The notes under the pieces: generated by a model
What the model was told of the DNA's origin: nothing
The model's input: the letters and a program-made list of their open reading frames with translations, nothing else
Databases searched by the model: none
Shown here: positions 1 to 64,000 of the stretch, in pieces
Numbering within the stretch: the stretch's first letter is position 1
Layout of the letters: each line of letters opens with the position of its first letter
Translations under genes and position numbers: made by a program
Source of the DNA: an uncultured Lachnospiraceae bacterium
Lineage (GTDB): Bacteria; Bacillota; Clostridia; Lachnospirales; Lachnospiraceae
DNA length: 64,000 nt
Direction of reading: 5' to 3'
Assembly: GCA_946405625.1 (NCBI GenBank)
Contig: CAMJHQ010000001.1
Location: forward strand, 62,001-126,000

Positions 1-1
1 C

Positions 2-1129
2 TTCAAGGGTTCAACAAAGGCTCATAAGATTGCCGATGTTGAGGTTGGATGCTTCCTTTCATCAGGTGTTGACTCAAGCTATGTTGTACATGAGATGGCT
101 AAGCATGAAGAGCTTAAGACCTTCTCTGTAGGATATGCTGAAGAGAAGTATTCCGAGCTTTCATATGCAAAGGAATTTGCAGATCATGAGGGCGTACAGA
201 ATTTTGATTATAAGATAACTGCTGAGGACTATTTCACAGAGACTCCGCAGATCCAGTATTACATGGATGAGCCTCTTCCGAATCCTTCGGCTATAGCACT
301 TTACTTCCTTGCAAGACTTGCAAGACAGCAGGTAAAGGTTGTTCTTTCGGGTGAAGGAGCTGATGAGCTTTTCGGCGGATACCATTATTACAGGGAGCCG
401 CTGGAGTTTGCTAAGTATATGAAGCTTCCACAGGGACTTCGTAACTTCAACGCGTCTGTTGCATCAAAGCTTCCTAAGTTCCACGGAAGACGTTTCCTTA
501 TGAGAGGAAAGCTTCCTATTTCTGAAAGATATATCAGAAACAATTATGTATATGATCATTCAGAGGTTGATAATGTACTGAAGGATAAGATACCTTCAAA
601 GGATCCTGCCTTCTATACAAAGAAATTCTTTGATGAGGCCGGAAATGTAGACGATGTATCAAAGATGCAGTACGTTGATATCCGTACATGGCTTATCCAG
701 GATATCCTTGTAAAGGCTGACAGAATGAGCATGGCTAATTCGCTCGAACTCAGAGTTCCGTTCCTTGATAAGGAAATGCTGAAGTGTGCACTTCAGGTTC
801 CAGCCAAGTACAGAATTACAAAGGAAACAACGAAGTACTGTCTCAGACTTGCGGCAGCTAAGAATCTTCCTCCGAAGACATCAAAGATGAGAAAGACAGG
901 ATTCCTCACACCGCTTAATGACTGGCTCAGACAGGATAAGTATTACGGTATGGTTAAGGAGAAGTTTGAGGGTAAGGTTGCAGCGGAGTTCTTTAATCAG
1001 GAATTTATACTTAATCTCCTTGAGGACCATAAGGCGGGTAAGGCAAAGAATATGAAGAAAATCTGGTCTATCTACTGCTTTATTCTCTGGTATGAGAAGT
1101 TCTTCCCTGAGAAGGTAGAAGCAGCATAA
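2..1129 (+). CDS. asnB: asparagine synthase (glutamine-hydrolysing), C-terminal synthetase part, cut by window edge
   Basis: Makes asparagine from aspartate, ATP and glutamine-derived ammonia in the cytoplasm. The reading frame is open from base 2, so the gene starts before the window; the N-terminal glutamine amidotransferase half is missing only because of the edge. The ATP-pyrophosphatase loop FLSSGVDSS lies at about bases 53-79, and LSGEGADELFGGYHYY, which closes the synthetase active site, is near base 340-400. The segment RVPFLDKEML and a C-terminal motif with W and Y residues also fit AsnB. An internal ATG at 95 lies inside the P-loop domain and is not a real start. No terminator is evident before purA about 145 bases downstream. 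Family assignment is secure. Confidence 0.93.
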   Translation, partial: FKGSTKAHKIADVEVGCFLSSGVDSSYVVHEMAKHEELKTFSVGYAEEKYSELSYAKEFADHEGVQNFDYKITAEDYFTETPQIQYYMDEPLPNPSAIALYFLARLARQQVKVVLSGEGADELFGGYHYYREPLEFAKYMKLPQGLRNFNASVASKLPKFHGRRFLMRGKLPISERYIRNNYVYDHSEVDNVLKDKIPSKDPAFYTKKFFDEAGNVDDVSKMQYVDIRTWLIQDILVKADRMSMANSLELRVPFLDKEMLKCALQVPAKYRITKETTKYCLRLAAAKNLPPKTSKMRKTGFLTPLNDWLRQDKYYGMVKEKFEGKVAAEFFNQEFILNLLEDHKAGKAKNMKKIWSIYCFILWYEKFFPEKVEAA

Positions 1130-1240
1130 GGATTGACAGCAATCGTATTCATACATTATTAATGAGTAAAAGGATTATTATGCTGACCGGATCATAAATC
1201 GGTCGACATTTAAATCATAGAAGTATCAGTAAAATTATAG

Positions 1241-1256
1241 CGATGCATTTGCATCG
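1241..1256. promoter_or_regulatory. perfect palindrome just upstream of purA
   Basis: CGATGCATTTGCATCG can fold as a 7-bp stem with a 2-base loop, ending a few bases before the purA ribosome site. It could be an operator or a leader hairpin. No PurR-box or riboswitch was recognised. Function is inference. Confidence 0.3.
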
Positions 1257-1274
1257 GCGGGAAAGGTGGTATAT

Positions 1275-2558
1275 ATGGTTACAGCGATTGTAGGTGCCAA
1301 TTGGGGCGATGAAGGAAAGGGTAAGATGACAGATATGCTTGCCGCAGAGTCTGATATAGTAATCAGATTTCAGGGTGGAGCAAATGCAGGTCATACCATA
1401 GTAAACAAGTATGGTAAGTTTGCCCTTCATACACTTCCATCGGGTGTTTTCAATGATAATACGGTAAACATCATCGGAAACGGTGTGGCACTTGATATTG
1501 AAAAGCTTCTTAAGGAATATAATTCGGTAATAGCTGACGGAGTTCCGGCACCAAAGCTTCTGGTTTCGGACAGAGCTCAGATGGTTATGCCATATCATGT
1601 TCTTTTTGATGAATATGAAGAGGAAAGACTTAAGGGAGCATCATTCGGTTCCACTAAGTCAGGTATTGCACCTTTCTATTCAGATAAATATGCAAAGATC
1701 GGTTTTCAGGTAAGTGAGCTCTTTGATGATAAGGAGTCACTCTGCAACAAGATCGAAAGAGTTATTGCACAGAAGAATGTTCTTCTTGAGCACCTCTATC
1801 ATAAGCCGCTCCTCACTGTAGAAGGAGTATATGAGACGCTTATGAAGTATAAGAGTATGATAGAGCCGTATGTATGTGATGTATCTGCTTATCTGTCACA
1901 GGCACTTAAGGATGGAAAGAAGATCCTTCTTGAAGGACAGCTCGGAACACTTAAGGATACTGACCATGGTATCTATCCAATGGTTACATCATCTTCAACA
2001 CTTGCAGCATATGGTGCTATCGGAGCAGGTATCCCGCCATATGAGATTAAGAGAGTCGTAGTTGTATGTAAGGCATATTCAAGTGCTGTCGGTGCTGGTG
2101 AGTTCACATCAGAAATTCTTGATGAGGCAGTTGCTGATGAACTTAGAAGAAGAGGCGGCGACGGCGGTGAGTACGGTGCTACAACAGGACGTCCAAGACG
2201 TATGGGCTGGTTCGACTGTGTAGCTTCTAAGTACGGATGCAGACTTCAGGGCGCAACAGATGTTGCATTCTCGGTTTTGGATGTTCTCGGATATCTGGAT
2301 GAGATTCCTGTATGCGTAGGCTATGATATAGACGGAGAGATCACTACGGATTTCCCTACTACGGTTAAGCTTAAGAAGGCAAAGCCTGTATATGAGACTC
2401 TTCCGGGATGGAAGTCAGATATCCGCGGTATAAAGAAATATGAGGACCTTCCGGAGAACTGCCGCAAGTATATCGAGTTTATCGAGAAGCAGATCGGCTT
2501 CCCGATCACTATGATATCAAACGGACCTTCGAGAGATGATATCATTTATAGAGGTTAA
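1275..2558 (+). CDS. purA: adenylosuccinate synthetase
   Basis: Joins IMP and aspartate with GTP to form adenylosuccinate, the first committed step from IMP to AMP. The N-terminus has the GTP-binding GDEGKGK loop at residues 11-17 (GANWGDEGKGK) and the IMP/Mg segment FQGGANAGHTI; further in are GTRPRR-like (ATTGRPRRMGWFD) and the C-terminal base-binding SNGPSRDD. Length of 427 residues is normal. A GTG at 1266 is in frame, but the ATG at 1275 has the better-spaced GGGAAAGGTGG site and matches the usual MVTAIVGANWGDEGKGK start. The gene ends at a good terminator (2567-2606), so it forms its own unit or shares one with asnB. Confidence 0.96.
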   Translation: MVTAIVGANWGDEGKGKMTDMLAAESDIVIRFQGGANAGHTIVNKYGKFALHTLPSGVFNDNTVNIIGNGVALDIEKLLKEYNSVIADGVPAPKLLVSDRAQMVMPYHVLFDEYEEERLKGASFGSTKSGIAPFYSDKYAKIGFQVSELFDDKESLCNKIERVIAQKNVLLEHLYHKPLLTVEGVYETLMKYKSMIEPYVCDVSAYLSQALKDGKKILLEGQLGTLKDTDHGIYPMVTSSSTLAAYGAIGAGIPPYEIKRVVVVCKAYSSAVGAGEFTSEILDEAVADELRRRGGDGGEYGATTGRPRRMGWFDCVASKYGCRLQGATDVAFSVLDVLGYLDEIPVCVGYDIDGEITTDFPTTVKLKKAKPVYETLPGWKSDIRGIKKYEDLPENCRKYIEFIEKQIGFPITMISNGPSRDDIIYRG

Positions 2559-2566
2559 GCAAAATT

Positions 2567-2606
2567 GCCCGACAGCAGAATATATTATGTTGTCGGGCTG
2601 TTTGTT
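2567..2606 (+). terminator. rho-independent terminator of purA
   Basis: GCCCGACA (2567-2574) pairs perfectly with TGTCGGGC (2591-2598), followed by a T-rich tract TGTTTGTT. Confidence 0.8.
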
Positions 2607-2700
2607 ATTAATGTTGTGAAAGTGACGGGAATACGCAGTTTTTATGAAGCTTCCCGATAGCATTTTTAGCAGGTGGATTAAACCGGGTTAAGGAGTTGAA

Positions 2701-3192
2701 ATGGCATCTGAACCAAGAACATACAGATATAATGTCAAGAGAAGAGCAAGGCGAAGGATAACTTACCGTGTTGTGGGTCTGACGATCGCACTGCTCTGTC
2801 TTTCACCGTTCATTCCTTTCTTTATGGGCTATGGAAAGGGACATATAATCGGGCTTATTTTCTGCGGAATCTTTGCCCTGTACGGATTATATATCTTTGC
2901 TTATTCCTTCAGCAACGGAATGTATGATATCTCCTTTGTTTTTAATGAGGATGATTTTATAGTTAAAAACCGAAAGGGTGAGAATACACATTTTTATGCC
3001 GAAATAACTAAGCTCGATCATATCGTTCCGGAAAATGAAAATGTATACAGCATTATTCATATGGTGCTTAACGGAGAGAGTATAATCATTCCTTTTACTT
3101 TGAAGAAGTCAACGTGTGATACACTATACAGCTTTCTTATGGAAAAGGTTACGATAGAAGACGTCAGTGCTGATCCGGAAGAGAAGGTGTGA
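2701..3192 (+). CDS. small membrane protein of unknown function
   Basis: Not recognised. 163 residues. After a basic, Arg-rich N-terminus (residues 4-21) come two hydrophobic segments at about 24-44 and 48-69, then a soluble C-terminal domain of about 95 residues with alternating beta-type segments, which could be a bacterial PH-like domain (inference). By the positive-inside rule both ends would be cytoplasmic. The ATG follows AAGGAGTTGAA. It ends five bases before the biotin ligase gene, so the two are probably co-transcribed. Real because of its ribosome site, membrane profile and tight spacing. Confidence 0.75.
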   Translation: MASEPRTYRYNVKRRARRRITYRVVGLTIALLCLSPFIPFFMGYGKGHIIGLIFCGIFALYGLYIFAYSFSNGMYDISFVFNEDDFIVKNRKGENTHFYAEITKLDHIVPENENVYSIIHMVLNGESIIIPFTLKKSTCDTLYSFLMEKVTIEDVSADPEEKV

Positions 3193-3196
3193 ATAA

Positions 3197-4015
3197 ATGG
3201 TTGACGGAAATGTTCTTCATCAACTTAATGATGAGGGGCTTGCAGACAAGATTATTATATTAGAGGAAACTACATCCACAAATGATATTGCAAAAAGTCT
3301 GGTTCGCGGGGGCTTTCGAGGAAAAGCACTGATCACGGCTGAACTTCAGACTGCCGGAAGGGGCAGGATGGGCAGGAATTGGTCTTCGCCGGCCGGAACG
3401 GGAATCTGGATGTCATATCTGATCTCCGGAATAGAAATCGGATCGGAGAACATTTCATTTAATACGCTTCTTGCAGGACTTTCCGTTGCGGAGTCTCTTC
3501 GTGAATATGCTGTTGCGGATTGCGTCGATCTTCCGTGTTTAATAAAGTGGCCGAATGATATTGTTGTAAACGGAAGAAAGATATGCGGTATCCTGACTGA
3601 GTTTATAACCGAGGCGGATACGGGAAGTATGATCATCGGAATAGGCATAAATACGGGACAGGAAAGATTCCCCGAAGAAATAGCCGATAAGGCGACATCC
3701 TATCTGATAGAGACGGGCACCCGTCCTATACGCGAAGAGATCATTAATAGAATAATCGGAAAATATAATGAAATACATAAGAACTTTGAAGATCCGGATA
3801 TGGCAAAGAAAATACCGGACAGATATGCCGGAATGATGGTGAATCTTGATAAAGAAGTAATCCTTACATCGGCCAACGGAGATTTTCCGGATAATCCGTA
3901 TATAGCAAGAGGGATAACCGAACAGGGCGATCTGATAGTGGAAGACAGATTCGGAAGAAGGACAAAGGTGACCAGCGGAGAAGTTTCGGTGAGAGGCGTG
4001 CTGGGATATGTATGA
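3197..4015 (+). CDS. birA: biotin--[acetyl-CoA carboxylase] ligase lacking the DNA-binding domain
   Basis: Activates biotin to biotinyl-5'-AMP and attaches it to the carrier lysine of biotin-dependent carboxylases. All catalytic motifs are present: GRGRMGR at residues 54-60 (adenylate loop), KWPND at 117-121, GIGIN at 148-152, and a C-terminal beta-barrel of about 50 residues. There is no N-terminal helix-turn-helix, so this is a monofunctional ligase. A second BirA homologue at 39636 has the reverse design (HTH kept, catalytic motifs lost), so the two look like a divided bifunctional BirA. Start ATG sits five bases after the previous gene with GAAGAGAAGG upstream. Confidence 0.92.
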   Translation: MVDGNVLHQLNDEGLADKIIILEETTSTNDIAKSLVRGGFRGKALITAELQTAGRGRMGRNWSSPAGTGIWMSYLISGIEIGSENISFNTLLAGLSVAESLREYAVADCVDLPCLIKWPNDIVVNGRKICGILTEFITEADTGSMIIGIGINTGQERFPEEIADKATSYLIETGTRPIREEIINRIIGKYNEIHKNFEDPDMAKKIPDRYAGMMVNLDKEVILTSANGDFPDNPYIARGITEQGDLIVEDRFGRRTKVTSGEVSVRGVLGYV

Positions 4016-4084
4016 TGATCGACGGCCGGCTTCTCGCGATTTTAGCTGCGAAGGGTTTCATATATACGGATTGTGTAGAATTTA

Positions 4085-4104
4085 ACACTTTAGTGTGTTA
4101 TACT
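4085..4104 (+). promoter_or_regulatory. possible -10 box overlapped by a dyad, upstream of the HAD gene
   Basis: ACACTTTAGTGT (4085-4096) is a perfect 5-bp inverted repeat with a 2-base centre, directly before TATACT (4099-4104). No convincing -35 was found at 16-18 bases, so the promoter call is weak. Confidence 0.25.
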
Positions 4105-4160
4105 GTTAAATTGGACTAGATTTAGAAGAATAGTCATAATGACTGTAAATGAGGAAGATA

Positions 4161-4967
4161 ATGATTAAGCTTATTGCAAGTGATATAGACGGAACTCTTG
4201 TTCCGGACGGAACCGATAAGATAGATCCGAGGATGATGGATGTCATCAAGAGGATGAAACGTAACGGTATCAAGTTTGTCGGTGCAAGCGGAAGACAGTT
4301 TGCGAGCATGTACAGACTGTTCAGTCCGGTTGCAGAGGATATTTATTACATTACCGATAACGGAAGCATTTTAAGAGATTATAAAAATGTTCTTTCGATG
4401 AATGTTATCGAGAAGGATGATCTCTGGGGCATGGTAAGAGATGCCAAGAAGATCCCAAGAAGCGACATTATGATATGCGGACAGGACTGGGCCTATTGTG
4501 AGGACGAGGGTGAAATGTTCTACTGGCTCAGAGATTCATATAAGTTCAATATCAAGGTTGTCGGAGATTTCGAAACATATATTAAAGAAGATATAGCCAA
4601 GATGTCGATATACAGGACGGGCGACTGTGAAGAAGCCGTAAATGAGGAGTTCACTCCTAAGTGGGAGAAGAAATTCCTTATTGCTTCAGCGGGAACTATG
4701 TGGATGGATATCGTAAAGTACGGAGCTGATAAGGGCAGCAGTCTCAGAAAGCTTCAGGCTATACTTGGAATAACTCCGGAGGAGACAATGGTATTCGGCG
4801 ATAACCTGAATGATATCGGAATGCTTGAGGCGGCTTCGGAAAGCTATGCGATCGGAAGTGCGAGAGACGAAGTAAAGGCAGCTGCAAAGCATATCGCACC
4901 GCCGCTTTCCGAGAACGGAGAGACTGAAGTTCTGATGGCATATCTTGATTCTATCGGAGCAGAGTAA
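4161..4967 (+). CDS. Cof-type HAD-superfamily phosphatase
   Basis: Predicted cytoplasmic sugar-phosphate or flavin-type phosphatase of the Cof/YbiV group; the substrate cannot be read from sequence. Motif I is DIDGTL near the N-terminus (nucleophile Asp, residue 7 from the chosen start), motif II is the Ser/Thr of GASGRQ, and motif IV is GDNLNDIGML near residue 215. The lysine of motif III is likely in KGSSLRKL. Length of 268 residues is normal. I chose ATG 4161 rather than 4149 because GAGGAAG lies just upstream of 4161 and the protein then starts at the usual MIKLIASDIDGTL. Confidence 0.9.
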   Translation: MIKLIASDIDGTLVPDGTDKIDPRMMDVIKRMKRNGIKFVGASGRQFASMYRLFSPVAEDIYYITDNGSILRDYKNVLSMNVIEKDDLWGMVRDAKKIPRSDIMICGQDWAYCEDEGEMFYWLRDSYKFNIKVVGDFETYIKEDIAKMSIYRTGDCEEAVNEEFTPKWEKKFLIASAGTMWMDIVKYGADKGSSLRKLQAILGITPEETMVFGDNLNDIGMLEAASESYAIGSARDEVKAAAKHIAPPLSENGETEVLMAYLDSIGAE

Positions 4968-5010
4968 TCCGCTGCCGCTAAATCAGATAATCCGCCACCG
5001 CTAAATCAGA
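4965..5010 (+). repeat. 23-bp direct tandem repeat, two copies
   Basis: TAATCCGCTGCCGCTAAATC at 4965 recurs at 4988 with two substitutions; the unit is 23 bp and the first copy overlaps the stop codon of the HAD gene. Looks like a local duplication before icd. Confidence 0.7.
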
Positions 5011-5107
5011 ATCTGTTAATAAAATTATAAATCGTAAACTGACTCGTCGTCGGGATGCTGGGATATGCTGAACGAGGGCGGTATGAAATACATAAGGAGG
5101 CCTCAAA

Positions 5108-6319
5108 ATGGAAAAGATTAAAATGACAACCCCGCTTGTAGAGATGGATGGAGACGAGATGACACGTATCCTCTGGAAGCTTATAAAGGATGAACTTCTC
5201 ACACCTTATATCGAGCTGAATACAGAGTATTACGATCTCGGACTTGTACATAGAAATGAAACTGACGATCAGGTTACTAAGGACGCTTCTTATGCGACAG
5301 AGAAGTACGGAGTTGCCGTTAAGTGTGCAACCATAACACCAAATGCTGCTCGCGTAGAGGAGTATAATCTGAAGGAAATGTGGAAGAGCCCGAACGGCAC
5401 TATCAGAGCAATCCTTGACGGAACTGTTTTCCGTGCACCTATTCAGGTAAAAGGAATCACTCCTTGTGTCCGTAACTGGGAGAAGCCTATCACTATTGCA
5501 CGTCATGCCTATGGTGATGTTTATAAGGCAAGCGAGATGAAGATTCCGGGAGCGGGTAAGGTTGAGCTTGTTTATACAGCTGAAGATGGTACTACAGAGT
5601 CTGTACTCGTACACGAGTTCAAGGGACCGGGAATCGTTCAGGGTATGCATAACCTCAGTGATTCTATTGCAAGTTTTGCAAGAAGCTGCTTTAATTATGC
5701 ACTTGATACAAAGCAGGAACTCTGGTTTGCTTCAAAGGATACTATTTCAAAGAAATACGATCATACTTTCAAGGATATCTTCCAGGAAATCTATGATGCA
5801 GAATATAAGGAAAAGTTTGAAGCTGCGGGAATCACATATTTCTATACATTAATAGATGATGCAGTTGCCCGTGTAATGAAGTCAAAGGGCGGATTCATCT
5901 GGGCTTGCAAGAACTATGACGGAGATGTTATGAGCGATATGCTTTCATCAGCATTCGGCTCACTTGCAATGATGACATCAGTACTCGTATCACCTAAGGG
6001 TTATTATGAGTATGAGGCTGCTCACGGAACAGTTCAGAGACATTACTATAAGCACCTTGCAGGCGAAGAGACATCAACCAATCCGGTTGCTACAATCTTT
6101 GCATGGACAGGCGCACTCAGAAAGAGAGGAGAGCTTGACGGAAATCAGGCACTTATCGATTTCGCTGCAGCTCTTGAGAAAGCAACGCTCGGAACAATCG
6201 AGGGCGGAAAGATGACAAAGGATCTCGCACTCATTACAGAGCTCGAGAATGTAACAACACTTAATACAGAGGATTTTATCAAGGCAATCAGAGAGAGCCT
6301 CGACAAAGAGCTTGCATAA
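5108..6319 (+). CDS. icd: NADP-dependent isocitrate dehydrogenase, eukaryotic-like type
   Basis: Oxidatively decarboxylates isocitrate to 2-oxoglutarate with NADPH formation. 403 residues, matching the dimeric eukaryotic/Clostridia-type enzyme rather than the E. coli type. Seen: [12 protein letters not shown] at the N-terminus, the substrate-binding region [19 protein letters not shown], the metal-binding aspartates in [28 protein letters not shown] and the cofactor segment [11 protein letters not shown]. Very strong ribosome site AAGGAGG six to seven bases before ATG. With the citrate synthase at 7961 it makes the 2-oxoglutarate branch of the TCA cycle; aconitase is not in the window. Confidence 0.95.
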
Positions 6320-6392
6320 GAATTATAAGCACAGCCGAGTAGTAATTGTTTGATTTTTTGGATACATTTTGCAGATTAAGAGGGGTGATAAG

Positions 6393-6779
6393 ATGGGAAA
6401 TGAATTTGAAAACAACGACATGCCGGGGATGATGCGTGCGGATATGAGAGAAAAGAACGGCCAGCTTCTGATCGAGATCGAACTTCCGGGATACAGCAGA
6501 GAAAATATAAATGCCAAGCTTGAGAACGGAAGGCTTACGATAATAGCTTCAAGGAAGGAAGAACTTGAAAGCAGCGACAGAGAGACGCACTATCTTATGA
6601 GAGAAAGGATGGTTGGCGAAATCAGCAGAACATTTCTTGTGGGTGACGGCGTCCATGAGAAGGATGTTTCAGCGCAGCTTAAGGATGGAATTCTTTCTAT
6701 TATAATTGTAAGATCGGAAAAGGCTGTTGAAGGTCAGAGCATTAAGCTGATTGATATTCAGAATGTTATCGCTCTGTAG
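6393..6779 (+). CDS. Hsp20/alpha-crystallin small heat-shock protein
   Basis: ATP-independent holdase that binds unfolding proteins. 128 residues, almost entirely the alpha-crystallin domain: LLIEIELPGYSRENINAKLENGRLTI is recognisable in its order of strands, and the terminal AQLKDGILSI corresponds to the family A-x-x-x-x-G-hydrophobic-L motif. The C-terminal tail is short and lacks a clear I-x-I/V anchor other than IQNVIAL. I chose ATG 6393 because GAGGGG precedes it; the longer in-frame ATG at 6369 has no such site. No CIRCE element was found upstream. Confidence 0.87.
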   Translation: MGNEFENNDMPGMMRADMREKNGQLLIEIELPGYSRENINAKLENGRLTIIASRKEELESSDRETHYLMRERMVGEISRTFLVGDGVHEKDVSAQLKDGILSIIIVRSEKAVEGQSIKLIDIQNVIAL

Positions 6780-6858
6780 TAAAGCAGAATACTTTTTTGC
6801 TATATCACGAAGGATGTTTGATTCGTGAAGAGTTATGTAAACTAATTGGCGATGTAGA

Positions 6859-7431
6859 ATGATACAGATCGGTAAGAATAAAAAAATAGTAAATATAATT
6901 AAAATGTATGGCAGAGACATAATCACGGCTGAAAGCTATCAGGTTGAGAAGGAATACTGTCAGCATGGTGTTATCTCGACATATGAGCATTCTCTTGCTG
7001 TAACCTATACCTCTGTCTATCTGGCGCTCAGGTCGAAAAAACCGGTCAATATGAGAAGTATCGTCAGGGGTGCGCTTCTGCATGACTTCTATATGTATGA
7101 CTGGCACAACCCCGAAGTGAAGGGCAGAAAGGTTCATGGATATACTCATGCAAGACGTGCCATGGAAAATGCCATCAGAGAGTTCGGGATTTCATCTCTG
7201 GAACAGAAAATTATATATTGTCATATGTTTCCGCTGAATCTTTCGAGAATACCGAAAGAGAGAGAAGCGCTTATCGTCTGTATAGCAGATAAGATATGCG
7301 CATCGTTTGAAACATTGAAATTTATAGATTATAACAGGATAACCTCAGTTATTAACCGTGAGAAAGAAGTCAGAAAGCTGAGAAGGCTGATGGCTGAGAG
7401 TAATCGCAGGGAGAAACAAAGTAATGCTTAA
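6859..7431 (+). CDS. HD-domain phosphohydrolase, small
   Basis: Predicted metal-dependent phosphohydrolase of the HD superfamily, substrate unknown. The metal ligands are visible in order: His in STYEHSLAV, the HD pair in GALLHDFYMYDWH, a His in the following helix (HARRAM), and Asp in CIADKICA. 190 residues. It overlaps the next gene, a membrane protein, by 8 bases, which suggests translational coupling. The ATG is preceded only by a weak site (GGCGATGTAG), so the exact start is less sure. Confidence 0.8.
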   Translation: MIQIGKNKKIVNIIKMYGRDIITAESYQVEKEYCQHGVISTYEHSLAVTYTSVYLALRSKKPVNMRSIVRGALLHDFYMYDWHNPEVKGRKVHGYTHARRAMENAIREFGISSLEQKIIYCHMFPLNLSRIPKEREALIVCIADKICASFETLKFIDYNRITSVINREKEVRKLRRLMAESNRREKQSNA

Positions 7432-7954
7432 TACGTTCATAATATATGAAATAATAGTATATGCGGGATTCATGTTGATCGGTCTCTTTTTCTCGAGAAA
7501 GAGACCGGATATAAGTGCGTTCAGAAAGCTTATAGGATTTCTGCTTCCGGCTGCATACTATTTATATGAGCATTATCTTATGAAGGTGTTCTTTGACCCA
7601 AAAACAATTAATGCCTATGTTTTTATGGCGATGTTTTCCTTTATATTGAAACTTTTCCTCTTCTGGCTGTCATTATATCTGATGACAGGATACGTTCCGT
7701 CCAAGGGTGTGATAGTTGTTCTTGTTATAATCGCGGTATTATATTTCTTTAAATCAATACATACAGGACAGACGTTTGCAACAAGCGGAGTTTTAAATTA
7801 TCAGAAAAGCAATAATGTCGGATTGGTTGCGCTTAGAGCGTTTTTCAATAATCCTAAAGGATCATATGTTTCAGATCTGATCTGCAGCTTCGCTCCTCCG
7901 ATCAGTATGATCCTGGAGGCAGTTGCTTCATTAGGCGGCAGCAAAAGGAGGTAA
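7424..7954 (+). CDS. multi-pass membrane protein of unknown function
   Basis: Not recognised. 176 residues with four hydrophobic stretches at about 6-24, 36-50, 62-88 and 94-110, then a more polar C-terminal third that ends in a short hydrophobic helix and SKRR. It overlaps the HD-domain gene by 8 bases and precedes citrate synthase by 6, so all three are likely one transcript. The ribosome site GCAGGGAG lies within the preceding gene. Confidence 0.7.
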   Translation: MLNTFIIYEIIVYAGFMLIGLFFSRKRPDISAFRKLIGFLLPAAYYLYEHYLMKVFFDPKTINAYVFMAMFSFILKLFLFWLSLYLMTGYVPSKGVIVVLVIIAVLYFFKSIHTGQTFATSGVLNYQKSNNVGLVALRAFFNNPKGSYVSDLICSFAPPISMILEAVASLGGSKRR

Positions 7955-7960
7955 GTTCCC

Positions 7961-9328
7961 ATGTCATATTTGAGTCAGGGCGATGCAGCAAGAGAAATAC
8001 ATAAGCTGTCGGAGCTTTGTTCGGAAACAAATACCATAAATCCCGAGCTTTACGATATATATCAGGTGAAGAGGGGACTCAGAGAACCAAACGGCAGAGG
8101 TGTCCTAACCGGGCTTACCGAAATCTCTTCGGTATTCGGATCACGTGTGGAGGACGGAAAGACGGTTCCGATTCCCGGAATGCTTAAGTACCGTGGAATA
8201 GATATTAAGAAGCTTGTCGATGGATTTACCGAAGATGGAAGATTCGGTTTTGAAGAAACAGTATACCTGCTTCTTTTCGGAAAGCTTCCCGATGAGGCGG
8301 AGCTGGCAAAGTTCAAGAAGCTGCTGTCGTATTACAGAAGACTTCCGAATGATTTCCTCGAGGATGTTATTCTTAAGTCTCCGAATAAGGATGTAATGAA
8401 TGCAATGGCAAGCGATGTGCTTGCACTGAATGCCTATGATAAGCATCCTGACGACCTTTCAATCCCTAATGTCCTTAGACAGAGTATTATGCTCATCTCG
8501 GTTCTGCCGATGATCGCAGCATATTCATATCTCTCATACAGGCATTATTTTATGAGGAGAGGTCTTTATATACATAATCCGAAGCCGGAGCTTTCGGCGG
8601 CGGAGAATATTCTCAGAATACTGAGACAGGATAAGAGCTTCACACCGCTTGAAGCAAAGATACTCGATATAGCACTTGTGCTTCATGCCGAGCATGGAGG
8701 AGGAAACAATTCCACATTTACAACACATGTGGTCACATCCTCGGGAACGGATACATATTCTTCCGTTGCCGCATCTCTATGTTCTCTTAAGGGACCGAAG
8801 CACGGTGGTGCCAATATCAAGGTCATCAAAATGTTTGATGAGATCAAAGCAAATGTAAAGGATTGGGCCGACGAGGACGAAATTGCGGCTTATCTTCTGA
8901 AGATACTTCGCAAGGAGGCTTTCGATAAGTCGGGACTCATTTACGGAATCGGACATGCGGTATATACGATATCCGATCCGAGAGCTGCCATACTTGAGGA
9001 GTATACAAATATGCTTGCCAAGGAAAACGGCAGAGAGAAGGAAGCAGGGCTTTACGGCATTGTTGCACGTATTGCACCTGACCTTATGAGACAAGAGAAG
9101 AAAATGTTTAAGCCTGTAAGCCCTAATATAGACTTTTATAGTGGCTTTGCATATAATATGCTGAATATTCCGGATGAGTTCATCACTCCGCTTTTCGCTA
9201 TTGCGAGAATTGCCGGATGGAGTGCTCACAGGATAGAAGAACTGACGTGCGCAGGAAAGATCATAAGACCTGCATATAAGTCAGTGGGTGCAGATGTTGA
9301 CTATATTCCGCTTTCCGAAAGACAGTGA
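7961..9328 (+). CDS. gltA: citrate synthase
   Basis: Condenses acetyl-CoA and oxaloacetate to citrate. 455 residues, somewhat longer than the usual 370-430 because of an N-terminal extension of about 60 residues. Catalytic residues are visible: His in LHAEHGGGNNSTF, the second His in GPKHGGANIKV, the GIGHAVY segment, and the catalytic Asp in NIDFYSG. AAAGGAGG lies upstream of the ATG. A second, divergent citrate synthase begins at 63538, sharing the TLYQKYDVKRGLR-type N-terminus (here LYDIYQVKRGLRE). Works with icd to supply 2-oxoglutarate for glutamate synthesis. A 2-methylcitrate activity cannot be excluded. Confidence 0.93.
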   Translation: MSYLSQGDAAREIHKLSELCSETNTINPELYDIYQVKRGLREPNGRGVLTGLTEISSVFGSRVEDGKTVPIPGMLKYRGIDIKKLVDGFTEDGRFGFEETVYLLLFGKLPDEAELAKFKKLLSYYRRLPNDFLEDVILKSPNKDVMNAMASDVLALNAYDKHPDDLSIPNVLRQSIMLISVLPMIAAYSYLSYRHYFMRRGLYIHNPKPELSAAENILRILRQDKSFTPLEAKILDIALVLHAEHGGGNNSTFTTHVVTSSGTDTYSSVAASLCSLKGPKHGGANIKVIKMFDEIKANVKDWADEDEIAAYLLKILRKEAFDKSGLIYGIGHAVYTISDPRAAILEEYTNMLAKENGREKEAGLYGIVARIAPDLMRQEKKMFKPVSPNIDFYSGFAYNMLNIPDEFITPLFAIARIAGWSAHRIEELTCAGKIIRPAYKSVGADVDYIPLSERQ

Positions 9329-9342
9329 TGGAGGGATTTCAT

Positions 9343-10809
9343 ATGATAGATAACGGATTGATGATGCAGTACTTTGAGTGGCATCTTCCGAGTGACGGAA
9401 CCTTATGGAATAAGGCTGCCGAAGAGGCAAAAAGACTTGCGGCTTCGGGTGTCACATCCGTATGGCTTCCGCCTGCATATAAAGGAGCTTTTGGCAAAGA
9501 GGATGCAGGCTATGCAGTATATGACCTTTACGACCTTGGAGAATTCAATCAGAAGGGTTCGATCCGCACCAAGTATGGTACCAGAGATGAGTACGTTAAG
9601 GCAGTCAAGGCACTGCAGAAGAGTAAGATAAATGTTTACGCCGATGTGGTTCTGAATCATAAGGTCGGTGCTGACTATGTTGAGGAAGTGAAAGCATCCG
9701 AATTTAACGATAGCAACCGCTATCAGATGATAGGCGAGGATAAGGTTATCGGTGCATGGACCGGCTTTACATTTCCGGGAAGAAAGGATAAGTATTCCGA
9801 CTTCAAATGGAACTGGAGACATTTTGACGGCATAGACTGGGATCAGGATACGCTGAAAAGGGAACTCTATAAGTTCAGCGGTAAGGAGTGGAATGAGGAA
9901 GCCGACTCCCAAAACGGTAATTATGATTATCTGATGGGAGCCGATATTGATTTTAATAACAAAGATATTTTTGATGAATTCGTAAGATGGGCTGTGTGGT
10001 ATATAAAGACCACAGGTATAGACGGATTCAGGCTTGATGCTGTGAAGCATATTCCGTCCGGATTCTGCAGAGAATTTCTTATGAGAGTCAGAGAACTGAC
10101 GGGAAGAGAGCTCTTTACAGCAGGTGAATACTGGAACGGTGATGTAAGAGAGCTTACATCATATCTCGGAGAGATCAATTCCGAAGCATCACTCTTCGAT
10201 GTACCGCTTCATTATAATTTCTTCCATTGCTCGGAAGCACATGGGGCATATGACCTCAGAAGAATATTCGATAACACGCTTGTCAGCAGGAATCCGCTGA
10301 AGGCTGTAACCTTTGTGGATAATCATGATACACAGCCGGGACAGATAATGGAGTCGTTTATCGAAGAATGGTTTAAGCCTCTTGCTTATGCACTGATACT
10401 TCTGAGACGAGATGGCTATCCATGTGTATTCTACGGGGATTACTACGGAATCCCGCATGATAAGTATAAGGGCGGAAAGTCTGTCTTTGATAAGCTTATG
10501 AAGCTTCGTAAGACAAAGTCTTACGGAGAGCAGCATGATTACTTTGATGATCCTGAATGTATAGGATGGACCAGAGAAGGCGATGATGATCACAAGGATT
10601 CCGGTCTTGCGGTTGTTATGTCCGACGGCAGAGGCGGAACAAAGAGGATGTATATCGGACGTAAATTTGCAGGACAACATTTCTCTGATATTCTGGGAAA
10701 TGCAAAATATAACATCAAAATAGACGATGAGGGCTTCGGAGAGTTTTATGTAAACCGCTGCGGAGTATCTGTATGGGTTCATAAAGAGCCGAAAACGGGG
10801 GTTAAGTAA
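9343..10809 (+). CDS. cytoplasmic alpha-amylase, GH13 family (subfamily 5-like)
   Basis: Hydrolyses alpha-1,4-glucans or maltodextrins inside the cell; no signal peptide is present. 488 residues. GH13 motifs in order: DVVLNHK, the nucleophile Asp in GFRLDAVKHI, the acid/base Glu in AGEYWNG, and FVDNHDTQPGQ with the third carboxylate. The start MQYFEWHLPSDG region is typical of AmyS/AmyA-type cytoplasmic enzymes. ATG 9343 is chosen since GGAGGG precedes it; an earlier ATG (9325) overlaps the end of citrate synthase. The last base overlaps the start of the TrpR-like regulator gene, so these are coupled. Confidence 0.93.
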   Translation: MIDNGLMMQYFEWHLPSDGTLWNKAAEEAKRLAASGVTSVWLPPAYKGAFGKEDAGYAVYDLYDLGEFNQKGSIRTKYGTRDEYVKAVKALQKSKINVYADVVLNHKVGADYVEEVKASEFNDSNRYQMIGEDKVIGAWTGFTFPGRKDKYSDFKWNWRHFDGIDWDQDTLKRELYKFSGKEWNEEADSQNGNYDYLMGADIDFNNKDIFDEFVRWAVWYIKTTGIDGFRLDAVKHIPSGFCREFLMRVRELTGRELFTAGEYWNGDVRELTSYLGEINSEASLFDVPLHYNFFHCSEAHGAYDLRRIFDNTLVSRNPLKAVTFVDNHDTQPGQIMESFIEEWFKPLAYALILLRRDGYPCVFYGDYYGIPHDKYKGGKSVFDKLMKLRKTKSYGEQHDYFDDPECIGWTREGDDDHKDSGLAVVMSDGRGGTKRMYIGRKFAGQHFSDILGNAKYNIKIDDEGFGEFYVNRCGVSVWVHKEPKTGVK

Positions 10810-11111
10810 TGGGTAGGACCATAAGAACAGAAACAGTTGAAGAATTCTTTGATGCGATCGATACTTTGAAATCGAGAGATGAGTTTTATAAGTTCTTTGA
10901 AGATATCTGTACAACAAACGAAGTGCTTTCTATCGCTGATAGACTGAAGGTCGCAAGGCTTCTCTATCAGGGGAAAACATATATTGAAATAGCTAAGGAA
11001 ACAGGGGCTTCTACAGCTACGATAAGCCGTGTTAACCGTTCTATGGGATATGGAAACGGAAGCTATGATTTTATATTTGAAAGACTCGGAATTAAAAAGG
11101 ATAAGGAGTAA
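10809..11111 (+). CDS. YerC/YecD family TrpR-related regulator
   Basis: Small DNA-binding protein of 100 residues in the TrpR-like YerC family. The helix-turn-helix is in YIEIAKETGASTATISRVNRSM, where STATISRVNR is the family's recognition helix, and IADRLKVARLL is the helix before it. Known members are about this length; their targets and ligand are mostly undefined. Its ATG overlaps the TAA of the amylase gene, and the next gene starts 5 bases downstream, so it may regulate this operon (inference). Confidence 0.88.
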   Translation: MGRTIRTETVEEFFDAIDTLKSRDEFYKFFEDICTTNEVLSIADRLKVARLLYQGKTYIEIAKETGASTATISRVNRSMGYGNGSYDFIFERLGIKKDKE

Positions 11112-11116
11112 TTCTG

Positions 11117-12430
11117 ATGGAGCCCGGTTCCATAGTCCGGTTGATCGTGCTGTTTATTCTGATAATTCTTTCAGGATTCTTTTCGGCTGCGGAAACAGCG
11201 CTTACAACCGTAAATCTGAATAAATTAAGAGCCATTCAGGATGAAGGCGGACGCCGCGGGAAGAAAGCTGCCCGCGTTATTCGCATGAGAGAGAATGCCC
11301 CCAAGCTTCTCACGACGATCCTGATAGGCAACAATATTGTGAATCTTTCGGCATCTGCACTTACCACGATCATTGCGACAGGTCTTTTCGGTGAGGCATG
11401 GATAGGTGTTGCTACCGGAATACTTACACTGATCATTCTTGTTCTCGGAGAGATTACTCCGAAAACAGTCGCTACACTCTATAATGTGGGACTTTCCATG
11501 TTTTTCGGTACGCCGATATCAGTTCTGATGGTAGTCCTGACTCCGCTTATATGGATACTCAACAAAATTTCCAGATGCATTTTCAGAATCATCGGTATCG
11601 ATCCGGATAAGAATCCGAATCAGATGACGGAAAGTGAGCTTCTGGCTGTTGTTGATGTGAGTACGGAGGAAGGCGTTATCGAGGATGAAGAGAAGAAGAT
11701 GATCACAAATGTGGTTGACTTCGGTGACGCGCTTTCAAAAGATATAATGATCCCTCGTGCCGATATGGTATGTGTCGATCTTGATGCGGGCTATGACGAT
11801 ATAATGGCTATTCTTGAGGAAGACAGCTATTCGAGAATCCCTGTTTACAAGGATTCAAAGGACAAGATCATAGGAATCCTGCATATTAAGGATATGGTGA
11901 TCTTCAGGGAGAAGAACGGTAAAGAAAACTTCTCTGTGGAAAAGGTCATGAGAAAGCCGGTGTATATTTATGAGTACCAGCGTACTGCACAGATTTTTGC
12001 CGATATGAAGACTTCGTCGGCAACCATGTGTATTGTTCTTGATGAGTATGGCACAACTGCAGGACTTATCACTATGGAGGATCTGATAGAGGAAATCGTC
12101 GGAGATATCCGTGATGAGTATGACAGCAGTGAGGATGAACTTATCAAGAATATCGGTGAAAACAAATATGACGTTGATGCGTCTATTAAGCTGGATGACC
12201 TGAATGATGCAATAGGGACAACCCTCGATTCCGAAAACTATGATTCGGTCGGTGGTTTGGTTATAGAGCTTCTGGACAGACTCCCGGATGCCGGCGATAA
12301 GGTTTCCTACAGGGAATCGGAGATCGAGGTTACAAGTGTCAACAAAAACAGAGTTGACAGAGTTATCGTGACGGTCGATCCGGACTATAAAGAAGCGGAT
12401 GAGGAATCGGATGATGGAGAAGTTGGATAA
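11117..12430 (+). CDS. CorC/HlyC (CNNM-type) membrane protein with CBS domains
   Basis: Member of the hemolysin C/CorC family, probably magnesium or other divalent-ion efflux or homeostasis. 437 residues: an N-terminal DUF21/CNNM membrane part with about four hydrophobic segments (7-26, 57-78, 89-107, 126-146), a CBS pair at about 205-330 (PRADMVCVDL and RIPVYKD..IIGILHIKDM are typical), and a CorC_HlyC C-terminal domain at about 345-425. Start spacing is good (AAGGAGTAATTCTG). It overlaps the next gene's 5' end. Ion specificity is not visible. Confidence 0.92.
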   Translation: MEPGSIVRLIVLFILIILSGFFSAAETALTTVNLNKLRAIQDEGGRRGKKAARVIRMRENAPKLLTTILIGNNIVNLSASALTTIIATGLFGEAWIGVATGILTLIILVLGEITPKTVATLYNVGLSMFFGTPISVLMVVLTPLIWILNKISRCIFRIIGIDPDKNPNQMTESELLAVVDVSTEEGVIEDEEKKMITNVVDFGDALSKDIMIPRADMVCVDLDAGYDDIMAILEEDSYSRIPVYKDSKDKIIGILHIKDMVIFREKNGKENFSVEKVMRKPVYIYEYQRTAQIFADMKTSSATMCIVLDEYGTTAGLITMEDLIEEIVGDIRDEYDSSEDELIKNIGENKYDVDASIKLDDLNDAIGTTLDSENYDSVGGLVIELLDRLPDAGDKVSYRESEIEVTSVNKNRVDRVIVTVDPDYKEADEESDDGEVG

Positions 12431-12992
12431 GGATTATCAGGAATTAAAAAAGACCATAAGGGAGCTTATCCGACTGGATTTTATCACGCCGGATGAGATT
12501 CCGAATATGGAGCTGTATATGGATCAGCTCACGCATTTTATGGATCAGCATCTCGGAAGCACTCTGAGAAACGAGGACGAGAAGGCACTGACCAAGACTA
12601 TGATAAACAATTATACGAAGAATAAGCTGATTCCCGCACCGGAGAAGAAACGGTATTCCAGAAAGCATCTTATACTTCTTATTTACATTTATTATCTGAA
12701 AAATGTTGTCTCTATCAACGATATCAGAAGAATTCTGGGACCGATGATCGAATCGGACTTCAGTTCCGACAAGATCTATAATATATATAAATCCATTTTT
12801 GAAATGGAGAAGCAGCAGTATTTCAATGCCGAAGCCAGCATTATAAGAACCCAGCAGGTCGCCGAAAAGCGACTTCCGAAGGATGAAGATGAATATCTCA
12901 ACAAGATGGCATTTATCTATATGCTCGGCTATGACATTTTCATGAAAAAAAGACTTATCGAGAAGCTGATTGATGAGCTTCCGGAGGAGTAA
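12414..12992 (+). CDS. DUF1836 family protein, MerR-like helix-turn-helix
   Basis: Likely DNA-binding regulator of unknown target. About 192 residues. The central part (about 80-120), with KLIPAPEKKRYSRKHL and then a hydrophobic helix and VSINDIRRIL, reads as a winged MerR-like domain, as in DUF1836 proteins. The start is uncertain: ATG codons at 12399, 12411 and 12414 are in frame, and GAGGA at 12401-12405 favours 12411 or 12414. The 5' end lies inside the CorC gene. No effector domain was recognised. Confidence 0.75.
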   Translation: MEKLDKDYQELKKTIRELIRLDFITPDEIPNMELYMDQLTHFMDQHLGSTLRNEDEKALTKTMINNYTKNKLIPAPEKKRYSRKHLILLIYIYYLKNVVSINDIRRILGPMIESDFSSDKIYNIYKSIFEMEKQQYFNAEASIIRTQQVAEKRLPKDEDEYLNKMAFIYMLGYDIFMKKRLIEKLIDELPEE

Positions 12993-12993
12993 A

Positions 12994-13021
12994 TTTACTG
13001 CAGGAACATACCTGTAGTAAA
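12994..13021 (+). promoter_or_regulatory. 11-bp hairpin directly before the ABC-F gene
   Basis: TTTACTGCAGG (12994-13004) pairs with CCTGTAGTAAA (13011-13021), one G-U pair, loop of 6. It lies 8 bases before the ribosome site and has no T-tract. ABC-F genes are often controlled by leader attenuation, but no leader peptide was identified. Confidence 0.4.
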
Positions 13022-13040
13022 AATGTTAGGAGGAAAATTA

Positions 13041-14696
13041 ATGATAAGCGCAAACAACATATCACTGAGATTTGGTAAGAAAGCACTGTTTGAAGATGTA
13101 AATATTACATTTTCACCGGGAAACTGCTACGGTCTTATCGGAGCAAACGGAGCGGGCAAGTCTACCTTTCTGAAGATTCTTTCGGGACAGCTTGAGTCCA
13201 CAACGGGAGATGTTACTATGGATCCGGGTGAAAGAATGTCTGTTCTTGAGCAGGATCACTTTAAATATGACTCATACTCGGTTCTTGATACCGTTATCAT
13301 GGGTAACAAGAGACTCTATGAGGTTCGCCAGGAGAAGGATGCCATATATGCGAAGGAAGACTTTACGGATGAAGACGGTGTAAGAGCGTCGGAGCTTGAG
13401 GCTGAGTTTGCGGAGATGGACGGATGGAACGCTGAGGCCGATGCGGAGACTCTCCTTAACGGTCTCGGAGTTGAAACAGAAGATCACTACAAGATGATGA
13501 GCGAGCTTGAGGACAGCGTAAAAGTCAAGGTGCTTCTTGCACAGGCTCTTTTCGGAAATCCGGATGTACTTCTGCTCGATGAGCCTACGAACCACCTGGA
13601 TCTCGATGCTATCGGCTGGCTTGAAGAGTTCCTGATCAATTTTGAGAATACCGTAATAGTTGTAAGCCACGACAGATACTTCCTGAACAAGGTCTGCACT
13701 CATACAGCCGACCTTGATTACGGAAAGATTCAGATATATGCAGGAAATTATGATTTCTGGTATGAGTCCAGTTCTCTCATGATGAAGCAGAGAAAGGAAG
13801 CTAACAAGAAGAAGGAAGAGCAGATCAAGGAGCTGAAGGAATTCATCGCCCGTTTCTCTGCCAACGCTTCTAAGTCAAAGCAGGCTACATCCAGAAAGAA
13901 GGCACTCGAGAAGATCGAGCTGGATGATATCAAGCCTTCAAGCCGTAAATATCCGTTTATAGAGTTCAGACCGAACAGAGAGATCGGAAATGAGGTGCTG
14001 ACGGTTTCACACATTTCAAAGACTGTGGACGGAGTGAAGCTTCTTGATGATATCAGCTTTACTGTAGGACGTGAAGATAAGATTGCATTTGTAGGTCCTA
14101 AGACACAGGCTACAACTATGCTTTTCAAGATCCTTGCGGGCGAAGAAGAGCCTGATGAAGGTGATTATAAGTGGGGAGTAACAACATCACAGGGTTATTT
14201 CCCTAAGGATAATACAAAGGAATTCGATAATGACCTTGTAATAGTTGACTGGCTGACACAGTTCTCGGAAGAGAAGGATGCAACTTACGTAAGAGGATTC
14301 CTCGGAAGAATGCTCTTCAGAGGTGAGGACGGAATCAAGAAGGTTAAGGTACTTTCGGGAGGAGAGAAGGTAAGATGTCTTCTTGCAAAGCTCCAGATCA
14401 TGGGCTGCAACTGTCTTATCCTTGATGAGCCTACAAACCACCTGGATATGGAGGCTATCACATCGCTCAACAACGCCCTGATCAAGTTCCCTGGCATCGT
14501 GCTTTTTGCATGTCAGGATCATCAGTTCATCCAGACAACAGCAAACCGCATCATGGAGCTTACCGATAACGGTCTTATCGACAAGCTCTGTACATATGAT
14601 GAATATCTTGAAAATGATGAGCTTGCTCGTAAGAGAATGGTTATGAACTTTGATAACAGCGTGGATGCCGAAGACGAGTCTGACGATGAAGAGTAA
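13041..14696 (+). CDS. ABC-F family ATPase, ribosome-associated type
   Basis: Soluble twin-ATPase protein without membrane segments, of the ABC-F translation-factor group (YbiT/YkpA-like). 551 residues. First domain: GANGAGKST Walker A and LLLDEPTNHLDLD; a charged linker (about 235-300) is followed by the second domain with LSGGEKVRCLLAK and LILDEPTNHLDME. Two motifs are abnormal: the first signature reads ELEDSVKVK rather than LSGGQ, and the second Walker A reads GPKTQATT, lacking the usual GK. ATG 13041 follows AGGAGGA; the longer ORF start (13023) has none. Whether it protects ribosomes or tunes elongation cannot be told. Confidence 0.9.
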   Translation: MISANNISLRFGKKALFEDVNITFSPGNCYGLIGANGAGKSTFLKILSGQLESTTGDVTMDPGERMSVLEQDHFKYDSYSVLDTVIMGNKRLYEVRQEKDAIYAKEDFTDEDGVRASELEAEFAEMDGWNAEADAETLLNGLGVETEDHYKMMSELEDSVKVKVLLAQALFGNPDVLLLDEPTNHLDLDAIGWLEEFLINFENTVIVVSHDRYFLNKVCTHTADLDYGKIQIYAGNYDFWYESSSLMMKQRKEANKKKEEQIKELKEFIARFSANASKSKQATSRKKALEKIELDDIKPSSRKYPFIEFRPNREIGNEVLTVSHISKTVDGVKLLDDISFTVGREDKIAFVGPKTQATTMLFKILAGEEEPDEGDYKWGVTTSQGYFPKDNTKEFDNDLVIVDWLTQFSEEKDATYVRGFLGRMLFRGEDGIKKVKVLSGGEKVRCLLAKLQIMGCNCLILDEPTNHLDMEAITSLNNALIKFPGIVLFACQDHQFIQTTANRIMELTDNGLIDKLCTYDEYLENDELARKRMVMNFDNSVDAEDESDDEE

Positions 14697-14746
14697 TACA
14701 GAGAGAGTAATACAGAGAATTAAAGGTCGATAAAGACTGAATATAT

Positions 14747-14780
14747 AAAAAGGAGCCGGATCTGAAACCGGCTCCTTTTT
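14747..14780. terminator. bidirectional terminator
   Basis: AAAAAGGAGCCGG (14747-14759) pairs perfectly with CCGGCTCCTTTTT (14768-14780), loop of 8. It has T-tracts on both strands and sits between convergent genes. Confidence 0.92.
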
Positions 14781-14805
14781 GCGTGGCACCCTGCGGTACT
14801 CAATA

Positions 14806-15678
14806 CTACTTAAAAAGAAATTCAAAGAATTTATTGGCGTTTTCTATATTGCGTTCGCTGTGACCCGGGAAGCAGAGGTATGCATCGTTATATCTAAGGT
14901 GCATTCCCTGAATTGCGGGTACGGCACTGATATCGATTCCATAGAAGGCGGTGCTTCCGTCCGCACTCTTTGATTCTGTAAGAAGTCCCATAGAGCGGCA
15001 TTTCTCAAGATTTTCGGAACTGAGGATCTGATCGACGGGATATATGTGCGATTTGGAACTGCATATATCCATTCCTTCTTTGTCGGTTATTACGATATCG
15101 AAGTAGTCCTCGCTGCAATATGTCGCGAAAGACATATATTTATAATTATTTACCATCTCTCCGTCAGATCCTTCCGCGGTTTCGCTGTTTGAAAGGATGA
15201 TATCTGTAACGGCTTCGGTACGGTGTCCCTTCTCCATTCCGTAATATGCGGCATATTCCTTGAAAATACCGGTATCAGTATCGCCGTTCATGTTATTGTT
15301 GTTGATTATCGCATATGACATTGCGATCGGAAGAGAGCGCTGATATATGAAGTTTATAATATAGAGAATAAAAAATACTATTATGAAACCGACGAATACG
15401 TGCCATTTGTAGTAGTAAATGAAATACTTGATCTTCTCAACGGTATTCATATCCTTCATGGCCTCACTCATACGTTTTCTTTCGTTCTTCATACGTTTGA
15501 AGGGGTTTTTGGTATAGTTTTCAAGATAATTTTCTGTTGAGGCAGGAGCGGAATCGGTCTCATCGGATGAAATGATCTTTCCGTCACTGCTTAAATTTTC
15601 ATCAGAAATCCTCTCTTTTTTTTCTCTTTGATCTATCGCCGCATTTAATTTTTCTTTATCGGATTCTGAATATTTCAT
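14806..15678 (-). CDS. single-pass membrane protein of unknown function
   Basis: Not recognised. 290 residues: a highly charged, Ser/Glu/Lys-rich cytoplasmic N-terminus of about 95 residues, one hydrophobic segment at about 96-116 (VFVGFIIVFFILYIINFIY), then an outside domain of about 170 residues. That domain has three Cys residues and alternating strands, with a terminal helix NANKFFEFLFK. The start is supported by an ACGGGG site on the minus strand. It is the only minus-strand gene in the first 26 kb and is convergent with the ABC-F gene. Confidence 0.72.
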   Translation of the reverse strand: MKYSESDKEKLNAAIDQREKKERISDENLSSDGKIISSDETDSAPASTENYLENYTKNPFKRMKNERKRMSEAMKDMNTVEKIKYFIYYYKWHVFVGFIIVFFILYIINFIYQRSLPIAMSYAIINNNNMNGDTDTGIFKEYAAYYGMEKGHRTEAVTDIILSNSETAEGSDGEMVNNYKYMSFATYCSEDYFDIVITDKEGMDICSSKSHIYPVDQILSSENLEKCRSMGLLTESKSADGSTAFYGIDISAVPAIQGMHLRYNDAYLCFPGHSERNIENANKFFEFLFK

Positions 15679-15808
15679 GATGTAATACCCCGTAATTATT
15701 AATTAATTCTTAAGTAATAGAATTTAATGGTATTCTAACAAAAATGGGGTGCTTTGTAAAACTTTTGTAAAAACTGAACAAAAAAAAGGCTCAAAAATCA
15801 ATTTTTGC

Positions 15809-15837
15809 TTGCATTATTGTTCATAATGACATATAAT
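15809..15837 (+). promoter_or_regulatory. sigma-A promoter of the sugar ABC transporter operon
   Basis: TTGCAT (15809-15814), 17-base spacer, perfect TATAAT (15832-15837). Transcription would start near 15844, giving a leader of about 195 bases. Confidence 0.8.
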
Positions 15838-15845
15838 GGCTTTAC

Positions 15846-15961
15846 GTTGCGGATAGGCGCAACAAACTATTATGATGTCCGAGTAAATCTCGGAGTTGCC
15901 GGAAGAAGATCATTATGAGAATGATCTGGTCCAGAACCGGCGTTAGTTGTTTCGGACAACT
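15846..15961 (+). promoter_or_regulatory. structured 5' leader with four or five hairpins
   Basis: Hairpins in series: GTTGCG/CGCAAC (15846-15863), TCCGAG/CTCGGA (15878-15894), an outer GCCGG/CCGGC stem (15898-15902 with 15937-15941) enclosing AGATCATT/AATGATCT (15907-15927), and AGTTGT/ACAACT (15945-15961). It lies between the promoter and the start of the binding-protein gene. No known riboswitch class was recognised. It may regulate or stabilise the mRNA. The full 15679-16039 stretch holds only this leader, the promoter and AT-rich DNA. Confidence 0.6.
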
Positions 15962-16039
15962 GATAAGGAGAGGTTCAGGGATTTCAAATTTTGTGAAACA
16001 GATGGCAAGAACACATTTAACCAAAAGGAGGGTTTTTTT

Positions 16040-17506
16040 GTGAAGAAGTTTAAGAAGGCTATGGCTCTTTCACTTGCACTTGCTATGGGACTTTCAACAG
16101 TAGCTTGTGGAGAGTCAGGCGGAAGCACTACAGCAGCAGCAACAGAGGCAGCTACAGAGGCAGCTACAGAGGCAACAACAGAGGCAGCTGGCGGAGAAGA
16201 GACAGAGGCAGCTACAGAGGCAGCTACAGAGGCAACAGGTTCTAAGGAAGTTATCAATCTCTGGACATTTACAGATGAGGTTCCTGGAATGGTTGACAAG
16301 TTCCTTGAAGCTAACCCTGACTTCCCTTATGAAGTAAATTCAACAATCATCGCTACAACAGATGGTGCATATCAGCCAGCTCTTGACCAGGCTCTTGCAG
16401 CAGGTGGTGCAGATGCTCCTGACTTCTATTGTGCAGAGGAAGCATTCGTTCTTAAGTATACAAAGGGTGATATGTCATCATTCGCTTGTCCATACGAAGA
16501 TCTCGGAATCGATGTTGATGCTGAAGTTTCAGCAGCTGAGATTGCTCCTTACACAGTTGATATCGGAACAAACAACGATGGAAAGCTTGTAGCTCTTGGT
16601 TATCAGTCAACAGGTGGATGCTTCATCTACAGACGTTCAATCGCTAAGGACGTATTCGGAACTGACGATCCAAAGGAAATCGGTGCTATCATCGGTGCTG
16701 GATCAGGAAACTTCGATAAGTTCTTTGAAGCAGCTGAGACTCTTAAGGGTAAGGGCGTATCAATTCTTTCAGGTATGGGTGACCTTTGGACAGTTATCAA
16801 GCACAGCGCTGATCAGGGTTGGCTTTCAGATGATGGCAAGCTCCAGATAGATCCAAAGATCGAGCAGTACATGGATTATTCAAAGACACTTATTGACAAT
16901 GGTTACACAAATGATACTTCAGCTTGGGGCGATGCTTGGTTTGCTGATATGAAGGATGAGGGTACAAACCCTGTATTCGGTTTCTTCGGACCTGCATGGC
17001 TCATCAACTACACACTTGCTCCTAACTGCGGTGGTGAGAAGGTTGGCGAAGGTACATATGGTGACTGGGCAGTATGTGAGCCTCCAGTAGGTTTCTTCTG
17101 GGGTGGTACATGGCTTATGGCTAACAAGGATTCTGATAAGAAGGAAGCTGTAGGACAGATCATCGATTGGATCACACTTAACTGCACAGAGACAGGTCTT
17201 CAGTATTACTGGGCAAACGGAACACTTAACGGCGAAGGCGGAACAAAGGACGTTGTAGCTTCTAACACAGTTCTTGGTATCTCTGATGGTAAGCTTGACT
17301 TCCTCGGCGGACAGGACATGTTCGAGGCATTCATCCCAGCTAACAGCTATGCAAGTGGTAAGACAATGACTCAGTATGATGAGACAATCAACAATGCTTG
17401 GCAGGATCAGGCTTCTCAGTATGCTCATGGTGAGAAGGACAAGGATACAGCTATTGCTGATTTCAAGACAAATGTAACAGATCAGCTCGGTATTGAGGCA
17501 CAGTAA
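16040..17506 (+). CDS. sugar ABC transporter substrate-binding lipoprotein
   Basis: Extracellular lipid-anchored binding protein of a carbohydrate importer (family 1 extracellular binding protein). 488 residues from a GTG start that has AAGGAGGG seven bases upstream; the ORF could be read from 15947, but that part is leader RNA. Signal peptide KKFKKAMALSLALAMG with lipobox STVAC (Cys 24), then a low-complexity linker of T-E-A repeats to about residue 70, as in many Lachnospiraceae lipoproteins. The folded domain starts at INLWTFTDEVPGM. The codons look strongly biased, suggesting high expression. The specific sugar cannot be read from sequence. Confidence 0.92.
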   Translation: MKKFKKAMALSLALAMGLSTVACGESGGSTTAAATEAATEAATEATTEAAGGEETEAATEAATEATGSKEVINLWTFTDEVPGMVDKFLEANPDFPYEVNSTIIATTDGAYQPALDQALAAGGADAPDFYCAEEAFVLKYTKGDMSSFACPYEDLGIDVDAEVSAAEIAPYTVDIGTNNDGKLVALGYQSTGGCFIYRRSIAKDVFGTDDPKEIGAIIGAGSGNFDKFFEAAETLKGKGVSILSGMGDLWTVIKHSADQGWLSDDGKLQIDPKIEQYMDYSKTLIDNGYTNDTSAWGDAWFADMKDEGTNPVFGFFGPAWLINYTLAPNCGGEKVGEGTYGDWAVCEPPVGFFWGGTWLMANKDSDKKEAVGQIIDWITLNCTETGLQYYWANGTLNGEGGTKDVVASNTVLGISDGKLDFLGGQDMFEAFIPANSYASGKTMTQYDETINNAWQDQASQYAHGEKDKDTAIADFKTNVTDQLGIEAQ

Positions 17507-17540
17507 TATATATTACTGAATTAATAAATTAAGTACCAAG

Positions 17541-17592
17541 CGTGCTAAAGAGGCAGGTACTTCCGCGTGCGGAGGTATCTGCCGAATGCACG
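17541..17592 (+). promoter_or_regulatory. very stable intercistronic hairpin between binding-protein and permease genes
   Basis: A 15-bp stem at 17552-17583 (GGCAGGTACTTCCGC with GCGGAGGTATCTGCC, two G-U pairs), with flanking CGTGC/GCACG (17541-17545 and 17588-17592). No T-tract follows, so it is more likely an mRNA stabiliser or partial terminator. It would keep the binding protein in excess over the permeases. Confidence 0.65.
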
Positions 17593-17648
17593 ATTTAGGG
17601 TAGCAAACTTCTGGTGCATCAGCACTAATAATGTACGGAGGTTCCATA

Positions 17649-18644
17649 ATGAAGAAGAAAAAAGGAGTTGTCAGATATAGCAAATACGGATATTTGTTCA
17701 GCATCCCATTCGTCTTGGCCTTCCTTGTATTTCAGCTTTATCCTATTGTTTACACTGCTGTAATCGGTTTTACGGATTTGAAGGGAGTTGTTCCGCCGGC
17801 TATTCATTTTCTTAAGGATGACCCATTTGCGAATTTCAGGATTGTCCTTACAAGTAACTCATTCAAGGTTGCTTTTAAGAATACTGTAATTATATGGCTG
17901 CTCAACTTTGTACCACAGATTCTGTTAGCACTGCTTCTTGCAGCGTGGTTCACAGATAGAAGATGGAAAATCAAAGGTCAGGGTGTCTACAAGGTTCTGC
18001 TTTATATGCCTAATATCATAACAGCAGCAACCATAGCCATACTTTTCAAATCATTTTTTGATTATCCAAAGAGCCCAGTCAACGATTTACTTATGAAGGT
18101 AGGAATCCTTGAACAAGGACATCCTTTTAACTTCCCGCTTAGTAAAAAATGGGCAAAAGGTCTCGTAGCATTCATCCAGTTCTGGATGTGGTACGGATAT
18201 ACAATGTTAATTCTTATATCGGGAATTCTGGGTATCAGCCCTGACATTTTCGATGCTGCAGAGGTTGATGGAGCTAATAAGATCCAGACTTTCTTCAAAG
18301 TAACTCTGCCTAATATTCGAACAATACTGCTCTTCACTCTTGTAACGAGTTTGATCGGTGGTCTCAACATGTTTGATATCCCGAAACTCTTCCTGCTCGG
18401 TGGTCCGGATAGTGCAACAAAGACCACAAGTGTTTATATCTATGAGCAGGCATTCAGTGGAAGCTATTTATACAACAGAGCAGCAGCTGCAAGTATGATC
18501 ATGTTTGTTGTTATCATGATCTGTTCATCAGCACTCTTCATTCTCATGAGAGACAGAGATGCGGGCGGATATGGTAAGAAGGAAACAAAGAGATTAAAGC
18601 AGCAGGCAAAGCTCGCCAAAAAAGCAGCGAAGGGAGGATTCTAA
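17649..18644 (+). CDS. sugar ABC transporter permease, MalF/UgpA type
   Basis: Integral membrane subunit of a carbohydrate importer. 331 residues with six hydrophobic segments; the first follows the basic N-terminus MKKKKGVVRYSKYG. The ATPase-coupling EAA loop is EVDGANKIQTFFKVTLPNI near residue 205-225 (AAEVDGA). ATG 17649 is preceded by GGAGG. It forms the heteromeric channel with the next gene; the ATPase is absent here, so a shared MsmK-like ATPase encoded elsewhere is likely (known for this family in Firmicutes). C-terminus is Lys-rich. Confidence 0.92.
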   Translation: MKKKKGVVRYSKYGYLFSIPFVLAFLVFQLYPIVYTAVIGFTDLKGVVPPAIHFLKDDPFANFRIVLTSNSFKVAFKNTVIIWLLNFVPQILLALLLAAWFTDRRWKIKGQGVYKVLLYMPNIITAATIAILFKSFFDYPKSPVNDLLMKVGILEQGHPFNFPLSKKWAKGLVAFIQFWMWYGYTMLILISGILGISPDIFDAAEVDGANKIQTFFKVTLPNIRTILLFTLVTSLIGGLNMFDIPKLFLLGGPDSATKTTSVYIYEQAFSGSYLYNRAAAASMIMFVVIMICSSALFILMRDRDAGGYGKKETKRLKQQAKLAKKAAKGGF

Positions 18645-18647
18645 CAA

Positions 18648-19571
18648 ATGGCTGATAAGACAGAACCATTAAAGAGAACTGCCGAAGAAGCAGAAAGAGA
18701 TAGAATCGCTCTTGAAAATGCGCAGGAACAGTTCGGCAAGAAGTCTCATGTAGGAATGAAAGTTCTTATTCATGTTGTATGTATTATTCTTGCGTTGCTG
18801 AGTATTCTCCCATTCTGGATCATGATCGTTAATGCGACAAGATCTACTAACGAGATTCAGCAGACTGCTATTTCACTTATTCCTTCTAAGTTTCTTATGA
18901 ATAACTTCAAGATTCTTACAGGAAAATCATTCCAGCCAATGGTTGGTTTCATGAATTCAATTATTATTTCAACCGGTGCGACTATACTTAATGTATATTT
19001 CTCATCTCTTACAGCTTATGCAATCGTTGCATATGACTGGAAGCTTAAGAAAGCATTCTTCAGCTTCATCGTCGGAGTTATGATGATCCCTGCACAGGTT
19101 ACTATGATCGGTTTCTATCAGATGGTTTATAAGCTTGGTCTCACAAACAAGCTGAGCATGCTTATTATTCCTGCTATAGCAGCACCTGCCATAGTATTCT
19201 ACATGCGACAGTATCTGTATCCGACACTTTCGATGGAAATAGTTGAGGCGGCAAGAATTGACGGAGCAAAAGAGTTCCGTATATTCAATACGATTGTTCT
19301 TCCTATTATGAAGCCGGCTATAGCTACACAGGCTATCTTCTGCTTCGTTGGAAGCTGGAACAACCTTTTCACACCGCTCGTACTTCTCACAAAGCAGGAG
19401 AAGTATACAATGCCTATCATGGTATCTCTTCTTAGAGGTGATATCTACAAGACTGAGTACGGTTCAATCTATCTTGGACTTACACTTACAGTTCTTCCTC
19501 TTATCGTTGTATACTTTGCACTGTCGAGATACATTATCGCCGGAGTTGCTCTCGGTGGTGTTAAGAGTTAA
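18648..19571 (+). CDS. sugar ABC transporter permease, MalG/UgpE type
   Basis: Second membrane subunit of the same importer, starting 3 bases after the first. 307 residues; a charged N-terminus of about 38 residues, then six hydrophobic segments. The EAA loop reads EAARIDGAKEFRIFNTIVLP at about 200-220. C-terminal SRYIIAGVALGGVKS is typical of MalG-like subunits. The operon ends at a strong terminator (19602-19644) and contains no ATPase or regulator gene. Confidence 0.92.
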   Translation: MADKTEPLKRTAEEAERDRIALENAQEQFGKKSHVGMKVLIHVVCIILALLSILPFWIMIVNATRSTNEIQQTAISLIPSKFLMNNFKILTGKSFQPMVGFMNSIIISTGATILNVYFSSLTAYAIVAYDWKLKKAFFSFIVGVMMIPAQVTMIGFYQMVYKLGLTNKLSMLIIPAIAAPAIVFYMRQYLYPTLSMEIVEAARIDGAKEFRIFNTIVLPIMKPAIATQAIFCFVGSWNNLFTPLVLLTKQEKYTMPIMVSLLRGDIYKTEYGSIYLGLTLTVLPLIVVYFALSRYIIAGVALGGVKS

Positions 19572-19601
19572 TCGTAAGATAATTCTGAATTATAATTATT
19601 T

Positions 19602-19644
19602 AGCACATTGCTTTCATATAAGAAAGCAATGTGCTTTTTCTTTT
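19602..19644 (+). terminator. rho-independent terminator of the sugar ABC operon
   Basis: AGCACATTGCTTTC (19602-19615) pairs perfectly with GAAAGCAATGTGCT (19622-19635), then TTTTCTTTT. Confidence 0.93.
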
Positions 19645-19767
19645 CTGGTTCAAAAAATAAGAGAATCCAAATATTTTGTCGGCCCAAAATTTATAAAAAA
19701 AGAGTATTTTTCTATTTAACGTCGAATAACTAAAATGGAGGCACTTTTTCGGAGAAAGAGGTGGCAT

Positions 19768-20775
19768 ATGACATTAAGAGAGCGTTTTGAAAAGGAAGAA
19801 CACGAAAGACTCAGCAAATATGCATCTAAAAGTGACGAGTCAAGAGGACGGGATGTTCCTGAAGAAGAGAGTGATATAAGAACTGTCTATCAGAGAGACA
19901 GGGACAGGATCATTCATTCCAAGTCCTTCAGACGTATGAAACATAAGACGCAGGTTTTTCTTGCTCCGTATGGAGATCATTACAGGACCAGATTGACTCA
20001 TACTTTGGAGGTTTCGCAGATAGCGAGGACTATAGCTAAGGCTGTAGGTGCAAACGAGGACCTTGCAGAGGCCATAGCGCTTGCTCATGATATCGGTCAT
20101 ACACCTTTCGGGCATGTAGGAGAAAGAACGCTTACCTCCTGCAGCGGAAGACTCTTCAGCCACAATATTCAAAGTGTCAGAGTAGTTGAAAGAATAGAGA
20201 AGGACGGAAAGGGTCTTAATCTGACCTGGGAAGTCCGTGATGGAATAAAGAATCATAAGACAAGTCTGACTCCGGCTACACTTGAAGGAGATATAGTAAG
20301 GGTTGCAGACAAGATAGCTTATGTAAACCACGATATAGATGATGGAATCAGGGCGGGTGTGTTATCGGAAGACAGCCTGCCAAAGGACTGTACAGATATA
20401 CTCGGTCACAGTACCAGCGAAAGAATTAATACTATCATATGTGATGCGGTGGAGCATTCCGCAGATTCTCCCCGTGTAAATATGTCAGATGCAGTCAGGG
20501 ATGCATTTGTTGATATGAGGAAATTCCTCTTTACGGAAATGTATACAAATCCGGTAGTTAAGTCGGAAGAGGTAAAGGCTGCGAAGATTATTGAAATCCT
20601 GTATGAATATTATCTCGAAAGGCCGGAGGAGATGCCGGGAGAATTTAAATTCATGCTGGATGAGGGTGATGATAAGATAACCGTAGTCTGTGATTATATA
20701 GCAGGTATGACAGACAACTTTGCGGTCGAGAAATTCCAGGAGTTATATATTCCGCGCAGCTGGAGCATTGTCTGA
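19768..20775 (+). CDS. dgt: deoxyguanosinetriphosphate triphosphohydrolase-like protein
   Basis: Releases tripolyphosphate from dNTPs, trimming the deoxynucleotide pool. 335 residues, the short Gram-positive type. HD metal site: RTRLTHTLEVSQIAR gives the first His, ALAHDIGHTPFGH the HD pair, and VADKIAYVNHD the final Asp. RDRDRIIHSKSFRRMKHKTQV is the family N-terminal signature. ATG 19768 has GAGGTGG before it; the in-frame ATG at 19735 does not. First gene of a dgt-dnaG-rpoD cluster, a known Firmicute order. Confidence 0.92.
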   Translation: MTLRERFEKEEHERLSKYASKSDESRGRDVPEEESDIRTVYQRDRDRIIHSKSFRRMKHKTQVFLAPYGDHYRTRLTHTLEVSQIARTIAKAVGANEDLAEAIALAHDIGHTPFGHVGERTLTSCSGRLFSHNIQSVRVVERIEKDGKGLNLTWEVRDGIKNHKTSLTPATLEGDIVRVADKIAYVNHDIDDGIRAGVLSEDSLPKDCTDILGHSTSERINTIICDAVEHSADSPRVNMSDAVRDAFVDMRKFLFTEMYTNPVVKSEEVKAAKIIEILYEYYLERPEEMPGEFKFMLDEGDDKITVVCDYIAGMTDNFAVEKFQELYIPRSWSIV

Positions 20776-20845
20776 TATGACTGTACAGTGTGACCGGTGT
20801 CGGACAAAACTTATTAAGTAACGGATTAGATTGGGAGGATATAAA

Positions 20846-22612
20846 TTGCTGTATCCGGACGACATAATTGAAGAGGTAAGAGTGCGGAATGATATAGTTG
20901 ATGTCATTTCCGAATATGCGGGACTGAAAAAAGCAGGTAATTCCTACAAATGCTGCTGTCCGTTTCATAATGAAAAAACTCCGTCATTTACGGTAAGCCG
21001 TGAAAAGCAGATGTATCACTGCTTCGGCTGTGGTGCAGGAGGAAATGTATATACATTTATTATGAAATATGAGAACCTCACTTTTCCCGAAGCTATACAG
21101 TTTTTGGCAAAAAGAGCCGGTATCACGCTTCCCGAAAGAGAGCTTTCGCCTGCAGACAGAGCAAAAGCAGACAGAAGGGCAGCGCTTTATGAGGTAAACA
21201 AGATAGCAGCCGCATATTTTCATTTTCTTCTCACCAAAACGGAGGCGGGAAGCAAAGCATATAAATATTATAAGGAAAGAGGATATAACGACGAGACTAT
21301 AAAGAAATTCGGGCTCGGATATGCAGATATTTACAGCGACGACCTGTATAAATATCTTAAGAAGAGAGAGTTCGACGATGAGCTTATAAGAGATGCGGGA
21401 CTTATCGAGATTGACGAAAAGAAGGGACCACATGATGTATTCTGGAACAGAGTCATGGTTCCGATAGCCGATATTAACGATAAGATAATCGCATTTGGAG
21501 GAAGAGTTATCGGTGATGGTCTTCCGAAGTATGTCAATACGAAGGAAACAGATATCTTCAGCAAGAGCAGAAATCTTTTTGCTATGAATATAGCCAGAAA
21601 GTCGAAACGGCGAGGAATTATTCTGTGTGAAGGATATATGGATGTAATTGCTCAGCATCAAGCGGGATTTGATAATGCAGTTGCGTCGCTCGGAACTGCA
21701 TTTACGGATGCTCAGGCGGGGCTGATCAAAAGATATACCGATGAGGTATTCCTTGCATATGATAATGATGAGGCCGGAAGAAAAGCTCTCCTCAGAGCCA
21801 TAGACATTCTCAGGAAAGCTGATATAAAGCAGAGAGTGATCTCTCTCGAACCTTATAAGGACCCTGATGAGTTTGTTAAGAACATGGGTGTTGAAGCATA
21901 TGAGGAAAGGATAAATCAGGCTGTTCCGGGAAGGATTTTCGAGATAGATCAGATTGCCAAGAAATATAATTTCTCGAATCCCGACGAGAAAACAGAATTT
22001 ATGCATGGAGCTGCGGCAATACTTGCGGGAATTGAAGATCCTGCAGAGAGAACGAATTATGTGGAGTCGGTTTCGGAGAAGTTCCGATGCGATTTTAATG
22101 AGCTGAAGAAACTTGTTACCAAGGCAGGACTCGCCGGAATGAAGGAAGTATCTTCGGTTGAAACGAGACAGAGGTATACGAATGAGAGGATAAAGGATAA
22201 GAATCCATATCTCGAAGCGGAAGAATATCTGATGTCTCTGATGATCAGCGATACATCACTCTTCAATACGCTCAGCGGAATAGTTGATGAAAATGATTTC
22301 ACGGAGCCCGGTACGAAAGAAGTTGCGAAGGCAGTCTTTGATATGTACAGGGAGAAGGGTGAGGTTAATCCGGCAACAATCCTGAACGGCTTTGAAGAAG
22401 CGGAGCTTCAGGAACGGGTTACCGCGATGATGACAAGAAGTTTTGATTTTGATACAGGGCCGGAAGCTCTATCTAAGGCACTCACAGACATAGTGAGGAA
22501 GGTCAAGATCAATAATATAGAAAAGGAACAAAGAGGCGGTTCCGGAAGTCAGATAGAGCTGGCGAGAAAGAAGAATCAGGTTCGTAACCTGGTGATCACG
22601 ATAAGAAGGTAA
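20846..22612 (+). CDS. dnaG: DNA primase
   Basis: Makes RNA primers for the replication fork. 588 residues from a TTG start at 20846, which has GGGAGG seven bases upstream; an in-frame TTG at 20831 would put the ribosome site inside the gene. The N-terminal CHC2 zinc finger has CPFHNEKTPSF and HCFGCGAGGN (ligands C, H, C, C). The TOPRIM domain is ILCEGYMDVIAQHQ with AYDNDEAGRKA. The C-terminal helicase-binding domain is less conserved. Between dgt and rpoD, as expected for Firmicutes. Confidence 0.95.
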   Translation: MLYPDDIIEEVRVRNDIVDVISEYAGLKKAGNSYKCCCPFHNEKTPSFTVSREKQMYHCFGCGAGGNVYTFIMKYENLTFPEAIQFLAKRAGITLPERELSPADRAKADRRAALYEVNKIAAAYFHFLLTKTEAGSKAYKYYKERGYNDETIKKFGLGYADIYSDDLYKYLKKREFDDELIRDAGLIEIDEKKGPHDVFWNRVMVPIADINDKIIAFGGRVIGDGLPKYVNTKETDIFSKSRNLFAMNIARKSKRRGIILCEGYMDVIAQHQAGFDNAVASLGTAFTDAQAGLIKRYTDEVFLAYDNDEAGRKALLRAIDILRKADIKQRVISLEPYKDPDEFVKNMGVEAYEERINQAVPGRIFEIDQIAKKYNFSNPDEKTEFMHGAAAILAGIEDPAERTNYVESVSEKFRCDFNELKKLVTKAGLAGMKEVSSVETRQRYTNERIKDKNPYLEAEEYLMSLMISDTSLFNTLSGIVDENDFTEPGTKEVAKAVFDMYREKGEVNPATILNGFEEAELQERVTAMMTRSFDFDTGPEALSKALTDIVRKVKINNIEKEQRGGSGSQIELARKKNQVRNLVITIRR

Positions 22613-22633
22613 GAGCATATCAGGAGGAAAGTT

Positions 22634-24268
22634 ATGAGTACAAAAGATACCGGCAAGAAGTCAAGTACAAAGAAAATGGAGGAAAAGACCAGCGTGAAAA
22701 AGACAGGTAATGAGGACAAGGAAGAGAAGAAGACAGTAAAGAAGACTGCAAAAAAGGAAACTGAGAAGGCTGCACCTAAGGCAGAGAAGGCTGCAACCAA
22801 GAAAGCAGATTCTAAAAAGGCAGATTCAAAGAAAGCCGAGAAGGTCGAGAAAGTCGAAAAGGCAGAGAAGAAGCCTGCTGCAAAGAAGGCTGCAAAGAAA
22901 GCAGAAGAATCTGCAAAGGTTGAAGAAGCAGTAGAAGAAATAAAGGAAGAAAAGAAGACAGCAAAGAAGGCTCCTAAAAAAGCCTCTTCCAAAAAACAGG
23001 AACCTGCTGTAGAAGATATGGCAGAAATGAGTGCTGAGGAATTAGAGAAGGCAGCAGATCTTCTTCTTGCAGGCGCAGAAGGCACAGGTGAGGAGAATGC
23101 TGAGTTTGAAGAAGCTGAAGATGCAGAACCGGCAGATGTATCTCCTGAAACTGAAGAACTTTTCAACAAGAAGATGGCAGAAATTCTTGAAGTAGCAAGA
23201 AAGAAGAAAAATGTAATTCAGGATGATGAGCTCATTGAATATCTTAAGGGCAGCGAGCAGCTTATGGCTCCGTATTATTTCTCAAGAGCACTTGATTTCT
23301 TTGAGAAGAACGGAGTGGATGTACTTGTTATTACTGAGGATGAAGATGATCTTCCTCCGATAGATGATCTTGATATGCTTCTTGATGATGAAGAAGAGAT
23401 TGATCTTGAACAGATCGATATGTCAGTGCCTGAGGGTGTGAGTGTAGAGGATCCTGTTCGTATGTACCTTAAGGAGATCGGAAAGGTTCCGCTTCTTGAG
23501 GCTGATGAAGAGATTGAACTCGCTCTCAGAATGGAGAGTGGTGATGAAGAGGCAAAGAAGAAGCTTGCTGAAGCAAATCTTCGTCTCGTTGTAAGTATAG
23601 CTAAGAGATATGTTGGTAGAGGCATGCTTTTCCTTGACCTGATCCAGGAAGGAAATATGGGTCTCATAAAGGCTGTTGAGAAGTTTGACTATCGTAAGGG
23701 ATTCAAGTTCTCTACATATGCTACATGGTGGATAAGACAGGCAATCACAAGAGCTATAGCCGATCAGGCTCGTACTATCCGTATTCCGGTTCATATGGTT
23801 GAGACTATCAATAAGCTCACAAGAGTATCAAGACAGCTTCTTCAGGAACTCGGAAGAGAGCCGAGTCCGGAGGAGATTGCAGAAGAAATGGATATGCCGG
23901 TTGACAGAGTACGTGAGATCCAGAAGATTTCACAGGAACCGGTATCTCTTGAAACACCTATAGGTGAAGAGGAAGACAGCCATCTTGGAGATTTCCTTCC
24001 GGATGATGAGGTTCCTGCACCTTCAGAGGCTGCTGCATCCGCTATTCTTAAGGAACAGATATCAGAGGTTCTCAGTACACTTACTGATAGAGAACAGAAG
24101 GTTCTCAGACTCAGATTCGGTCTTGATGACGGTCGTTCAAGAACACTTGAGGAAGTAGGTAAAGAATTTAACGTAACTCGTGAGCGTATCAGACAGATTG
24201 AAGCAAAAGCTCTGAGAAAGCTCAGACATCCGAGCCGTTCACGTAAACTCAAGGAGTTCTTGGAGTAG
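22634..24268 (+). CDS. rpoD: primary RNA polymerase sigma factor with long lysine-rich N-terminal tail
   Basis: Housekeeping sigma-70 factor that directs RNA polymerase to -10/-35 promoters. 544 residues, longer than the roughly 370 of B. subtilis SigA. Residues 1-125 are Lys/Ala/Glu-rich with KKA and KKAEK repeats, like histone H1 tails; 126-175 are acidic. Region 1.1 is about 176-255, 1.2 starts at [12 protein letters not shown], region 2 includes [20 protein letters not shown] and [12 protein letters not shown], and region 4.2 has the [29 protein letters not shown]-like site precedes ATG. In operon with dnaG. Confidence 0.95.
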
Positions 24269-24342
24269 CAGCGCGTTTACTTGTCGAAGATAAGGAAACA
24301 ATCCATGCTCGGGACGAGTATGGATTAACATGACTAGCCCCA

Positions 24343-24374
24343 GGGGATTGCCTGAGCGAAGCGAAGGAGGGACC
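24343..24374 (+). repeat. short dispersed repeat element, copy 1
   Basis: GGGGATTGCCTGAGCGAAGC continuing to GGAGGGA; a second, diverged copy lies at 26900-26930. The motif ATGGATTAACAT occurs next to both copies (24320 and 26936). Resembles the small palindromic intergenic repeats common in gut Clostridia. Confidence 0.55.
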
Positions 24375-24422
24375 CATAAAAATACGCTTGCAAAACGTAT
24401 TATCATGGAAGGATGACTGAAT

Positions 24423-25220
24423 ATGGCGGGATTGTCTGACAGAATGATGGCGGTAGCCGGTATGGTCACTCCCGGAAAGCAGGTAGCTGATATCGGATGT
24501 GACCACGCTTATACTGCCATATACCTTATGGAAGCCGGGATTGCCGCGAAGGTGATCGCTATGGATATAGGTGCCGGTCCGCTTGAAATTGCAAAGAAAA
24601 ATATCGATACCGCAGGTTTGTCGGACAGAATCGAAACGAGACAGTCTGACGGCTTCGAAAAGCTGAATATCGGAGAAACGGACTCGGCAGTCATAGCGGG
24701 AATGGGCGGCGGACTTATAATATCAATCCTGGAAAAGGGAAAAGATATAATAGTACCGGGATATGAACTTATTCTGTCACCACAGTCGGATATAAGTGAA
24801 GTAAGGCGGTATTTAAGAGAAAATGGTCATAGAATTAATAAAGAAATAATAATATATGATCAGGGAAAGATGTATAATATAATGCGGGTTGGTGCATTCG
24901 GAGGATTGATGCCGGATGAAGTGCAGGGTGTCGTAAGAATGAATGATAATTCAGATATATTTGAAGACACGAAAGCCCGCGAAACAAATGAATTATTTGA
25001 TGAGTTCGGAGAGTATCTTCTGAACCATCCGACAGATATATATAAAGATTATATTGATCTTACGATCAAAAAAAAGAAGGATCTGATAGCTCGTCTCACG
25101 AACTGTCCGGGGGAATCCGTATCCGAAAGACTCGGCCTGATAGAGAAAGAGCTGGGGATGGCTGAGAAAGCCAGAGATTATATAGAGGGGTTAACTTATG
25201 GCAAAGGAAAAGATGATTGA
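24423..25220 (+). CDS. trmK: tRNA (adenine(22)-N1)-methyltransferase
   Basis: SAM-dependent methylation of A22 in tRNA. 265 residues. The SAM-binding motif is VADIGCDHAYTAIYL at about 20-35, with the acidic ribose-binding residue in IAMDIGAGPLEIAKKN, and the family motif AGMGGGLI near residue 92. The C-terminal half is a helical tRNA-binding part. The position right after rpoD is typical for this family in Firmicutes. GGAAGGA precedes the ATG. It overlaps the following gene by 23 bases. Confidence 0.92.
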   Translation: MAGLSDRMMAVAGMVTPGKQVADIGCDHAYTAIYLMEAGIAAKVIAMDIGAGPLEIAKKNIDTAGLSDRIETRQSDGFEKLNIGETDSAVIAGMGGGLIISILEKGKDIIVPGYELILSPQSDISEVRRYLRENGHRINKEIIIYDQGKMYNIMRVGAFGGLMPDEVQGVVRMNDNSDIFEDTKARETNELFDEFGEYLLNHPTDIYKDYIDLTIKKKKDLIARLTNCPGESVSERLGLIEKELGMAEKARDYIEGLTYGKGKDD

Positions 25221-26895
25221 TATCACTGTCAGAATGGATGATGGCAGTACCAAGGTCTTCACTGAACCATCCGGTATATCTGTAAGTGATATAGCAAAAA
25301 AGACTTTTAAGGAAAAAAGTTCTAAATATGTCGGCGCGAGGTCGGCCGGAAAGCTGAGAGAACTTACGAGAAAACTCAGTTCAAGCTGTGAACTCGAGTT
25401 TATAACACTGGATTCTGTAATAGGTTTTGATATGTATAAGAGAAGTCTTATTCTTCTTATGCTCAGTGCTGTAGATAATCTTACGGAACAGAAAGAAGGA
25501 GAGTATCTTGTAGATGTGATGTATTCGCTCGGCAAGGGCTTTTTCTGTGTAATAAATAATCATAAAGACGGCGGAAAGCTGGAGATCACTGAGGAATTTG
25601 CCGCTTCGATAAAGGCTGAGATGGATCGTATGGTCGAGGCCGATATGAAAATCGAGAAAAAGAGTGTTAATACCGAAGATGCCATAGCGGAATTTTCATC
25701 AAGAGGCATGTATGATAAGGCAGAACTGTTCAAATACAGAAGAACCTCAAAGACCAACATGTATATGCTTGACGGATATTCTGATTATTTCTATGGTTAT
25801 ATGCTTCCGTCGACGGGATATATAAAGAGCTATGATATAGTACCATATGCTGACGGTCTGGTGCTGATAATCCCTGACAGAAAGACACTTAAATGCGCAC
25901 CGTATACTGCTCCGGAAAAACTGTATAACGTTCTCAGAAAATCCGAGGATTGGGGCAGTGCACTTGGAATAACAAATGTTGGAAAGCTTAACAGTGTTAT
26001 AGCAAAGGGCGGAATGAATAATCTTATGCTTGTTCAGGAAGCTCTTATGGAGAAGCAGATAGCTGAGATCGCAGACAGAATAAAAGATGACGGAAAGCAG
26101 ATTGTACTTATCGCCGGCCCTTCATCTTCAGGAAAGACTACATTTTCCAACAGACTCAGTATTCAGCTTCAGGCACACGGACTTCATCCTCATCCGATCG
26201 CAATGGATAATTTCTTTAAAGAGAGAAGTGAAACGCCGGTAGATGAGAACGGAAAATATGATTTTGAATCTCTTGATGCTATGGATCTTGAACTTTTCAA
26301 TGATTCAATGGCAAGACTTCTTAAGGGAGAAAATGTTGAAATACCGACATTTGATTTTTTGGTCGGAAAGAAGATGTTTGACGGAAATTATCTGAAGATG
26401 GAAAACTCGGATGTACTCGTGGTTGAGGGAATACATGCACTCAATCCCGCAAGCACCGAGAGTCTTCCGAAGGATGCGTGCTTTAAGATATATATCAGTG
26501 CGCTTACTCAGCTTAATATAGACGAACATAATCGTATATCAACTACTGATACAAGACTTTTGAGACGTATTGTAAGAGATGCGAGAACCAGAGGAAATGA
26601 TGCACAGAGAACCATCAGTATGTGGCCTTCCGTACGTGCGGGTGAAGAGAAGAATATCTTCCCGTTCCAGGAGGAAGCGGATACGATGATCAATTCGGCT
26701 CTCATTTATGAGCTCAGTGCGATAAAGCAGTTTGTTGAACCGCTGCTTTTCTCGGTGCCTCAGGATTCGGAAGAATATTATGAAGCGAAAAGGCTTCTGA
26801 AGTTCCTGGATTATTTTCTGGGAATAGATGTACAGATGGTGCCGATCAACTCACTTCTCAGAGAATTTATCGGCGGTGGATGTTTCAAAGTTTAG
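25198..26895 (+). CDS. nucleoside kinase with TGS/ThrRS-like N-terminal part (uridine kinase type)
   Basis: Predicted cytoplasmic kinase of the phosphoribulokinase/uridine kinase group. 565 residues. N-terminal about 65 residues form a TGS domain (MIDITVRMDDGSTKVF), then a threonyl-tRNA synthetase second additional domain-like segment to about 215. The kinase domain has Walker A GPSSSGKT at 307-314 and LVVEGIHALNP with the acidic motif. Such fusions are conserved in Clostridia, but the physiological substrate is not settled. ATG 25198 lies inside trmK and follows GAGGGG. No gene symbol is given because naming differs between genomes. Confidence 0.88.
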   Translation: MAKEKMIDITVRMDDGSTKVFTEPSGISVSDIAKKTFKEKSSKYVGARSAGKLRELTRKLSSSCELEFITLDSVIGFDMYKRSLILLMLSAVDNLTEQKEGEYLVDVMYSLGKGFFCVINNHKDGGKLEITEEFAASIKAEMDRMVEADMKIEKKSVNTEDAIAEFSSRGMYDKAELFKYRRTSKTNMYMLDGYSDYFYGYMLPSTGYIKSYDIVPYADGLVLIIPDRKTLKCAPYTAPEKLYNVLRKSEDWGSALGITNVGKLNSVIAKGGMNNLMLVQEALMEKQIAEIADRIKDDGKQIVLIAGPSSSGKTTFSNRLSIQLQAHGLHPHPIAMDNFFKERSETPVDENGKYDFESLDAMDLELFNDSMARLLKGENVEIPTFDFLVGKKMFDGNYLKMENSDVLVVEGIHALNPASTESLPKDACFKIYISALTQLNIDEHNRISTTDTRLLRRIVRDARTRGNDAQRTISMWPSVRAGEEKNIFPFQEEADTMINSALIYELSAIKQFVEPLLFSVPQDSEEYYEAKRLLKFLDYFLGIDVQMVPINSLLREFIGGGCFKV

Positions 26896-26899
26896 ACAA

Positions 26900-26948
26900 G
26901 GGGATTGCCTTTAGTGAAGTGAAAGAGGGATGAGCATGGATTAACATC
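26900..26948 (+). repeat. short dispersed repeat element, copy 2
   Basis: GGGGATTGCCT followed by GTGAAGTGAAAGAGGGA and then ATGGATTAACAT; diverged relative of the element at 24320-24374. It lies between the kinase stop codon and the end of rnpB. Confidence 0.5.
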
Positions 26949-26952
26949 CAAC

Positions 26953-27336
26953 AAAAAAAGAGCAGAACGATAAGCCGGGTTATGTCGTTGGGTAATCATC
27001 TATCTAGGGACTGTGTTGCCACAGAACTCAAGCGACCTACCATGAACCTGACACCTTGCGGCATCTGACGGGCAGCCAATAGCTCAAATATGGTCTTGCT
27101 TCGGATGGGGTTTACAATGCCATGCCTGTTACCAGCCATGCGGTGAGCTCTTACCTCGCCATTTCACCCTTACCACAACAGACGAGCTGAAGTGGCGGTA
27201 TACTTTCTGCTGCACTTTCCTTGGAGTCACCTCCACCGGACGTTATCCGGCATCCTGCCCTGTGAAGCCCGGACTTTCCTCACCTTTGCTTCAGCCGAAG
27301 CTGAAAGCAAAGCCGCGATTACCTGTCCTGCTCTTC
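26953..27336 (-). ncRNA. rnpB: RNase P RNA, bacterial class A
   Basis: Catalytic RNA that trims tRNA 5' ends. On the minus strand the conserved P4 halves are seen: GAGGAAAGTCCGGGCT near the 5' side and CATAACCCGGCTTATCG near the 3' end. AGAGCAG and CTGCTCT form helix P1 at the two ends, and the GGTAAGGGTGAAATGGCGAG core and ACAGGCATGG-type segments are also present. The RNA ends in a T-tract (26953-26959 complement). It is about 384 nt long and convergent with the kinase gene. Confidence 0.95.
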
Positions 27337-27341
27337 AAGGG

Positions 27342-27370
27342 ATTTTAACATAGAGGTAAAGAAAATACAA
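27342..27370 (-). promoter_or_regulatory. promoter of rnpB
   Basis: On the minus strand TTGTAT (27365-27370), 17-base spacer, TAAAAT (27342-27347). The predicted start near 27335 agrees with the 5' end of P1. It overlaps the leader of the divergent gene at 27395. Confidence 0.7.
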
Positions 27371-27394
27371 ATTGATTTTATCAGGGGGACTAAG

Positions 27395-29308
27395 ATGAAT
27401 AAGATAAGAATTCTGACAATTATTATTCTATTTGTCGGTTTTTTAATTCCGTGTCAAACAGTATTTGCAGATGATGATGATTTTGACACGAATATTTCCA
27501 TTTCTGAAAATGAAGAGACAGACTGTTATGATATCGATATCGAAGTATACAATGAAGGTAAAAATTTTACCGGAAGGATGGAACTTCAGATAGGTGATTA
27601 TTCATATAACAGTGGTAATCTCATCTATGCAGCAGCGGTATCCGCTCCGGAGAAAAGCACAAAAGTTGTGCGCTTTTCCGTTCCGAGGTCAATTACACAG
27701 GATTACAGCTTTAATGTCAGCATTGTCATTAGAGCCCAAAATGACAAGATTGTACATAGTAATACCTTCACGTCCCCGCTTAAAACAGCAAATTCATACT
27801 TTAATGTCGGAATACTTTCAAACAATCCGGACGCACTTAGTTATCTTGATCTTTCAGGTGAGAAAGTTTGGATCAAATCCGGAGAATTTTCTATTAAGCA
27901 TAATGTGCTCAAAGCATCAGATCTTGCTAATGAAATCCATAATATGAAAATAATAATCATCAATGATTTTGATACCTCCACTCTTACGAAGGATGAGATT
28001 AATATATTGCAGAATTATGTAAAAGGCGGCGGTGTTATCATTCTGGGAACAGGAGATAATCTCGACTCATTGAAGGGATTTGACAGTGATTTTACAGATG
28101 TTGAGGGGTCTTTGGGACAGCATTCATTGACTCTTTCATATTCATCAAATAATGATATCATCGTAGCGGCACAGGAATTAGACGTTAATTATAACGGATA
28201 TTCACTATATACCAATTATGGAGATAATGGTTATGTATATCGATACAATGAAGGTGCTGTTGCGACAATGTATATGAACCTTGCGGATAAAAATATGCAA
28301 TTGATGAGCAAGGACGATACCGTGGGTTTTGTTGCATCATTATATGATGCTGTAATCGCAAATACGAATTATCTGACAGACAAAGGAGAGCTGCTTTTTG
28401 ATGGCGGATATAATTCTGTTGAAGAATATTTGAACAAGCCTGCATCAGGTTCAATCGGTTTCATAATACCGATCATATTAATCTATATTGTATTGATAGG
28501 ACCGGGATTATATCTTATCCTGAAGAAAATCGATAAAAGAGAAAAATGCTGGTATATTATTCCGGCAGTGTCGTTGGCATTTACATTTCTTATATTCCTT
28601 TTAAGTATATCCGTAGCAATAAAGAAGATGGATATGAAATCGATAACCATAAGGAAGGCGAATTCAACAAATGTGATCACTTATGTAACAGGTTATTCAC
28701 CTAAGGCTAAAGAATGGAATATCGGTTTTGATGAGAAGTATTTTACTGCATGTACAACGTCAAGATACACTTGGTCGTATGACAGTGGTAAAACATATGT
28801 AGCCAATTCCGCAAGCGGAGTAAATCTGACATATTATCCGGACTCGTCATTTGATGAAATGTCTTTTGTCGCATATGGAAAAGATGATAAGGTCGGTGGA
28901 TTTGACGGATTAGAAAGCATTAAAGACGGTAACGCATTAACGGGGCAGATTACAAACAGTACAGGCATGAATCTTGATTATATTGCTATTTTCTACGCCG
29001 GAAAAATGACGCTGATAAGTGGTGCAAATAACGGTGAGACTGTTGATATTAAGAGCAAAACAGTACTTACCGATTATCAGAACGGATCGGATTTAAGAAA
29101 AGAAATTAATTCAGAATACTATAAAAAAGGTAATTATGATAAGAGTTCGGAACTCGCAGCCCTTTATATCACGGTTATGGCGGCTGTTTATAATCCTATA
29201 AAGGATTATTCTGTCAGACCGATAATAGTCGGAATAACGAAATCAGAGAACGTTCTTGATATGAATGGCGGTGAAGAGACATCTTACACCTGTGTATATA
29301 TGGATTAA
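27395..29308 (+). CDS. secreted, membrane-anchored protein of the ABC/MoxR envelope cluster
   Basis: Function unknown. 637 residues. Signal peptide at 1-25 (IRILTIIILFVGFLIPCQTVFA). An outside domain follows, with beta-rich residues 30-130 and a glutamine-amidotransferase-like segment at about 135-260 (IIIINDFDTSTLTKDEINIL, then KGGGVIILGTG). Two membrane helices sit near 353-376 and 386-410, and the stretch LIGPGLYLILKKIDKRE between them resembles a motif common in envelope proteins beside ABC exporters. The C-terminal 225 residues are extracytoplasmic. It starts a tightly packed operon running to 39630. AGGGGGA precedes the ATG. Confidence 0.8.
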   Translation: MNKIRILTIIILFVGFLIPCQTVFADDDDFDTNISISENEETDCYDIDIEVYNEGKNFTGRMELQIGDYSYNSGNLIYAAAVSAPEKSTKVVRFSVPRSITQDYSFNVSIVIRAQNDKIVHSNTFTSPLKTANSYFNVGILSNNPDALSYLDLSGEKVWIKSGEFSIKHNVLKASDLANEIHNMKIIIINDFDTSTLTKDEINILQNYVKGGGVIILGTGDNLDSLKGFDSDFTDVEGSLGQHSLTLSYSSNNDIIVAAQELDVNYNGYSLYTNYGDNGYVYRYNEGAVATMYMNLADKNMQLMSKDDTVGFVASLYDAVIANTNYLTDKGELLFDGGYNSVEEYLNKPASGSIGFIIPIILIYIVLIGPGLYLILKKIDKREKCWYIIPAVSLAFTFLIFLLSISVAIKKMDMKSITIRKANSTNVITYVTGYSPKAKEWNIGFDEKYFTACTTSRYTWSYDSGKTYVANSASGVNLTYYPDSSFDEMSFVAYGKDDKVGGFDGLESIKDGNALTGQITNSTGMNLDYIAIFYAGKMTLISGANNGETVDIKSKTVLTDYQNGSDLRKEINSEYYKKGNYDKSSELAALYITVMAAVYNPIKDYSVRPIIVGITKSENVLDMNGGEETSYTCVYMD

Positions 29309-29323
29309 CAGGGGGGTTGAATA

Positions 29324-30691
29324 ATGCTTCAAATAATGAACTTATATAAAAGCTATGGTGATTTTTGGGCGGTAACCAACCTGAATCTTCACGTCCCGAA
29401 GGGAGACCTGTTCGGATTTGTAGGGCCGAACGGCGCAGGTAAAACAACGACGATAAGAATCATATGCGGACTTCTAAAGGCGACATCCGGTGAAGTAATA
29501 GTAGACGGAAGAACCGAAAGAGCCGGAAAAGAATTTAAGAGATTTATAGGATATGTTCCGGACTTTTTCGGTGTGTATGATAATCTCAAGGTTACCGAAT
29601 ATCTCGAGTTTTTCGGATCTCTCTATGGGATGAGTTACAAGGATACTCGTGCGGTATCGGACGGATTACTGGATCTTGTAAATCTTGCCGATAAGAAGGA
29701 TTTCTATGTTGATACTCTTTCAAGAGGTATGAAACAGAGACTGTGTGTTGCAAGAGCTCTTCTTCATAACCCTTCACTTCTTGTTATGGATGAGCCGTCT
29801 TCCGGTCTTGATCCGGTTGCGAGAGTGGAAATGAAGGAGCTTCTCATGAATCTCAAATCCATGGGAAAAACAATACTGATCAGTTCGCACATCCTGGCTG
29901 ATATATCCGAAATGTGTAACAGTATAGGTATCATGAACAGAGGACAGCTTGTTGCTGCAGGCCTTATGAGTGATATTCTGAATATAGGAAATGATTCATC
30001 AAGACTTATCATAGAGATTAAATCAGATATAAATGCGGCTGTTGCTATTATGCAGGAACAGCCGAATGTAAAGATAGAAGCTGTCAAGGAGAACGAAATA
30101 ATCGTTACCGGTGTTGATACTGACGAAAAAGCAAATGTTCTGGTAGGACAGATGATGGTGCGAGGAGTTCTTGTGGGAGGATTCCATAGAGATGAGCATT
30201 CACTTGAATCTATCTTTATGGATATTACAACAGGAAAGACAACTATGTCGAATTATAACTCTCAAAATGGTGCGGGAGCATATAATCAGCAGATACGGCC
30301 GGGTGAGATGAATGCAAATCCTTACGGACAGCAAGGAGTATATGGCGAAGCCGGTCGTGAGTTTGCACAGTCCGGTCAGTTTGGTCAGCCGAATCAGTTC
30401 AGCCGGCCGGATCAATTTGCACAGTCCGGTCAGTTTGGTCAGCCGAATCAGTTCAGCCAGCCGGATCAGTTTGCACAGTCCGGTCAGTTTGGTCAGCCGG
30501 ATCAGTTTGCACAGTCAGGCCAGTTTGGTCAGCCGAATCAGTTCAGCCAGCCGGATCAATTTGCACAGTCCGGTCAGTTTGGTCAGCCGGATCAGTTTGC
30601 ACAGTCCGGTCAGTTCAGCCAGCCAAACCGATTTGCTGAGCAGAATCAATCTGATCAGCAGGGAGGAGGATACGGAAATGGAGAAAATTAA
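29324..30691 (+). CDS. ABC transporter ATPase with Gln/Phe-rich repeat tail
   Basis: ATP-binding subunit of an exporter-type ABC system (CcmA/GldA-like). 455 residues. The N-terminal about 305 residues are a complete ATPase: Walker A GPNGAGKTTT, signature LSRGMKQRL, Walker B LLVMDEPSSGLD, then a small C-terminal regulatory domain. Residues about 347-448 are imperfect repeats of FAQSGQFGQPNQFSQPDQ (18 residues) and a 12-residue short form, about seven units. The tail is Gln/Pro/Phe/Ser-rich and probably disordered; its role is unknown. GGGGGG-type site before ATG; overlaps the permease gene by 14 bases. Confidence 0.9.
   Translation: MLQIMNLYKSYGDFWAVTNLNLHVPKGDLFGFVGPNGAGKTTTIRIICGLLKATSGEVIVDGRTERAGKEFKRFIGYVPDFFGVYDNLKVTEYLEFFGSLYGMSYKDTRAVSDGLLDLVNLADKKDFYVDTLSRGMKQRLCVARALLHNPSLLVMDEPSSGLDPVARVEMKELLMNLKSMGKTILISSHILADISEMCNSIGIMNRGQLVAAGLMSDILNIGNDSSRLIIEIKSDINAAVAIMQEQPNVKIEAVKENEIIVTGVDTDEKANVLVGQMMVRGVLVGGFHRDEHSLESIFMDITTGKTTMSNYNSQNGAGAYNQQIRPGEMNANPYGQQGVYGEAGREFAQSGQFGQPNQFSRPDQFAQSGQFGQPNQFSQPDQFAQSGQFGQPDQFAQSGQFGQPNQFSQPDQFAQSGQFGQPDQFAQSGQFSQPNRFAEQNQSDQQGGGYGNGEN
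30361..30645 (+). repeat. 54/36-bp coding tandem repeats in the ABC ATPase tail
   Basis: Units encoding FAQSGQFGQPNQFSQPDQ (54 bp) alternate with 36-bp units lacking NQFSQP. Near-identical units at DNA level suggest recent expansion or homogenisation. Confidence 0.85.
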
Positions 30692-31571
30692 GGAATTGAA
30701 GATTAATCCTATAATTAAAAAAGATTTGAGAGTATCTTCCAGATCTATGAAATTGGCGTGGGAGCTCTTTGGATATGTAGCTATTCAGGCAGGGATTTTC
30801 TTACTTGTCTTCTCAGCTTTAAATTCGTATCGAGGATATAATTCAAGTGCAGTTGAAATGTATCAGCAATTTGTTACATTTTTTCCTGTACTTGCAGTAA
30901 CACAGCTTATAATTATTGCATTAGCAATACCGATTTTCACAGCCTCATCGATTTCAGGAGAAAGAGAAAGGGGAACACTTGATACACTGCTTACCACAAC
31001 TACAAGTTATTTTTCGATAGTTTTCGGAAAGATGATGTCGGCGGTTATAAGAATAATGATATTTATTCTGGCAAGTATTCCGCTTATGGCTATATCATTC
31101 ATGGTGGGCGGAATATCATGGTTTGTACTTATTGAGTTTATTTTTCACGCTTTCGTATTTGCGATACTTGCGGGAAGTATAGGTGTGTACTGCTCGGCAA
31201 AGTGTAAGAAGACAATCACATCCTTACTTCTTTCGTTTGGTATATATTTTTTGATCGGAGGTGCTTCTTTCGTACCGCTGATCGTTGCAGCAATTGCAGG
31301 TGTGTCGGGACCGTATGGATCAATGTCTTCATTGAAAGCTGCATTTATGGTTCAGTTGATCAATCCGATAATCAGCTTTCTTGCATTTTTCACTAAAAGG
31401 CTTAGTTCAGAGGATATAATAGAGGATATCTTTGATACGATATTTTTGGGAAATACAAATGTATGGCTGTTCCTATCGGTTATCGTGCAGCTGCTTCTTG
31501 CATTGTTCTTCCTGAAGAGAGCAGCAAAAAGGATTAATCCGCTCAATGAGAAGGTTGTAAGAATTAAGTAA
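30678..31571 (+). CDS. ABC-2 type transporter permease
   Basis: Membrane partner of the preceding ATPase. 297 residues, six hydrophobic segments at about 30-50, 68-92, 115-140, 145-165, 172-200 and 265-285. The cytoplasmic loop SISGERERGTLDTLLTT is the conserved coupling signature of ABC-2/GldF permeases. The ATG at 30678 follows GGAGGAGGA and lies inside the ATPase gene; an in-frame ATG at 30312 would run through the repeat in another frame and is not credible. Substrate unknown. Confidence 0.9.
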   Translation: MEKIKELKINPIIKKDLRVSSRSMKLAWELFGYVAIQAGIFLLVFSALNSYRGYNSSAVEMYQQFVTFFPVLAVTQLIIIALAIPIFTASSISGERERGTLDTLLTTTTSYFSIVFGKMMSAVIRIMIFILASIPLMAISFMVGGISWFVLIEFIFHAFVFAILAGSIGVYCSAKCKKTITSLLLSFGIYFLIGGASFVPLIVAAIAGVSGPYGSMSSLKAAFMVQLINPIISFLAFFTKRLSSEDIIEDIFDTIFLGNTNVWLFLSVIVQLLLALFFLKRAAKRINPLNEKVVRIK

Positions 31572-31591
31572 GAGGGCTTTGGATTTCAGAA

Positions 31592-33117
<1,526 letters not shown>

Positions 33118-33121
<4 letters not shown>

Positions 33122-34050
33122 TTAGTTATGAACAGGGAGTATCTCTTATATCAAGGGTGAGACAGGAAATATCGAAAGAGATAATCGGTCAGGGAAATGT
33201 TGTCGACAGCGTTATCATTGCCCTTCTGACAGGTGGAAATGTGCTGCTTGAAGGTATGCCGGGTCTTGGAAAAACCAGACTGGTTCAGACCATAAGCAAG
33301 GTTATGAGCATGTCTTTCAAGAGAATTCAGTTTACTCCGGATCTTATGCCTGCGGATATCACAGGTACAAATATAATGGTAAAGGATGAGGCGGGAAGTT
33401 CTTTCAAGTTTGAGCCGGGACCTATCTTTGCGAATATCATCCTTGCCGATGAGATTAACCGTGCAACTCCGAAGACGCAGTCTGCCCTGCTTGAAGCAAT
33501 GCAGGAGCATACGGTAACGGTAGGTGACACATCTTATCTGCTCCCGAAGCCGTTCTTTGTACTTGCTACACAGAACCCTATCGAGCAGGAGGGAACCTAT
33601 CCGCTTCCTGAGGCACAGCTTGACCGTTTCAGTATGAAGGTTCTTGTCGAATTCCCTACAAGAGACGAGTTAAAGGGAATTGTCGGACTTACAGAGAGCT
33701 TTAATCAGGCACCTGTTGAGCCGGTTCTTGATGGTAACATGCTGCTTGAACTTCAGCAGATAGTTCAGAGTGTTCCTATAGCCGATGCAGTTATGGAAAG
33801 AATAATCGATATAGTAATGGCGACTCATCAGGAGAATAAATATATCCGTGAGGGAGTCAGCCCACGTGCGGCTCAGAATCTTATCAGATGTTCAAGAGCG
33901 AGAGCATTTATGAACGGACGTATGAATGTTGCTTTTGAGGATGTTGATTCTGTGATGTACAGTGTCCTCAGACACAGAATAATAACCAGCTTTGATGCGA
34001 TAGCAGACGGAGTATCTGAAGATAGGATTATTAAAGAGTTATTGGGATAA
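33118..34050 (+). CDS. MoxR-type AAA+ ATPase
   Basis: AAA+ chaperone of the MoxR group, known to act with von Willebrand A proteins in assembling or activating envelope complexes. 310 residues. Walker A GMPGLGKTR, Walker B ILADEINRATPKTQSALLEAMQE, sensor 1 ATQNPIEQEGTYPLPEAQLDRF and a C-terminal lid domain. It overlaps the preceding gene and is 2 bases from the DUF58 gene, the canonical moxR-DUF58-vWA order. A second MoxR copy at 59897 has different neighbours. Confidence 0.93.
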
Positions 34051-34052
34051 AT

Positions 34053-34928
34053 ATGAGAACTGTAAATATTGACGGTCTGGCAGGGCTTACCAGACTGAGA
34101 TTTACAATTAAAAATAAAGTAGTTTCACAGTATGAAGGCGGTAGAAGGTCTAACATCAAGGGAAGATCCACAGAGTTTTCGGGCTACAGAGAGTATATAC
34201 CCGGAGATGATATGAGGTATGTTGACTGGAATGCTTACGGGCGACTGGATAAGCTCTATATCAAGGAATATATGGAGGAACGTGAAGGCGTGATCAACAT
34301 TTTCCTTGATACCAGCAGATCAATGGATTACGGATCACAGCCTAAAGATGAAATGATGGCGGGGCTTGCTCAGGCTATATGCTTTGTTGCCGATAAACAG
34401 AAGGACAGTGTTACTGTGACGGATCTTGCAGAGCCGACAAAAACTCTGAAGCTTCCGAAGGGAAGGCTCGGAATGATGAGGCTCAAGGCATTTCTTGCAA
34501 ATTCAGAGATAAGGGGCAGGATCAACCTTGCGGATGCAATAAAGAAAGCAGCGATAGGAAAGCACGGACTAACCGTTATCATTTCGGATTTTTATGATGA
34601 AGCATTTCTCTCCGAGGAAGTTGAAATCTGTAAGTATATGAGATATCTGAAGCATGATACGGTGCTTCTTCAGGTTCTTTCGCATGAGGAGCTGGAAATA
34701 GAAGAAACAGGTGCAGCAAGAATGCATGACAGTGAGAAGATTGATGATATGGTTACTGCAACATTCGACAGAGAAACCGTCGAAGGATATCTTGAGGCAT
34801 TGAAGAATTTTAAGAAGGAATTGTCCGGAAAGGCAGAGAAGGCCGGAGCCGGTTATTATCTATGCAGGACCGACAGAGGTCTTGGAAAAGTATTACTTGA
34901 AGATATGAGAGGACTCTATGACATTTAG
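34053..34928 (+). CDS. DUF58 family protein
   Basis: Cytoplasmic partner of MoxR ATPases. 291 residues. DUF58 core RSTEFSGYREYIPGDDMRYVDWNAY (around 50-75) is unmistakable, followed by a vWA-like fold with NIFLDTSRSMDYG carrying a D-x-S-x-S metal site. There is no membrane segment. Its end overlaps the next gene by 11 bases. Role in the complex is inferred from family context. Confidence 0.93.
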   Translation: MRTVNIDGLAGLTRLRFTIKNKVVSQYEGGRRSNIKGRSTEFSGYREYIPGDDMRYVDWNAYGRLDKLYIKEYMEEREGVINIFLDTSRSMDYGSQPKDEMMAGLAQAICFVADKQKDSVTVTDLAEPTKTLKLPKGRLGMMRLKAFLANSEIRGRINLADAIKKAAIGKHGLTVIISDFYDEAFLSEEVEICKYMRYLKHDTVLLQVLSHEELEIEETGAARMHDSEKIDDMVTATFDRETVEGYLEALKNFKKELSGKAEKAGAGYYLCRTDRGLGKVLLEDMRGLYDI

Positions 34929-37900
34929 TTCTATGTGGCCGCTGCTGGGTCTGGCGGTCATTCCCTTAATAATCATAATATATATGCTTCGACCGAAGGG
35001 AAAGAAAGTGATTGTTCCTTCACTTATGCTCTGGAGAAATGCTGAAGTTAATTCCAGCAGTCTCAGCTTTGTTAAGAAGCTTCTGAAGAATATCCTGATG
35101 ATTATCGAGATCATCATTGCGATTCTTCTTATTCTCAGTCTTATGTCTCCGTATATCAGGACCGGATTCGGAAAGAATAAGGTGAAGACGCTTATCGTGC
35201 TTGATACATCGGGAAGCATGAAGCATGAGATGTCAGATGACGGAAGCAATAAGAAGACGAGATTTGATACTGCAAAGGCTGAGATTACAGACTATGCGGC
35301 TTCTTCTGATGGGGTTCTGTCCATAATGACATGCAGTGATACTACGACCCTTGTTGTTACGAACTCGACAGATAAGCTCCAGAATAAGAGAGCTATTTCA
35401 AATATAAAATGTACCGATACAGAGGGCTCTATCAATTCAGCGAGAGCCGCGATAGAATCCCTTGAAGCTGAAAAGATAATAATATATACCGATGCAGCAG
35501 GTTCTTCGGATATTGCCGAATTGACAAAGGAACTTGGGGCAGAAGTCAGGATAATCGGAAATCCCGTAAATAATGCGTCTCTTGTATCCGTTACCGCTGC
35601 AGTAGCCGATGCGGGAACATATGATATAGCTGCGGATATACAGTTTTTCGGAGATGAAGAAACTACTGCGGATATATCTTTTTACGATGCTAAGGATAAT
35701 CTGTTAACAGTACGTTCGGTGACACTTATGCCGGAATCCGGAAAAACAGTAATTGTAAGAGGAGTGAAGGCAGAAGGAGGATATATTAGGGCCGAACTGA
35801 CCGGTATCGGAAGTGACAGTATAGTTGATGATAATGTATCATATGCAGTTCTCAATATGAAGACAAGTCTTCCGGCATATCTTGTCGGCAGGGGTAATAC
35901 ATATATAGAGAAAGCTTATAAGGCAGCTACCGGACAGGATATCATAAAGGTCGGAGATATCGGTGAGCTCAAAGAAGCCGAAAAAGGAATCGTTATATGT
36001 GATGGCGGTAATTATTCTGCAGAAGAAATGCAGGATATGAATTATATTATCTTTAATAATTCAGCAGATGCCGTGGGTACTGTCGAAGGCGGATATGTAA
36101 GGGCTTCATCATGTGTACTTACAGGCGGACTTTCCGAATTCTCTTTCGGTGCGGCCGAAATCAGTTATTATACACTTCCATCATGGGCTACAGAGTTTAT
36201 GTCCATAGATGGAAAGACAGTTGGATACTATGGTATTAACAATAACAGAAAAGTAATAATTCTCGGATTTGATATAAGAAATACGGAACTTCCTCTTATG
36301 GCAGAATTTCCTGTATTTATGGCTAATGCAGTTGACTTTCTGGCAGATCAGAGTCTTGTCGGAAATCCGTATATAATTGCGGGAGAAGAAATCTCCGTAA
36401 GTCCTACGATCGGTGACGATGCGAAGATAACCTATCTACCGGAAGGGGCAGATACTTTGCTTTCTCGTAAATCGGAAGCTCAGTATGCGGGTATAATCGA
36501 GTGCAGTTCTGAGGGAAGAACTGATTATATTTCGGTCAGATTTCCGCAGTCGGAGAGTGACGGAAGAGCGGCAGCGAATAATGTTGAAGGCGTTGTCGAG
36601 AAGAGCAGCGTGAGCATGAGCAGTTTACGCCGGGTGCTTCTTTTTATTGCACTTATACTTCTTATTCTGGATTGGTTCTTATATATAAGACAGAACAGAA
36701 GGTTCACTGTTACAGCGGCCGTGACCCGCGGAGTACTGGCATTACTTATTCTTTTGGCACTTATCGGTGTAAGACTTCCCGGAAGAAGAAAGATGACAGC
36801 GACAATTTTTGTTGTAGATATGTCTGACAGCTCGTCCGAAAATATAGGCGAGATGGAAAAATATATAACCGAAAAGCTGAAGTCTCTTCCTTCAAATAAT
36901 GAATATGCAATACTCACATTCGGAAGGAACAGCCTTTCGGATCAGTTCCTGACCGATAATGTTTCCTTCATGAGCTTCGGAACGGAGCCTGACGGAACAG
37001 CAACGGATATAGAGTCGGCAGTAAGAAATGCAGCTGCAATGATCCCGGATTCTTACTCGGGTAGAATTGTAATACTTACTGATGGCCAGGAAACACTGGG
37101 TGATATAGGAAAGACAGGCGAACTGCTTGATACTGCCGGAATTGAGCTGGACAGTGTTATATTTGAATCCGAAGAGAAGAATGATGTATATGTATCATCC
37201 GCGGAAATGCCCGATAAGCTTTATCCCGGAGATAAGTACAGCCTGGTCGTAAACATTTATTCGAATTATGAGACGGATGCTGTAGTAAGAGTGAGACAGG
37301 GCGGCGAAGAGAAGATGGCTAATTCCGTTCATCTTAAGCCCGGAAACAACACCTATCTCTTTACACTGGTTGCCGGTGATAATCCGATAGAAGAAAATGA
37401 TATCATAGTAGAGGCGGAGGGCGATCAGATCAGCGAGAATGATGTATTCAGTCAGGCATCTTCTGTTGTGATGGCACCTAAAGTGCTGCTTGTTTCGGGA
37501 CTTACGCAGGACAGTTCCGGACTTGAAGATATAATGCATACCATAAATCAGGATGTTACTTCGGTTTCCGCAATCAATGCACCGGATACTCTTGAGGAAA
37601 TGCTCATATATAAGACGATTATTCTTGATAATTGTTATAGACCTGATCTGCCGGAAGGCTTCCTGAACAATCTTTCGGATTACGTGAAGGAATACGGTGG
37701 AGGACTGATCGTAACCGGAGGAGATGCTAGTTTTGGACCGGGAGGATACAGAGAAACATCACTTGAAGAAGTTCTGCCGGTAAGTATGACACCTAAAGGA
37801 CTTAATGAAGCTCCGTCGATGGCTATGGTAATGGTAATAGATCATTCGGGCTCCATGTCATCTGAGGTTGCCGTAAATGCTCTTACCGGTCAGGCTGACG

Positions 37901-39630
37901 GAAGATCCAAGCTTGCGATAGCACTTGCTGCGACAGTCGAAGCGATAAATAACCTGACTCCGGGTGATTATGTCGGAGTAGTTACATTTGATGATTCATA
38001 TGAATGGACTCAGCCTATCGGAAAGGTTGAGGAAGTTAAGGATTCGGCTATTAAGGCGGTCATGGCAACTCCTGCAGGAGGCGGAACGGTAATATCACCA
38101 CCGCTTAATGATGCAGTGGATAAGCTGATCGGTACGGATGTCGGAATTAAGCATATCCTGCTGCTTACGGACGGTGAAGGAGAAACTCGGGATTTTTCTG
38201 ACGTAATAAAAAAATGTAAAGATAATAATATAACTTTATCAACTGTTGCAGTAGGAAATGATTCCGATCAGTCGCTTCTTGAAATGCTTGCGAGAGAGTG
38301 CGGGGGAAGATATTATTTCTCGGCATCTGCATCCGAGGTTCCGAGAATATTTGCCGAAGAGGTTTATATGTCCGGTACGGCATACTTTAAGAAGGGTGAG
38401 TTCGGCCTGGCAATGAGACAGACCAATGAACTTGTAAAAGGACTGTATCCGGAAGGAACTCCGATAATTACGCAGTATGTAGCATGCTCGGCAAAACAGA
38501 ATGCTACGGAAGTTATGATCAGTGAAGAGGAAGATCCGATTCTTTGTTGCTGGCAGTACGGACTCGGAAAGACTGTTGCCTGGACGACTACGGCATCGGG
38601 AACCTGGAATGAAGGTTTTGCCGGAATGACGGATTATGCCCAGATGTGGAGAAGGATACTCGATTATTCCTGTAACCAGATAAGCAGCTCGGGTGATGAT
38701 ATCCGCGTTGAGAAGTCGGGTGAAAGGCTGATTATCAATTATACAGCCGGTGACTTTGGAGAGAACACAGAGATTGAAGGCGTTATCACTTCACCTTCCG
38801 GTGAAACCGAGAAGATCAATTTTACAGCTGACAGTCCGGGACATTATTCGGCGGATGCTATTCCGTCGGAGATGGGAATCTATAACATAAATGTACGACG
38901 TAAGAACGGAGAAGACATTGTAGCTGCACAAAATGCAATAGCAACAGTACATTTCTCAGATGAATACAGACATCTTTCAAATGAAAGATATATCAGATAT
39001 ATCAGTGAAAACGGAAAGATACTTACAGTTAAGGATAAGCTGTTTGAAAAGATCCGAGTTAAGAAGAACGGAAGAAGAGATATTACAACGCTTCTTATCC
39101 TGATCTCACTTTTTATGCTTCTTGCGGATATAATCATCAGAAGATTTAATTTTTCAATTCCGAAGCATTTATTCCGTAAGGGCAAAAAGGAAATGGTATA
39201 TGAAGGTGCTAAAGCGGGAGATAGTGATACTTCAGGCGGAGCGTTGAACCGGCGTACTCAGAAAGAGAAGAATTCTGCAGGGACACCCGTTTCGGGAGGA
39301 CAAAATGCCGGAGGATTTTCCGAAATGGAATCTATGGGAGGCATGGCCGGAGGATATGCGGGAGCGAGACCTGCGGGAGGACAAAATGCCGGAGGATTTA
39401 CGGGAGCGAGACCTGCGGGAGGTATGTCAGCCGGAGGATTTGCCGGAAGTGACCCTGTGGCCGGTCAGCAGACAGCTGCGCCGGTTATGAATGATACGAA
39501 GGCTATGAAAAAAGCACAGAAGAAGGCAGCAAAGAAAGATAAAAAGGCAAAACAGCAGCCTCAGGATAGTGTACTTGATACATCGCTGCTATTACAGAAA
39601 AAACAGGATAGAAATGATTTTAAGAGGTGA
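34918..39630 (+). CDS. giant BatA-like protein with three von Willebrand A-type segments
   Basis: Function unknown; probably the main outside component of the cluster. 1570 residues. The N-terminal BatA module (1-80) has two membrane helices around MLRPKGKKVIVPSL. Segment 1 is LDTSGSM at Asp96. Helices lie at about 571-588 and 600-620. Segment 2 begins VDMSDSS at Asp634. An amidotransferase-like stretch GGGLIVTGGDASFGPGG is near 927-945, and segment 3 begins IDHSGSM at Asp975. A last helix is near 1385-1405 and a Gly-rich repeat tail (NAGGF, GARPAGG) at 1460-1520, then a basic end. It looks like two BatA-type proteins fused. Confidence 0.85.
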   Translation: MTFSSMWPLLGLAVIPLIIIIYMLRPKGKKVIVPSLMLWRNAEVNSSSLSFVKKLLKNILMIIEIIIAILLILSLMSPYIRTGFGKNKVKTLIVLDTSGSMKHEMSDDGSNKKTRFDTAKAEITDYAASSDGVLSIMTCSDTTTLVVTNSTDKLQNKRAISNIKCTDTEGSINSARAAIESLEAEKIIIYTDAAGSSDIAELTKELGAEVRIIGNPVNNASLVSVTAAVADAGTYDIAADIQFFGDEETTADISFYDAKDNLLTVRSVTLMPESGKTVIVRGVKAEGGYIRAELTGIGSDSIVDDNVSYAVLNMKTSLPAYLVGRGNTYIEKAYKAATGQDIIKVGDIGELKEAEKGIVICDGGNYSAEEMQDMNYIIFNNSADAVGTVEGGYVRASSCVLTGGLSEFSFGAAEISYYTLPSWATEFMSIDGKTVGYYGINNNRKVIILGFDIRNTELPLMAEFPVFMANAVDFLADQSLVGNPYIIAGEEISVSPTIGDDAKITYLPEGADTLLSRKSEAQYAGIIECSSEGRTDYISVRFPQSESDGRAAANNVEGVVEKSSVSMSSLRRVLLFIALILLILDWFLYIRQNRRFTVTAAVTRGVLALLILLALIGVRLPGRRKMTATIFVVDMSDSSSENIGEMEKYITEKLKSLPSNNEYAILTFGRNSLSDQFLTDNVSFMSFGTEPDGTATDIESAVRNAAAMIPDSYSGRIVILTDGQETLGDIGKTGELLDTAGIELDSVIFESEEKNDVYVSSAEMPDKLYPGDKYSLVVNIYSNYETDAVVRVRQGGEEKMANSVHLKPGNNTYLFTLVAGDNPIEENDIIVEAEGDQISENDVFSQASSVVMAPKVLLVSGLTQDSSGLEDIMHTINQDVTSVSAINAPDTLEEMLIYKTIILDNCYRPDLPEGFLNNLSDYVKEYGGGLIVTGGDASFGPGGYRETSLEEVLPVSMTPKGLNEAPSMAMVMVIDHSGSMSSEVAVNALTGQADGRSKLAIALAATVEAINNLTPGDYVGVVTFDDSYEWTQPIGKVEEVKDSAIKAVMATPAGGGTVISPPLNDAVDKLIGTDVGIKHILLLTDGEGETRDFSDVIKKCKDNNITLSTVAVGNDSDQSLLEMLARECGGRYYFSASASEVPRIFAEEVYMSGTAYFKKGEFGLAMRQTNELVKGLYPEGTPIITQYVACSAKQNATEVMISEEEDPILCCWQYGLGKTVAWTTTASGTWNEGFAGMTDYAQMWRRILDYSCNQISSSGDDIRVEKSGERLIINYTAGDFGENTEIEGVITSPSGETEKINFTADSPGHYSADAIPSEMGIYNINVRRKNGEDIVAAQNAIATVHFSDEYRHLSNERYIRYISENGKILTVKDKLFEKIRVKKNGRRDITTLLILISLFMLLADIIIRRFNFSIPKHLFRKGKKEMVYEGAKAGDSDTSGGALNRRTQKEKNSAGTPVSGGQNAGGFSEMESMGGMAGGYAGARPAGGQNAGGFTGARPAGGMSAGGFAGSDPVAGQQTAAPVMNDTKAMKKAQKKAAKKDKKAKQQPQDSVLDTSLLLQKKQDRNDFKR

Positions 39631-39635
39631 TGTCG

Positions 39636-40340
39636 ATGTCAACAAAAGATTCAGTTCTTGAGATGCTTGAAAAGAATAGGGGACATTTTGTGTCGAGCAA
39701 AGATATGATATCGGAAAATGACGTTTCGAGAAATGCAATCTGGAAGGCCGTTAACGAGCTGAAGAAAGCAGGTTATGATATTGATGCAGTAACCAATAAG
39801 GGGTACCGACTCAGTGCTGATTCCGATGTAATATCGATTCCGTCAATTTCCTCATATATGAATGATAAGGAGATTGCAGATAAGATTATTATCTATGATG
39901 AAGTGACTTCAACTAATCAGGCAGCTAAACTCAGTCTTATCATGGAAGATTATGATAAGAGTATAATTATTGCCAGACGTCAGACTGCGGGAGTCGGACA
40001 CAGCAGTTCGCATTATGATTCTCCGGAGGGTGGAATATATATAAGTATAGTGATAAAACCCGAGCAGTTATATCATGGTAAAAAGCTGAAGGCTGAATCA
40101 ATAGGAAAAGCTGTAGCACACACGATAGAAAAACTGACATATAAGAAGACAGAACTAGATAGGTCAACTAACAGGATATATATAAATAAGAAAAAGGTCT
40201 GCGGTATCCTTACTGAATATATGGCAGACCTTGAAACAGGAAACATATCCTGTTATATAATCGGAATCGGTATAAAAATGAAGGGCATCAGAAAGAATCT
40301 GATGATCGCAAAGGTTATAGAAGAAATATACAGATTGTAG
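39636..40340 (+). CDS. BirA-like transcription factor with degenerate ligase domain
   Basis: Winged helix-turn-helix plus biotin-ligase-like domain, 234 residues. The HTH (about 1-60) is intact: SRNAIWKAVNELKKAGYDID. The ligase motifs are not: the GRGRxGR loop reads GVGHSSSH at 119-126, KWPND reads RSTNR at 176-180, and GIGIN reads GIGIK at 210-214. The roughly 50-residue C-terminal domain is missing. The frame is uninterrupted. It may be a biotin- or biotinyl-AMP-sensing repressor without ligase activity. It is convergent with bioB, 18 bases apart. ATG 39636 has AGAGGTG upstream. Confidence 0.85.
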   Translation: MSTKDSVLEMLEKNRGHFVSSKDMISENDVSRNAIWKAVNELKKAGYDIDAVTNKGYRLSADSDVISIPSISSYMNDKEIADKIIIYDEVTSTNQAAKLSLIMEDYDKSIIIARRQTAGVGHSSSHYDSPEGGIYISIVIKPEQLYHGKKLKAESIGKAVAHTIEKLTYKKTELDRSTNRIYINKKKVCGILTEYMADLETGNISCYIIGIGIKMKGIRKNLMIAKVIEEIYRL

Positions 40341-40358
40341 TTTACTTAAGGTGTCAGA

Positions 40359-41315
40359 TTAATTAAGCCGTCCGATATTCTTCAATAAAGCAGTATCGTT
40401 TTTAATAGTGGAGCCTGTTGTGGTAAGCATATTTCCTGTGATTGCCGCACTGGCTCCGCTTTTATATGCAGCTTCTCCATTGCCTGAAATAAGGCGCCTT
40501 CCGGCAGCAAGACGGATGTCTGCTTCAGGATTGATGAATTTGAATATCGATACGGTTCTGAGAATTTCTTCCTCAGACAAAATCGGTAGATTTTCGAGAG
40601 GTGTATTGCGGATCGGTATAAGCACATTTATCGGTATGGATCTGATGCCGAGTTCTGATAGAGTGAGAGCCATATCTATACGGTCATCCATAGTTTCACC
40701 CATACCGATTATTCCGCCGGAACATACAACTAGTCCGGCACTCTGAGCCCGTCTTATATTTTCCAGTTTATCTTCGAAAAGATGAGTTGTGCATATATCA
40801 GGAAAAAATCGTCTTGAAGTTTCTATGTTGTTATGATAACGACGAACTCCTGCAGCATATAGTCTCTGAAATTGTTCTGTAGTAAGAAATCCGAGTGAAG
40901 CACATAGAGAGATTGGCAGAGCTTTGCTAAGACGCGTATAAATATCCATAAGCTTTTCAAATTCCTCATCTGTCGGTCCCCAGCCGGAGTTTACGATTGC
41001 AAAACGGTTCACGCCCTCAGCCATATCAGATGAAGCCTTCTCGTAGATTGTGTCATAGTCCAGCAGATCATATACGTCGCAGCCTGTATGATTGAAGGCT
41101 GACTGGGCACAGTATTTACAGTCCTCTGTACATCTGCCGCTTTTTCCGGAGATTATGGAACAGAGATCGACCTTATCACCCGAAAAATGTTTTCTTAATC
41201 TGTCAGCTTCTGCTGACAGGGATTCTAAAGAAACATTTTTTAGAAATTCAAGGTGATCTTTCGATGTGAGACGACGTCCTTCGATTATTTCATTTGTTAA
41301 TTTATTCAGATCCAT
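40359..41315 (-). CDS. bioB: biotin synthase
   Basis: Radical SAM enzyme inserting sulfur into dethiobiotin. 318 residues. The 4Fe-4S motif is GRCTEDCKYCAQS near 62; the 2Fe-2S ligands fit the Cys in SLCASLG and VVCSGGIIGMGE, with the Arg ligand in IRLAAGR. YHNNIETS replaces the usual YNHNLDTS (order of H and N exchanged). AGGAG precedes the start. It follows the symporter gene by 18 bases in one operon. No other biotin genes are in the window, so the cell may salvage dethiobiotin. Confidence 0.95.
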   Translation of the reverse strand: MDLNKLTNEIIEGRRLTSKDHLEFLKNVSLESLSAEADRLRKHFSGDKVDLCSIISGKSGRCTEDCKYCAQSAFNHTGCDVYDLLDYDTIYEKASSDMAEGVNRFAIVNSGWGPTDEEFEKLMDIYTRLSKALPISLCASLGFLTTEQFQRLYAAGVRRYHNNIETSRRFFPDICTTHLFEDKLENIRRAQSAGLVVCSGGIIGMGETMDDRIDMALTLSELGIRSIPINVLIPIRNTPLENLPILSEEEILRTVSIFKFINPEADIRLAAGRRLISGNGEAAYKSGASAAITGNMLTTTGSTIKNDTALLKNIGRLN

Positions 41316-41333
41316 ATTTATAAGTCTCCTGTA

Positions 41334-42707
41334 TTATTCTTCGCTGATCCTGCCGCGGATTGACAGAAGCGAAATGACAAGTGATACGCCCATACCCATA
41401 AGAGGCAGGTAAGATGCGGTATTTCCTAAGTATTCCGCAACAGCGGGGATCTTGATCAGATAAGTAGATGTTATTCCGAACAGCCCGCCGAGTATAACTC
41501 CCGAAAGCCAGATGACTTTATGCAGGTTTCTTTTGTTGTGGCAGAAGATTGCCACGGTAAGCGGGAATATTACTCCGGGTGTATATATCGAGTAAGCACC
41601 GGTGAGAAGACTCATAATGTTGCTCTTTCCGCCGAATGCGAGCAGAGCAGCCAGTATACCTATGATCAGTGTGGTTATACGTACATAGCTTACATTTTCT
41701 TTCTTAAGAATATCCTTTGTAAAAATACTTGATGAATTGATCAGACATGTATCTGTGGAAGACAGGATGGCTGACAGAAGTCCGAGGATAAGCAGGATTC
41801 CGAGAGGCTTCGGTACAACATTTCTGATATAGAAAAGAGCACTGCCGGATATCTCGTCGGCTGAAGCATTTGTTCTTATCCACATGCCGATCATTGTAAT
41901 TACGAAAGAAAAAAGAATAAGGAATATTCCACCGAGAAGTGCGGAAATTCGGGCGGTACGTTTATCCTTTGAAATGAAATTACGGGACAATATATCAGGT
42001 CCGAGAAAATATACGCCGCCTATTACAAAAAGCTGAGTGAAGAGATTTACGGGAGTGTAATCCTTGTTGAGGAACTCTATATTTCCGATTATCTCACTGT
42101 TTGATCCTCCATGCATGGCATACAGGAAGATCATGCATATTATTATGCTCAGAATTATTACGATCGATTGAATCTTATCTGTACGTATTACCGAACGCTG
42201 ACCGCCGACAAGTGTATATATAAGAATGATCACTGTAACTGTGATGCTTATAGCGGTACTGTCTTTACCTGTTGCGAGTGTTATCAGGTTTTTCATGGCA
42301 ACGAGCTGACCGGCTATTACGCCTACCCATGAAATAACTATAATAAGTGCGAGAAGCATTTCAGCAGCGGGACCTACGGTTTTTCGTGCAAGGTCCGGAA
42401 GTGTATCGGCACCTATACCGCGAACTTTTTCGGAAAGAAGAAATGACTGAAGCAGTAGTCCGACTGCTCCGAACATGAGCCACCAGATTCCGGGAAAACC
42501 GATTGAATATACAGTGTCTGTGATGCCGATAGTTGTTGAGGCACCTATAATGGTTGCAAAAAGTGTCATGGTAACTGCAAGAATACCCTGCGATTTTCCT
42601 GCGACTACATAGTCTGAAAAACTTTTGACATTTTTTAGATCAAGAAATCCGAGGATCAAAAAAAGTAACAGGTATATGATGAGAGCTGTGAGAAAAATGC
42701 TGTCCAT
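41334..42707 (-). CDS. sodium:solute symporter (SSS family)
   Basis: Secondary transporter of 457 residues with 12-13 hydrophobic segments, LeuT-fold SSS family. Typical sequences: FATIIGASTTIG near the N-terminus, VGGQRSVIRTDKIQ in the middle and LLSAILSSTDTCLINSSSIFTKDI later. It is the first gene of an operon with bioB, preceded by a TTGACA-N17-TATCCT promoter and AAAGGA site. The pairing suggests uptake of biotin, dethiobiotin or a precursor; animal SMVT of the same superfamily carries biotin. The substrate is inference. Confidence 0.88.
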   Translation of the reverse strand: MDSIFLTALIIYLLLFLILGFLDLKNVKSFSDYVVAGKSQGILAVTMTLFATIIGASTTIGITDTVYSIGFPGIWWLMFGAVGLLLQSFLLSEKVRGIGADTLPDLARKTVGPAAEMLLALIIVISWVGVIAGQLVAMKNLITLATGKDSTAISITVTVIILIYTLVGGQRSVIRTDKIQSIVIILSIIICMIFLYAMHGGSNSEIIGNIEFLNKDYTPVNLFTQLFVIGGVYFLGPDILSRNFISKDKRTARISALLGGIFLILFSFVITMIGMWIRTNASADEISGSALFYIRNVVPKPLGILLILGLLSAILSSTDTCLINSSSIFTKDILKKENVSYVRITTLIIGILAALLAFGGKSNIMSLLTGAYSIYTPGVIFPLTVAIFCHNKRNLHKVIWLSGVILGGLFGITSTYLIKIPAVAEYLGNTASYLPLMGMGVSLVISLLSIRGRISEE

Positions 42708-42754
42708 TTATATAAGTCCTTTCAGAATCATTTAAATGTAATTTGGTGTGTATC

Positions 42755-42780
42755 TGTTTAAAACCTTACGTAGGATAACA
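42755..42780. promoter_or_regulatory. candidate BirA-type operator over the symporter-bioB promoter
   Basis: Imperfect dyad: on the minus strand TGTTATCC, then GGTTTTAAACA after 7 bases. It overlaps the -10 and start site. The half-site TGTTATCC differs in one base from TGTTAACC, but the spacing is shorter than in known BirA sites. Confidence 0.35.
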
Positions 42781-42800
42781 TGATGATTTTTGAATGTCAA
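42772..42800 (-). promoter_or_regulatory. sigma-A promoter of the symporter-bioB operon
   Basis: Minus strand TTGACA (42795-42800), 17-base spacer, TATCCT (42772-42777). Confidence 0.75.
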
Positions 42801-42910
42801 CATTGTTTGTTTTTCAGGGTGACAATTATCATTTGCTTGTCAGGGGAGCAAATGCATGGATGAAATGCAGTTTCTTAACCGCGGGGGTGGAGTTTTATCC
42901 GTCGGAATGA

Positions 42911-42916
42911 TATAAT
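42911..42916 (+). promoter_or_regulatory. probable -10 box of topB
   Basis: Perfect TATAAT about 55 bases before the start codon. The -35 region (TGGAGT at 17 bases) is poor. Just upstream, CATTTGC/GCAAATG (42830-42854) forms a 7-bp inverted repeat. Confidence 0.4.
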
Positions 42917-42971
42917 AACAGCTTACAGATGTTATAAATTCATGATTCATGATAAACGGAAAGTGAAATAT

Positions 42972-45089
42972 ATGAAAAGTTTATTTATTGCGGAGAAACC
43001 TTCGGTTGCCCAGCAGTTTGCTGATGTCCTTGGTGTCAAGGGCAACAAGGGTGCAGGGTATATCGAGCAGGGTGACAACATAATAACCTGGTGCGTGGGA
43101 CATCTTATAACCATGAGTTATCCGGAAGCATATGATCCGAATATGAAGAAGTGGGCACTTGCAACAATCCCGTTCATTCCGGAGAAATATAAATATGAGG
43201 TTATAGGTGCTGTTTCAAAGCAGTTTAATATAGTTAAGAAGCTTCTTACAAGAGACGATGTGGGAACTATATATGTCTGCACCGACTCGGGACGTGAAGG
43301 AGAATATATATACAGACTGGTTGATGAAATGGCAAAGGTTCCGAAGACTAAGGATAAGAGAAGAGTCTGGATCGATTCCCAGACAGAGGAAGAAATCCTC
43401 AGAGGCATCAAAGAAGCAAAGCCGCTCTCGGAATATGATAATCTGAGTGATGCGGCATATCTTCGTGCAAAAGAAGACTACCTTATGGGTATAAACTTTT
43501 CCAGAGCATTAACACTTAAATATTCTTACGGGATCAAACAGTATCTGAATACAGATAAATGCGTGATCGCAGTAGGCCGTGTTATGACCTGCGTACTCGG
43601 AATGATAGTTAAGAGAGAGCGTGAGATCAGGGAATTCGTTCCGACACCTTTCTACAGAGTTCTGGCCGATATATGCAAGCAATCTGATGACAGTTCTGAT
43701 GAGAGTCTTCAGAAGATATTTGAAGCTGAGTGGCATGTTTCCAAAGGAAGCAGATATGAGAACAGTCCGCTTCTTTATAAGGAGAATGGATTCAATAAGA
43801 GAGAGGATGCGGAAGAGCTGATAAAGTATCTTTCCGATCCGAAGCCGATTGAGATGAAGGTTAAGTCGGTTACAAAGAAAACGGAAAAAAAGAATCCGCC
43901 AACTCTTTATAACCTTGCCGAGCTGCAGAATGACTGTTCAAGATTATTCAAGATAAGTCCGTCCGAAACACTTGCGGTCGTACAGGAATTATATGAGAAA
44001 AAACTGGTTACTTATCCGAGAACCGATGCGAGAGTTCTTTCTACAGCGGTTGCAAAGGAGATTGATAAAAATCTTAAGGGCCTTATGAACTATAATAAGG
44101 AGAACCTGAATGCATATGCGGCAAATGTTGTAAATCAGGGGGCTTATAAGGGACTCGCAAAATCAAAATATGTTAATGATAAACTGATCACAGACCATTA
44201 CGCCATTATCCCTACAGGTCAGGGACTTGGTGCGCTCGGAAGTCTGGATTCTCTGAAGAACAGCGTATATGAACTGATTGTCAGAAGATTTCTTTCGATT
44301 TTTTATCCTGCAGCCGAATATCAGAAGGTTGCTCTGGTTCTTGAAAGAAACGGAGAAGAGTTTACTGCTTCCACAAAGCAGCTTGTAAAGCCCGGATATC
44401 TTATGATAGCAGATAAGAATTTCGGGAAGAAGAAGGCCGCTTCCGATACAGGAAATGATTTCGTAAAGAAGGATGATTCCGACGGACAGGACGGAAAGGA
44501 TGATCCGTCGGGTGAAAATGAAAATACTGTAATGAGTCAGGATGTTATAGATTATATTTCCGCTCTCAAAAAGGGTGCAGTTCTTATGTGCGGCGGCTTT
44601 GATATTAAGGAAGGAAAAACTACGGCACCGAAGAGATATTCTTCCGGTTCGCTTATTCTTGCAATGGAGAATGCCGGACAGTTGATCGAGGATGAAGAGC
44701 TTCGTGAGCAGATTAAGGGAAGCGGTATCGGAACATCCGCAACGCGTGATGCGATTATTACGAAGCTTGTAAATAATAAATATATAGCACTCAATAAGAA
44801 AACGCAGATTCTTACACCTACATTTCTCGGAGAGATTATTTATGATGTGGTATTGAGATCTATAAGCGGACTTCTCAGGGCTGACCTTACGGCAAGCTGG
44901 GAGAAAGGCCTTACGGGTGTTGCCGAAGGTACTATATCCGAGAAAGAATATATGGATAAGATGACGGACTATGTAACGAGAAATACGAATTTCGTTAAGG
45001 GACTGAATAATCAGTATCAGATGAATGCGGTTTTTGATCAAACAAAACCATTCTATAAAACAGGACAGAAAAAACAGGTTAAGGAATAG
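42972..45089 (+). CDS. topB: DNA topoisomerase III
   Basis: Type IA topoisomerase that relaxes and decatenates DNA through a 5'-phosphotyrosine. 705 residues. TOPRIM domain with FIAEKPSVAQQFADVLG at the start and CTDSGREGEYIYRLV near 95; catalytic Tyr348 lies in LVTYPRTDAR. The C-terminal GSGIGTSATRDAIITKL is typical. No C-terminal zinc fingers are present. A Ser/Asp/Lys-rich insert (about 500-520, DDSDGQDGKDDPSGEN) is unusual. ATG 42972 is preferred to 42942 because GGAAAGTG lies upstream and FIAEKPSV follows at once. Confidence 0.94.
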   Translation: MKSLFIAEKPSVAQQFADVLGVKGNKGAGYIEQGDNIITWCVGHLITMSYPEAYDPNMKKWALATIPFIPEKYKYEVIGAVSKQFNIVKKLLTRDDVGTIYVCTDSGREGEYIYRLVDEMAKVPKTKDKRRVWIDSQTEEEILRGIKEAKPLSEYDNLSDAAYLRAKEDYLMGINFSRALTLKYSYGIKQYLNTDKCVIAVGRVMTCVLGMIVKREREIREFVPTPFYRVLADICKQSDDSSDESLQKIFEAEWHVSKGSRYENSPLLYKENGFNKREDAEELIKYLSDPKPIEMKVKSVTKKTEKKNPPTLYNLAELQNDCSRLFKISPSETLAVVQELYEKKLVTYPRTDARVLSTAVAKEIDKNLKGLMNYNKENLNAYAANVVNQGAYKGLAKSKYVNDKLITDHYAIIPTGQGLGALGSLDSLKNSVYELIVRRFLSIFYPAAEYQKVALVLERNGEEFTASTKQLVKPGYLMIADKNFGKKKAASDTGNDFVKKDDSDGQDGKDDPSGENENTVMSQDVIDYISALKKGAVLMCGGFDIKEGKTTAPKRYSSGSLILAMENAGQLIEDEELREQIKGSGIGTSATRDAIITKLVNNKYIALNKKTQILTPTFLGEIIYDVVLRSISGLLRADLTASWEKGLTGVAEGTISEKEYMDKMTDYVTRNTNFVKGLNNQYQMNAVFDQTKPFYKTGQKKQVKE

Positions 45090-45101
45090 AAAAATAAAGT
45101 A

Positions 45102-45608
45102 ATGAACAAAAGAAGTATAATATTCGGCATTCTTTCGATTGTTGTGATGATTGCGATTTTCATGTTCTCTGCAAAGGACGGGAATGAGTCTACAGACCAG
45201 AGCCTTAAAGTCGGAATGACAATAGGACGGATTACTGTTAAAAACTTTGAGGAGCTTCCAAAGGAAAAACAGATATCCTTTGCAAAGAAGATTAACTATG
45301 CAGTGCGTAAATCGGCGCATTTTACAGAATATATGATGCTTGGTTTTATGCTTGCAGGATTCTTCACGGGCATTAAAAAGCTGAAGCGTAGAATTCAGCT
45401 TCCTTCAGCCTGGATAGCCGGTACGCTATATGCATTCACGGATGAACTGCATCAGATGTTTGTTCCGGGCAGAGCCTGTCGGCTGTTTGATGTAATGATC
45501 GACAGCTCGGGCGTCCTTACGGGTGTTCTGGTTATGACTGTGATCTTATTCATTTCGGAGCTGAGAAGGAAAACAGTAAAGAAAAACAGTAAAGAAAAAA
45601 CAATATAG
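45102..45608 (+). CDS. VanZ-like membrane protein
   Basis: 168 residues, VanZ-like family; the name comes from teicoplanin resistance, but most members have no proven role. Four hydrophobic segments at about 5-23, 69-88, 101-112 and 137-157. Family motifs: FSAKDGNES, RKSAHFTEYMMLGFML and AFTDELHQMFVPGRACRLFDVMIDSSG. The basic C-terminus KTVKKNSKEKTI is encoded by A-rich repeats that continue into the intergenic DNA. It starts 12 bases after topB. Confidence 0.88.
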   Translation: MNKRSIIFGILSIVVMIAIFMFSAKDGNESTDQSLKVGMTIGRITVKNFEELPKEKQISFAKKINYAVRKSAHFTEYMMLGFMLAGFFTGIKKLKRRIQLPSAWIAGTLYAFTDELHQMFVPGRACRLFDVMIDSSGVLTGVLVMTVILFISELRRKTVKKNSKEKTI

Positions 45609-45672
45609 AAAAACGATTAAATACACAGTGAAGAAAAACAGAATAGAAACGGTGTAGAAAAACAGGATATAG
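45567..45672 (+). repeat. degenerate A-rich repeats
   Basis: AAACAGTAAAGAAAAACAGT and related units such as TAGAAAAACGA, GTGAAGAAAAACAG and TGTAGAAAAACAGGA recur through the VanZ 3' end and the gap before dtd. Confidence 0.6.
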
Positions 45673-45710
45673 AATTGAACTTGCAGAATATGTATTAAAG
45701 GAGACAGTAA

Positions 45711-46172
45711 GTGAGATTTGTAGTTCAGAGAGTAACCTCAGCGAAGGTTGAGGTTGAGGGAAAGACAACAGGAGAGATCGGACTTGGATTCTTCGTTCTG
45801 ATCGGAGTTGAGGAAGCTGATGATAAGGATATCGCGGATAAGCTTATCAGTAAGCTTATCGGACTCAGAATATTCAGTGACGAAAATGATAAGACGAATC
45901 TTTCCATAAAGGATGTAAACGGCGATCTGCTTCTTGTATCACAGTTTACGCTTTATGCCGATTGTAAGAAAGGAAACAGGCCAAGCTTTACGAGAGCCGG
46001 CAATCCTCAGCATGCGGAAGAACTGTATGACTATATAGTTGAAAAGTGCAGAGCGGAGCTTGGAGAAAACAGGGTAGGAACAGGAATGTTCGGTGAACAT
46101 ATGACCTGCAGTCTGGTGAACCAGGGACCATTTACGATCATCCTGGACAGTGCGGAGATCATGGCCAGATAA
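45711..46172 (+). CDS. dtd: D-aminoacyl-tRNA deacylase
   Basis: Hydrolyses D-aminoacyl-tRNA (and glycyl-tRNA-Ala) to protect translation. 153 residues. Begins at GTG, with AAGGAGA eight bases upstream. Motifs: MRFVVQRVTSAKVEV, VSQFTLYADCKKGNRPSF with the active-site SQFTLYA, and the cis-Gly-Pro NQGPFTI that gives chiral selection. Length is normal. Separate from vanZ by about 100 bases. Confidence 0.95.
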   Translation: MRFVVQRVTSAKVEVEGKTTGEIGLGFFVLIGVEEADDKDIADKLISKLIGLRIFSDENDKTNLSIKDVNGDLLLVSQFTLYADCKKGNRPSFTRAGNPQHAEELYDYIVEKCRAELGENRVGTGMFGEHMTCSLVNQGPFTIILDSAEIMAR

Positions 46173-46260
46173 TGCTCAGGAAGCGGACAATCCGCGTGGG
46201 GGCATTTGTAATTTTGAAAACAGAATTGATATATGAATTGTGAATTGAAATGGAGTTGTT

Positions 46261-46854
46261 ATGTATAAAAATGTAGTATTTGATGTGGGAAATGTACTCG
46301 TTCATTTCAGATATAAAGAATATATGAGAGACCTCGGCTTCAGCGAGGATGTAGTGGAGCTTTTTTCCGACAAGGTAGTAAATTCTGCACATTGGAGCAG
46401 ACTTGATGAAGGAGTTGCAGATGAAGATGAGGCAGAAGAATTCTTTAGAGGAGAGGTTCCGGGGTATGAGAAGGAGCTTGCCGAATTCTGGAAGCATCTT
46501 GAAGATATAGCAAGAGAATATGATTATTCGGAAAAGCTGATGATTGATCTGAAAGCCAAGGGATATAAAGTATATCTTCTTTCAAATTATCCGGATAAGC
46601 TTTCCGATATGCATTGGTCGAAATTTAAGTTTCTGAAGCAGATGGACGGATATATCATTTCTTCCAAGGTTAAACTGATAAAGCCGAATCCGGAAATCTA
46701 TAAACTGCTTGAATCCAAATTCGGAATCAAGCTTTCCGAGTCGATATTTGTTGATGACAGGCAGATAAATGTAGATGCTGCTGAGAAGCTCGGAATGAAA
46801 GGAATTCTCTTCACAGGTATCGATGATCTGACTAAAAAACTAATTTTTTGTTAA
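46261..46854 (+). CDS. HAD-IA family hydrolase
   Basis: Predicted small-molecule phosphatase, YihX-like. 197 residues. Motif I is FDVGNVLVHF, with Asn where many HADs have the second Asp (seen in YihX-type members). Motif II is LLSNYPDK, motif III Lys is in KLIKPNPEIY, and motif IV is FVDDRQINVDAA. The helical cap domain is inserted after motif I. ATG is preceded by ATGGAGTTGTT. Substrate unknown. Confidence 0.9.
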   Translation: MYKNVVFDVGNVLVHFRYKEYMRDLGFSEDVVELFSDKVVNSAHWSRLDEGVADEDEAEEFFRGEVPGYEKELAEFWKHLEDIAREYDYSEKLMIDLKAKGYKVYLLSNYPDKLSDMHWSKFKFLKQMDGYIISSKVKLIKPNPEIYKLLESKFGIKLSESIFVDDRQINVDAAEKLGMKGILFTGIDDLTKKLIFC

Positions 46855-46909
46855 CTATATGTAAATATTCTGTAAATTGAACCAAAAATCTTGTATATAA
46901 TTGTACAAA

Positions 46910-46937
46910 TTTACAAATAAGTGTGTTACAATATGAT
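46910..46937 (+). promoter_or_regulatory. candidate promoter of the tubulin-like gene
   Basis: TTTACA (46910-46915), 16-base spacer, TATGAT (46932-46937). An inverted repeat TTGTA-N8-TACAA (46891-46908) sits just upstream of the -35. Confidence 0.45.
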
Positions 46938-46970
46938 TTAGTGTTATTTAGTTGCACGAGGAGAAGTCAA

Positions 46971-49481
46971 ATGATACTTATAGACACACAAAAAGAAGAG
47001 TTTAACAAACTGAAGCATGTACGAATTTTCAGTAAGGTTGAGAATGAGAACCGCTTCAATGGCGATCTTCTTGTAATAGGACTCGGCGGCGTCGGCGGAA
47101 AAGTGGTAACGGCACTTAAACGTATGATGATGGGAAATATCAGCCGCGAGGACAATATCAGTTTTCTTCTGATGGATTCAGATATTCCAGCAATGGAAGC
47201 GACAATTAAGGATAGTAAAGAAGGTTATGGTCTTAATGCGCTTGAAGTGCTCAGTATTTACAGACCAAATCTCGGAGATATCCTTACAAGAGGTTTCAAC
47301 AGCATGCCTGTTCAGGAGTCCCTGGCTAAGTGGATGAGTCCTGATTTTCCGAGGATTTCAATCGGAACTACAGGTGCCGAAGGAAACAGACAGATAGGAA
47401 GACTCATGTTTTCAAACGCTTACGAAGACATGAGGATTTTGCTTTTTGAAAAGCTTGAAGAGCTTTACAGTAAATCAAAGGGCGGTAAGCTGGATGTAAT
47501 CATCGTTTCGAGTACAGCCGGCGGAACCGGAAGCGGTATTATCGCTGATGTAACATATAATATCAAAGCATACGGAAAGTCCAGAAGATGGACTGATTTT
47601 CGTGTCGGCGGATGTCTTATTACGCCGGATGCGCTTTTTGCAAACAAGTCTATTTATGAAAATGAAGATAAGAGAACATTGCTTCTCGCAAATTCACATG
47701 CAACACTTGAAGAACTGAGTCAGTTTATGCAGATTGCATATACAGGTGAGAGCTATAATTTCGAAAGCACAACTCACAGACTTACAATGAAAGAGAATAT
47801 CTTCGATGCATGCATGCTTGTTTCCGGAAAGAAGGATGAACAGGGATATATCCCGGAGCATGTCATTTTCAATGATGTTGCGTATTTCCTTCAGAAGCTT
47901 GCAATCAACAAATATATAGATGATTCCGATAAGAACGGAAATCGTATGCTTATCAGAGATTCGTTCTTTGAAACAAGCAGCGTCGGTCTGTTCAAGGTTG
48001 TTAATGAATCTGATTATAAGATTCCTATCCGTGAGATTGAGAATATCTGCGAACAGGATGTATACAGCCGTGCCGAGAAGAAGCTTAATGAAATGCCGGA
48101 GAAGGATGAGAACATCAAGAAGGATGTGGATGATACCTTCGGAGAGCTTAAAACATTTTTTGCGGGTGAACCGGGCGATGAGATAAATCTCAGCGTTAAC
48201 GGACTTATAAAGGTCGGACAGTATTCCAAGCAGCCTTACAAGCTTATCAAGAAGGGAACGGATGATTTCAGTACCATTCTTCAGAAACAGCTTGAGACCA
48301 TTAAGACAGATATACCTGTAATTGTTAAGTCCATAAGAATCAAGCTTACGTCAACGCTTGACGGACATATAGATAAATATCTGAGACAGTTTGGTCCTTT
48401 TGTCACAATGAAGATGATAGGAGCCAGAAACATAGGTGGATGTGAAGAGGACGGAGGAATGATCCAGGAGGTAAAATCTCTTGAAACGGCCCTCAGTAAT
48501 TACAGTCCTTTCAGCGAGTTTGAAAGAATAAGGGAATCTATTCTCGCAATTGTAAAGAAGAGATTCTTTACCTTCCCAAGTGCCAAGAGGGAAACCGAAA
48601 ACGGTTATTATGAGGCCAGCATCAAGGATGCTCTTGCGAAGGAAAGAAATATGCTGATGGAGGAAATGAACCGTCAGGATGTTCTGGGTGATATAGTCCG
48701 TCAGTTAAGACATAGAGCTGAACAGATGGAAGATATCTATTCGCAGTTCGGAGTTGACCTTAATTCTGCAATCAACGGCCTTGCAAGTGACGGTAAGAGA
48801 ATCGTCGGATTTATGATGAAGCAGGCAAAGCGTACCGAATTCCTTCCAAAGGATTATATTACTGACGAGAAAGTGGATCAGATGAAGTCGGGACTTATCA
48901 ATTTCATGGTAAGCCATGAGAGTGATCTTGATAATGACAGACTGGTTCCGGTAAGTCAGGAGATGGAAAGAATATATAAGAACTTCCTCAACGGAATCGG
49001 AGTATATGCTCCGGAGAAACTTATATATAATGCATTTGCGGATGAGCAGCCAACTATGTCGGAATGCAATTTCGTATTTGTGGGTAAGGATAACGATCTT
49101 CGCCGTGCAACCATGAAGAAGGCTGCAAAGGCATTTGTAGACGGGGCATTTGAGAAGACAAAGAAGAAGAAGCTCTGCGAGCTTGTTCCGGGATTTGAGA
49201 ATCAGGTTCTTAACAAGAAGTTTATTTCGCTTCCGGAATCAATGCCATTCTTCAGTCAGGCCGTTAAGGAAATCCTGATAGGAGCACCGTACAATGAAGA
49301 TCCGGACTCTATCACAATGAACCCGGGTGAGCTTCAGATTTCAGTAGATAATTTCTTTATGGGAATACGTCCTTCAATGCTTGCTTGTGCCGAGGAAATG
49401 AAGGCGGCATATGATAAGGTGACAAGTGGAGGAAACTATTTCGGACTTCATGCGGATGAGTCCCCTAAACCGAAAGCATAA
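46971..49481 (+). CDS. tubulin/FtsZ-like GTPase domain protein
   Basis: Large cytoplasmic protein of 836 residues with an N-terminal tubulin-like GTPase (Tubulin_2-type). Residues about 29-45 hold the glycine-rich VIGLGGVGGKVV, and the tubulin signature STAGGTGSG is at 181-189. SIGTTGAEGNRQIG and GGCLITPDALF fit the same fold. The remaining about 450 residues are mostly helical and not recognised. ATG 46971 is chosen since GAGGAG precedes it. It stands alone between its own promoter candidate and a strong terminator. It could be a cytoskeletal polymer, but polymerisation is not shown by sequence. Confidence 0.8.
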   Translation: MILIDTQKEEFNKLKHVRIFSKVENENRFNGDLLVIGLGGVGGKVVTALKRMMMGNISREDNISFLLMDSDIPAMEATIKDSKEGYGLNALEVLSIYRPNLGDILTRGFNSMPVQESLAKWMSPDFPRISIGTTGAEGNRQIGRLMFSNAYEDMRILLFEKLEELYSKSKGGKLDVIIVSSTAGGTGSGIIADVTYNIKAYGKSRRWTDFRVGGCLITPDALFANKSIYENEDKRTLLLANSHATLEELSQFMQIAYTGESYNFESTTHRLTMKENIFDACMLVSGKKDEQGYIPEHVIFNDVAYFLQKLAINKYIDDSDKNGNRMLIRDSFFETSSVGLFKVVNESDYKIPIREIENICEQDVYSRAEKKLNEMPEKDENIKKDVDDTFGELKTFFAGEPGDEINLSVNGLIKVGQYSKQPYKLIKKGTDDFSTILQKQLETIKTDIPVIVKSIRIKLTSTLDGHIDKYLRQFGPFVTMKMIGARNIGGCEEDGGMIQEVKSLETALSNYSPFSEFERIRESILAIVKKRFFTFPSAKRETENGYYEASIKDALAKERNMLMEEMNRQDVLGDIVRQLRHRAEQMEDIYSQFGVDLNSAINGLASDGKRIVGFMMKQAKRTEFLPKDYITDEKVDQMKSGLINFMVSHESDLDNDRLVPVSQEMERIYKNFLNGIGVYAPEKLIYNAFADEQPTMSECNFVFVGKDNDLRRATMKKAAKAFVDGAFEKTKKKKLCELVPGFENQVLNKKFISLPESMPFFSQAVKEILIGAPYNEDPDSITMNPGELQISVDNFFMGIRPSMLACAEEMKAAYDKVTSGGNYFGLHADESPKPKA

Positions 49482-49494
49482 TATGAATTATTTT

Positions 49495-49532
49495 ATCTGC
49501 ATCGGATATTTATATCCGATGCAGATTTTTTC
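49495..49532 (+). terminator. rho-independent terminator
   Basis: ATCTGCATCGGATA (49495-49508) pairs perfectly with TATCCGATGCAGAT (49513-49526), then TTTTTC. Confidence 0.93.
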
Positions 49533-49602
49533 TATATCGTCAAAAGTTTTGAGACGGAAATTATTAACAGCTGATTAAGTTTGAGATAGCTAACTAAAAT
49601 AG

Positions 49603-49631
49603 TTGTTAATTGACGTTTTATAGGTTATAAT
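49603..49631 (+). promoter_or_regulatory. promoter of fba
   Basis: TTGTTA (49603-49608), 17-base spacer, perfect TATAAT (49626-49631). A TTGACG at 49610 could be an overlapping alternative -35. Confidence 0.7.
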
Positions 49632-49730
49632 ATTATTCGCTGAGCTTTGGGAACGTTCAGCGGATTTTATGAGTAGTCTGATTTCAGACAGTTAACGAAT
49701 TAATAATTAATTACACGGAGGTAATATATC

Positions 49731-50594
49731 ATGTTAGTTTCTGCAACAGAAATGCTTAAGAAGGCAGTTGAAGGCCACTATGCAGTAGCTCAGTTCAACA
49801 TCAACAACCTTGAGTGGACAAAGTCAGTTCTCCTCGAGTGCGAAGAGCTCAAGACACCGGTTATCCTCGGGGTTTCAGAGGGTGCAGGTAAGTATATGAC
49901 AGGCTTCAAGACTGTAGCTGCTATGGTTAAGGCTATGGATGAGTCTCTCGGAATCACAGTTCCTGTAGCTCTTCACCTTGATCATGGTTCATATGAAGGT
50001 GCAAAGGCTTGTATCGAGGCAGGCTTCACATCTATCATGTTCGATGGTTCTTCACTTCCACTTGAAGAGAATATCGAGAAGACTAAAGAGCTTATCGCTA
50101 TCTGCAGAGAGAAGGGCATTTCTCTTGAGGCAGAAGTTGGTGGAATCGGCGGTGAGGAAGACGGCGTTGTTTCTACAGGTGAGTGTGCTGATCCTGCTGA
50201 GTGTAAGCAGATCAACGATCTTGGTGTAGATATGCTTGCTTGCGGTATCGGTAACATCCACGGAAAGTATCCTGATAATTGGGCAGGTCTTCAGTTCCAG
50301 GTACTTGAGCAGATCAAGGCTGTTACAGGCAATACACCACTCGTTCTTCACGGTGGTTCAGGAATTCCTGATGAGCAGATCAAGAAGGCTATCGACATGG
50401 GCGTAGCTAAGGTTAACGTTAATACAGAGTGCCAGCTCGTATTCGCAGCTGCAACACGTAAGTATATCGAAGAAGGTAAGGATCAGCAGGGTAAGGGATA
50501 TGATCCACGTAAGCTTCTTGCTCCTGGTGCTCAGGCAATCAGAGATGAAGTTAAGGACAGAGTTGCTGTATTCGGTTCAGCTAACAAGGCGTGA
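49731..50594 (+). CDS. fba: class II fructose-1,6-bisphosphate aldolase
   Basis: Zinc-dependent glycolytic aldolase (fructose-1,6-bisphosphate to DHAP and G3P). 287 residues, typical of Gram-positive FbaA. Zinc and active-site residues: ALHLDHGS near 81-87, EAEVGGIGGEEDG, GNIHGKYPDN and LHGGSGIPDEQI, with the final KVNVNTECQ segment. Very biased codons and a strong CGGAGGT site indicate high expression. It has its own promoter and terminator. A tagatose-bisphosphate aldolase is less likely. Confidence 0.95.
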   Translation: MLVSATEMLKKAVEGHYAVAQFNINNLEWTKSVLLECEELKTPVILGVSEGAGKYMTGFKTVAAMVKAMDESLGITVPVALHLDHGSYEGAKACIEAGFTSIMFDGSSLPLEENIEKTKELIAICREKGISLEAEVGGIGGEEDGVVSTGECADPAECKQINDLGVDMLACGIGNIHGKYPDNWAGLQFQVLEQIKAVTGNTPLVLHGGSGIPDEQIKKAIDMGVAKVNVNTECQLVFAAATRKYIEEGKDQQGKGYDPRKLLAPGAQAIRDEVKDRVAVFGSANKA

Positions 50595-50621
50595 GAATAT
50601 AATAAATTGAATTAAAGAAAT

Positions 50622-50656
50622 CGGGCCGGGGAATGACATGTTCCCCGGTCTTTTTT
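50622..50656 (+). terminator. rho-independent terminator of fba
   Basis: CCGGGGAA (50626-50633) pairs with TTCCCCGG (50641-50648), then a T-run at 50651-50656. Confidence 0.9.
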
Positions 50657-50665
50657 CGTATATTT

Positions 50666-50694
50666 TTGTGGTATTATAGCCTATTTTATAGTAA
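50666..50694 (+). promoter_or_regulatory. weak promoter candidate for the SMC operon
   Basis: TTGTGG (50666-50671), 17-base spacer, TAGTAA. If used, the first gene would have a leader of under ten bases and no ribosome site. Confidence 0.25.
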
Positions 50695-50707
50695 AATAAA
50701 ACGGATT

Positions 50708-52213
50708 ATGGAAAAGTATATTCTGACAAATGACATAATTAAAAATCATACGGAAAGAATGTTGAATCTCAGGAAATTTTATCCGTTTTTCAGCATACTT
50801 GAGTCAGGGATAAGTGCGCCCTCTGAGAGCGGCAGCACTTCGCTTGATATGGGCTACATCACCCTTGCGGTTTTGAGATTTCTGATAAACGAGAATAACT
50901 TCAATGAACGCGAGGTTACGAGTCAGGAGATCAGGAAATTCATTGCGGAACTGCTCACAAGAGATTTTGAACTGTCGCTTTCGAAAGGCGATATGGAGTC
51001 TCTGACCGAGAACATTTTCGACAAGCTTACAAACGGCGGGAGAGCCTTTGAGATCAGTTTCTTTGATCCGGCGGACAGAAAGACGAAAGTGATCAGAGTA
51101 AGGCTGATCGAGGCGAATGTACGTGAGGCTGAGGTTACCTATAGTATTACCGAAGAGGGAATAGAGTTTTATCTTTCAACGAAGGAGATGAAAGATGAAA
51201 GCAGGATCAGTACAGATCAGCTGCTTCTTGAAAAACTGATCAAGGCGGAAAACTATTCCGGCGGTATTGATGTTATAAGCCGCATTAATCTTGAAGTGTC
51301 TTCTCTTCATAAGAAGCGTGATGAAGCGGTAGCCCTGCTTCTTTCGGATGTCCATGCCGGTACCGTGGCTGTGGATGAGTTTATGGAGAGTACTTCGAAA
51401 TGGTTTGAGGAGGAAAGAAAGTCCTTCACAAAGAGCCGTGAGCTGGTTGATAAGGCTGCGGCAAGAATGGACAGGAGTTCCGGGGGAAAAGCGGTAAGAG
51501 ATATAACAAGACTCGAAACACTTCTTAAGCAGGCTATTGACAATCATAGCAGACTTATCAAGGCGTCGGCCGAGTTATCAAGGTTTGCGGACGAAATGGT
51601 AAGCCGTAAGAAGATGCAGATCCTCAGGAATACATTTGATTTTGAAGAGGCACTGAGTTCACTTGAGAGAATAGATAAACCTGACAGACTTGCGGCACTT
51701 ATAAGTCCGCTGCTTACGCCGAAATGTGAGAAGAGCTTCCAGATATCCATGATAGATTCTATCGTCCTGAAGAAGATAAATCAGGATGATATGGCAGAGA
51801 AGGTTGAGAAGGAAGCGGCTGATCTGAATTTCAGGTATGAAGATGAGATACTCTCCGAACAGACCGGTAAAAACTTTGCACTGCTCTTCAGGGAACTGCT
51901 GGAAAGACTTGAAAAGTGGGAAAAGCTCACGCTTCGTGAATATAATGCGATTCTTGAAATGAAGTTTACCGGAGACATTTATAAGAACAGAGATTACTTC
52001 GCGTATCTGGTACATTTATCAGAGAAAGACAGCTACAGTATAAGGAGCATGATCGATCAGCAGGAAACATTCCTGGAGGAACTGGCTGTCAAGTATATGT
52101 CAGATGCGGATCTGGAAAGATTTTCGGATATAAGATTCCGGATAGTTTTCGGAGACGAAGAGGTGGAGATTGAGGATTCATCCGTTACGGATATAACATT
52201 TGAGAGGATGTAG
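50708..52213 (+). CDS. jetA: JetA-like protein of a Wadjet/MksB-type SMC operon
   Basis: Probable kleisin-like subunit of an SMC complex, matching DUF5716/JetA-type proteins of type II Wadjet systems (recognised from memory). 502 residues, largely helical. N-terminus YILTNDIIKNHTERMLNLRKFYPFFSILESG is followed by a wing-like region (about 60-175), then long helices and a coiled coil (225-290). The ATG at 50708 is chosen because the longer ORF (from 50633) runs through the fba terminator. There is no clear ribosome site. The jetB gene follows 2 bases after the stop. Confidence 0.72.
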   Translation: MEKYILTNDIIKNHTERMLNLRKFYPFFSILESGISAPSESGSTSLDMGYITLAVLRFLINENNFNEREVTSQEIRKFIAELLTRDFELSLSKGDMESLTENIFDKLTNGGRAFEISFFDPADRKTKVIRVRLIEANVREAEVTYSITEEGIEFYLSTKEMKDESRISTDQLLLEKLIKAENYSGGIDVISRINLEVSSLHKKRDEAVALLLSDVHAGTVAVDEFMESTSKWFEEERKSFTKSRELVDKAAARMDRSSGGKAVRDITRLETLLKQAIDNHSRLIKASAELSRFADEMVSRKKMQILRNTFDFEEALSSLERIDKPDRLAALISPLLTPKCEKSFQISMIDSIVLKKINQDDMAEKVEKEAADLNFRYEDEILSEQTGKNFALLFRELLERLEKWEKLTLREYNAILEMKFTGDIYKNRDYFAYLVHLSEKDSYSIRSMIDQQETFLEELAVKYMSDADLERFSDIRFRIVFGDEEVEIEDSSVTDITFERM

Positions 52214-52215
52214 AG

Positions 52216-52926
52216 ATGGAGGACAGAAGTCTGAACAAAGCGCTGGATATATACAGTGCACTTATAACCGGGCAGAGCATATCTCTAAAGGATAAGGCAA
52301 CGGCGGAACTCTATAATGAGTTCTATGCGGATTCTGAGGTTTATGACATAACTACGAAGATACTTGCCAGGCAGGGACTTTCAATCTATGAATATAACGA
52401 ATCGCTGTTTGTGACAGCGGGAAGCGGTAACAAGGTATTCGGTTATACGAACGATGAATTGAAGCGTATACTCGGCCTCAGGCTGAATGTAGAGCTTTAT
52501 CTGGTGTTCTTTATAACTTATCATGCACTTCTGTATTTCTACAAATCTTCGGATACCTATCAGGTAAGGGAGTATGTGAGAGTTGACGAGGTGATAAACA
52601 GCGTGAACGATGATCTCAGGAAAATCCTTGGGGATGCGGCAATAGCTGAAGACCATAATGAGAACAGCTTTAAGTCGATAGCTTCACTCTGGGAAGGACT
52701 TCCTCCGTTTCTGAATGAGGACAGGGATCGTAACAAGGCATCCCGTGGTTCAAGATACGGAATGACAAAGCTTACTTTCAACTTCCTTATTGCCGAGAAG
52801 CTTTTTGTAAATGTGGACGATCGCTTCTATCCGACGGACAGGATGCATGCACTGGCAGAGAATTATTTTGAGGAAAACAGGAGCCTGATCAGAGAATATC
52901 TCGAGCAGGAAAAGGACAATGCCTAA
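52216..52926 (+). CDS. jetB: JetB-like protein (DUF6063-type) of the SMC operon
   Basis: Probable accessory winged-helix (KITE-like) subunit. 236 residues. Features seen: SLNKALDIYSALITGQ at the N-terminus, FFITYHALLYFYKSSDTYQVREYV in the middle, and a C-terminal RYGMTKLTFNFLIAEKLFVNVDDRFYPTDRM segment that reads as a winged helix. The start is 2 bases after jetA with GAGAGGATG upstream, and the end overlaps jetC by 8 bases. Position, size and neighbours match the JetB slot between JetA and JetC. Confidence 0.72.
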   Translation: MEDRSLNKALDIYSALITGQSISLKDKATAELYNEFYADSEVYDITTKILARQGLSIYEYNESLFVTAGSGNKVFGYTNDELKRILGLRLNVELYLVFFITYHALLYFYKSSDTYQVREYVRVDEVINSVNDDLRKILGDAAIAEDHNENSFKSIASLWEGLPPFLNEDRDRNKASRGSRYGMTKLTFNFLIAEKLFVNVDDRFYPTDRMHALAENYFEENRSLIREYLEQEKDNA

Positions 52927-55900
52927 TATAAACAGAATCAGAGTAAACAATGTTAAATATAATTTCGGTACGCAGAGTTATGATGATTTCATAATGAAAA
53001 TGTACGGCAGAAACACCTTGTATGACCTTGCGAACGGAGGCGGCAAGTCTGTTCTTATGCTGCTTCTGATGCAGTGCGTGATTCCGAATTCCACGCTTGA
53101 TGATAAGCAGCCGATAGAGAAGCTTTTCAGGGGAAATGATAATACCTGCATACATTCTCTTATCGAGTGGAAGCTGGATGACTGTGATATAACAGAAGGA
53201 CTCCGTTATATGACAACCGGCTTTGCGGCAAAGAAGGCAGGAGGCGGAAAGGATGCTGATCAGGTAACTATCGAAGGCGTTCAGACCGAGGAAGTATCTG
53301 CAGATGATGAGAAGACTACTGCAGAGATAGAGTATTTCAATTACTGCATTTTCTACAGAGATTACAACAAGAATGATATTATAAATCTTCCGCTCATAAA
53401 GGGTGAGGAGAGAATAACATATAAGGGACTTAAGAATTATCTGCTCGACCTTGCCAGAACCGACAAGAATATAATTGTAAAGGTTTTTGACAGGAAGGGC
53501 GAGTATCAGAGGTTTATAGCGGATTACGGACTTTATGAAAGTCAGTGGGAACTGATAAGAGGTATCAACCGTACAGAAGGTCATGTAAGAACGTACTTTG
53601 AAACTAATTTCAGAACAACGAGAAAGGTTATCGAGGACCTTCTGATAGAAGAGATAATAGAGAAAGCCTATGCTGTAAAAACAGCAGCTGCATCCGGAAA
53701 TGCGGGCAATACCGCAAGTCTGCTCATGACTATTCAGGAAGAGCTTAAGACTCTTGCCGAAAAGAAGAAGAGGATAGCTGATTACGATCATGAGAAGGAA
53801 CTGGTTCAGCTTCTTGCAGACAGAATAGGAACATTTGAGGAGCTTTTCAGAGAGAAAGAAAAGACTGCCCGTGGCTTTGCTGCAATCTACAGAACAATAG
53901 AGACAGAGAAGAAAAATGCGGACGAAGAGCTTGCAAAGCTTGAGCAGGAGCTTGAAGAGCTTTCGAACGGTTCGGACAGGATAAATCATGAGATCCAGCA
54001 GCTGAAGATCGAGATCACCAAGAAGGAAAGAGACGAGGCCGAAAAGAGGGCAGCACTTCTCGGGGAAGAACTTGAGAAGATCGAAGCTCTTATATCCGAC
54101 AGAAGGAAGGATCTTAACGAGAGAATAGCAGCAGGCGAATATATAGATCTTCTTGATGCAAGAGAGAAGCTTGCCGCACTTGAGAATGAAAGACGTGCTG
54201 CGGAAAACGCACAGGACGGAAAAGTTGATAAGGGCTGTATAGCATATAATATCAGACTCCGCATGGAGGAAAAGGCTGCCGAGATAACAGGCAAGGAGCA
54301 GAAAATATCGAATCATATACACAAGCTTTCGGAGGAAAGAGATTCGATAGAAAGACTTCGTGATGCGGCAGTTCAGAATCTTGCGGTTATAGAAAGTAAG
54401 CTTCAGGACAGAGATGAGAAGTTTGCCGAGTGCCGGAGAAAGACCGAAGAACTTGGGGAAGGTCTCTCGGAGAGAAAACTTCTTCCACCGAGAGAGCTGC
54501 TTGATGAAGCATCAAGGAAGAAAGTAAAGACTAAGGCGGATATTGAACGTCTTACTGTCGAAGAAAGCAGAGTATCGGCTGAACTTCAGCAGCTTACACA
54601 GGAGAAAAATCAGCTCGAGCAGAAGGAAGCTATCCTGAAGGAGAATGAAGCCGGATTTAAGCTTAATATAGATAAGCAGCGTGAAGAAGCCGGAAGACTG
54701 AAGAGTCTAGCGGGCATTTACGGAATGAATGATGATTACAGTGGAGACAGCAAGTCTGTTGAGAAGCTTGCGGAACTGATCCAGTCTGCAATCAGAAAGG
54801 ACTATATCAGAGTCCATGAAACAGGAAAAGCGGCAGAGCTTTCCGAAAAACGCCTGAAGGATATCGAGATGGGCGTTGTGCTTAAGCGTTCTGAAGATAT
54901 TGAAAAGGTAAGAGAGTATATTATTACACGCCACAGTCATAGTGCGATAACGGGAATAGACTATCTTTCCGCTCTCGGAAGTGAGAAGCGTGCAGAGCTG
55001 CTTAAGGTAAATCCGTCGCTTCCGTATGGAATAATCGTAGAGGATCTTGCAGCTGTGACAGACGATCCCGGTCTCAGAGAGATAGAAACTTCTACGGAAG
55101 TTATGCTCTATGATAAGGAGAACCTTGACAGTGCTCATAATATTATCGGTGAAAATGTATTTGCAGTCAGACGCGGAAGTGACTATTTTACCGACGAAGA
55201 AACCGTTAATCGATTAAAGAATCTTGAAACTGAAAATCTCAGGAATCTGAATGAAGAGAAAAGAGCAGTTCAGGATATGCTTGCTACAAAGCAGGCAGAC
55301 CTCGCATTTACGGAAATATATATCGGAAAGGGATATGATACCCTTGAAGAAAGAATAAAGGAAAATGAAAAACAGCTGAGAGCTGTGGAGGATAGTCTTC
55401 TTGAAGCTGAAGAACGTGAAAGACGCCTTCTTTCCGAAAAAGAAGAGTTCGAAGGTAAGCTTAATTCATGTGAAGCAGAGCTGAAACTTACAGACGCAGA
55501 TATAGTCATTCTTCGAGAGATGGCGGAAATAGCCGAGGAAGAAAGACATCTTACACGTGATACTGCAGAGCTTAAAGCTTCAAAGGATAGTACTGAGCAG
55601 GCACTTTCTTCAAATGAAATGAAGCTCAGGAAGATTTCATCCGAGATGGCAGATTTGGAAGCTATGAACAGTCAGCTTCGGGATGAACGCCGTGAGATGG
55701 ATTTCAACTGGGACAAGAAGTATTCGGTTTATTATACGGATACGGTAAGACCAGACCTTAATATGTCACTTGCAGAGCTCGCATCATTATTTGACAGGCA
55801 GGCTGCTGACGGAGAGGGCGAAGTGTTCTCGAGAGAGAAAGAAAAGCTTCTCAGAGATACTCTTTCCGACAGCGTGAGAAGACTGGAAAAATCAATTGAA

Positions 55901-57370
55901 GATAAAGAAGTTGAATGGGCAAGGCTTGAAGAAAAAGCCAAGTCAGGACAACTCTTTAAAACTCCGGAGCAGGAACTCGGAAGTATCGAGGCTGATATAA
56001 TGAAGCTCTCGGAGGATTATAAAGTCAAGGCTGAGCAGCATTCGGCTGTGAAAACGGACTTTGAAAGGATCATGGGAAAGCTCGAGTATGCAGAGAAGGC
56101 ACTTCATGATAAGTATGGTGAAGATATAGAACTTCCTCAGAATCTGGATCATGATAAGGAACTTCTCAGAAGACAGCAGGAGCTTACGGAACTCGAATCG
56201 AAGATTTCGGAGGCTGATAAGAAGCTTAAGAGTTTCAGAAGAAGAGTAAATGACAGCGAAGAGCTTATGCGTTATGCGGGACGTATAACCGAGAAGGAAG
56301 CTATAGATACATCGGGAGCGGAAATACTCGGACAGGACAGGGATCTGAGAGTGATGTTTGATGATCTCCTGCTTGATTATGACAGAATTAATAAGAAAAT
56401 AGATCGTATCAAGAATGATACACTTAAGGTTAAAATGATGGTCGTCGATTCTCTTCAGACAGTTGGAGCTTTCCAGCTGGCGAATTCTGTAAGAGATGAA
56501 GTCGAGCTTCCGTCAACCAGAAGAGAAGCGGATGAACTTCTTAAGAAGCTTAACTCTGAGGCCGAGCTTATCACTCTCGAGAAGGAAAGGATAGAGACCG
56601 GACTTACAAGTATGGAGAAGCTGCGTGAGAGTTTCATCGATCAGTGTATAGAGAGATGTCTGGATGTTAAGACGGAACTCGGAAAGCTGCAGCATTTATC
56701 TGAGATAACTCTCGGAGATGAAGATATAGAAATGATCAAGCTGTCGATTCCTTATGTAAAGGATGAATTTATGAAAGACAGAATGTCAGACTATATCGAC
56801 AGGATAGTTGCCGAGCTTGATAAGAAAGCATCAGAAAGTGAGAGACAGAAGTTCCTGAATCAGAGTCTTTCGATGAAGAAGCTTTTCAGTGTTATCGTAA
56901 CCGATATGAACCGTATCAAGCTTTCGCTTTATAAGAGAGAGCGAATCAAGGAGCAGAGCAGATATCTGAAGTATGAAGAGGCTGTCGGAAGTACGGGACA
57001 GTCACAGGGTATTTACATACAGTTCCTGATCTCTGTTATAAATTATATTTCGGGAATGTACTCTTCGGGTGATGGTCAGAAGAGAACCAAAACACTCTTT
57101 ATTGATAACCCGTTCGGAGCAGCGAAGGATATATATATCTGGGAGCCGATATTCAGACTTCTTCAGGAAAACTTCGTACAGCTTGTGGTTCCGACTCGAG
57201 GCGCCACTCCGGAGATTACAGGAAGATTTGATATTAATTATATACTCGGACAGCAGAAAACAGGAAAACGCTCGACAACAGTTGTTGTTAATTACAGCAG
57301 CAAGACTGATACAGAAGAACTTGAATATATCCAGCTGGATTATGAACAACAGACTTTCGATTTTGTCTAA
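52919..57370 (+). CDS. jetC: SMC/MukB-like ATPase, JetC-like
   Basis: DNA-loop-extruding type ATPase; 1483 residues. The N-terminal half-ATPase has Walker A ANGGGKS at 38-44. Two long coiled-coil arms (about 320-640 and 760-1240) flank a hinge-like globular part at about 660-750. The C-terminal half-ATPase has a signature-like STGQSQGIYIQ at about 1358 and Walker B TLFIDNPFG with Asp1396 and Asn1397. Related to JetC, MukB and MksB. The gene overlaps jetB by 8 bases. No JetD/Toprim nuclease gene follows. Confidence 0.82.
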   Translation: MPNINRIRVNNVKYNFGTQSYDDFIMKMYGRNTLYDLANGGGKSVLMLLLMQCVIPNSTLDDKQPIEKLFRGNDNTCIHSLIEWKLDDCDITEGLRYMTTGFAAKKAGGGKDADQVTIEGVQTEEVSADDEKTTAEIEYFNYCIFYRDYNKNDIINLPLIKGEERITYKGLKNYLLDLARTDKNIIVKVFDRKGEYQRFIADYGLYESQWELIRGINRTEGHVRTYFETNFRTTRKVIEDLLIEEIIEKAYAVKTAAASGNAGNTASLLMTIQEELKTLAEKKKRIADYDHEKELVQLLADRIGTFEELFREKEKTARGFAAIYRTIETEKKNADEELAKLEQELEELSNGSDRINHEIQQLKIEITKKERDEAEKRAALLGEELEKIEALISDRRKDLNERIAAGEYIDLLDAREKLAALENERRAAENAQDGKVDKGCIAYNIRLRMEEKAAEITGKEQKISNHIHKLSEERDSIERLRDAAVQNLAVIESKLQDRDEKFAECRRKTEELGEGLSERKLLPPRELLDEASRKKVKTKADIERLTVEESRVSAELQQLTQEKNQLEQKEAILKENEAGFKLNIDKQREEAGRLKSLAGIYGMNDDYSGDSKSVEKLAELIQSAIRKDYIRVHETGKAAELSEKRLKDIEMGVVLKRSEDIEKVREYIITRHSHSAITGIDYLSALGSEKRAELLKVNPSLPYGIIVEDLAAVTDDPGLREIETSTEVMLYDKENLDSAHNIIGENVFAVRRGSDYFTDEETVNRLKNLETENLRNLNEEKRAVQDMLATKQADLAFTEIYIGKGYDTLEERIKENEKQLRAVEDSLLEAEERERRLLSEKEEFEGKLNSCEAELKLTDADIVILREMAEIAEEERHLTRDTAELKASKDSTEQALSSNEMKLRKISSEMADLEAMNSQLRDERREMDFNWDKKYSVYYTDTVRPDLNMSLAELASLFDRQAADGEGEVFSREKEKLLRDTLSDSVRRLEKSIEDKEVEWARLEEKAKSGQLFKTPEQELGSIEADIMKLSEDYKVKAEQHSAVKTDFERIMGKLEYAEKALHDKYGEDIELPQNLDHDKELLRRQQELTELESKISEADKKLKSFRRRVNDSEELMRYAGRITEKEAIDTSGAEILGQDRDLRVMFDDLLLDYDRINKKIDRIKNDTLKVKMMVVDSLQTVGAFQLANSVRDEVELPSTRREADELLKKLNSEAELITLEKERIETGLTSMEKLRESFIDQCIERCLDVKTELGKLQHLSEITLGDEDIEMIKLSIPYVKDEFMKDRMSDYIDRIVAELDKKASESERQKFLNQSLSMKKLFSVIVTDMNRIKLSLYKRERIKEQSRYLKYEEAVGSTGQSQGIYIQFLISVINYISGMYSSGDGQKRTKTLFIDNPFGAAKDIYIWEPIFRLLQENFVQLVVPTRGATPEITGRFDINYILGQQKTGKRSTTVVVNYSSKTDTEELEYIQLDYEQQTFDFV

Positions 57371-57375
57371 GATAA

Positions 57376-57530
57376 GCGGTGAAATACATATGCTTTCCTG
57401 CTTGCAGGAAAAAGCATATGTATTACCACCGCAAGAAAGCATGAGGATGGAGCGATTTGTGTAAGCAAATCAGCGGAATCCGAATGCTTTCAGGATTGCG
57501 GGAGCAGCGAAGCTGCGCAGCAATCCGTAT
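57376..57530. repeat. cluster of palindromes after jetC
   Basis: A 57-base near-perfect hairpin at 57376-57432 (GCGGT/ACCGC; AATACATATGCTTT/AAAGCATATGTATT; CCTG/CAGG, loop CTTG) is followed by GATTTG/CAAATC. A third hairpin, GGATTGC/GCAATCC, encloses GCAGC-GAA-GCTGC (to about 57527). There is no coding potential in 57371-57618. It could be a terminator plus a MITE- or REP-like element. Confidence 0.6.
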
Positions 57531-57618
57531 ATCTTAGACATAGATATAAAGCAATAACCCAGCCACTAAAGCAATCCACAACCTGGAAAAGAATAGATCA
57601 CACTCCCGGAGGATTTCT

Positions 57619-58470
57619 ATGTACATTATCGATTCCAAAACAATAGTCACGCCTCAAAACGGACTGAATATATATCGTGGACGTACCGAGTCGAGCATTA
57701 TCAGTATGGAACCGGAGATAACGGATATAGGTGTGAAGCCGGAAGCCGATATTCTTCTTGCGGGCACGCTTAAGAAGCGTAAGAGTAAGGGAATGATACT
57801 TGCGGGCAACATGGGTGATCCCTATAACGACCTTGAGAAGGAATACGGACTCATGCGTAAGAGTCTCAGGTATATCAGCTTCTATGATTTCGGAATAGTG
57901 ATCACGACAAGAAGAGAACTGCTTCTCAGAGATATTGATCTTCTGAAAGAGATAAACAGGAAGACCAAGGCGGTTGTAGAGATACCGATTCCGTCGATAG
58001 AGATAGAAAAACTTAAACTGATAGACGGAGGCAGCCTCGGAGAGAGGATTGCACTTATGGAGAGCCTTTCAAAGGAAGAAATTCCTTTTATCATAAATAT
58101 TTATCCGCTGGTGCCGTATGTTAATGATGATCCTGTAGTATTGAAGAGTATGCTCGGAGTACTGCAGTCATATAAGCCTGCGGCAATAGATCTCGGTGGG
58201 GCAAAAATACCGCTTATCAAAAAGCAGATGGATTTCTTCTATCTTGAATATCAGAAGAGATTTCCAGAAGAATACGGCAAGTATATTGATGTGCACGGAC
58301 GTTCAAAGGAAATTATAATTGATTCCGAGATTGAACTTCGTGACGAAGTGAGACGTACGGCAACAAAGATAGGGGCACTCTGGAGTCCACCTGAAATTCT
58401 TGACTGGAAGAGAAAATACGAGAACAAACAGATGGGCGATCAGATCACATTTGACTTTGGGACAGAGTAG
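57619..58470 (+). CDS. radical SAM-fold protein (SPL-like family) lacking the Fe-S cysteines
   Basis: Homologue of the spore-photoproduct-lyase-like radical SAM family. 283 residues, normal length. Family landmarks: DSKTIVTP, NIYRG at 17-21, AGNMGDPYNDLEKEYGLMRK, RDIDLLKEINRKTKAVV and YPLVPYVNDDP. In active members NIYRG is followed by C-x3-C-x2-C; here those positions are Arg22, Ser26 and Ser29, and there is no replacement cluster. The frame is intact and has a GGAGGA site, so it is not an obvious pseudogene. It may bind nucleic acid or nucleotide without radical chemistry. It follows the SMC operon by 248 bases. Confidence 0.8.
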   Translation: MYIIDSKTIVTPQNGLNIYRGRTESSIISMEPEITDIGVKPEADILLAGTLKKRKSKGMILAGNMGDPYNDLEKEYGLMRKSLRYISFYDFGIVITTRRELLLRDIDLLKEINRKTKAVVEIPIPSIEIEKLKLIDGGSLGERIALMESLSKEEIPFIINIYPLVPYVNDDPVVLKSMLGVLQSYKPAAIDLGGAKIPLIKKQMDFFYLEYQKRFPEEYGKYIDVHGRSKEIIIDSEIELRDEVRRTATKIGALWSPPEILDWKRKYENKQMGDQITFDFGTE

Positions 58471-58565
58471 TGAAATAATGTGTGTCCGTAGAGAGTTAAC
58501 TATTCGGTATGTGATATAGCACTGCCGGTTGATAATAGAGCATTTAGAGAAAGAGGAGAAAAATT

Positions 58566-59738
58566 ATGAATTACAATGAAATGAGTTTGAAGCTTCATGA
58601 GGAAAACAAGGGAAAGATGGAGATTGCACTCAAGTGTCCGCTTGAGAACAAGGATGATCTTTCCACAGCGTATACACCGGGTGTTGCGCAGCCTTGTATC
58701 GAAATACATAACAATCCTGATGATGCTTATAAATATACACTTAAGCAGAATACGGTTGCTGTAGTTTCAGATGGAACAGCAGTTCTCGGCCTCGGAGATA
58801 TCGGACCTCTTGCAGCAATTCCTGTTATGGAAGGTAAGTCAGTTCTTTTCAAGAGATTCGGTAATGTTGATGCATTTCCTATCTGCCTTGATACTACTGA
58901 TGTAGATGAGATAGTTGAGACGGTTAAGAGAATAGCTCCTTCATTCGGAGGAATAAACCTCGAGGATATTTCTGCTCCGAGATGTTTCGAAATAGAGGAA
59001 AAGCTTAAGAAAGAACTTGATATTCCTGTATTCCATGACGATCAGCACGGAACTGCTATCGTATGTACAGCAGGACTTACAAATGCACTTAAGATTGTAG
59101 GAAAGAAATGGGATGAGATCAGCATCGTTATAAACGGTGCCGGTTCTGCAGGTATTTCAATCTGCAAGCTGTTCCAGAGCTTTGGAGCTAAGGACGTTAT
59201 TCTTATAGACAGCCAGGGAGCTCTTGTTGACGGTGATCCGAGACTCAATCCGGCTAAGCAGGCAATCGCTGCAGTAACAAACAAGAATAAGGAAACAGGT
59301 AAGCTTGAGGACGTTATAAAGGGTAAGGACGTTTTCATCGGCGTTTCTGCACCTGGCGTTCTGACAAAGGAAATGGTTGAGACTATGGCAAAGGATCCGA
59401 TCATTTTTGCTATGGCAAATCCTACACCGGAAATCATGCCGGATGAAGCAAAGGCAGGCGGAGCAAGAATAGTTGCAACAGGCCGTTCGGATTTCCCAAA
59501 TCAGATCAACAATGTGCTCGTATTCCCGGGAATCTTCAGAGGTGCGCTGGATGCGAGAGCTACAGGTATTACAGAGCCTATGAAGGTAGCTGCTGCAAAG
59601 GCAATCGCTTCAATTGTAACAGATGAGGAATTAAATGAGGATTACATTATCCCTAATCCGTTTGATGATCGTGTAGCACCTGCAGTTGCAAAGGAAGTTG
59701 CCGAAGAAGCAAGAAGATCGGGAATAGCACGCGCATAA
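58566..59738 (+). CDS. NAD(P)-dependent malic enzyme, short type
   Basis: Oxidative decarboxylation of malate to pyruvate (YtsJ/MaeB N-terminal type). 390 residues, without the phosphotransacetylase domain of longer forms. Motifs: STAYTPGVAQPCIEI, SDGTAVLGLGDIGPLA, the metal-binding FHDDQHGTAIV, and the dinucleotide fold INGAGSAGISICKL. AGAGGAG precedes the ATG. It lies in front of the 41-bp repeats. It supplies pyruvate and reducing power; cofactor preference is not certain. Confidence 0.94.
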   Translation: MNYNEMSLKLHEENKGKMEIALKCPLENKDDLSTAYTPGVAQPCIEIHNNPDDAYKYTLKQNTVAVVSDGTAVLGLGDIGPLAAIPVMEGKSVLFKRFGNVDAFPICLDTTDVDEIVETVKRIAPSFGGINLEDISAPRCFEIEEKLKKELDIPVFHDDQHGTAIVCTAGLTNALKIVGKKWDEISIVINGAGSAGISICKLFQSFGAKDVILIDSQGALVDGDPRLNPAKQAIAAVTNKNKETGKLEDVIKGKDVFIGVSAPGVLTKEMVETMAKDPIIFAMANPTPEIMPDEAKAGGARIVATGRSDFPNQINNVLVFPGIFRGALDARATGITEPMKVAAAKAIASIVTDEELNEDYIIPNPFDDRVAPAVAKEVAEEARRSGIARA

Positions 59739-59741
59739 TAT

Positions 59742-59864
59742 AATCACAGCCTTCCCATCACGGGGAAGCAGAGAATTGAGAAAATCACAGCCTTCCCATC
59801 ACGGGGAGGCAGAGAATTGAGAAAATCACAGCCTTCCCTTCTTAAGGGGAAGGCTTGATTAAAG
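59742..59864 (+). repeat. three tandem 41-bp repeats forming hairpins
   Basis: Copies start at 59742, 59783 and 59824. Copies 1 and 2 differ at one base and each folds CTTCCC/GGGGAAG. Copy 3 diverges after CACAGCCTTCCC and forms a longer hairpin AGCCTTCCC/GGGGAAGGCT (59830-59855), which may be the malic enzyme terminator. There are no spacers, so it is not a CRISPR. Confidence 0.85.
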
Positions 59865-59896
59865 ATGAAGGTTAACTAAATTACGGAGGAACATAA

Positions 59897-60829
59897 ATGG
59901 GTGACATACAGAAGCTGACAAATGTTCAGAATACGGTAAACACTGTAATTAAAGGTAAGGAACACGTTGTAGAAAGTGTGCTTGCTGCAATAATTGCCGG
60001 AGGCCATATCCTGATGGAGGATATACCGGGAGTTGGAAAAACAACGCTCGCAATGACATTTGCGAGAGCTCTCTCGCTGGATTATAAGAGAACGCAGTTC
60101 ACACCGGATGTTCTTCCGAGCGATATTTTGGGTTTCTCAATGTATAACAGTGCGACTAAGGAATTCGAGTATAGACCGGGAGCGGTATTCTGTAATCTCT
60201 TCCTTGCAGATGAGATCAACAGAACAAGCCCGAAGACACAGTCGGCTCTGCTTGAGGTTATGGAAGAAGGAACAGCTACTGTCGATGGAGTAACCAGAGC
60301 ACTTCCGGACCCATTTACTGTAATAGCTACGGAAAATCCATACGGTTCATCCGGAACACAGATGCTTCCGGAATCACAGCTCGACAGATTCATGATCTGT
60401 GTATCTATGGGATATCCGGAACATGAAGATGCAGTAGCAATCCTTAAGGGAAATGCATACAATCCGGTAAGTCATGTAACACCGGCACTTGGTCTGCAGG
60501 AGCTTAAGCAGTTACGTGATGAATGTAATAATCTTTTCATCAGAGATGAGATATATGAATATATAGTTGACATTGTAGAGGAAACAAGAAGAAACAGCCT
60601 TTTCTCTATGGGAGCAAGTCCTCGAGGAACAATAGCTATCCTTAAGATGGCAAAGGCAATGGCGATAATAGACAATCGTGATTTTGTTACTGCAGAGGAT
60701 GTGCAGAAGGTTGTAAGAAGTACACTCGGACACAGAATAAAGCTTGGACAGCGTTCCCGTGCCGAAGGTATAGATATGGATAAGGCAATCAAGCTGCTTC
60801 TTGAGACAGTCAGAGCTCCGAGAAGTTAG
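59897..60829 (+). CDS. MoxR-type AAA+ ATPase, second copy
   Basis: 310 residues. Walker A DIPGVGKTTLAMTFARAL, Walker B LFLADEINRTSPKTQSALLEVMEEG, and sensor 1 ATENPYGSSGTQMLPESQLDRF. Unlike the copy at 33118 it has no DUF58 or vWA gene next to it; the next gene is a ParB-BMP fusion 98 bases on. TACGGAGGAAC precedes the ATG. About the same length as copy 1 but clearly diverged, so they probably serve different machines. Confidence 0.93.
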   Translation: MGDIQKLTNVQNTVNTVIKGKEHVVESVLAAIIAGGHILMEDIPGVGKTTLAMTFARALSLDYKRTQFTPDVLPSDILGFSMYNSATKEFEYRPGAVFCNLFLADEINRTSPKTQSALLEVMEEGTATVDGVTRALPDPFTVIATENPYGSSGTQMLPESQLDRFMICVSMGYPEHEDAVAILKGNAYNPVSHVTPALGLQELKQLRDECNNLFIRDEIYEYIVDIVEETRRNSLFSMGASPRGTIAILKMAKAMAIIDNRDFVTAEDVQKVVRSTLGHRIKLGQRSRAEGIDMDKAIKLLLETVRAPRS

Positions 60830-60927
60830 CATATTATATTTCGGATAGTACAAGAGGGTAGTACCGGAATCCGGAGATTCAAATGGGGTAACTGTTTCAG
60901 GGTTTTGGAAATATACAGGAGAATTAA

Positions 60928-62973
60928 ATGTCTATATCAGAATATGAAAAAGCGAAGAAACTCGGCGATAGAGCCTTTCGAGCAGATATTTCGAAGGGTG
61001 TTCATCCTTATCTTCCGGTTCTGGATGATATCCTGACCAAGGAGGATATAGTTGGAGAGGTAAGTCTCGGCTTAGTAAATATTCCGCTCGACAGAGTTAT
61101 CGGAACAAGTACGGCCTCGAGAACGAATACATTTGCCCGAAATTTTATGCCTGTTATGGACATAAATACAGAGTTCGGTCTAAAGTGGTCATCACTTTGT
61201 GACTCTCATCTGGCAGAAGGAATTCACGATCCTATCAAGGTTTATGAATTCATGAATTATTATTATGTCATAGAGGGTAACAAGCGAGTCAGCATATTAA
61301 AATATTTTATGGCTGATTCGATATCGGCTTTTGTAACGAGAAAGATACCTAAGCTGAGTGATCGTAAGGATATAAAAATCTATTATGAGTTTATGGATTT
61401 TTATAAGAAGACAGGTGTGAATTATATCTGGTTTTCAAATGAAGGCAGTTTTGCGAAACTTATCAGTCTCGTGGGTGAGGATAATGCGCCGGAGGATATG
61501 AGTGTCAGCTCCTTTGGAAGTGTTGCCGAAACCGCTGGTGAGGTAAAGGTGGTCACCAGAACCGAGATCGGAAAGGTATGGAGTGAGGATAAGATCAGAG
61601 AATTCAAGGCCTCATACTACAGATTTGAGAAAGCCTTCAAAGAACAGAACGGAGGCAAGCTGGTTCATATAACTCCGGGTGATGCATATCTCGGACTGCT
61701 CGAGCTGACGAGCTTCGACAGACTCGCCGGGATGACGTATGATGAAACGGTAAAGGCCATTAAGTCGGTATGGCAGGAATTCCTGGTAATGGAAGAACAT
61801 TACAAGGTTGAAGTGTCACTCAATCCGCCTGAAGCAAAAAGGTCGCTTATATCACATATTCTTCCGGCAAGCTATTCGGCAGCGAAGCCTCTCAAGATCG
61901 CATTTATCTATGACAGAGAGCCGGCACAGTCTGACTGGCTGTATGCTCATGAGCTTGGACGCAATCATATCAAGGAAGTTTTCGGAGACAGGATAGTTGC
62001 TCTGAAGATCACATCTGCGGCAACCGAAGAAGAAGCCATTGACGCAATGACGGAACTTATAGAGAAGCAGGGCGTAGAGGTTATTTTCACGACAACGACA
62101 AGACTGCTTGATGCCAGCCTTAAAACTGCCATAAAGTATAAGAACATAAAGATATTAAATTGTTCGCTCAATACTTCACACAGATATATAAGAAATTATT
62201 ATGCAAGACTTTATGAGGTTAAGTTCCTTTCGGGCATGCTTGCGGGAATCATGACTGAAACAGGGAAAATCGGTTATATAACAGATTATCCTATTTTCGG
62301 AAATGTAGCTAACATCAATGCTTTTGCTCTGGGTGCAAGTATGGTGAATCCCGGATGCAAGGTTTATCTTAAGTGGACTACAATGAAGGAATCGGGCGGT
62401 ATCAGTGAGATATACAGATCTCTTGAAGAAGATGAAGGCGTCGATATAATTTCCGATCAGGATATGATCACACCGAACAGGGCATCGAGAAGATTCGGAT
62501 TATATAAGGTGAAGAATTCGGAACCCCTTAATATGGCGATGACTGTATATAACTGGGGAGTTCTTTATGAGAAGCTTATAGATCTTATAATAAATGATTC
62601 GTGGGCAATTGCTGATTCAGAGAAGGAAAGCACACCGATAAATTACTGGTGGGGACTTTCATCGGGAGTTGTAGATCTCATCTTATCAGAAAAGCTTCCG
62701 ATGCAGGTGGAAAGAATAGTAAGTACGCTGAAGGGACTTATGATACGCAACAGATTCGTTGCCTTCTCGGGCGGTATAGTATCGCAGGACGGAACCGAGC
62801 GTTGTAAGCCAGATGAAGAAATGAACATAGACGACATTATCAAGATGGACTGGTTATGTGAAAATGTTGTCGGAAAGATTCCGTCCAAGGATGAACTCAG
62901 AGAAAGAGCGCGTCCGATAGTTGAAATGAAGGGTGTTATTAAAGAAGATAATGAAGATACTTCTGTTAGCTGA
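60928..62973 (+). CDS. fusion of ParB-like domain with BMP/PnrA-type binding domain, cytoplasmic
   Basis: 681 residues without signal peptide or membrane segment. The N-terminal part (about 45-130) reads as a ParB/sulfiredoxin-like domain: LGLVNIPLDRVIG and YYVIEGNKRVSILKYFM, where EGNKR at 116-120 resembles the nucleotide-binding GxxR loop. A helical linker (130-318) follows. Residues about 320-550 match the periplasmic-type basic membrane protein/PnrA fold (LKIAFIYDREP, IGYITDYPIFGNVANINAFALGA). An intracellular BMP domain suggests a nucleoside or similar ligand sensor. It overlaps the next gene by 23 bases. Function unknown. Confidence 0.78.
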   Translation: MSISEYEKAKKLGDRAFRADISKGVHPYLPVLDDILTKEDIVGEVSLGLVNIPLDRVIGTSTASRTNTFARNFMPVMDINTEFGLKWSSLCDSHLAEGIHDPIKVYEFMNYYYVIEGNKRVSILKYFMADSISAFVTRKIPKLSDRKDIKIYYEFMDFYKKTGVNYIWFSNEGSFAKLISLVGEDNAPEDMSVSSFGSVAETAGEVKVVTRTEIGKVWSEDKIREFKASYYRFEKAFKEQNGGKLVHITPGDAYLGLLELTSFDRLAGMTYDETVKAIKSVWQEFLVMEEHYKVEVSLNPPEAKRSLISHILPASYSAAKPLKIAFIYDREPAQSDWLYAHELGRNHIKEVFGDRIVALKITSAATEEEAIDAMTELIEKQGVEVIFTTTTRLLDASLKTAIKYKNIKILNCSLNTSHRYIRNYYARLYEVKFLSGMLAGIMTETGKIGYITDYPIFGNVANINAFALGASMVNPGCKVYLKWTTMKESGGISEIYRSLEEDEGVDIISDQDMITPNRASRRFGLYKVKNSEPLNMAMTVYNWGVLYEKLIDLIINDSWAIADSEKESTPINYWWGLSSGVVDLILSEKLPMQVERIVSTLKGLMIRNRFVAFSGGIVSQDGTERCKPDEEMNIDDIIKMDWLCENVVGKIPSKDELRERARPIVEMKGVIKEDNEDTSVS

Positions 62974-63541
62974 TCTTGAATCAAGGTATATATGGGATTT
63001 CTTTGAGAAATCAAAGCTGGAGGGTATAGATCTTGTGCTTGCGGCAGGAGACCTTGCACCACAGTATCTGTCGTTTATTGCTACATTTACGACAGCTCCG
63101 GTTTTATATATTCATGGAAATCACGATGCGTGTTACGATGATACTCCGCCGGAAGGCTGTATATGTATAGATGATACGATCTATAACTTTCAGGGTCTCA
63201 GGATTATGGGGCTCGGAGGAAGTATGGCATATAACATGGGGAAATACCAGTATAGTGATAAGGAGATGAGAAACAGGTATTTAAAGCTGAAACCTAAACT
63301 GTTTCTTTCCAAAGGGATAGATATTCTGCTTACGCACAGTCCGGCTTACGGTATCAACGATCAGGAGGATATACCTCACAGAGGTTTTAAGGTGTTCAAT
63401 ACAATCCTGGATAAGTATGAGCCAAAGTATTTTATACATGGCCACGTACATATGAATTACGGAAAAGGAATCAAGAGGGTTGATACCTACAAGAATACAA
63501 CGATAATAAATGCATTTGAAAGGTATACGTTGGAAATATGA
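62951..63541 (+). CDS. metallophosphoesterase
   Basis: Calcineurin-like phosphoesterase, substrate unknown. 196 residues. Motifs: ADLES at the N-terminus where D-x-H is usual (His replaced by Glu), AAGDLAP, HGNHDA, LLTHSPAYG and HGHVH. All other metal ligands are present. ATG 62951 gives MKILLLADLES; the longer start at 62933 lacks a ribosome site. It overlaps the upstream fusion gene by 23 bases and the next gene by 4, so all three are coupled. Confidence 0.88.
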   Translation: MKILLLADLESRYIWDFFEKSKLEGIDLVLAAGDLAPQYLSFIATFTTAPVLYIHGNHDACYDDTPPEGCICIDDTIYNFQGLRIMGLGGSMAYNMGKYQYSDKEMRNRYLKLKPKLFLSKGIDILLTHSPAYGINDQEDIPHRGFKVFNTILDKYEPKYFIHGHVHMNYGKGIKRVDTYKNTTIINAFERYTLEI

Positions 63542-64000
63542 TTGACAATAGTGAGATAAATATTCTTATTGATAAGTATGTAGATTTCTGTGGAGACAGT
63601 GGACGGATCGATCAGACACTCTATCAGAAGTATGATGTTAAGAGAGGACTGCGTGATTCGGACGGGAAGGGAGTTCTTACAGGTCTTACCGAGATATCCG
63701 ATGTTAACGGTTTTAAGATGATCGACGGAGAGAGAACACCGATCGAAGGTGAACTCTATTTTCAGGGATATAATATCAAGGATCTGGTTGAAGGTTTTAA
63801 GGGAAGCTGCCATGGATTTGAGGAAACTATATTTCTTCTGCTCTTCGGTGAACTCCCTACGGAAACACAGCTGACAGAGTTCATGAAGGTACTCGGTGAA
63901 ATGCGCCCTCTGCCTGATAATTTCAACAGAGACGTTATCATGAAAGCACCGAGCCATAATATAATGAATGCGCTTGAGAGATGTGTTCTTACACTTTATA
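63538..64000 (+). CDS. citrate synthase homologue, second copy, cut by window edge
   Basis: The frame is open from ATG 63538 to the window end (154 residues seen). It shares LYQKYDVKRGLRDSDGKGVLTGLTEIS, GYNIKDLVEGF and FEETIFLLLFGELP with the full citrate synthase at 7961, to which it is clearly but distantly related. The catalytic His and Asp lie beyond the window. The ATGA overlap with the metallophosphoesterase indicates coupling. It could be a 2-methylcitrate or regulatory citrate synthase; this cannot be told from the N-terminus. Confidence 0.85.
   Translation, partial: MIDNSEINILIDKYVDFCGDSGRIDQTLYQKYDVKRGLRDSDGKGVLTGLTEISDVNGFKMIDGERTPIEGELYFQGYNIKDLVEGFKGSCHGFEETIFLLLFGELPTETQLTEFMKVLGEMRPLPDNFNRDVIMKAPSHNIMNALERCVLTLY

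Follow-up and report, generated by a model that had tools for sequence, protein, structure and literature searches.

Spore photoproduct lyase (SPL) is a radical-based DNA-repair enzyme. The SPL of Bacillus subtilis becomes inactive after the loss of any one of its three cysteines, according to the available part of PMC3742179, and in HemW-like proteins and CgdH2 of Campylobacter jejuni the radical SAM fold is found in chaperone use (PMC10320005, available part). Among SMC complexes, MksBEF of Pseudomonas aeruginosa is thought to be one that lacks JetD and has been vertically kept, as stated in the portion of PMC10586767 that was accessible. Within openly licensed literature, partly available as excerpts, we found no described radical SAM homologue that has lost its cluster motif and is under strong selection, and no paper in which spore photoproduct lyase and Wadjet are named together. 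Here we describe a gene predicted to encode an SPL-fold protein behind a JetABC operon in a 64,000-nt stretch of DNA (the window) from an uncultured Lachnospiraceae bacterium (Table 1). The product and its orthologues are called SPLx, and the window's genome G000.

Table 1. Features of the SPLx locus, in positions of the window.
Feature	Position	Strand	Basis
JetA (kleisin-like), type III	50633..52213	+	PADLOC PDLC00560, E 2e-172
JetB (KITE-like), type III	52216..52926	+	PADLOC PDLC00571, E 1.2e-86
JetC (SMC-like), type III, 1483 aa	52919..57370	+	PADLOC PDLC00581, 1471 bits, whole length
Clostridiales-1 RNA (RF01699) between jetC and SPLx	57368..57536	+	cmscan 130.1 bits, gathering score 48
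SPLx, cysteine-free protein with predicted SPL fold, 283 aa	57619..58470	+	ORF, profiles, AF2 model, Foldseek
Codon 22, CGT, Arg; first cluster-Cys position	57682..57684	+	Arg in 31/56 orthologues
Codon 26, AGC, Ser; second cluster-Cys position	57694..57696	+	Cys in 20/56 orthologues
Codon 29, AGT, Ser; third cluster-Cys position	57703..57705	+	Cys in 6/56 orthologues
D67-P68-Y69 core motif	57817..57825	+	56/56 SPLx; 37-38 of 38 canonical proteins
C-terminal signature R265-x-Y-x-N-x3-G-x-Q275 of JetC-linked SPL proteins	58411..58443	+	conservation counts

The SPLx gene of the window starts with ATG, has no internal stops, and its product contains not a single cysteine. The conserved NIYRG occupies residues 17-21, followed by R22, S26 and S29 where C-x3-C-x2-C would be expected, a register confirmed by an intact paralogue of the same genome (L002, from here on type B) that reads NIYRG-C-SHG-C-IY-C. 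An earlier, sequence-only reading of this DNA had picked out the three substitutions, the intact frame and several well-kept stretches of the fold, all of which are present in the gene. Its best NCBIfam match, NF033668 (E 8e-18), reached 64.6 bits where the cut-off is 360, a value that the intact homologues likewise miss (119-161 bits). Pfam Radical_SAM (PF04055) gave 24.5 bits, under the cut-off of 29.5; one of three further SPLx passed it (39.5) and two did not, while the intact homologues passed in three of three. A search of the PDB by sequence gave no useful match. An alignment with 28 relatives served as input for the AF2 model, which was confident (pLDDT 89.9, pTM 0.88), and Foldseek placed SPL at the top of the PDB (4fhc; E 4.7e-7, TM 0.66, 14% identity), with SPL entries in ranks 1-6 and radical SAM enzymes in all of ranks 1-12. 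By this model SPLx has the SPL (radical SAM) fold.

A search for SPLx homologues matched 59 of the 61 genomes of the window's genus-level group, which includes Eubacterium ruminantium and uncultured Lachnospiraceae from the rumen and other gut sites. The protein was read in 56 of them, the window's genome and isolates included; outside the cysteine count were G011 and G051 (no match), G033 and G060 (type B only) and G052 (fragments only). Cys22 is missing in all 56 (the window protein and 55 orthologues), none has the full motif and none retains more than one of the three cluster cysteines, with C26 alone in 20, C29 alone in six and no cluster cysteine in 30. The change for which homologues were to be sought is thus the rule in the group, and the idea of a single odd genome was rejected. 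Residue 22 is Arg in 31 proteins, Ser in 10, Ala in five, Val in five, Gly in four and Ile in one. It had been pointed out that each of the three substituted codons is one base away from Cys, and this is true for the window. However, the 31 Arg22 residues make use of all six Arg codons and only eight of these 31 codons are one step from Cys, so that the one-base distance in the window is no sign of a recent loss; rather, the loss is old and Arg22 looks kept by selection. One could still imagine that SPLx is radical or redox active, with a cluster or metal bound through other residues or a partner, since one of the three cysteines is left in 26 of the 56 orthologues and several core positions of SAM enzymes are kept. 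Against a window protein that is cysteine-free, a first cysteine gone throughout and two other positions that drift to Leu, Ser, Asn, His and Thr, we find such residual chemistry very improbable.

The dN/dS between the window SPLx and its nearest relative was 0.036, a rough value given a dS of 1.33. In a set of 35 of the 56 sequences, from which pairs with a dS under 1.6 are listed, 26 of the 28 listed pairs fell at 0.015-0.23 and two distant pairs reached 0.51 and 0.65. SPLx looks to be under purifying selection in the sequences covered. Among the columns that SPLx shares with canonical proteins are G63, D67-P68-Y69, E73, R80, G92, T97, R104-D105-x-D107, P163, P166, N169 and Q275; those lost in SPLx include, besides the cysteines, Y28, D30, R32, Y36, S107, N184, G199 and G212 (numbering of the linked intact protein L107), and T11, P12, Q13, D90 and R214 are among the positions fixed in SPLx and variable in canonical proteins. 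Identity to the window protein is 33-46% for most SPLx, a faster divergence than that of the type B proteins (77-95% identical to the one of the window's genome), and this could be taken as a sign of decay. However, the same state in 56 genomes, isolates among them, together with the low dN/dS refutes both a decaying gene and a sequencing error, to which we attach practically no probability. The sequence-only reading had itself named what would speak against it, either close relatives with intact cysteines and a dN/dS near 1 or an error in these codons; neither was found, and its proposal of a retained protein that is not a usual radical SAM enzyme is well supported by the group-wide loss, the dN/dS and the predicted fold. 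With the catalytic residues lost and the protein conserved, SPLx would, as far as its sequence tells, qualify as a pseudoenzyme.

The three Jet proteins are matched almost end to end by the PADLOC type III models, and JetC was detected in 54 of the 61 group genomes. In all 50 fetched loci with jetC, SPLx lies directly 3' of it on the same strand, with gaps of 6-210 nt. Counting the window, where the gap is 248 nt, the order JetA-JetB-JetC and then SPLx holds at 51 of 51 loci in which the downstream gene is visible (in G033, G052 and G060 jetC is at a contig end and the next gene is out of view). Conservation of the adjoining operon, and with it the suspected link to the SMC genes upstream, therefore stands as far as gene order goes. 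Two observations count against reading SPLx as an accessory of JetABC. One is the RNA gene between jetC and SPLx in the window, where the 248-nt gap has a folding z of -8.3; RF01699 occurs also in the nearest relative (L003 2391-2559, 120 bits) and is absent from nine of the 10 other loci scanned. The other is a relative, G130 (L100), in which SPLx is missing from the same JetABC locus. A sample of 391 genomes of the class contained 11 with JetC (E up to 1e-60), and an adjoining SPL match was seen only in the window's own genome and in G239, so that no such neighbours were seen outside the family and the arrangement is a local one. A mobile or phage gene was rejected, as no relative of SPLx was found on viral contigs and a plasmid search gave only three matches, 28-32% identical, all on records that are non-mobilizable and 0.24-2.6 Mb long. 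Elsewhere in the window, a tubulin-like protein (PF13809, E 7.8e-66; 46923-49481, + strand) is encoded upstream of a fructose-bisphosphate-aldolase-like gene and JetABC, and L033 and L075 have such a protein close to the locus as well; an RNase P class A RNA (RF00010, 307 bits) lies at 26955-27334 on the - strand.

Sister lineages of the group also carry a jetC-linked SPL gene, and there the three cysteines are intact in eight of eight cases: G239 (L096), G100 (L098), G189 (L107) and five further genomes (L192-L196). Among 58 named loci, cysteines were read in L191-L196 and L202, the last taken as the contig of L098, and the rest were assumed to be group genomes already read. The motif is also complete in the 20 unlinked SPL genes that were read, chosen from more than 100 SPL places, and in type B in all 30 group genomes where it was found. 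In a tree of 94 proteins, built with the cluster columns removed and including 10 of the 30 type B sequences, the 56 SPLx fall on one side of a single branch (bootstrap 96, SH-aLRT 90, recovered in 94% of 200 bootstrap trees) and the space between SPLx and the unlinked genes is taken by the linked intact ones, arranged as a grade. Two long branches, L068 and L075, join each other in the tree, and their placement is unsure. One change at Cys22 and three each at C26 and C29 are needed on this tree. Because the linked genes of the sister lineages have all three cysteines, linkage to jetC probably preceded their loss. If the root is among the unlinked genes, the simplest history would be linkage to jetC, a single loss of Cys22 and then drift at the site. 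On these data the loss is no local accident: it is old and extends over the whole clade.

JetD is the component missing from this setting. The window's genome has no PF09983 match, and its JetABC is thus not a complete Wadjet. Ten of the 61 group genomes do have JetD, in separate operons in the five neighbourhoods that were read, where the SMC-like protein is shorter (1043-1131 aa). In genomes of other genera JetD was beside the same JetC type in none of 36, although 13 of these have a JetD match, always on another contig; as a positive control, JetD was found near six more distant JetC copies (G131, G352, G238, G170, G211 and G233). It could be argued that in a defence system SPLx took over from JetD as effector subunit, since it is the only additional gene to remain with a JetABC that has no JetD. 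However, the same JetD-less JetABC has no adjoining SPL gene at 33 of the 36 loci of other genera, from which it follows that JetD was lost independently of SPLx. The fold is SPL-like and SPLx persists in genomes without detected JetC (see below), and we give this replacement very little credence. By analogy with MksBEF the JetABC found here looks like a vertically kept SMC complex that does without JetD. A role as the sole chromosomal condensin is ruled out, since the window's genome also encodes Smc (1105 bits) and ScpB. At 10 of the 36 loci, all from other Lachnospiraceae genera (L087, L088, L090, L092, L093, L094, L097, L101, L105 and L117), JetABC lies behind a gene of RecR size, confirmed as RecR by Pfam in L087 only. 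A large protein often follows the JetD-less JetABC, with TPR repeats in L101 and none in L087. These surroundings look more like those of a housekeeping complex than of a defence system.

Whether gene order reflects a working partnership is a different matter, and here the suspected link to the SMC operon did not hold up as well. SPLx is kept in five genomes (G003, G017, G036, G037 and G059, 88-100% complete) in which JetC was not detected, and its pN/pS is 0.09-0.27 in the four of them that were compared. A mirror-tree comparison over the 33 loci holding all seven genes gave partial correlations with SPLx of -0.03 for JetA, -0.07 for JetB and 0.29 for JetC (4 of 999 permutations were as high), as compared to 0.71 and 0.61 inside JetABC. 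The raw correlations with SPLx were 0.92 for JetC, 0.92 for a neighbour of 681 aa and 0.90 for malic enzyme. SPLx tracks unrelated neighbours no less closely than it does JetC, and its co-evolution with JetABC is weak. These results are what one would expect if SPLx had a non-radical role independent of JetABC, in which it might bind DNA lesions or some other ligand or dock to the sliding clamp, and owed its place to inherited gene order.

The C-terminal tail bears on this alternative in both directions. The pentapeptide that binds the clamp is QL[S/D]LF in the accessible portion of PMC12309361, and the tail resembles it, with a strict-like motif (QL[S/D]LF or QxxLF type) in 27 of the 56 SPLx and in 10 of 10 type B proteins. 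The tail of the window protein, QITFDF, does not match the strict motif. DnaN is therefore one candidate partner and JetABC the other. In the AF2 model residues 271-283 have block-mean pLDDT values of 59 and 48. The signature R-x-Y-x-N-x3-G-x-Q, on the other hand, is special to the linked genes: it is found in 56 of 56 SPLx, in eight of eight linked intact proteins and in none of the 30 unlinked ones tested. It is, by these counts, a property of the JetC-linked lineage that has outlasted the cluster motif. This signature and a linkage to jetC that extends from all assessable loci of the group through the sister lineages speak against a role apart from JetABC, which we take as a serious candidate that we doubt rather more than we believe.

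That SPLx works without radical chemistry follows from the loss of Cys22, and presumably of the cluster, in a protein whose fold, motifs and signature are kept under selection, and we hold it to be highly probable. What it would do is more tentative. The reading that we put forward, believing it almost as readily as doubting it, is that SPLx is a retained non-radical pseudoenzyme of the SPL fold, which probably serves a JetABC SMC complex devoid of JetD as an accessory for DNA binding or docking. Its ancestor would have been a JetC-linked SPL-like radical SAM protein with its cysteines in place. The ancestor of the group lost Cys22, as the residue history records, and with it would have lost the [4Fe-4S] cluster; the remaining two cysteines were lost in different lineages, while purifying selection seems to have held the fold, the core motifs and the C-terminal signature. 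The old substrate face of SPL would bind DNA, the flexible tail would dock to a partner, and SPLx would be made together with the JetD-less JetABC. The partnership with JetABC is unproven; SPLx persists in the five genomes in which JetC was not detected, and its co-evolution with JetABC is weak. A bolder version, which we consider rather unlikely, is that an enzyme acting on DNA lesions was captured by a clade-specific SMC complex without JetD and made into a non-catalytic subunit or loader, in which the SPL fold reads the DNA or its lesion and recruits the motor. If this were true, the group would hold the whole series, from linked cysteine-bearing proteins through one-cysteine intermediates to cysteine-free ones. 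In any case, a natural series is available that runs from intact relatives with the linkage to forms with one cysteine and forms with none, and with it the role of an SPL fold without radicals and that of the JetD-less JetABC in Bacillota become testable. Annotations should also be taken with caution, as the labels "radical SAM protein" and "Wadjet" would each miss that a defining feature is absent.

Compared to its closest relatives and to known systems, SPLx shares its fold family with type B, to which it is 33-34% identical and which has a similar Q-[LM]-S-x tail, but type B has kept the cysteine motif, does not adjoin a jetC of this type and evolves more slowly. In G039 (L229, 4893-12883) a Wadjet-type operon with JetD and an SMC-like protein of 1071 aa lies directly 5' of an intact type B gene, a second SPL-Wadjet neighbourhood that was seen once. 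CgdH2 of Campylobacter jejuni (Cj0363c) retains the cysteine motif, according to the available text of PMC10320005, whereas SPLx is without it. With Wadjet type III (JetABCD) the locus has JetA3, JetB3 and JetC3 in common, matched over nearly their whole length; unlike that system it has no JetD, and in this group an SPL-fold gene lies downstream instead. MksBEF differs from the JetABC found here in its SMC type, and we know of no SPL-fold partner for it. Finally, SPL (4fhc) and the PA0069 and Rv2578c radical SAM families (NF033668, NF038135) share with SPLx the predicted fold and the core motifs G/DPY/E, T, RD-x-D and P-x2-P-x2-N, whereas SPLx lacks the cluster cysteines, scores far under the family cut-offs, is linked to jetC and carries a C-terminal signature of its own.
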